DNA from: a virus
DNA length: 24,464 bases
Direction: 5' to 3' (one strand)
Virus record (IMG/VR): IMGVR_UViG_3300021349_000230
Coordinates: 1 to 24,464 of that record
Of this stretch, positions 1 through 24,464 are shown piece by piece. The notes beneath the pieces are model-generated. The model did no database searches, was not told the DNA's origin, and saw only the letters and a program-made list of their open reading frames with translations. The translations under genes were made by a program, and so were the position numbers. Within the stretch, counting starts at the first letter, position 1, and each line of letters begins with the position of its first letter.

Positions 1-177
1 TTATTTTCCTGCGAATGGTTGGCTATTATCCCCTTTATTTGCAAAGTAGAATGTGAATGCCATTGAAACTAGGGTCAGGAAGTCTTTTGGATCAATTTTG
101 CCTAGGAGCATGCCTGTAATCGTGGCGATAGCCATTAAAATGAAAACAATTTTTGATGCTGATTGGTATATTTGCAT
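1..177 (-). CDS. Holin-like small membrane protein
   Basis: A 58-residue protein whose stop codon is the first three bases of the window. It starts 4 nt after the endolysin stop. Two hydrophobic segments are visible, about residues 10-26 (IVFILMAIATITGMLLG) and 34-46 (FLTLVSMAFTFYF), joined by a short charged turn (KIDPKD) and followed by a polar tail. Two membrane spans, very small size and position next to the amidase fit a class II-type holin, which would let the endolysin reach the cell wall. Holins have no diagnostic motif, so the call rests on topology and neighbourhood. A general small membrane protein is the alternative. Confidence 0.6.
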   Translation of the reverse strand: MQIYQSASKIVFILMAIATITGMLLGKIDPKDFLTLVSMAFTFYFANKGDNSQPFAGK

Positions 178-181
178 GTGA

Positions 182-787
182 TTAAAGTTGATTTATAAGG
201 CTGATAATTTGTGACTTTATTGCTGCTTTGTCGGTCTGTACAGGAGGAAATAAACGCTTGAGCAGTTCAGTGCGAACATTTTCCGGTTTTTCTTTGTAGT
301 CAGCAATGTCGCCGTGGATGATTATATTCTTTTCATCTAGCACAAACTCTGTGTCGGGATTGTTTGCGAATGATTTTACGAGCTCGGTGAGTTGCTGATA
401 TTGCCACTCCGTGATGTCGTTCTCGTTTGGTTCGACCGTACCGTCCTGATCCACGTCGTACCCTGCCGCGAGTTCAATGCCGATGGTGTATTGGTTCGGG
501 TTCACATACGAGCCATCTATATTCTTCAGCATTATCCTTTTTGCTCGATCATTCGGGTTACTGATATTGCCTGCGTGCCATGCGATGTCAGTGAGCTTTA
601 CAAGCTGTACAATCTCCCCTTCTTTTCTTCCGATCACAAAGTTTGCCGATGATCGGTTTGGTCTGTTGGCGTTTGAAAGCCAACTTACTGCCCCGGCATA
701 AGCACCAAGCGTGAAGTGAAGTACAACAGCTCTTTTCTTAGTGTTTGACGTAGCATAGTTTGGTGTTTGTTGGAATGGAATGTTCAT
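182..787 (-). CDS. Endolysin, N-acetylmuramoyl-L-alanine amidase (Amidase_2 family)
   Basis: 201 residues, single domain. It should cut the bond between muramic acid and the stem peptide at the end of infection. Family marks are VVLHFT (first zinc histidine, H24), SANFVIGRKEGEIVQLV (46-63), AWHAGN (H71), TIGIEL (E105) and IIIHGDIADYK (second zinc histidine, H158). Where the family normally has K-x-D/C-P carrying the third zinc ligand, this protein reads KEKPEN (165-170), with lysine in the ligand position. The C-terminal 25 residues look helical and there is no recognisable wall-binding domain or signal peptide, so export would depend on a holin. It sits between an XhlA-like gene and a holin-like gene. 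The family call is secure; full catalytic activity is not. Confidence 0.87.
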   Translation of the reverse strand: MNIPFQQTPNYATSNTKKRAVVLHFTLGAYAGAVSWLSNANRPNRSSANFVIGRKEGEIVQLVKLTDIAWHAGNISNPNDRAKRIMLKNIDGSYVNPNQYTIGIELAAGYDVDQDGTVEPNENDITEWQYQQLTELVKSFANNPDTEFVLDEKNIIIHGDIADYKEKPENVRTELLKRLFPPVQTDKAAIKSQIISLINQL

Positions 788-823
788 GATTTTTTTTATA
801 ATTTCTTTAGAAAATATTTATTT

Positions 824-1012
824 TTACTTTATTAATAAATTAATGAGTCCAGTAATTAATCCTGCGATGGAAGCGGTTGCCATTATCCAGAAAAACTTCA
901 TGATCCACTCTTGATTGGTTTTTACCACTGCCAAGTCTTCCTGAATGTGGCTCAGATGATTTTCCTTAATCTCCTTTATTTCATTCTCAAGATTTTCAAT
1001 TCGTTTTTCCAT
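824..1012 (-). CDS. XhlA-like coiled-coil membrane protein
   Basis: 62 residues. Residues 1-35 form a charged heptad-like coiled coil (ENLENEIKEIKENHLSHIQ...), then one strongly hydrophobic segment (about 38-61, FFWIMATASIAGLITGLINLL) ends in Lys. This layout, an N-terminal coiled coil plus a C-terminal membrane anchor, is that of the XhlA/hemolysin-accessory family found in phage lysis cassettes, where XhlA works with a small holin (XhlB) and an amidase. Both partners have plausible counterparts just downstream. The function is inferred from architecture and position. Confidence 0.6.
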   Translation of the reverse strand: MEKRIENLENEIKEIKENHLSHIQEDLAVVKTNQEWIMKFFWIMATASIAGLITGLINLLIK

Positions 1013-1019
1013 CGGTATA

Positions 1020-1355
1020 TCAGAACGACGTTATGGTGTCGGTTCCAAGTTCTCTAATAATGTCTTCTTTTGTATCGGCCTGAATAATCGCTTGTGTTAT
1101 TCCCCTTTCTCCGCTCCATTTAAGGAAATTTCCTTTGATACTTTCTTTGATGATCTTGAGAATGCCGTCATTGTCTGATCCAAATTCCGCGATGCTTTTA
1201 TCGAGTTCGTCGCCTTTGAGATTGATGCTTACTTTTTTATCCTTTCCGAGAGACTGTTTATCCTCAATCAGAAAATCAAAATGGAGCTCTAGCATTTTTG
1301 CACCAGTTGGATCAGTAATTTTTTTGAAGGACAATATGGTTGCTTTGTTGAACAT
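1020..1355 (-). CDS. Uncharacterised protein between fibre and lysis genes
   Basis: 111 residues, not recognised. It has alternating strands and helices, no membrane segment and no signal peptide. Residues 1-47 look like beta strands (KATILSFKKITDP, LELHFDFLIEDKQ, KKVSINLKG), followed by a helical, charged stretch (DELDKSIAEFG, ILKIIKESIKGNFLKW). It lies 7 nt before the XhlA-like gene and 24 nt after the large tail-tip protein, so it is co-transcribed with both. A small fibre-chaperone or structural role is possible but not shown. Confidence 0.6.
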   Translation of the reverse strand: MFNKATILSFKKITDPTGAKMLELHFDFLIEDKQSLGKDKKVSINLKGDELDKSIAEFGSDNDGILKIIKESIKGNFLKWSGERGITQAIIQADTKEDIIRELGTDTITSF

Positions 1356-1379
1356 ATTTTTTGATGATTAATTTTATAA

Positions 1380-2957
1380 TTATTTAACTTCGACCATCAT
1401 GTCTGTCAGGTTGAAATATCTAGTTGCCCCCGACGTGTTCTTGATGCCGAAATAAAACTTTTTGCTGTTGAGTGTAGCGTTAAGTGTAAGAGTCTTTGCG
1501 ATGAAGCTATTGGTATCAGTTACTGTTCCGGCACTGATAAGAGTTGCATCGTTGTAGAGCTGATATGTTGTGCTACCTGTGGCTGCAATGTAGACATACA
1601 GCGTGTTGTTTGAAGCATTTAACGACACAATGCCAATATCCGATCCCCATATATCGGCAAAAATTTTATATAAGTTGTTGCTGTCATTCGCCAAAGTTTC
1701 CGCTGTCCCTTCTGTCACACTCGTTCCTGAAATGGTGAAATTGCGAACGGTTGCCGTCACGCCTTGATAAAATTTGTAAGTGGTGCCGGCAGTAATTTCA
1801 ACCATTGCTCCAGTGGCATTACCGTTGACACTTATCAATCCCGCAGAAAGCGTATTAGCGACAACAGAAAAGCTCGTACCAGAAATGGTACAGATAGTTG
1901 CGACATCATCCGAGGTAATGACTAAAAACTTTGTTGAAGAAACCTTTGCATATTGGTGTCTACGCAAGCAAGTTCCGCCGACTTTTACATTTGCTTCAGC
2001 ATTGGCAGTTATAGTAGTACCAGAAATATCTAAAACACGGCCAACTGTATCAGAGCCATTTTTTGATATGTAAAATGCTTGAGTGGTGCTGTTAGAAAGC
2101 ACATATGGATTGATTCTCACTCCGAGTGATACCGCTGATCCTGAAGTGATAGTGGTACCTGAAACAGTACACACTCTGGCGTAGGATGTACCGCCTTCAT
2201 CAAAAGTTAGAATGACTTTATCGGTATCAACTTTGCTTACTCCGCCAGTGACAAAAAGTGTTGCTGTATTGCCAATATTTACGGCCGTGCCGGCAGTGAT
2301 TGTTGTGCCGGATATTGTGAGAACTCGTCCTTGCGCGGCGCTTGTATTATTGAACACAAGAAAAACTTTATCTGTGTTGATCAGTACACCGTCAACAGTT
2401 TCTTTGCTGACCGTGTTACTCATATCCGCGAGCTGAACAGCCGAGCCTGCCGTCAGGACATCATTCGCACCTCTCTGTAAAACCTGAGCGTATAAATATA
2501 CTCGACCTGTTCCACTTCCTGACCATCCGTAAAGCACGACGGCTCGAGTGCTATCAAGTTGAATTAATTTATAAATATCATTAGGGTTCGTCGCGCTGAA
2601 TGTCTGCCTGCCTTTTACACCTGTGTACAAAGATGCGTATATCAAACGCTTGTACTTTGCAAAATATTCATCACCTACTAAAGTTTTTGTCTGATTGTTT
2701 GGGATCATCTGAGTATCGGTTCCAAGACCCGGAATAGTTAAGCTTCCAAGACCGGCAATAAATGAATTTATCGATCCAATATTACTGACGTTGTTTAATC
2801 CAGTTGGATAAAGAATACCTTCGGCATCTGTCGTTCCGTCACTTTTTTTAGTAAGACCGATCGCCCAACTCGTCAGCATCTGCAGATATGGCAAGTAATG
2901 CGTGCCACGTTTTAGACCGTTCGAGTTGTCTGAGTTTTTTATTTGAAGATCAATCAT
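1380..2957 (-). CDS. Repeat-containing tail-tip or receptor-binding protein (propeller-like)
   Basis: 525 residues. Residues 1-125 are a non-repeated N-terminal region, probably the attachment part. From about 130 to 470 there are about seven repeats of 46-51 residues, each with a hydrophobic strand (KVFLVFNN, KVILTFDE, QAFYISKNG, KFLVITSD), then a Gly-Arg-Val turn, and then the signature T-I-S-G-T-T-I-T (near 205, 255, 301, 348 and 399). This is the pattern expected of a seven-bladed beta-propeller. The last 50 residues look like a separate beta-sandwich. It is the last large structural gene before lysis, where receptor-binding proteins usually sit. A surface-binding role is inferred; the repeats are seen directly. 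The start is 2 nt after the previous stop. Confidence 0.72.
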   Translation of the reverse strand: MIDLQIKNSDNSNGLKRGTHYLPYLQMLTSWAIGLTKKSDGTTDAEGILYPTGLNNVSNIGSINSFIAGLGSLTIPGLGTDTQMIPNNQTKTLVGDEYFAKYKRLIYASLYTGVKGRQTFSATNPNDIYKLIQLDSTRAVVLYGWSGSGTGRVYLYAQVLQRGANDVLTAGSAVQLADMSNTVSKETVDGVLINTDKVFLVFNNTSAAQGRVLTISGTTITAGTAVNIGNTATLFVTGGVSKVDTDKVILTFDEGGTSYARVCTVSGTTITSGSAVSLGVRINPYVLSNSTTQAFYISKNGSDTVGRVLDISGTTITANAEANVKVGGTCLRRHQYAKVSSTKFLVITSDDVATICTISGTSFSVVANTLSAGLISVNGNATGAMVEITAGTTYKFYQGVTATVRNFTISGTSVTEGTAETLANDSNNLYKIFADIWGSDIGIVSLNASNNTLYVYIAATGSTTYQLYNDATLISAGTVTDTNSFIAKTLTLNATLNSKKFYFGIKNTSGATRYFNLTDMMVEVK

Positions 2958-2959
2958 AA

Positions 2960-3214
2960 TTATGTTTTTACTATGCTAATAATTCTATCGTCGCTGTTGT
3001 ACGAAAGCGTGTAGGTATTCGTTCCGTCGTTCACTGTTGCAACACGTCCATCGCTGTCGTATGTCAGAGTGAACACCACACCAGTAACAGGATCAGTTAG
3101 AGTCACCGGCTGATCGTCGCTGTTGTATGTGATGTTCACATTATTGAATCCGCCGACTGTCTTATTTAATTTTGCGGCGGTCACTTCCTCGCCGGCTGTC
3201 CATTGATACGACAT
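2960..3214 (-). CDS. Small tail-fibre-type protein with RHS/YD-like repeats
   Basis: 84 residues. The first 24 residues contain WTAGEEVTAAKLN, which resembles the short W..GE.VTAAKLN motif often found at the N-terminus of phage fibre proteins. The remainder is two and a half tandem repeats of 20-22 residues: ITYNSDDQPVTLTDPVTG, LTYDSDGRVATVNDGTN and LSYNSDDRIISIV. These read like the YD repeats of RHS and teneurin shells (Y-[DN]-x-x-G/D-R-[VI]-x-x-[VI]). The repeats are also visible in the DNA as three copies of a TCGCTGT[CT]GT core ending near 3000, 3060 and 3126. A full RHS shell needs dozens of repeats, so this may instead be a small beta-ribbon spike. It lies between two tail genes with gaps of 2 and 4 nt. 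Confidence 0.7.
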   Translation of the reverse strand: MSYQWTAGEEVTAAKLNKTVGGFNNVNITYNSDDQPVTLTDPVTGVVFTLTYDSDGRVATVNDGTNTYTLSYNSDDRIISIVKT

Positions 3215-3218
3215 AGAT

Positions 3219-3836
3219 TTATGTGATCGTTACCGTTCCATCAAGTGTCAGAGCATCGCTTCCTGCGACGGTGATGTTGATAGCTACACGATTGAAAATA
3301 ACACCCGAGTTCGACGTACCCGAGCCGTTAATAAATACCGCATATTCCCGCCATGTGCCTGTCGCTTCGCCTGCAGCCCAGAAACTCGCAATGTTGAGCT
3401 GATTCAGGGAATAAGCCAGTGAAGAAACGCTCTTGCGAGTGGTTCCAGTCGGTGTCTGGAGCCCTGTATCGCCATTTGATGGGCTGTTTGTGCCTGTTCC
3501 GAGTTCTTGGTGCGTGATCTTTATTTCAGTAACCGAGGCGATATTTCCTGAGAGTGCCTTCCCTATTTGCTGTCTTGATACAGTGGGAACTATGTTGTGG
3601 TATTTGTACATTTGGACAGAGCGCCCGATGAGCGCTCGGCCGAGAATATTCGAGATCCACGCCGGAAGAAGAAATGGAATCTTTTTTAATTTCCGTATTT
3701 CGTCTTCAGTACATGGAGTGAGCGGAGTGACATAAAATCGGTAGCCCGGTACCGCGCCTGTTATGAACGCGCGCAGGAAATCCCGAATCGTATTAAGTCC
3801 GCCATTCATTTTTAATTGTGTATTTGGTGTTCTCAT
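3219..3836 (-). CDS. Putative tail-tip/fibre-associated structural protein
   Basis: 205 residues. Residues 1-90 contain a helical start (GGLNTIRDFLRAFITGAV) and a mixed middle. Residues 105-135 contain EIKITHQELGTGTNSPSNG followed by DTGLQTPTGTTRKSV, which resembles a motif (lGtGtt.p...dtaL..e..R) that I associate with phage tail proteins of unknown function. The C-terminal third is beta-rich (WREYAVFINGSG, VIFNRVAINITVAG, LTLDGTVTIT). It sits directly after the hub-like protein and before the fibre proteins. A distal tail or fibre-adaptor role is inferred from position. Confidence 0.62.
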   Translation of the reverse strand: MRTPNTQLKMNGGLNTIRDFLRAFITGAVPGYRFYVTPLTPCTEDEIRKLKKIPFLLPAWISNILGRALIGRSVQMYKYHNIVPTVSRQQIGKALSGNIASVTEIKITHQELGTGTNSPSNGDTGLQTPTGTTRKSVSSLAYSLNQLNIASFWAAGEATGTWREYAVFINGSGTSNSGVIFNRVAINITVAGSDALTLDGTVTIT

Positions 3837-3840
3837 AAAT

Positions 3841-5379
3841 TTAATTGATTACGCATGCATGATCCGTCCAGAGCGTTCGATTCCTATCGCTCGGGCTTGC
3901 AGGAAAATAGGGACCCGCGACCCAGATAAAACCAACATTGAGACCGAACGGATTCACTCTATTATTTTCTCCAAGAGACATTGACTCAGTGTATGAAGGT
4001 ATAGCTCGCGGATATTTAGTCACGTTGTATGAACCCTCCACGATTTCCATGTCTTCAAGGAATCCTTCAACTTGCACCAACACTTCATTTTCTTCCGTTG
4101 TGAACTGTGATGCAGGATCACCGACAAGAAGTTTTCCGAGAACGTCTATCACTCCGACATCTTCTGATGCCAAGAGATGTACTTCGTTCTCGAAACTCGT
4201 CGGTGTGAGCGCCTTGGTTATCACGCGCACGATTTGGAATGTTTCGTTTATGCCAAGTGCTACAGAATTGACGGTAATTGATTGACCTGATCGTAATCCT
4301 GATTTTGTTGTCCGGAACACGCCCTCATTGGCGCGATGTGCGTACTTTTTAATTTCTGCATATGCACGCTGTGTAGCCTGAGTTTCGCTTTTAATAGTTG
4401 CATCTCGAATGATGTATTGGTATTCACCGTACTGACTGATGCTTGTCCAGTCTCGTCTGATAATTTTTATCGGGTAGACCTGATTTCCCGACCATCTAAT
4501 GTAGTTACCTGATGCGGGTTTATTGTCATCTCGGAAAATAACGAACCCGTTGTTTGGGTTATAGAGGACATCTTTTGTTGTAGGGTCAATCAGACCATCT
4601 TGCCCGATCGTAAGTGTTGACCACGAACTACCGGAGTTTGTTGATTTTTCAACAGTGAGGTTATGTAGATTTGGTTTTGCAACAAATGTTTTCTGCTGAC
4701 CATCGGCTATTTTTATTTCCGTAAGCAAAGAGCTTTCTTTGTCTCCGCCACGCACAATGATTGTATTTCTGATCTGATTGATATTTCGGCCAATGGAGAG
4801 ACTTCCGAAGATATAGTTTCCACTCGTATCATCAAGTCCGAACGGTGCGAGCTCTACTCCTTCTTTGAAAAAGTGGACATCTTTGTTGTAGTCAACATAC
4901 CAATCACAATCACCTATTTGATCTGCCAAGCGCTGAAAACATTTTGACGGCTGTTCATCGTTGAAAACTATTTTTTGTATCAGATCAGTCGCGAGTACGT
5001 TCGTTGTTGTGAATCCTGTTTCAATGTAATTTGCGACTATATCTATAATGATGGCCTGTATCGTCATGCTCGTATAAGTTTTATTCACGAGCTTGCGATC
5101 CATAAGTTGCTGATAGTCTTTGCAAAGAACACTGTAATATTTCACAAAGCCAATATTTTCTTCCGTGGTTTCTACGACAACACCACCGAATATCTTGGTT
5201 GATCCTTCAAAGAGAGTTACGTCATCGCCATGTGTCGGTCGATATGTTTTCAATCCGTAGTTCTTCATCTTGAATTCCAAACGGTCAGGCTCTTTAGTCA
5301 GCACGTCTTGTTTTTCAAGCGACGACCAGTCGATCTCGGAAGTCTTATCTACGGTGTTGATTTTAAGTGTGAGTGCCAT
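3841..5379 (-). CDS. Tail hub / tail-associated tip protein
   Basis: 512 residues, following the tape measure by 1 nt. The N-terminal 120 residues are beta-rich (MALTLKINTVDKTSEIDW, EFKMKNYGLKTYRP, GSTKIFGGVVVETTE), a pattern common to phage hub proteins of the T4 gp27/Mu gp44 type. Next comes a helical stretch (TIQAIIIDIVANYIETG, CFQRLADQIGDCDWYVDYN) and further beta domains; the C-terminus (residues 455-512) is a separate aromatic-rich extension. In siphophages the gene after the tape measure usually encodes the distal tail or hub protein at the tip. I see no peptidase or lysozyme motif. The class is inferred from order and fold pattern. Confidence 0.7.
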   Translation of the reverse strand: MALTLKINTVDKTSEIDWSSLEKQDVLTKEPDRLEFKMKNYGLKTYRPTHGDDVTLFEGSTKIFGGVVVETTEENIGFVKYYSVLCKDYQQLMDRKLVNKTYTSMTIQAIIIDIVANYIETGFTTTNVLATDLIQKIVFNDEQPSKCFQRLADQIGDCDWYVDYNKDVHFFKEGVELAPFGLDDTSGNYIFGSLSIGRNINQIRNTIIVRGGDKESSLLTEIKIADGQQKTFVAKPNLHNLTVEKSTNSGSSWSTLTIGQDGLIDPTTKDVLYNPNNGFVIFRDDNKPASGNYIRWSGNQVYPIKIIRRDWTSISQYGEYQYIIRDATIKSETQATQRAYAEIKKYAHRANEGVFRTTKSGLRSGQSITVNSVALGINETFQIVRVITKALTPTSFENEVHLLASEDVGVIDVLGKLLVGDPASQFTTEENEVLVQVEGFLEDMEIVEGSYNVTKYPRAIPSYTESMSLGENNRVNPFGLNVGFIWVAGPYFPASPSDRNRTLWTDHACVIN

Positions 5380-5380
5380 A

Positions 5381-6880
5381 TTAACTTGCGCTTATGCGGT
5401 GAATTTCTCGGAGACGGCGGACGATCATATCCCCGATCTGCACGGCTACTGTGCGATCAAGAAATACTCCACCTCTCATGTCGACCATGACGCTACTTCC
5501 ACCAATTCCCGCGCCGTTTGCGATAATTGATCCGCCACCATTCGGTACGAATAATTCGGGACCCTTTTCTCCAACGAGATATGTTCGGCCAGCCTCGACA
5601 GTTCCGCCTCCGGCTTTCTTTCCAGTTACAGTATTTACTACTGATGTGACCGCGCCACTTATACTACTACCCACTCGACTTGCGAGATTTGATACAGCTG
5701 AAATTGCGTTGTTTACCGCCTGAATCGCTTGGTTGATGATGTTATTGATGTAGTCGGATGCACTCTTTATCGTGTCTTTAATTGCTTGCCACACTTCGAT
5801 CCAAAAGTCCTTGAAACCAGTCCATATAGCCACGAGAGTGTTATAGAATGCGAGCATTTTATCCGATAAATAATCGACAGTTACTGTCCAGACGTTTTTG
5901 ATTGCATTCCATACGTTCTTTATGATTTCTTTTACTTGATCCCAATGCGTATAGAGTAGAATGCCAAGGACAATCAATGCGGCGATTGCTATCGTCCACG
6001 GATTAAGCAAGAATGGAACGATTGCGGCACCGAGAGCACCTATTCCTGAGAGTAATGGCATTATGAATTGCACCGTTGCTGCGACTCCGGCAACTGCAAG
6101 TATTCCGGCAATAACAAGCATTGCACCCGAGATTACTTGACCGAGCCATGGAAATCTATCGATAAGCTGATTGACCCATCCGATTGCAGTTCCAAGCCAT
6201 GCGACTAAAGGCGCACCGGCATTTTCCATAAAGTCGCCAACATTTTCTTTTAATCTTGCCCATTGAGTTGAGAATGGACTCATAGCCTTTTCTCCTTCAT
6301 CGACGCGACGCGCCAATTCTTCAAAGAGTGTCTGCAAACTTACGAATTCTGGAGCTGCAATGCCAAACTGCTCAAGGAGGAATCTGAGCGCTCTCTCATT
6401 TCCTTCTGTTGCACGGATCATCATGTTCGCCGCTTCATTGGCATTAAGCATTCCGATGCGTTGTCCACGGAGCAAAATGTTTGCATACTCTTGTGCCTTA
6501 TTCATTTTCTGAACGCGAGGCAAAAGTTTGGAAGCCACAAGTGTTGCGTATTCATCGCCTATGCCGATCTCTTTCTGTTGCTCTACACCCCAACTTTTTA
6601 AAATTGCAAAATTCTCATCAATATTCTTACCGTAACCAGCGAGAAAAAAGCGAGCCTGAGCAAGTTGTATGTTACTTTGCTCTGTCGCATCAATAAGACT
6701 GGTGAGTCCTTTTGTGCCGGCATATGCAGATAAAATACCCAGAGCACCTTGGAGTGCGTTTCCGTAGTTTTTAGTCTGCTTTTCAAGATTTTCGGTCTGA
6801 GTACCGATACTCTTGAGTGTGCTACTCGCTTCATCGCGAGCATTGACGACAATCTGAAGTTTTACGTCTGATGATGCCAT
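5381..6880 (-). CDS. Tail tape measure protein
   Basis: 499 residues. Its N-terminus (VKLQIVVNARDEASSTLKSIG) followed by long helices is typical of tape measures. A helical core covers residues 1-240, then hydrophobic segments follow at about 250-270, 280-302 and 306-326, and then an amphipathic helical region. The C-terminus carries AGGGTVEAGRTYLVGEKGPE followed by LFVPNGG (about 428-455), a recurrent tape-measure motif. The start codon directly abuts the stop of the frameshifted chaperone product. At the usual 0.15 nm per residue this implies a tail of about 75 nm, a short siphovirus tail (inference). The adjacent frameshift cassette strongly supports the call. Confidence 0.9.
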   Translation of the reverse strand: MASSDVKLQIVVNARDEASSTLKSIGTQTENLEKQTKNYGNALQGALGILSAYAGTKGLTSLIDATEQSNIQLAQARFFLAGYGKNIDENFAILKSWGVEQQKEIGIGDEYATLVASKLLPRVQKMNKAQEYANILLRGQRIGMLNANEAANMMIRATEGNERALRFLLEQFGIAAPEFVSLQTLFEELARRVDEGEKAMSPFSTQWARLKENVGDFMENAGAPLVAWLGTAIGWVNQLIDRFPWLGQVISGAMLVIAGILAVAGVAATVQFIMPLLSGIGALGAAIVPFLLNPWTIAIAALIVLGILLYTHWDQVKEIIKNVWNAIKNVWTVTVDYLSDKMLAFYNTLVAIWTGFKDFWIEVWQAIKDTIKSASDYINNIINQAIQAVNNAISAVSNLASRVGSSISGAVTSVVNTVTGKKAGGGTVEAGRTYLVGEKGPELFVPNGGGSIIANGAGIGGSSVMVDMRGGVFLDRTVAVQIGDMIVRRLREIHRISAS

Positions 6881-7434
6881 TTAGTTTTTGTGTTCTATTT
6901 TCTTCATGTCACGTTTATGCTTTTCGCCGTCGACACGAAGTTGGATTTTTACGATCTCCGCGAACCACCATGGTTGCTGTAAAAGTTCTTGATATGTCCA
7001 TCCGAACTTTTCGCACAACATAACCATAAATAATTCATCGGGGACGCGACCTTTGCCAGTTTCGACGAGTACGGAGTAGTCGTACTCTACTTGGCTAAAA
7101 AATCGCTAGGGTCGAATGCATCTTTGGTGACTTCATTGATCGCTTTAATGACCGACCTGTAGTCTTCCTGCCGCATGTTCTCTACCCTTTCTGCGGGATT
7201 CTCTTTGTTGTCATCTACGGACACAATCACAAGGCGGAGTGCTTGTTCTTCTGCTTCAGGAACGGCGAGCGGATCAAAGTCCACGACTTTTGATTTCTCC
7301 CCTTCACCTGTTTGAAACTTTGAATGCTTCAAGAAGATAGATTGCAATTGGCGAGCTTCCTTTCCTGTGAGGTAGGTATAAAACTCGACGACTGCGCCCG
7401 ATGGTGTGGTTATTTTTTTAGTTTCTCTTTCCAT
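6881..7434 (-). CDS. Tail assembly chaperone, -1 frameshift fusion product (G-T type)
   Basis: Ribosomes that slip by -1 on the UUUUUUA heptamer at 7102-7096 bypass the TAG at 7087 and make a 184-residue fusion: residues 1-113 from the upstream frame plus 71 new residues. The extension starts SQVEYDYSVLVETGKG, includes FGWTYQELLQQPWWFAEI and ends in KKIEHKN. A W-x-x-x-E-L-x-x-x-P pattern is typical of the T part of G-T chaperones. The extension has no start codon of its own near the shift and ends exactly where the tape measure starts, so it makes sense only as a fusion. In lambda and relatives the G and GT proteins coat the tape measure during tube assembly and are absent from the virion. 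Confidence 0.85.
7067..7102 (-). promoter_or_regulatory. Programmed -1 ribosomal frameshift signal
   Basis: Read on the minus strand: heptamer T TTT TTA (7102-7096) in the correct phase of the upstream frame (GAT TTT TTA GCC), an 8-nt spacer (GCCAAGTA), then a perfect 7-bp stem GAGTACG / CGTACTC with a 7-nt loop (7087-7081 and 7073-7067). The zero-frame stop TAG falls inside the spacer. U UUU UUA is one of the classic simultaneous-slippage heptamers, and a stem 5-9 nt downstream is the usual stimulator. Confidence 0.85.
7087..7434 (-). CDS. Tail assembly chaperone, zero-frame product (G type)
   Basis: 115 residues: a basic and beta-rich start (MERETKKITTPSGAVVEFYTYLTG), then a helical, acidic body ending NEVTKDAFDPSDFLAK. 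It lies between the tail tube gene (5-nt gap) and the tape measure, the fixed position of tail assembly chaperones in siphophages. Most translation should stop here, and a minority should shift at 7096 to give the longer fusion. The family is highly divergent in sequence, so the call rests on position and the frameshift signal. Confidence 0.83.
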   Translation of the reverse strand: MERETKKITTPSGAVVEFYTYLTGKEARQLQSIFLKHSKFQTGEGEKSKVVDFDPLAVPEAEEQALRLVIVSVDDNKENPAERVENMRQEDYRSVIKAINEVTKDAFDPSDFLAK

Positions 7435-7439
7435 AATGG

Positions 7440-8426
7440 TTAGTAGCTTGATGTGAGGTTGGTAATGAGCGCAGCGATCATCTTTGCATCACTCGTTGAG
7501 TAATGTGCTTTGAACGAGACGCTTTGTTTGACCATTTCATTGATCTGAATCGGTCGTGTAATCTCGGTGAATGTCACTTTCGCGAGATCTATACGGACGG
7601 TAGGATTTGCTGCGTTTCCGATCGTAGTGTCCGTATTCACCAGATCGAGACGAATCGCTTTCATGGTTCCGGCGAGTGTGTTGGTTTTGAAATCGCTTTC
7701 GTTTTGCCATAGGGCTTCTAGTTTTCCTTCAATAGTGAATTGCTTGTTGAGGAAATCATTAGGAGTAATGCTTCCGAGAACATCATCATCTTCAAGATTT
7801 TTTGTGATAGAAAGAGTGAGAGACTTCAGTGCAATTGCTGTACCCGCTCCAAGTCCAGACAAATCGGTTGCAATCTTGAATGTAAAATGTTTATGCGTGA
7901 ACTTATTTTCGATCGTTGTTGACGGAGTAAGAGTTGCCGACGTACCCTTTTTCGCGCGCAAGTTTGCACTATACGAGATGTAATTCCCCGGCTCGTATGT
8001 AATTTCAAGCGAATCAATAACAGCGAGAGCGTGTTTATAGTCGGCGCTCGCAAGCGGATCATCAAGGAATAATGTCAGAGCTTGATGTTGCGCACCTTGC
8101 TGCACACTGAAAGTGTGATCATAGACAATCGTTTCGCCTGCATGTGTTGCAGAGGACACTCCACCTAGTGCGGCAAGAAGAATTAGACCGAAGTGCTTAT
8201 CGCCAACTGGAGCTTTGAGACTTCCTTCCGCCCATTGCTTGGTGATAATCGAACTTATAGAGTCTTCAATTACGCCATACGCCTGTTCCTCGAAGATCTT
8301 GTTATCTTTTTCTTCAATGCCAAGTTCCGAGAACGGAATCCAAAATGTTGCAGACGATTGCGGAGTTCCTCGAGTTGTTTCTTTTGCTATTCCGACTTGG
8401 AATAATCTTCCGATTCCTTTTGTCAT
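7440..8426 (-). CDS. Major tail tube protein
   Basis: 328 residues. The N-terminus (GRLFQVGIAKETTRGTPQSS) is the typical start of siphophage tube proteins of the type annotated as phage tail tube. The rest is predominantly beta with short helices: SLEITYEPGNYISYSAN near 140-160, LKSLTLSITKNLEDDDVLG near 200-220, and FTIEGKLEALW near 230. It is longer than the minimal tube protein (150-250 residues), so it may carry an extra outer domain near the C-terminus. Its ATG overlaps the stop of the upstream 60-residue gene (ATGA), indicating translational coupling. The chaperone gene follows. Confidence 0.83.
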   Translation of the reverse strand: MTKGIGRLFQVGIAKETTRGTPQSSATFWIPFSELGIEEKDNKIFEEQAYGVIEDSISSIITKQWAEGSLKAPVGDKHFGLILLAALGGVSSATHAGETIVYDHTFSVQQGAQHQALTLFLDDPLASADYKHALAVIDSLEITYEPGNYISYSANLRAKKGTSATLTPSTTIENKFTHKHFTFKIATDLSGLGAGTAIALKSLTLSITKNLEDDDVLGSITPNDFLNKQFTIEGKLEALWQNESDFKTNTLAGTMKAIRLDLVNTDTTIGNAANPTVRIDLAKVTFTEITRPIQINEMVKQSVSFKAHYSTSDAKMIAALITNLTSSY

Positions 8427-8605
8427 ACTTTATTTTCGGATTTATTAGTTAGTAATGGTTCGACTTTTTCTTTTGTTTTCTCATATATCTCCTCGGCTTC
8501 TTCCTGAGATTCTGCGTTGATTGTTTGCGGCTTATATTCAAGCCCGCCCGGGAAGAAGTATTCCTGTGGAGATCCGAGCATTTTGGTTTTATCTTTTGTT
8601 TGCAT
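8423..8605 (-). CDS. Small uncharacterised tail-region protein
   Basis: 60 residues, hydrophilic and Lys/Glu-rich, with a helical middle (ESQEEAEEIYEKTKEKVEPLL). No known motif. It sits 5 nt after the tail terminator-like gene and shares an ATGA junction with the tail tube gene, so it is translated with it. That tight packing is the main reason to accept it. Confidence 0.55.
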   Translation of the reverse strand: MQTKDKTKMLGSPQEYFFPGGLEYKPQTINAESQEEAEEIYEKTKEKVEPLLTNKSENKV

Positions 8606-8610
8606 AGTGC

Positions 8611-9060
8611 TTAGAATGTAAGTGTTTTATCCGCGTGTGCTTTTAATGTAACGGTGAACACAATATAAGATTTGTCTTGCGACGTTATCGATTCAGGATT
8701 GCTGCTCGATGGTTCGAGTCCGCCGATGGCAGAGCCATCAAGTGTCGGATCATTATCGAATGCATCTAGTAACTGATCACTTAGGTATTCGATGTCATCA
8801 CTTGATTCAATGTTCTCGGTTTTTTGCACGATCGTAATTGCGAACGTGTAAGTGCGGAGGTTGGATCGATTCGTCGAATAACTTCCTTCAGAACTTGGAG
8901 ACACGAGTATCGCCGCGGGAAATGATGGAATGTCTCTATCAAGTGATGCGTTCGCTTTCAGGTCATCTACCATCGCAAACTTCAACACACCGCTTGTAAC
9001 GAGCGCGTCGAGTTTTTCTTTGATCTTTCCTTTGATGATGGTTCCGAGTGATGTGGGCAT
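8611..9060 (-). CDS. Tail terminator-like protein
   Basis: 149 residues. The pattern is an N-terminal helix (TIIKGKIKEKLDAL), a strand of the FPAAILVSPSS type, a strand pair (RTYTFAITIVQKT), a helix (DIEYLSDQLLDAFDNDP) and a final strand (YIVFTVTLKA). This resembles tail terminators of the lambda gpU/HK97 type, which cap the tube and join it to the head. It lies between the gp10-like gene and the tube, exactly where that family is found. Sequence identity in this family is low, so order and fold pattern carry the call. Confidence 0.7.
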   Translation of the reverse strand: MPTSLGTIIKGKIKEKLDALVTSGVLKFAMVDDLKANASLDRDIPSFPAAILVSPSSEGSYSTNRSNLRTYTFAITIVQKTENIESSDDIEYLSDQLLDAFDNDPTLDGSAIGGLEPSSSNPESITSQDKSYIVFTVTLKAHADKTLTF

Positions 9061-9061
9061 A

Positions 9062-9520
9062 TTATTTTGAGAGCTTTCCTATTTCTCGAATGATAATGTC
9101 TCCGGCTTGGCGGAAAATATTTTGCACGTCCTTTGCTGAATTTTCGACTATTTGTTTCATAAAAGGACGAGGCTTTGACGGTCGGGAGAATTTTGCGAAC
9201 ACTCTTTGTCCGCCCGGATTCACCCACGACAAAACTTTCTTTTGCTTTGGATACACGAATCCTCGGCCGTATTCGACGAATGGCGCATAGCGTGCAGTTG
9301 GAAACCATCTAGCTTGTAGTTTTCCCGATGTAAATCGGAAACTGTGCAAGAGGTTTCCTGTCCGCCATGGGACCGGATCATCTTTCAAGGTATGCTTTGC
9401 GAATATCGCTTGTGTTGCATCCACTGCTCGTTGGAGTACTGGCTCCGCGATCTTTGGATACTGTTGAAATGATTTCGTTAGTGCCTTGATATTTTTGATC
9501 TCTACTTCAATAAGTGCCAT
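9062..9520 (-). CDS. HK97 gp10-like tail completion protein
   Basis: 152 residues. The opening IEVEIKNIKALTKSFQQ, then LQRAVDATQAIFAKHT, then PWRTGNLLHSFRF and YAPFVEYGRGF are the marks of the HK97 gp10-like family: a helix, then T-G-x-L-x-x-S, then Y-A-x-x-V-E-Y-G. A basic C-terminal helix follows. The protein acts at the head-tail junction during tail completion. It starts 2 nt upstream of the connector stop and ends 1 nt before the tail terminator gene. Confidence 0.82.
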   Translation of the reverse strand: MALIEVEIKNIKALTKSFQQYPKIAEPVLQRAVDATQAIFAKHTLKDDPVPWRTGNLLHSFRFTSGKLQARWFPTARYAPFVEYGRGFVYPKQKKVLSWVNPGGQRVFAKFSRPSKPRPFMKQIVENSAKDVQNIFRQAGDIIIREIGKLSK

Positions 9521-9522
9521 AG

Positions 9523-10137
9523 CTATGAAAGGACAGGAATTCTACGGTGCCGATTAATGGTCGCCTGATCATCCTTGGTTAAGTCGTCACGCCATGCAAT
9601 TTGCGCTCCGTCGAATCCTTCGGAAAGTTTTCCTTCCGCTTCTTTACGCTTATACCACTTCACGACAATGCGCTCTGCGAGATCGGTTAGATCAAACGGC
9701 AGAGTGTGTTTAGTGATGTCATCTTCGTTTTCCCAATCGATAAGATATCCTGCGTTGTAGGAAACTTTTAGAAATTTTTCAAGCATTCCGTTTGTTTCGA
9801 TTATCCCGGCTTCTTCATCAAGCTCCCAACTGTCAGGATCAAAAACATTCCATGTCGGATTTGTTTTCGTTCCAGATCGATACTCGAATGCCGTCACTTC
9901 ATTTACTGGCGCTTGGTGAAGCACAAGCATTTGCTGTCCATAGGTATGGATCGTATGTAATTCTTCGTAGTCGGTTTCCATAAATCGGCGATTGCATTCG
10001 CCTTCTATAAAATCACTGACTGCGTTTATAAGATTTGCGAAGAGTACGTCAAAACCGTCATTCTCAATTCTGAGTCTGACGTTTCGTACTCGGTCTACCG
10101 TTGTTAGTGCGTATGCTCGTGGTTCCATGGTGTTCAT
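9523..10137 (-). CDS. Head-tail connector (gp6-like adaptor)
   Basis: 204 residues from the chosen start (MNTMEPRAYALTTVDRVRN). The helical array with FANLINAVSDFIEGECNRRF, followed by beta strands (LHTIHTYGQQMLVLHQAPVNE) and a conserved Y-x-x-G-Y (YNAGYL), matches gp6-like adaptors that bind under the portal. An in-frame ATG lies upstream at 10197, but the 20 extra residues would be encoded by a GC-rich hairpin (10148-10185) and do not look like protein, so I place the start at 10137; 10128 is also possible. It ends with ...RHRRIPVLS. Confidence 0.8.
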   Translation of the reverse strand: MNTMEPRAYALTTVDRVRNVRLRIENDGFDVLFANLINAVSDFIEGECNRRFMETDYEELHTIHTYGQQMLVLHQAPVNEVTAFEYRSGTKTNPTWNVFDPDSWELDEEAGIIETNGMLEKFLKVSYNAGYLIDWENEDDITKHTLPFDLTDLAERIVVKWYKRKEAEGKLSEGFDGAQIAWRDDLTKDDQATINRHRRIPVLS

Positions 10138-10147
10138 CGGATTGAGC

Positions 10148-10185
10148 CTCGGTCGCTCCCTCCCAATGTGAGAGGGAGAGCCGAG
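10148..10185 (-). promoter_or_regulatory. GC-rich hairpin in leader of connector gene
   Basis: Inverted repeat with a 7-bp stem CTCCCTC/GAGGGAG, a small internal loop (2 by 3 nt), an outer 5-bp stem CTCGG/CCGAG and a 9-nt loop. It lies about 10 nt before the preferred connector start and after the previous gene's stop at 10202. No U-tract follows, so it is not an intrinsic terminator. It could be an mRNA processing or stability element, or merely the start of a longer coding sequence. Confidence 0.5.
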
Positions 10186-10201
10186 AATCAATCGCAAGCG
10201 A

Positions 10202-10597
10202 TTAGTTCACTGGCTCGTTGTATGCGCGCGCGAGCGCGAACACAGCCGAGCATGGGATTGACGGAGTGGTACCGCCGACATCCAAAACAGCGCGAAGGTA
10301 ACGTTTGCGACTTCCGGTGTTTAGCCCTTCCAATCGGATGAGCTTCACATCGTTGTCCGCAGTTACCGTCGCCGTTGCTCCAGAAATGGCTGCCCATCCT
10401 GTTGATCCATCTGCCGATTCCTCGACATTGAATGCGTAGGTCTCATCGCCTGTTGTCAGGTCAATATCGCCGGCGGAAACGGTAAGCACAGCAGTTCCGA
10501 ATCCCTTCGTGTCTACTGCGCTACCGTTTGCATCCGCAGTGCGTACTGCCGGAACAAACGAAGCGAGAAACTTTACTGCGTCATAGATTGATTTCAT
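10202..10597 (-). CDS. Small head-region structural protein, possibly decoration
   Basis: 131 residues. After a short helix (IYDAVKFLASFVPAV) the protein is almost all beta: GFGTAVLTVSAGDID, TYAFNVEESADGSTGW, VKLIRLEGLNTGSRKRYLRA and VFALARAYNEPVN. The segment SADGSTGWAAISGATATVT resembles small phage head-region proteins of unknown function found after the capsid gene. It overlaps the upstream gene by ATGA, so it is coupled to it. A capsid-decorating or connector-associated role is inferred from position and beta content. Confidence 0.62.
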   Translation of the reverse strand: MKSIYDAVKFLASFVPAVRTADANGSAVDTKGFGTAVLTVSAGDIDLTTGDETYAFNVEESADGSTGWAAISGATATVTADNDVKLIRLEGLNTGSRKRYLRAVLDVGGTTPSIPCSAVFALARAYNEPVN

Positions 10598-10905
10598 ACA
10601 GTTTCTGGTTGGTTGTCGGTTTGAGTACCCTCCGCATTTTCCGCAGAAGACTTATCGTCTTCTTTGGTTTCGTCTTCAGGTTTTTCGGGTTCATCAGGAT
10701 CAGTTGGCTTGTCCGCATTATCCTCAGAGTCCGTCTGATCAGCGGGAATCTCTGCATTGTCAGCTTCTTCAGCCGGCTCCAGAAATTCGTCACCGATGTT
10801 TTCGGCTTCCTCAGGTGTCATGTGGACAATCGATCCTTTTTCAATCCGATCGCCTTTGTACGAGATAGGTTTTAAAACCTCGTATGGGAGTAGTTCTTCA
10901 CTCAT
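10594..10905 (-). CDS. Small acidic protein after the capsid gene
   Basis: 103 residues. Residues 1-40 form a compact domain (YEVLKPISYKGDRIEKGSIV, then TPEEAENIG), a pattern like small phage proteins that follow capsid or connector genes. Residues 44-103 are extremely acidic and low-complexity (repeated Asp, Glu, Pro, Asn, with DEPEKPEDETKEDD). The tail is probably disordered. The role is unknown; a minor head protein or assembly factor is plausible. It is coupled to the next gene by ATGA. Confidence 0.6.
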   Translation of the reverse strand: MSEELLPYEVLKPISYKGDRIEKGSIVHMTPEEAENIGDEFLEPAEEADNAEIPADQTDSEDNADKPTDPDEPEKPEDETKEDDKSSAENAEGTQTDNQPETV

Positions 10906-10930
10906 AGTGATGTACTCAAACGATTAGTTA

Positions 10931-12115
10931 TTAAGAGGCGGCAGTCTTCACGACTACGAATGCTGCGCCTAGTGCGACCGTGAGTGCTACGCGCTTTTTA
11001 AGCACAAGAGCACGTTGATCAGCGAGTGCAATTTCTTTGCCACCGAAAGTTCCAGACTCGTGTTGAGAGACGGTCATCTCACCTTTTTCACCGAAAGCTA
11101 ACGCCTTCATGTTTCCGAAGATGATGAATTTCGTTGATACTGCTGTTGCACTGTTGGTTGGCAAATGACGAGATGTGTAAACTGGAAAACCAGCCATCTC
11201 ACCGGCAGGACGGATTCCTCCACCAGTCGGATTATTTGTCAGCACTTGAGCAGAGGCAGCACCGGCTTGAGGCAAGATGAAATTTCCGGCTGAGTCTTTC
11301 TGCGTTCGCAGCTTAGCCCAGACCGTACGATTCATGTACCATGCAGAACCTTCAAGAACGGATTCTTCAAGATTTGCGATAGTGTCAGCCGCATCGACCA
11401 CGACATCAAACTCTGCGAATGTGTCATGACCGGTTGGAAGTGTGTACACGGTGACATCGTTGTGGTTAAGCACACCGATGAAAGGATTGCCGTTTCCGAC
11501 AAAACCTTGTTTGTCTACCATGTTTGCGAGCGCCTCACCACCTAAGGCAAGGAGCCAGTCTGCAAGCTGTACATTCGCATCTGCAAGCAAATCATTGCCC
11601 ACAACGAATGCAAGTTGCCACTTCTTGGCGATCAGATTGGCTTGACCGAAGTTCACTCCGGTAATACCACCGACCGCATCAAAGCCGAGGAATTCACCTT
11701 CAAGAAAAGCTCCGGTGTAATTTGGAATACCTTTCTCGTCAGTTCCCATCGGCCATTTCTGCGCTTGGCTCATGATGAGACCGACAGACGCAGCAATGCG
11801 AAGGATTGCGTTTTCGACTTCCTTGGAGACCAAGTAGCCACCACGCGAATCCTGTTCACCGATCAGAGCTTCATTCGCTTTGGTTTTAATTCCGGCAGCC
11901 GCTTTCACGACTTCCACAAACGAAGTTTTCTGATCTTCAGTCATCCCTGTACGATCATGACCAAAGAGAGAACGCTCAAGCTGAAGTTTTTCAACGATAG
12001 CTCGGGTTTCTTTGGCAACAAGCGGAGAGATGGCATCACCGAGTCGTTTCTCCATTACGTCGTCAACGACGGTCTGGAGCTGACTCTTGATGGCTTCTAG
12101 TTGTTTTTCATCCAT
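10931..12115 (-). CDS. Major capsid protein, HK97 fold
   Basis: 394 residues. Residues 1-85 form a helical, charged delta-domain-like region (EAIKSQLQTVVDDVMEKRLG, ETRAIVEKLQLERSL) that acts as a scaffold and is normally removed by the prohead protease. The mature part begins near SRGGYLVSKEVENAI (about 90-105), the standard N-arm motif. QLAFVVGNDLLADA, NMVDKQGFVGNGN and GVLNHNDVTVYTL are typical of the A and P domains; the C-terminus ends in hydrophobic strands (VALTVALGAAFVVVK). It follows the protease gene by 16 nt. Size, motifs and order agree. Confidence 0.92.
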   Translation of the reverse strand: MDEKQLEAIKSQLQTVVDDVMEKRLGDAISPLVAKETRAIVEKLQLERSLFGHDRTGMTEDQKTSFVEVVKAAAGIKTKANEALIGEQDSRGGYLVSKEVENAILRIAASVGLIMSQAQKWPMGTDEKGIPNYTGAFLEGEFLGFDAVGGITGVNFGQANLIAKKWQLAFVVGNDLLADANVQLADWLLALGGEALANMVDKQGFVGNGNPFIGVLNHNDVTVYTLPTGHDTFAEFDVVVDAADTIANLEESVLEGSAWYMNRTVWAKLRTQKDSAGNFILPQAGAASAQVLTNNPTGGGIRPAGEMAGFPVYTSRHLPTNSATAVSTKFIIFGNMKALAFGEKGEMTVSQHESGTFGGKEIALADQRALVLKKRVALTVALGAAFVVVKTAAS

Positions 12116-12131
12116 ATGTTTGGATTAAAAG

Positions 12132-13109
12132 TTATGCTTTTTCGTTTATCTTACGAAGAGCATCACTAGTTATGTTGTTAATGACCCGTAGGAATTGACG
12201 CTCATGGTTCCATTCTTTGAAACCTTTTTTTGCATCATCCTCGGGATTCGACCTTTGTGAGGCATCACCTTCTTCAGGAGCGCCGGTGCCGTCCTCACCC
12301 CCAAGGTCAACCGCTTTGAGCAGTTCCTCCAAGGCGACGAGCGATCCCTTGATTCCCAAGATTGCCGTTTCTATATGTCCCCGACTTTTTGCTGATAAAA
12401 TTCTGCCGTCTTTCATACTTTTTTCTTCATCAGTTTTTTTTGTTTTTTTAACACAGACAAGATTTCCGCTTCCGTCATCTTCAAGCACTCCATCGTTTCC
12501 ATCATCAAGTGTGCAGACATCACCGGCTTGCTGATCTGCTTTATCATTCTTTTCTTCCAATACGAGACCTTTCTGAATCAAAGCAGCACTATCAAAGCTC
12601 GCGGTCTTCATTAGTGAGAGCGCCATTGGATTGGCAGGGACCGGAACGAATGAGAACTCAAGGAGCTCTGCTTTCGTGATAGTGTTGCCTTCCATTTCCT
12701 TTGCAATGAATCCGACAGAAGTCGTGCGAAGAATTTTTGCATCGTACAAACGACGCACCTGCTGAGCGAATGGGTTAGCTGATTCCGGAGCGAATCTTCC
12801 TTTTGCTACGAGCTTGCCGTCCTTGAGCTCAATTGAATCGGTCACACCGATTGGAAGTCCGGTGTAATTGTGACCCCAGAGGACAACAGGATTATTTTTG
12901 TAATGGCCAAGATCCCATCCTTCTTGGCTTACGATCTCACCTTGACGATCCTGATCGGCGGTCGATATGATAACTTCAAAGGCTCCTGAATCTTCTCCGT
13001 TTGCTTTCATCTTTTCGATGAATTCTTTTGTTTCGGGAGTATCCAAATATGCGAATAATTTTTCGCTGATCTCCGTACTTATTTTGTTGAATGTGTTTTG
13101 TGTATCCAT
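12132..13109 (-). CDS. HK97-type prohead protease with C-terminal extension
   Basis: 325 residues. The peptidase S78 core occupies about 40-165: FEVIISTADQDRQGE, VVLWGHNYTGLPIG (catalytic His80), LRTTSVGFIAKE (catalytic Ser131) and LLEFSFVPVPANPMAL (Glu151). It cleaves capsid delta-domains during head maturation. Simple family members end near residue 200. Here about 125 further residues follow: an acidic patch (DDGNDGVLEDDGSGN), a basic and serine-containing stretch and two helices (HIETAILGIKGSLVALEELL; ERQFLRVINNITSDALRKI), likely a fused scaffold-like part. Confidence 0.88.
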   Translation of the reverse strand: MDTQNTFNKISTEISEKLFAYLDTPETKEFIEKMKANGEDSGAFEVIISTADQDRQGEIVSQEGWDLGHYKNNPVVLWGHNYTGLPIGVTDSIELKDGKLVAKGRFAPESANPFAQQVRRLYDAKILRTTSVGFIAKEMEGNTITKAELLEFSFVPVPANPMALSLMKTASFDSAALIQKGLVLEEKNDKADQQAGDVCTLDDGNDGVLEDDGSGNLVCVKKTKKTDEEKSMKDGRILSAKSRGHIETAILGIKGSLVALEELLKAVDLGGEDGTGAPEEGDASQRSNPEDDAKKGFKEWNHERQFLRVINNITSDALRKINEKA

Positions 13110-13144
13110 GTTTATATAAAGTTTAGAAATAATTTATAAATAAT

Positions 13145-15325
13145 TTACTCGATTGAAATGTCTTCGGGTCGCGTGTAGCATCGACAGCTCACGTGAAGCG
13201 GAGGGCTTCCGACATCGTCGTATGTAATTGGCAATTTCGACCCGTCAGTTCCGGTTGCCTCGTCCCCTTTGTCAAAGAACGAATCTTCAATATCGATAAT
13301 TTTTCCATCCATTGCATCGCACCAAGGACAGACTCGATCGTCTGCTGCGGTGTACCATTTAATCGTCTTCACAACGCCTGACTGTTTCCATGCCTCTTTC
13401 GTTGAATCATTTCCGATTCGAAATGTTTCCGTTGTTGCGACCTGACGAGCACGCACTTCGTCGCTGTAGTCATAGACCGCATTTAATTTTTCGGTCAGTT
13501 CATCAAGTGTCCATCCTTCCGTCTGTCCTTGCTCGAGAAAATCTTTTAATAGTCCGAGTGTTGTGTCGTTATAACTTTCCGACATCAGCTCTATGGAGTG
13601 ATCAAGCGATAGTCTCGCTTCCGGTGTCATACGGAAGTTATCAAAGCCTAGAAGTGATGCTGCTTCCTTTCCTTCTTTTTCATATAAGTCGCCAAGGATC
13701 GGGCTTGATAGATCAATTAGAATACTCATCCATTCTTGCTTGTCATAGATATCAGATTCAGCGATTGCTTTTTGTCCTTTGAATTTATTCAAATTCTTCA
13801 AGACTTCTGCTTTTTGGTCTGCGTTGAATTTTTTGATTACTTCAAATTGAAGTTTTTCGTAAGGACTTATTCGTGTTGCAAACGCTTTATAGATAGGCTC
13901 ATAGTCGACATCGGAAAGTTGTTTGATGTCTTTGCATTTTGTTTCTTTTAGTTCAGTGACTGCCTTGTTTTGTTTTTCGAGCGAGTCGGTGAGTCGCTTT
14001 GCTATTTCCTCAGCAATTCCCTTTCTTGCTTTGTGATTTTTTGCGTAACGTGTGGACGGCTTCTTCTCGACTCCCTTTTTAGTAAATCTTTTGCTTTCCT
14101 TTGGCTTCGGTTTACCGAGTGGAATCTTTGAAAAATCAGTCATGACACTGTCGCCCTTGTCTACACCATCTAAGCCGAAGTATTCTTCTCGAGCTTCGTT
14201 TATGCTTATGACTGGCTGTAAACCGACAGCCGCTTTCATTTCCTCAATGCGTTGCGCTCTATCTTCAGGAACTGGATCACTGAAGTCGAGGTATAAATTG
14301 TCACCATAACGAGGCACAAGGAATTCATTTAATTGTTGCACCATTTGCTCGAGCTTTGGCTTTACGGTTCTAGCGGCGAAGACATAGTTTGATGTTTCAG
14401 CTGTCGCACGATTGGTTTCTGATTCTGAGCTTCCGAGAATCGTTTTCGGTACACGAAAACCGCTCAGTATTTTCTCGCGCATGACCGATTGCATATTGGC
14501 GAAGTCCATATCTTTAGGGTTGCTACTTGCCTCGTCGTACTTCACACCTTTTGGAAGAACAGCGACGCGATATGCGTTGCCTGCACCCTTGTATAGATTT
14601 TCAAAAGATGCGCGAAGCACTTTCATTTGAGCATCAGTGATTGCATTCTCTGACGACAAGAGACCACCAAGACGTGCGCCATTCTTGAAGTAGTTTAGAT
14701 TCACGTCATTCGCGAAGTTGTCAGTCTGAATCCAGTCGATGATCGCCTGCACAGTTCCGATGCCTTGATACGGATCATTCGGGTCGGGATATTTAAAGTG
14801 GAGGATTTCATATTGATTAAAAATCTGTGTTTCGCCGTTCACTGAGTATCGGTACCCTTTTATAAATTCAGGAAGTTTTGCAGGAATTGGAACTGTATGT
14901 TTTGGACTTAGCACAAAGATTGCAGTTGGTTTGTCTGTGTCACTTTTGACTCCGTCTAATAGCCAGTATGAATTTCCTGCAAGTTCTAAATGAGATGATG
15001 TGATGTATTTTAAATCGTATGCAGTTTGAAAAGGATTCACTCCATCAAGCAAATCTAAAAGTTCATGATCAAATATTTCTTCGTGTGTTCCATCTTTAGT
15101 GACTTGAAACAATCGGAACTTTTGCTTTGCGATTTCTTCCGCGATCGCACGCACGCATCCGTACACCCATCCGTTGTATAAGTCCATCGCTTTTTCTACT
15201 GATGTCTTTCTTGTCTTTGACCAAATTAAAAATGGATCTGCATCTGCTATGCCTGAAGCAAGCGATAGATTATTCGCTTTGCGTATGAGTCCGATTGCAT
15301 TTAATGTTTTGTCTAATATATTCAT
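13145..15325 (-). CDS. Portal protein fused to MuF-type head morphogenesis domain
   Basis: 726 residues from the chosen start (MNILDKTLNAIGLIRKANN). Residues 1-400 are an HK97/SPP1-like portal: NGWVYGCVRAIAEEIAKQKF, SHLELAGNSYWLL, EILHFKYPDPNDPYQGIG, and a stem region with FRVPKTILGSSE. A charged Lys/Glu linker follows (about 410-560). The last 110 residues are MuF-like: TTETFRIGNDSTKEAW, then W-Y-T-A-A-D-D-R-V-C-P-W-C and a final PPLHVSCRCYTRP with paired cysteines and a histidine. MuF proteins are normally separate, minor capsid proteins. The in-frame ATG at 15385 lies inside a hairpin, so I take 15325. Confidence 0.9.
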   Translation of the reverse strand: MNILDKTLNAIGLIRKANNLSLASGIADADPFLIWSKTRKTSVEKAMDLYNGWVYGCVRAIAEEIAKQKFRLFQVTKDGTHEEIFDHELLDLLDGVNPFQTAYDLKYITSSHLELAGNSYWLLDGVKSDTDKPTAIFVLSPKHTVPIPAKLPEFIKGYRYSVNGETQIFNQYEILHFKYPDPNDPYQGIGTVQAIIDWIQTDNFANDVNLNYFKNGARLGGLLSSENAITDAQMKVLRASFENLYKGAGNAYRVAVLPKGVKYDEASSNPKDMDFANMQSVMREKILSGFRVPKTILGSSESETNRATAETSNYVFAARTVKPKLEQMVQQLNEFLVPRYGDNLYLDFSDPVPEDRAQRIEEMKAAVGLQPVISINEAREEYFGLDGVDKGDSVMTDFSKIPLGKPKPKESKRFTKKGVEKKPSTRYAKNHKARKGIAEEIAKRLTDSLEKQNKAVTELKETKCKDIKQLSDVDYEPIYKAFATRISPYEKLQFEVIKKFNADQKAEVLKNLNKFKGQKAIAESDIYDKQEWMSILIDLSSPILGDLYEKEGKEAASLLGFDNFRMTPEARLSLDHSIELMSESYNDTTLGLLKDFLEQGQTEGWTLDELTEKLNAVYDYSDEVRARQVATTETFRIGNDSTKEAWKQSGVVKTIKWYTAADDRVCPWCDAMDGKIIDIEDSFFDKGDEATGTDGSKLPITYDDVGSPPLHVSCRCYTRPEDISIE

Positions 15326-15335
15326 ATAAATAAAA

Positions 15336-15395
15336 AAGAGGGCTTGCGGCACGAGCACATCTCTTTCGAGACGAATTCGTGTCACAAGTCCTCTT
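15336..15395 (-). terminator. Long hairpin with U-tract immediately before the portal gene
   Basis: On the minus strand, the outer stem AAGAGGACTTG/CAAGCCCTCTT (one mismatch) encloses a 5-bp stem CACGA/TCGTG and an apical TCTC-GAAA-GAGA hairpin with a GNRA tetraloop, separated by symmetric internal loops (3 by 3 and 5 by 5). TTTTTTA begins at the end of the 3' arm, overlapping its last two bases. The shape is that of an intrinsic terminator, but the portal ATG follows about 10 nt later, so a transcript starting after it could not carry a leader. It may be a conditional terminator/attenuator or a translational control element. Confidence 0.65.
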
Positions 15396-15482
15396 GGGTA
15401 TCAAGTCAGACTGCTTCTCTTTAAATTATCAAATTACCTACTAAGTGTAGCGCGCACTGAATTAAAAGCGCAAGGCCTAGCT
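15396..15482 (-). other. Non-coding leader between terminase operon and portal hairpin
   Basis: 87 nt without an open frame. It contains short inverted repeats (GCGC...GCGC; AGTG...CACT; AGTC-T-GACT) and an AT-rich stretch (GGTAATTTGATAATTTAAAG). A weak promoter-like pair (TTGCGC, 18 nt, TACACT) can be drawn on the minus strand, but the match is poor. Together with the adjacent hairpin it looks like a structured 5' leader for the head genes. Confidence 0.4.
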
Positions 15483-15668
15483 CTACAGTGGAAAAGCCGT
15501 GAAGTCGTCAGGGCTGTCGGTCTTTCTTTTGATCGTGTATTCAACAAGAATAACCTTATTATCCTGTATTTTAAGGACAATTTCGCCCATTTTTATCTGC
15601 CTCGCAAGACGGATAATTTCTACCCATTCAAGAGGAATCGCTTTTACTATTTGTGGTTGTTGATTCAT
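15483..15668 (-). CDS. Small DUF2292-like protein
   Basis: 61 residues. The segment LARQIKMGEIVLKIQDNKVI followed by LVEYTIKRK resembles the DUF2292 pattern (a short helix, then G-x-V-x-I-x-I-x-D-G-x-V and a basic tail), a small family of unknown function common in bacteria and phages. Its ATG overlaps the TerL stop (ATGA), so it is translated with terminase. The function is unknown; the family link is from memory. Confidence 0.65.
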   Translation of the reverse strand: MNQQPQIVKAIPLEWVEIIRLARQIKMGEIVLKIQDNKVILVEYTIKRKTDSPDDFTAFPL

Positions 15669-17116
15669 ATAAGCCCTACTACTTCAGGATTTTGCATTCC
15701 TTGTTGCACTAGTCCAAGGACGAGATACACGAATGCATCGACGAGGTCATCGTGTTCTTCTACTCCGAATCCAAGAAGTTGAATCAGCAAGTCCTCACAT
15801 CCTTTTCTTGGAAATACAATCGTGCCGTTTTGGATGTATACGGCAATCGCTCGAAGTCTTGCTCTTTTATCTGTTCCTGCACGCATCGCTATAACTGGCA
15901 AGAGTGCGCGTTCCATTTCTTCAATCGCTGCACGTTGATACTGCACATCTTCAACGAAAAACATTCCGAATGGATTTGCGACCGCCATCGCTTTTGTTGT
16001 TTCGATTGTCTCGTGGAATGAAAGTCGTGCATTGATCGGATTTGGTTTGATGTAGATCTTTGGCATACCGTCTTTTACAAACGATGTGCCTGACACCATA
16101 GATGTATAGTCTGCGGTTTCTTTTTTTGAAATCGCAAGATCTACTCCGGTGCCGTGCAGTCCGCCTTCAAGTTCAGGAGGAATTTTGTCATAGTATTTTA
16201 TCCATTCCTCATGTACGTCGGCACCTTCTTCGGGTACAACTTTCAGTAGATACTCTCGTTGGTACGCATTGAGCCCTACTTTGTCTCGTTGAATATCGAG
16301 TGCTTTTTGGTCGGGATATTTTGCAAGCCACATAATTTTTCCGTTCTTCACGAGTGGATAGTCGAGCTGCTTGAATGTCTTGTCTCGTTTCAATCGTGCC
16401 ATAAGTGCATCGGTGTGGAGTTGATTTCCAATTACTACAAGCCTGCCAGTCGTTTCGTCAATTGCGGGAATTACTTCACCTCTTAACCATCGCTCTGTTT
16501 TGTCACGATTTTCTTTTGTACGCACCCATTCCAAATCTTCAGGGTCATCTACTACCACGAGTTTTGGGCGATGCTGTTTATGACGTAATCCACGAACCTT
16601 CTGTCCTCGGGACCGAGCAAGAATACGCACGCCGTTTGATAGAAGCATATTCTTGGCCTGCCATTCTTCTTCGCTCTCAAGAGTCCAGTCTGCTACGAAG
16701 TTTCCTTTTATCTCTCCGTAGTCTTGTTTGATGAGTGGATTATTTTCTAGTTCTTCTTTGATGTTGGCAATGTTCAGACTCGCTTGCATTCCTGTGTCTG
16801 CAATCGGGATGATGAAGTTGTAAAATTCTGGATACTCAAGAGCAGCCCACAATGGCAGTGCTAGTGATCCGAATGTACTTTTTGCACTTCCACGGAATCC
16901 GACTATCTCTACCATCTTCTCTTTGTGATCGCCAAGTGTTGCTAATAATTCAGGATGAAATGATGCCGGTTCACGATCAAGATAATGCGAAAGATACACC
17001 AGACAAAATCCAGTGAATGTTTTTGAAAGTGACCGGCGAGTGGAATTTTCGTCAAAAAATTCATTTTTCCACCACTCCGGTTTTAGTTGGTTCGATTGTG
17101 ATGGTAGTTGGTTCAT
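15665..17116 (-). CDS. terL: Terminase large subunit (DNA-packaging ATPase/nuclease)
   Basis: 483 residues from the start at 17116 (MNQLPSQSNQLKPEWWKNEF); an ATG 8 codons earlier (17140) is also possible. ATPase domain: Walker A GFRGSAKST (73-81), Walker B LVVVDDPED (186-194), coupling region LVVIGNQLH (226-234). RNase H-fold nuclease: GTGVDLAISK (Asp326), MFFVEDVQYQ (Glu389/Asp390) and HDDLVDAFVY (Asp456-457, Asp460). It cuts concatemers and pumps DNA into the prohead at the portal. It overlaps the small-subunit gene by at least 56 nt, which is unusually long. All catalytic motifs are present. Confidence 0.93.
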   Translation of the reverse strand: MNQLPSQSNQLKPEWWKNEFFDENSTRRSLSKTFTGFCLVYLSHYLDREPASFHPELLATLGDHKEKMVEIVGFRGSAKSTFGSLALPLWAALEYPEFYNFIIPIADTGMQASLNIANIKEELENNPLIKQDYGEIKGNFVADWTLESEEEWQAKNMLLSNGVRILARSRGQKVRGLRHKQHRPKLVVVDDPEDLEWVRTKENRDKTERWLRGEVIPAIDETTGRLVVIGNQLHTDALMARLKRDKTFKQLDYPLVKNGKIMWLAKYPDQKALDIQRDKVGLNAYQREYLLKVVPEEGADVHEEWIKYYDKIPPELEGGLHGTGVDLAISKKETADYTSMVSGTSFVKDGMPKIYIKPNPINARLSFHETIETTKAMAVANPFGMFFVEDVQYQRAAIEEMERALLPVIAMRAGTDKRARLRAIAVYIQNGTIVFPRKGCEDLLIQLLGFGVEEHDDLVDAFVYLVLGLVQQGMQNPEVVGLI

Positions 17117-17648
17117 GAGGTAGTGCTTCTTTTGGGACAATGCCCCAATTCACGAATGCTTTGAGCATCATCGCTTTCAACTCCGGTGGCAATGGTCTAT
17201 TGCGTTGTTCTATTTCAATTGTGCCGAGGTGTCGCTCAAACAATCCGGCATCAAGTTCTGCATTGAATACCATGACATCAAGTCTCACGATTGAGTTGAT
17301 AGCGTTGATTTGCTCTCTGATGCTTGGCGGTGTGAATCCTTCCTTTTTCATTTCATCGCTGTAGTAAACAATTCGCATGAGGCGCTCAAGCATGAGACGA
17401 TTTTTTTCTTTCATCTCTGCCACTCGCTCGCTGACTTTTGCACGGTCAGTTTGTTCTACTGTATTGCGATGTACTTTGTGTTTTAGTTTTTGGACATAGC
17501 GCCAATCAAGAACGGTTGAATTGGCACTTCGGTATCCTTTTTCAAACAATGCATCCTGAAGTTTTGTAATCGAAATAAGCGGGTCAACCACTAAGATGTC
17601 CCGAATCGCTCTTTTTATTTTTTCTTCTTGAAGTGGTGATTTTTTCAT
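17061..17648 (-). CDS. terS: Terminase small subunit
   Basis: 195 residues. The N-terminal part (IKRAIRDILVVDPLISITKL followed by QDALFEKGY) is a helix-turn-helix-like DNA-binding module, as expected for a protein that recognises the packaging site. The middle is a long helical, charged region (ERVAEMKEKNRLMLERLMRI) suitable for oligomerisation. The C-terminal segment (LPPELKAMMLKAFVNWGI, then TTITIEPTKTG) could bind the large subunit. It starts 33 nt after the C5 methyltransferase stop and overlaps TerL. The call relies on position before TerL and domain order. Confidence 0.78.
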   Translation of the reverse strand: MKKSPLQEEKIKRAIRDILVVDPLISITKLQDALFEKGYRSANSTVLDWRYVQKLKHKVHRNTVEQTDRAKVSERVAEMKEKNRLMLERLMRIVYYSDEMKKEGFTPPSIREQINAINSIVRLDVMVFNAELDAGLFERHLGTIEIEQRNRPLPPELKAMMLKAFVNWGIVPKEALPHEPTTITIEPTKTGVVEK

Positions 17649-17681
17649 ACCGGCTTATTCGTGGTTATTTTGAAACGGAGC

Positions 17682-18779
17682 TTATTTTTCAAGGAATAAC
17701 CTAGTCACGACTTCGCGTATTACGTTGACGGTCACAGCGTTGCCGAGACATTTATATCGTCCTGTATCGCTGATACCTGCCGTCCATCCGTCTGGAAATC
17801 CTTGGAGACGCTCACATTCTATTGGCGTAAGTCTGCGGATCTTTACGCCGTCAAATACGCCATGTTTATCTTGAGCCGTCAGTGTAAAACTAGGCTCATT
17901 ATTCGCTTTCACTCGCCTTCCATTCTGTCTTTTGTTGATACGGTCGGGAGTCAGTACAGGAATCGCGTACAGCCCTGTTTTAGCCCCGACACCGCCCGCC
18001 TGACTGGCCAATGTCGTCGATATTCCTTTCGGATCGTACACTCGGTAACCTTGGGACCCGCCAGCGAGTTGCACTAAATCCCAAGCGTGTTTTTTTGTCA
18101 GGCTCCCGCGCCCGCCAGTTCTGATCGTATTTGCGATATTAGTTTCTTTGTTAGTTTCGGTGATAGGAAATATTTTTTGTCTGCGTTCTTTTCTAAGATG
18201 TCCGACAATGAGCACTCTTTCTCTGTTTTGTGGTACCCCGAAGTTTTTACTGTTAAGCACTTGCCATTCAACGTCATACCCCAACTCATAAAGGGTTGAT
18301 AGGATGACAGCAAATGTTTTTCCCTTGTTGTGAGATAGAAGCCCTTTGACGTTTTCAAGGAGTAGAAAGCGTGGCCGCTTCTGTTTAATGATCCGAGCAA
18401 TTTCAAAGAAGAGCGTACCTCTCGTATCTTTGAATCCGAGACGCTTTCCGGCGATCGAAAATGATTGGCAAGGAAAGCCTCCGACGAGGAGATCAAAATT
18501 TGGTAATTCTTTAGGTTTGATTTTTCTAATGTCGCCATAATTTTTTTGTTCTGGAAAATGTTTTTGATAAATAATAATTGCCGACTTTTCAATTTCGGAA
18601 TATCCAACACAAGAGGCACTTGCCCTCCGCCCATTCCCATTGCTGATGTTAGACAAGGACATATTTCTTCCATGATTGCCGCGTTTCTTTGTTGGCTTCC
18701 TATCGCGATAGTTATCATATGCTTGTTGTATTCCGAGTTCGAATCCACCGATGCCTGAGAATAAACTGAAGTACTTCAT
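17682..18779 (-). CDS. DNA cytosine-5 methyltransferase with N-terminal insertion
   Basis: 365 residues. It transfers methyl from S-adenosylmethionine to C5 of cytosine. Motif I FSLFSGIGGFELG (4-16), motif IV GGFPCQSFS (catalytic Cys104), motif VI LLLENVKGL (139-147), motif VIII QNRERVLIVG (184-193), motif IX RRLTPIECERLQGFPDGW and motif X CLGNAVTVNVI. The recognition region holds tandem modules of the type found in phage enzymes (GYRVYDPKGISTTLASQAGG; EPSFTLTAQDKHG). A basic, Gly/Asn/Ser-rich insertion at about 21-56 separates motif I from CVGYSEIEK. The start is at the ATGA junction with the upstream methyltransferase; an ATG 9 codons earlier is less likely. Confidence 0.92.
   Translation of the reverse strand: MKYFSLFSGIGGFELGIQQAYDNYRDRKPTKKRGNHGRNMSLSNISNGNGRRASASCVGYSEIEKSAIIIYQKHFPEQKNYGDIRKIKPKELPNFDLLVGGFPCQSFSIAGKRLGFKDTRGTLFFEIARIIKQKRPRFLLLENVKGLLSHNKGKTFAVILSTLYELGYDVEWQVLNSKNFGVPQNRERVLIVGHLRKERRQKIFPITETNKETNIANTIRTGGRGSLTKKHAWDLVQLAGGSQGYRVYDPKGISTTLASQAGGVGAKTGLYAIPVLTPDRINKRQNGRRVKANNEPSFTLTAQDKHGVFDGVKIRRLTPIECERLQGFPDGWTAGISDTGRYKCLGNAVTVNVIREVVTRLFLEK
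18098..18718 (-). other. Second long open frame inside the C5 methyltransferase gene
   Basis: An open frame of 206 codons from ATG 18718 (216 codons from 18748), in the +1 frame on the same strand. Its start reads MITIAIGSQQRNAA, then CPCLTSAMGMGGGQVPLV, which I recognise as the P-x-L-T-x-x-M-G-x-G-G-G-x-V-P-x-V module usual in the recognition region of phage C5 methyltransferases. Its end, KECSLSDILEKNADKKYFLS, resembles a motif I recall from phage proteins found beside such enzymes. The overlapped frame is certainly the methyltransferase. Whether this frame is translated is unknown; at minimum the first 40 codons appear to be a transposed module now read out of frame. Confidence 0.4.
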
Positions 18780-20044
18780 TGGTTTGCCTGATTTACTCTT
18801 TCCCATCTGTCTCGGATTACGTCACAGAATTTTGGATCAAGTTCAATCATAAATGCACGCCGACCGACTTTTTCGGCTGCTGTCATCGTGCTTCCTGATC
18901 CCGCGAAAGGATCAAGTACGATGTCATTTCTTTTAGTAGAGTTTCTCAATGCTCGCATACAAAGCCAATCAGGTTTTTCTGTTGGATGTAAATAACGAGC
19001 CGTTGCTTTGCGTGGCATTTCCCATACGTCATATTCGCCATCACCATAAAATACATGAGTGCCGACCTTCCATCCGTATATGATGCTCTCGGCAGTCTTT
19101 GGGTCTGGTTTGGTAGCTTTGGCGATCCACTCGTGCTTGTAGCGGTAATCATTCCATCCCATGCTTGGCACATTCTTCACCCAGATAATTACTCCGGAGT
19201 GTCGGAAGCCATTAGCGAGCATGCTTTGCAAGAATTGAGGGTAAGAGCTCCATCCCGAGCAGATATATAGGGACCCGCCTTCTTTGATGTTAGTGATCAT
19301 TCCCGAGAATGCACCATCGATAAATGCTTTGAATTCCTCGGGAGTCATATTGTCATTCTTGATTTTCTCGAGTTCTTCATTTTTGAGTTTCTCGCCACGT
19401 GAATGGTAGTTCACGTTATAGGGCGGATCGGTGAATATCATGTCTGCCTTTTCTTTTCCGAGTAGAGCTTTATATACTTCAGGATCGGTTGAGTCGCCAC
19501 AGATGAGTCTGTGTTGACCTAGTTCGTATATTTCTCCAACTTTTGAGCGAGGCTCTTTGGTGTCATCAATCGGTTCTTCTTCGTCTTTTTCTTCGTCGAG
19601 AGTTTGATCAAGAATTCTACTGATTTCGTCCTCTCGGAATCCAGAGGCAGGAATGTGTGGATCCTCCTTTAGTGCTTTTATTATTGTTGATAGTTTTTCC
19701 TCATCCCATTTCCCTTTTATTTTATTCAGAGCAAGGTTGAGAATCTTTTCATCTTCCAACGATAAATTAACGAATGATACTGGGACCGAGTACACACCCT
19801 TATCATCTGATTCAACAATTCCTTTTGGAATAAATCCGCTTGCAATAATTGACTCTAGAGCGCTGAGTCTCTGATGTCCACCAATCAGCACGCCGTACCT
19901 TTCTTTGTTTTCATTTACTACCAACACTTCAACGAATCCGAATGTTTTTATACTTGTCTTCAATGCTTCCATTTCAGAGTCAGGCATAATACGCGGATTG
20001 TAGTCGGCACGTTTTAACTCACTTAGTTTAATTGTTGTCTGCAT
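18776..20044 (-). CDS. ParB-domain DNA adenine/cytosine-N4 methyltransferase (beta class)
   Basis: 422 residues from MQTTIKLSELKRADYNPR; an ATG 5 codons earlier is an alternative. Residues 1-100 are a ParB/Srx-like domain (RADYNPRIMPDSEMEAL; IGGHQRLSALE at 54-64). An acidic linker (DEEKDEEEPIDDTKEP) leads to the methyltransferase: GQHRLICGDSTDPEV, catalytic TDPPYNVNY (DPPY 206-209), LHPTEKPDWL and the S-adenosylmethionine site VLDPFAGSGSTMTAAE (376-391). DPPY before FxGxG defines the beta group, modifying N6 of adenine or N4 of cytosine. This ParB fusion is common in phages. Its stop shares ATGA with the C5 enzyme, so the two are coupled. Confidence 0.92.
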   Translation of the reverse strand: MQTTIKLSELKRADYNPRIMPDSEMEALKTSIKTFGFVEVLVVNENKERYGVLIGGHQRLSALESIIASGFIPKGIVESDDKGVYSVPVSFVNLSLEDEKILNLALNKIKGKWDEEKLSTIIKALKEDPHIPASGFREDEISRILDQTLDEEKDEEEPIDDTKEPRSKVGEIYELGQHRLICGDSTDPEVYKALLGKEKADMIFTDPPYNVNYHSRGEKLKNEELEKIKNDNMTPEEFKAFIDGAFSGMITNIKEGGSLYICSGWSSYPQFLQSMLANGFRHSGVIIWVKNVPSMGWNDYRYKHEWIAKATKPDPKTAESIIYGWKVGTHVFYGDGEYDVWEMPRKATARYLHPTEKPDWLCMRALRNSTKRNDIVLDPFAGSGSTMTAAEKVGRRAFMIELDPKFCDVIRDRWERVNQANQ

Positions 20045-20414
20045 AGCGTGAATCGTCATAGACGAATGTTTTTGCGAACTCGACCCTTTGTTTAAGACCC
20101 TTTATTTTTTCTTTATCTTTTCTTATGCTTTCGTTTATCATGCTGACTGTCTCATCACAGCTCACAATAAATTCTTCGGCTTTAGCAATCTTCGTTTCTA
20201 TCCCTTTGCGTTTTGTACGAGTTATCTTTGTCATATCTTTTGAATCAATGCCGGCAAGCTCAGCTTTTAAATCATCCAGCTCTTTAAATTTGTCGGCTTG
20301 GAGTTTTTGAACGCTAGGAATTTTCGTTTCGTCAAATTCAATGTTTACAGCTTTTCTCCATATCTGATCATTGAGTTCATCTATGAATTTTTCTTGATAT
20401 TGTTTTGTGTCCAT
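20028..20414 (-). CDS. Coiled-coil protein of unknown function
   Basis: 128 residues, almost entirely helical and charged. Heptad-like stretches run from about 35 to 112 (VQKLQADKFKELDDLKAELA; ETKIAKAEEFIVSCDETVSM; KDKEKIKGLKQRVEFAK). No enzymatic motif or membrane segment. It begins 1 nt after the RusA stop and overlaps the ParB-methyltransferase start by 17 nt, so all three are translated together. The function is unknown. Confidence 0.65.
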   Translation of the reverse strand: MDTKQYQEKFIDELNDQIWRKAVNIEFDETKIPSVQKLQADKFKELDDLKAELAGIDSKDMTKITRTKRKGIETKIAKAEEFIVSCDETVSMINESIRKDKEKIKGLKQRVEFAKTFVYDDSRYADNN

Positions 20415-20415
20415 A

Positions 20416-20832
20416 TTAAATATCTAGGGTTATATCAATTTCGACGCGACCTTTTCCGTCTGGTGAATAATTTGATTCAAAGCTACCGTCGAGAAATTTG
20501 TCATTTTTGAAAAGAGCATCAGCTAGTCCTTTGAAGATGTTGTCGGGATCTCCATGTATACCGTTCATCCAAAAGATGCGGATATCCATGCGAGCTTTTG
20601 ATGCCGCACTAGTTTTGAATGGCTGTAGATCAGTTAGTAGTGTATTACCGGCTCTCATCAAATAAGCCGGATATTCTCCGTAGAAAGAACGGCGAGCATA
20701 GCTTTTCCATGCGTTGTATTTTTTAGCTTCAGGCAACCAGAGAGCACGTTTGACGACTCGGGTATATGGTATTGGATTGCCGTGCCAGTCGTCTTGGTTT
20801 CCTTTGATTACGAATGATAATTTTTTAATCAT
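20416..20832 (-). CDS. rusA: RusA-type Holliday junction resolvase
   Basis: 138 residues from MIKKLSFVIKGN; an ATG 11 codons earlier is less likely because it would extend into the preceding gene. The family pattern is clear: an N-terminal strand (KLSFVIKGN) with P-x-T-R (PIPYTRVV), then DIRIFWMNGIHGDPDNIFKG and LADALFKNDKFL, with the conserved acidic residues Asp95, Asp97, Asp105 and Asp111 that bind the metal. It cuts four-way junctions, clearing branched DNA before packaging. It overlaps the replication gene by 8 nt (ATGATTAA). Confidence 0.9.
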   Translation of the reverse strand: MIKKLSFVIKGNQDDWHGNPIPYTRVVKRALWLPEAKKYNAWKSYARRSFYGEYPAYLMRAGNTLLTDLQPFKTSAASKARMDIRIFWMNGIHGDPDNIFKGLADALFKNDKFLDGSFESNYSPDGKGRVEIDITLDI

Positions 20833-21721
20833 GTGATTTTGGAATATTAATAATAAAAGTTGCAAACTTATTTTTTAATTCTTCAATTTTTTGTACGAGC
20901 TCCTTGCTCTGCTCAGTAGGTCTGTGATGGAACCTTTGAGAAAGCGAATCAAGCTCTTTCCAAAATTTTGAACCGTTCCTCATTTCATTAAGGAGCGAAT
21001 TGAAAACTGTTGAGGATAAGAATGTGCTGATGCTTGGTGAGAGGCCTCTGAATTGTTGCGATCCTAGAAAATATAGGATCAACTTTTCAAAGTCTTGCTG
21101 ATTGAGAATTTGTAAATTTAGAGCACGTTTTAGATTCCATGCATCTGCTTTGGTTATGATTATTGATACCCCTCGAGACTGTTGTGCAATTGCATGAAAA
21201 TAATCAACTAGTTGCGCATGGATGCTTCTTTCTTTTTTGAATGCAGTCTTTGACTGCGATCTACTTTCTTTCTCTTTGTTTCCTAGGTTTTGTGTGTTCA
21301 CCTGCTGAACCGCTTTCGGTATAGTAGCTGAACCACTTTTGGTATGGCCACTATACTGGTTCACTAGCTGAACCACTTTCTCAATATCCATTTGGAGATT
21401 GATTTGGTAGTAGTTTCCTTTCGTTGTTTCTCTTATTTCTATTGCTCCGGCAAGATTGAGATTTTTTAGTCCTTTGGCGACTGATGCTCGAGCTAGGCCT
21501 GCACCATGATCAAGAACTTTTCCATCCTTTGTTTTTATGCCATCAATAAATTGTGAGAAACTTATGCGATCTGATTCTTTATGGAATCCGAATGTTCTTC
21601 TGCAGATATACAAGAGACATCTTGCTTCCGCTTCAGGTATTCGGCACACGACAAAATCAAGGATCACATTTGGGACCTGTGTGCTATTTGGTATTAAGTT
21701 GTGAAGTTTTGGTTCATCCAT
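20825..21721 (-). CDS. Replication initiator-like protein (phage O-type N-terminal domain)
   Basis: 298 residues. Residues 10-115 form a winged-helix domain like the phage replication protein O N-terminus: STQVPNVILDFVVCRIPEAE, LLYICRRTFGFHKESDRISF, then LARASVAKGLKNLNLAGAIE. Residues 115-160 are a low-complexity linker (VVQLVNQYSGHTKSGSATI, KAVQQVNTQNLG), and its DNA carries iteron-like repeats. The C-terminal half is helical (DAWNLKRALNLQILNQQDFE) and has no helicase motif, so it may recruit the host helicase, as lambda O with P or DnaD-like proteins do. The start follows a structured 228-nt leader. Confidence 0.8.
   Translation of the reverse strand: MDEPKLHNLIPNSTQVPNVILDFVVCRIPEAEARCLLYICRRTFGFHKESDRISFSQFIDGIKTKDGKVLDHGAGLARASVAKGLKNLNLAGAIEIRETTKGNYYQINLQMDIEKVVQLVNQYSGHTKSGSATIPKAVQQVNTQNLGNKEKESRSQSKTAFKKERSIHAQLVDYFHAIAQQSRGVSIIITKADAWNLKRALNLQILNQQDFEKLILYFLGSQQFRGLSPSISTFLSSTVFNSLLNEMRNGSKFWKELDSLSQRFHHRPTEQSKELVQKIEELKNKFATFIINIPKSHD
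21296..21387 (+). repeat. Iteron-like repeats inside the replication gene, candidate origin
   Basis: Three direct copies of GCTGAACC[AG]CTTT begin at 21304, 21327 and 21367 (spacing 23 and 40). The first two continue into GGTAT. Two copies are also half of a palindrome with a 5-nt spacer: GTTCA-CCTGC-TGAAC (21296-21310) and TGGTTCA-CTAGC-TGAACCA (21357-21375). The array codes for the low-complexity linker of the replication protein. In lambda the origin iterons lie in the O gene in the same way. Origin function is an inference. Confidence 0.6.
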
Positions 21722-21723
21722 AA

Positions 21724-21780
21724 TCTCTTGAAGAAGAGAGAAGCATCGATAGCCCTATCGATGTCTCTCTGCTTTTTTTT
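21724..21780 (+). terminator. Hairpin with U8 tract on the plus strand; competing hairpin by rep start
   Basis: The stem AGAGAGA/TCTCTCT (21735-21741 and 21764-21770) with a 2-nt bulge continues as CATCGATA/TATCGATG (21744-21751 and 21756-21763) around a GCCC loop. On the plus strand it is followed by GC and eight T, which is a good intrinsic terminator pointing rightward, although no plus-strand gene precedes it. On the minus strand it is the 5' leader of the replication gene, and its outer arm overlaps a second hairpin, TCTCTT-GAAG-AAGAGA (21724-21739, plus-strand reading), ending 3 nt from the ATG. The two cannot form together. Confidence 0.6.
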
Positions 21781-21879
21781 GTAAGACTGGCGAGGATTTA
21801 CACCTCGCATAACAGCTTTTTTCTCGACCTGAGAGGAGCTGTCTGTGCCACGCGTCTACTTATTCCGCCACAGGCTTAC
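21781..21879 (-). ncRNA. tRNA-Leu-like element, atypical anticodon region
   Basis: Minus strand, 99 nt. TGGCGGAATAAGTAGACGCG (21870-21851) matches the bacterial tRNA-Leu position 8 to D-arm sequence TGGCGGAATTGGTAGACGCG at 18 of 20 bases. A T-arm follows at 21808-21790: GCGAGG-TGTAAAT-CCTCGC, with the usual 7-nt loop. The ends pair as GTAAGCCTG with CAGTCTTAC (8 of 9) and leave an A at the discriminator position; no CCA is encoded. The middle 43 nt do not form a normal anticodon arm: instead ACAGCT/AGCTGT (21842-21837 and 21817-21812) encloses a small TCTC-AGGTC-GAGA hairpin. It may be a decayed tRNA gene or a tRNA mimic. Confidence 0.5.
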
Positions 21880-21949
21880 TCAGGATTAGCCCCTGATCTC
21901 AGCCCTCATGCCACTGCGACAAGGGCTGAGTCAGTGGCCAATTTAAGAA
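21880..21949 (-). ncRNA. Interlocked inverted repeats upstream of the tRNA-like element
   Basis: Two perfect inverted repeats interlock: a 9-bp pair CTCAGCCCT (21898-21906) / AGGGCTGAG (21922-21930) and a 7-bp pair GCCACTG (21910-21916) / CAGTGGC (21932-21938). They can form one or the other hairpin, or a strained pseudoknot. A third hairpin, TCAGG-ATTAGCC-CCTGA, lies at 21880-21896. The stretch follows the Sak4-like stop at 21950. No open frame exists here. The arrangement suggests a structured RNA or a protein-binding DNA region. Confidence 0.55.
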
Positions 21950-23131
21950 TTATTTGCCACTTTTCTCGTCCTTGTTTTTAGTAGAACGCTTTGGTTTTTC
22001 CTCTTTTGAATCTCTTAGATCCTTATCGAACTTTTCTTGAGGAGATAGTTCGGCAGGTAGTTCGCCTTTGGATTCAGCAATTTTTTGCTTTCCAAATTCA
22101 ACTACTCTTGCGAATCCATCCTCGAGAATCTCGGGTTGCATCGCTTCAATTGCTGACCAACTTCGAGTTGAGAATGCGTACTCGAGTGCATCGGTTTTGT
22201 TTTTCTTTTCCGCTGCACTTGAGCTTGGCCAGACTGACACGAGGTATCCCTCAATTTCTTCTAGCCATCGCTTCTTGTTTTGCACCCACTGGCGTTTATC
22301 CTGTTCGGTTTTGATGAGCTCGCCGGCATCTTGCTCGGCATAGCTGAATCGTGCCGCTACTGGATCTTTAATAATTGCCTCAATCGCCGGAGCAAAATCT
22401 TCGTAGGTTGGATTTTTAAATATCGCACCATCGAGGAGATTGCCTCGTCCTTTGAGAACAACTGATTGTCGCCATACTTCTCGTTTCTTTCTTTGGATGA
22501 GTTCGTGTCGCTCCATGAGTACCAAGACATCAAATTCGTATGCGGCGTTTTTCTCTGCCTGCATCTTCACTCCAGTCTTTGTAAACTCTTTGCGACCATC
22601 CTCATCTACCTCTTGCTCCATACGATCCGACACACGGCCGGTTGCAAGGATGTGTAGTGGCGATTGCACAAGTGGGATTGAGAAGTATTTATTCCACTCG
22701 CTTTTGATCGACATCCAATCCTGTATTTGGAAAGTAGTGCGATTTAGCTTTCGCTTGTATGCCTCTTGGAAGTCCATCCAGATATGCGTAATACTGTCGA
22801 TCACCATGATGTCGGCGTATCCGTCTGAACAGAGCTTCATTGCTTTTACCAAGTCGGCCAGCGAGTGAGTCTCGCGCACCATCGCTTCGATTCCGTGTTC
22901 TTTAAACAGCGGGACCAAGAACTTTGATGCTTTCTCGGTATCAATAAGCACAATTGGCTTTTTACTTCCGATCTTTTTGTGAAGACCGATTGCTACTAAT
23001 GCGGCAGTCCAACTTTTGCCGGTTCCCGGCTCCCCTTCAAATGCCGCTTTGAAGTAGGGTTTTGTGTTTCCGATAGCTGTGAAGAATGTATCTTCAACTG
23101 TCGGAGAACTGCTTCGTTCTAGTGTTTGCAT
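21950..23131 (-). CDS. Sak4/RecA-like AAA ATPase, putative recombination or annealing protein
   Basis: 393 residues. A RecA-fold core occupies about 20-240: Walker A FEGEPGTGKSWTAALVAIGL (GEPGTGKS 33-40), a strand KPIVLIDTEKASKFLVP, Walker B DIMVIDSITHIW (107-118) and the ILATGRVSDRMEQEVDEDG segment. This is the layout of phage Sak4-type proteins, which are ATP-dependent single-strand annealing or recombination factors and often sit beside replication genes. Residues 245-340 form a helical extension, and the last 40 are Lys/Glu-rich and probably disordered. A general phage nucleotide-binding protein is the cautious alternative name. No single-strand-binding protein gene is evident nearby. Confidence 0.8.
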   Translation of the reverse strand: MQTLERSSSPTVEDTFFTAIGNTKPYFKAAFEGEPGTGKSWTAALVAIGLHKKIGSKKPIVLIDTEKASKFLVPLFKEHGIEAMVRETHSLADLVKAMKLCSDGYADIMVIDSITHIWMDFQEAYKRKLNRTTFQIQDWMSIKSEWNKYFSIPLVQSPLHILATGRVSDRMEQEVDEDGRKEFTKTGVKMQAEKNAAYEFDVLVLMERHELIQRKKREVWRQSVVLKGRGNLLDGAIFKNPTYEDFAPAIEAIIKDPVAARFSYAEQDAGELIKTEQDKRQWVQNKKRWLEEIEGYLVSVWPSSSAAEKKNKTDALEYAFSTRSWSAIEAMQPEILEDGFARVVEFGKQKIAESKGELPAELSPQEKFDKDLRDSKEEKPKRSTKNKDEKSGK

Positions 23132-23140
23132 ATTTTTTGC

Positions 23141-23175
23141 TTGACTCGACGAAGGGGTCTTTGATACAATGTATC
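23141..23175 (+). promoter_or_regulatory. Plus-strand sigma70-like promoter with palindrome over the -10 box
   Basis: TTGACT (23141-23146), 18 nt, TACAAT (23165-23170): each box matches the consensus at 5 of 6 bases. A perfect palindrome GATACA-A-TGTATC (23163-23175) covers the -10 box and would suit a dimeric repressor. Transcription would start near 23177 and run rightward, antisense to the gene order, into the terminator that begins 6 nt later. The palindrome could also control the minus strand. Confidence 0.5.
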
Positions 23176-23182
23176 TGTTAGT

Positions 23183-23216
23183 AAGAGGCTCCCTTCGGGG
23201 GGTCTTTTATTTTTTT
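23183..23216 (+). terminator. Intrinsic terminator, plus-strand orientation, UUCG loop
   Basis: The stem AAGA-(GG bulge)-CTCCC, loop TTCG, GGGGG-TCTT is followed on the plus strand by TTATTTTTTT. Its U-tract overlaps the last codons and stop of the minus-strand gene ending at 23207. In the minus direction the stem is followed by ACTAACAG, without a U-tract, so it works best rightward. Confidence 0.6.
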
Positions 23217-23500
23217 GATAAGTTAGTAAATCTCTTGCTTGCTTCTCTCAACATTGTTTTGTTGATTTGGTTTACAAGCTCTGTAAGTAATCCGTCATAG
23301 ATGATTCCGTGTGCCATAGTGATTGCTTTTTCATCTTCAGCATCAAGGTTTGTTAATTTACCCATAATGTCTCCAGTGAATTCAGCTACTTCGTCTAGCA
23401 CGTGAGCGAGAATCTGTTCATCAACTATTGCCGGCGATTTTGCCTTCACTAGTTTCAGTGATTCCTTCGCTAAAGCTTTCATTTGTGATTGATTTGCCAT
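23207..23500 (-). CDS. Small helical early protein of unknown function
   Basis: 97 residues from MANQSQMKALAKES; an ATG 12 codons upstream is also open. It is wholly helical and rather acidic in the middle (QILAHVLDEVAEFTGDIMG; NLDAEDEKAITMAHGIIYDG) with a basic C-terminus (REASKRFTNLSKK). No membrane segment, HTH or enzyme motif is seen. It overlaps the 3' end of the AbrB/SymE-like gene by 80 nt, so one of the two ends may be imprecise. Unknown function. Confidence 0.6.
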   Translation of the reverse strand: MANQSQMKALAKESLKLVKAKSPAIVDEQILAHVLDEVAEFTGDIMGKLTNLDAEDEKAITMAHGIIYDGLLTELVNQINKTMLREASKRFTNLSKK

Positions 23501-23708
23501 TTTCTTTCTTTCGTTTGAGTTCTTTTCTACTTTCAAGACTAAGCTTGTTATTTTTTCGCAGAATTATCTCGTTAGGTTGATAGTCGATATCGACTTGATC
23601 GCCTATTTGCAGTCGATATTTTTCTGTGAGCCATACACCCTCGAGGATCAGAGCAGGTACTCCATATCTTCGATAAGTAACAGTTCGAGTTTGCTTGAGT
23701 GATTTCAT
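23421..23708 (-). CDS. AbrB/SymE-fold small protein
   Basis: 95 residues from MKSLKQTRTVTYRRYG; an ATG 16 codons earlier (23756) would overlap the previous gene. The core, VPALILEGVWLTEKYRLQIG then DQVDIDYQPNEIILRK, matches the swapped-hairpin AbrB fold of SymE-type proteins (a strand, then G-x-W-L, then hydrophobic G-D-x-V-x-I and a closing I-I-L strand). SymE is a toxin of the AbrB superfamily; other members are DNA-binding regulators. The last 40 residues are polar and probably disordered. An early regulator or host-interfering protein is plausible. The fold call is moderate and the function is inferred. Confidence 0.65.
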   Translation of the reverse strand: MKSLKQTRTVTYRRYGVPALILEGVWLTEKYRLQIGDQVDIDYQPNEIILRKNNKLSLESRKELKRKKENGKSITNESFSEGITETSEGKIAGNS

Positions 23709-23739
23709 ATAAGTTGTGCTTCTCGGAAAAGCAGTCCTT

Positions 23740-24090
23740 TTATTTATCAAGCTCAAGAGCTCCCGCAGGTAGATAGGATCGAAAAAAGTTTCTTATTTTT
23801 TCTCTATCTCCTTTTCCACCGACATGCCAATCTCTTATTTCTCTGAATGGCATTTTATCTTTGTAGTCGTATATGGTGATGATCGTTTTTCCATCGACTG
23901 ATCTGAACATCCATTCAAATCTCACTTTATTGTCAAACGGTGCCTTCCACTCAGATTCCTTTGAATCAGGAATTTGGTTATGTGGCATTCCGAATCTTTC
24001 AAGTAAGTTGTTAGAAGTTGTACGCACCACTCCAATCCGACCTGTGCCGACAATTTCTTTCGGCTTTGCGATCGTGAATTCTAGTTCCAT
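23740..24090 (-). CDS. Conserved uncharacterised phage protein
   Basis: 116 residues from MELEFTIAKPKEIVGTG; an ATG 28 codons upstream is open but would translate the 22-bp hairpin, so it is rejected. The middle has KVRFEWMFRSVDGKTIITIY directly followed by DYKDKMPFREIRDWHVGGK. The combination W-x-[FI]...DGK..TIYDYK...WH[VI]GG recalls small uncharacterised phage proteins. It is the first gene of the leftward operon. The function is unknown. Confidence 0.65.
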   Translation of the reverse strand: MELEFTIAKPKEIVGTGRIGVVRTTSNNLLERFGMPHNQIPDSKESEWKAPFDNKVRFEWMFRSVDGKTIITIYDYKDKMPFREIRDWHVGGKGDREKIRNFFRSYLPAGALELDK

Positions 24091-24127
24091 AACTCTTTTT
24101 ACTTGGTTGTTAATGTTCGACCTTTGG

Positions 24128-24190
24128 CTGCCATAAAAAATGGCAGTAATGAGTGAATGACTACTCGAAGTCACTCACTCGTTACTGCCA
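24128..24190 (-). terminator. 22-bp hairpin with U-tract and overlapping alternative pairing
   Basis: The arms 24141-24162 and 24169-24190 match at 20 of 22 positions around a 6-nt loop; each starts or ends in TGGCAGTAA/TTACTGCCA. On the minus strand TTTTTT follows, then ATGGCAG, which can pair with the same CTGCCAT arm (24128-24134 with 24140-24146, 7 bp). So two structures compete for one arm, as in attenuators, though the 22-bp form should dominate. It lies about 50 nt before the first phage gene. Confidence 0.6.
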
Positions 24191-24216
24191 CGAAACTTTT
24201 GATGTGTAGATAAAAT

Positions 24217-24247
24217 AAAAAAACACACCCTTTCGGATGTGTTTTTT
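24217..24247 (-). terminator. Intrinsic terminator with GAAA tetraloop
   Basis: On the minus strand CACATCC-GAAA-GGGTGTG (7 bp including one G-U pair) is flanked by AAAAAA before and TTTTTTTATTTT after. On the plus strand the same position has a C-A mismatch, so leftward termination is favoured, although the flanking A and T runs make it partly bidirectional. It isolates the phage operon from anything transcribed at 24250-24464. Confidence 0.75.
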
Positions 24248-24464
24248 AGAAAACTATTATAAAAAAATAAAAAATATTTGCGACAGTTTCATTTCAGTCG
24301 ATCGCATTTACGACTTGACTAAACCAAAGGCTTATTGTGCGACATACTATAAAGCTTGCGTATGGTCTATTTTGACCACTTCCCCTCATGAAATATGTAT
24401 TTATTTACACGAACTAGAAAGTTCATATCCAGCATTTTTAGCTTGTGTTTGTGTAGAAAAATAA
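24248..24464. other. Right-edge AT-rich region without a convincing gene
   Basis: Holds a small palindrome TGGTC-TATTTT-GACCA (24364-24379), and on the minus strand a TATAAT box (24261-24256) directly before the terminator, without a good -35 partner. A plus-strand open frame beginning in the terminator and ending on the last base of the window is not convincing as protein (Cys/Tyr-rich, no recognisable segment). Confidence 0.4.

Follow-up and report, generated by a model that had tools for sequence, protein, structure and literature searches.

A gene under purifying selection in the +1 frame of a viral C5 cytosine methyltransferase gene, and its probable role as a partner subunit

The window analysed here, a viral contig of 24,464 bases taken at its full length, contains a C5 cytosine DNA methyltransferase gene (alpha) within which lies a real overlapping gene (beta) in the +1 frame. 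The beta frame is under strong purifying selection from its ATG to its stop, both in the group of relatives around the window and in four other clades. On sequence comparison, the C-terminal tail of beta corresponds to a hinge segment found in the main reading frame of single-chain C5 enzymes, and we infer that beta is a partner subunit of alpha.

The methyltransferase gene and its second frame

The two genes and the motifs of alpha are placed as follows.

17682..18806, minus strand: alpha, C5 cytosine DNA methyltransferase, 374 aa, motifs I–X in frame (PF00145, phrog_116, alignment with M.HhaI)
18465..18473, minus strand: alpha motif IV (PCQ, catalytic cysteine), invariant in relatives
18348..18356, minus strand: alpha motif VI (ENV), invariant in relatives
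18216..18227, minus strand: alpha motif VIII (NRER); the beta tail, in the other frame, lies just downstream
17814..17834, minus strand: alpha motif IX (RLTPIEC), from the M.HhaI alignment
17733..17744, minus strand: alpha motif X (GNAV), from the M.HhaI alignment
18098..18718, minus strand: beta, overlapping +1-frame gene, 206 aa from its ATG (dN/dS, start point, four-fold sites, shuffles, phrog_16143)

Alpha matches the PF00145 profile over positions 1–322 of 324 (1.4e-86) and phrog_116 at 1e-103, and carries motifs I, IV (PCQ), VI (ENV), VIII, IX and X in order; its alignment with M.HhaI spans motifs I–VIII, IX and X. The PCQ, ENV and QxRxR residues, plus those of motifs IX and X, are invariant in 22 relatives. 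On its upstream side alpha adjoins a ParB/N6-N4 methyltransferase gene (18776–20059, minus strand), and downstream lie an unassigned 195-aa ORF and then the gene for the terminase large subunit (15665–17140). The gene order RusA-like resolvase, ParB-N6/N4 methyltransferase, C5 methyltransferase, 195-aa ORF, terminase large subunit (15665–20865) is kept in the relatives L002 and L082, and phage phi1207.3 has a similar order of ParB-methylase, C5 methylase and terminase (PMC4260502). L082 is in a Candidatus Nomurabacteria MAG, as assigned by binning; thus, the host may be a candidate-phylum bacterium.

The +1 frame of alpha is open from 18098 to 18748, which gives 216 aa if read from a GTG; the first ATG lies at 18718. 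Synonymous codons were permuted within alpha, with the protein and the codon counts fixed (2000 permutations); the longest +1 run at the window, 225 codons, exceeded all of these shuffles (0/2000; mean 76, maximum 184), and the +2 frame was as the shuffles predict. The +1 frame was longer than in shuffles in 26 of 26 loci (P<=0.0165, most <0.0005). The close relatives (L002, 90% identical in alpha; L082, 86%; also L003 and L083) all keep the beta frame and the beta stop.

The +1 product of the window matches phrog_16143, the MM1-type beta, at 6.1e-27, as do all 32 aligned beta proteins, and, as in the phrog_16143 type, beta is a +1-frame ORF within a full-length C5 methyltransferase gene. The overlap was found in many Bacillota phages and integrated elements, in an archaeal virus and in probable candidate-phylum phages. 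Beta is also kept in streptococcal chromosomal copies (L087–L122, possibly Tn5252-like elements), which indicates that the overlap is not restricted to phages.

Beta, including its central part, had no relative in searches of PDB, Pfam and NCBIfam; with no Pfam or NCBIfam model for beta, gene callers give one frame or the other. The deposited annotation of four loci (L160–L163) names alpha in two and beta in the other two: in Pseudomonas phage VB_PaD_phPA-G (L161:1791-2519) and Vibrio phage 1.236.O (L163:1785-2483), the beta-type frame is deposited as a hypothetical protein, and the catalytic alpha frame is unannotated. The phrog_1008-type proteins of these two phages seemed to be standalone, and both proved to overlap an alpha frame; a phrog_1008 search of seven host genomes gave two marginal matches only.

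Selection on the two frames

Third positions of alpha diverge by 0.06–0.17 per codon inside beta vs 0.39–0.45 beyond the beta stop (three complete close relatives). Upstream of the beta ATG (codons 10–28), dN/dS is 0.03 for alpha and 1.20 for beta; across the insertion in alpha described below (codons 30–63), it is 2.33 for alpha and 0.11 for beta. In the body of the overlap the values are 0.09 for alpha and 1.00 for beta, and synonymous changes in alpha fall to 0.23 per site, compared with 0.58; in the beta tail they are 0.51 and 0.37, and past the beta stop 0.07 and 1.82, respectively. The long middle of beta evolves along with alpha and has a naive beta dN/dS of about 1; the case for constraint on beta there comes from the suppressed third positions and from the column tests given below. 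Changes fall at alpha position 3 as far as approximately codon 32, and then at alpha position 1 (which is beta position 3) through the insertion; this switch of phase lies just past the beta ATG (Fisher P 0.0005), and is a pattern that recombination or an RNA element would not explain.

Divergence at four-fold sites is 2.4–6-fold lower inside beta than past it in five phage and element clades (each pair gives the value inside beta, then the one past it):

Enterococcus: 0.070/0.352
S. suis type: 0.156/0.530
MM1 type: 0.211/0.502
Strep_B (second streptococcal set): 0.069/0.409
Window group: 0.173/0.442

Among the 185 beta columns, 39 are more conserved than in every one of 200 shuffles, including columns that are variable in alpha (at alpha codon 222, the majority residue has a frequency of 0.23 in alpha, and L one of 0.77 in beta); in this test, no part of beta is better preserved than its tail.

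The earlier note, which was made from the DNA sequence alone, had described a +1 frame open for more than 200 codons inside the methyltransferase and had raised a genuine overlapping gene as one possibility. Both have held: the openness is beyond chance, purifying selection acts on the frame, and essentially every relative keeps it open. The note had also placed the SLSDILE motif in phage proteins encoded beside such enzymes; no standalone beta was found among the loci with frames checked (protein search of GenBank phages, profile search of IMG/VR), and 43/43 further beta loci, from IMG/VR relatives, overlap an open alpha frame with at least two of PCQ, ENV and RER. The note had named two observations that would jointly speak against its proposal; one was made (no homologues of the +1 product outside frame-shifted methyltransferase genes), and the other, frequent stops in that frame in relatives, was not.

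The hinge segment and the N-terminal module

Three further features lie within the overlap or at its edge.

18137..18211, minus strand: C-terminal hinge segment of beta, SLSDILEKNADKKYFLSPKLTKKLI (SLSDILEKNADKKYFLS..KLI) (shuffles, hinge homology, model)
18618..18719, minus strand: insertion in alpha, codons 30–63, between motif I and CVGYSEIEK, evolving as coding sequence of beta (dN/dS of the two frames)
18608..18661, minus strand: beta module CPCLTSAMGMGGGQVPLV, of the segment type that precedes motif IX in in-frame enzymes

In other C5 enzymes, a hinge LKDVLE..VDEKYFLS follows motif VIII in frame; in a group of single-chain C5 methyltransferases, LKDVLESEVDEKYFLSDKM occurs in frame approximately 30 residues downstream of where motif VIII begins. 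The profile of this hinge aligns with that of the beta tail with an hhalign probability of 98.7 over 27 columns. In 21 of 22 loci, none of the synonymous shuffles reached the score of the real beta tail. In the window, alpha has no in-frame hinge (best score 6), and across the beta tail the alpha sequence (GHLRxxxxxxKVFPI) varies more than that of beta. The match to the in-frame hinge and the variability of alpha at this place speak against the suggestion of the note that the SLSDILE tail (SLSDILE..KYFLS) may have begun as an overprint of motif VIII.

Enzymes with the +1 tail have an open +1 frame and no in-frame hinge, and those with an in-frame hinge lack the +1 tail and show 3–7 +1 stops in the stretch from motif IV to motif VIII; the in-frame-hinge controls come from few lineages, and the exclusivity of the two hinge states applies within this sample. 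In L298–L307 and L311, which have an in-frame hinge, the +1 frames are closed by 3–7 stops (P 0.26-0.99); thus, the alpha motifs alone do not force an open +1 frame. In the simplest history, the hinge DNA would have shifted frame relative to motif VIII, and the upstream +1 frame would then have become, or would already have been, translated. In L182 (2501-3200) and L203 (959-1540), similar inserts (ATEGELNDLMFFH and VTEGVLDDQMFFL, respectively) break beta right past ...NECSLS, and in L182 the hinge returns as SLSSILEEHVDPKYFLSEKM in the alpha frame approximately 220 codons later; these inserts may represent an insertion element located where motif VIII meets the hinge.

The insertion between motif I and CVGYSEIEK, which the note had pointed out, is real and occupies the same place in L002, L082 and the distant L037. 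In the alpha frame it changes fast and is predicted to be unstructured, with residues 40–61 of alpha at pLDDT <50. Read in the beta frame, the insertion gives MITIAIGSQQRNAAIMEEICPCLTSAMGMGGGQVPLVLDIPKL. The note was also right about the kind of module encoded there, which is seen in phage C5 methyltransferases in frame directly before motif IX (NGISPCLTSAMGMGGGQTPV...RIRKLTPLEC in L174/L299, where the in-frame segment is GGLQDNQPFQTNGISPCLTSAMGMGGGQTPVHNYQQRIRKLTPLEC; similar segments occur in L171, L177 and L184–L190). Its proposal that the module had jumped and landed out of frame does not fit, since the module is in frame with beta, the constrained frame at this place; judging from the dN/dS values, alpha merely tolerates the insertion. 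Related but different modules occupy the same place in the beta frame of L037, L182 and L183. Because modules differ at one place between the window group and these loci, beta might be an overlapping, exchangeable specificity subunit, such that phages swap recognition modules into the beta frame within the catalytic gene, and the choice of target is set or widened by the overprinted protein; we put this forward as a tentative idea that is probably not correct.

In an AlphaFold2 model of isolated beta (pLDDT 52 overall), the tail alone is confident, forming short helices, and the rest is predicted to be mostly unstructured.

A two-protein reading, its alternatives and known systems

The locus probably encodes two proteins: a full catalytic alpha, and beta, a 206-aa product of the +1 frame whose translation begins inside the alpha gene. 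As a subunit, beta would bind alpha, supply the hinge in trans, and complete the DNA-binding small domain; its N-terminal module, of the pre-motif-IX kind, would also contribute to target recognition. By analogy with M.EcoHK31I, in which alpha needs its beta, alpha of the window would need beta for efficient methylation. A two-polypeptide C5 enzyme is plausible because M.AquI and M.EcoHK31I work as two polypeptides, although alpha, with motifs I–X, might work alone, which counts against beta as a partner.

The completeness of alpha would also suit a beta that is a real protein but has a separate job, as a regulator of the enzyme or an anti-restriction or host-takeover factor; its hinge tail would then be a relic or serve only for docking on alpha. 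The lack of database matches to the central part of beta and its predicted disorder are also consistent with this; however, the best-kept part of beta is the tail, which replaces exactly the element missing from alpha, and no beta was found apart from a methyltransferase, and we therefore regard a separate job as unlikely. A programmed +1 frameshift in alpha, giving an alpha–beta fusion or a truncated alpha and no separate protein, would find a parallel in L064, in which alpha stops past motif VIII and the +1 frame carries the hinge and motifs IX and X, such that one shift would join them. Nevertheless, we consider it improbable, since beta constraint begins sharply at the ATG in the window group, and ribosome-binding sites upstream of beta ATGs are enriched over shuffles overall. 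Many of these ATGs are preceded by a ribosome-binding site made of alpha codons (e.g., AAAGGAGAAATTGAATTACATG in MM1), and the summed score across 35 loci was 136 vs a maximum of 130 in 200 shuffles, with single loci rarely significant; no clear Shine-Dalgarno sequence was seen upstream of the beta ATG in the window group.

It is very hard to sustain a reading with no second protein at all, according to which low synonymous divergence reflects recombination or an RNA or DNA element, and the +1 frame is open as a side effect of the conserved alpha motifs. These motifs do limit how the +1 sequence can vary, and shuffles retain part of the beta similarity; however, one pattern recurs in five clades, with its edges at the beta start and stop and in the +1 phase, and in-frame-hinge C5 enzymes that are alike in their motifs have normal, stop-filled +1 frames.

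Support this strong is rare for long same-strand overlapping genes in prokaryotes and phages, and here the overlap is with a catalytic domain. The overlap itself had already been noticed; our literature search, which was incomplete, found no earlier report of selection on beta, of how widely it occurs, of its relation to the hinge or of modules in its frame, and we regard the proof of selection, the breadth of the overlap, the proposed supply of the hinge in trans, and the exchangeable beta modules as new. Should activity depend on beta, many methyltransferases of phages would seem inactive when expressed and assayed alone. The locus also offers a clean test case of a protein segment moving between reading frames with its function kept.

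In the window type, alpha carries every motif and beta is short. The closest known counterparts are those of Streptococcus phage MM1, the 5093-group and Tn5252, in which, as in the window, a full-length alpha contains an internal +1 ORF ending SLSDILE..YFLS; the MM1-type beta is the founder of phrog_16143, the family matched by beta of the window. ORF13 and ORF14 of MM1 correspond to alpha and beta, and ORF14 is deposited as a C5 methyltransferase beta subunit; for the 5093-group phages of S. thermophilus, C5 methyltransferase products encoded in different frames were described as overlapping completely, and MM1 and Tn5252 were cited in this connection (PMC5601072). The window group differs in that alpha is approximately 37% identical to the MM1 type and belongs to a different viral lineage, and in that beta has a longer N-terminus (the module) and a start lying further upstream, without the ribosome-binding site of MM1.

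The single-chain phage enzymes L074, L174, L298–L307 and L311 share the catalytic motifs and hinge sequence of the window system, and L174 and L298 also have the pre-motif-IX module of the window beta; in contrast to the window, hinge and module are in the own frame of alpha, and the +1 frame is stop-filled. As for enzymes of two polypeptides, Lee et al., in 1995, reportedly found the small polypeptide of M.EcoHK31I to be encoded in another frame inside the large one, and in this respect the second polypeptide of the window is alike. The M.EcoHK31I plan is shown by L160–L163, in which the +1 frame, open over all or nearly the whole length of alpha, contains EWLMGWPxGWT, which resembles motif IX. 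In L160–L163 this openness covers most of alpha or all of it. M.AquI (CYCGRG) and M.EcoHK31I (YGGCCR) are both C5 enzymes of two polypeptides (PMC3404938). In M.EcoHK31I, motif IX is missing from alpha and supplied by beta (PMC3404938), whereas alpha of the window has its own motif IX (RRLTPIECERLQGF) and beta has no such motif. The beta of M.AquI comprises half of the variable region and motifs IX–X (PMC3404938), which are lacking from beta of the window, and, unlike the large subunit of M.AquI, which ends past motif VIII, alpha of the window carries motifs I–X. By their sequences, L064 (3001-3889) and L147 (3001-4000) look similar to M.AquI and appear to be naturally split C5 methyltransferases: alpha ends past motif VIII, and an overlapping +1 ORF carries the hinge and a recognition region, to which L064 adds motifs IX–X.
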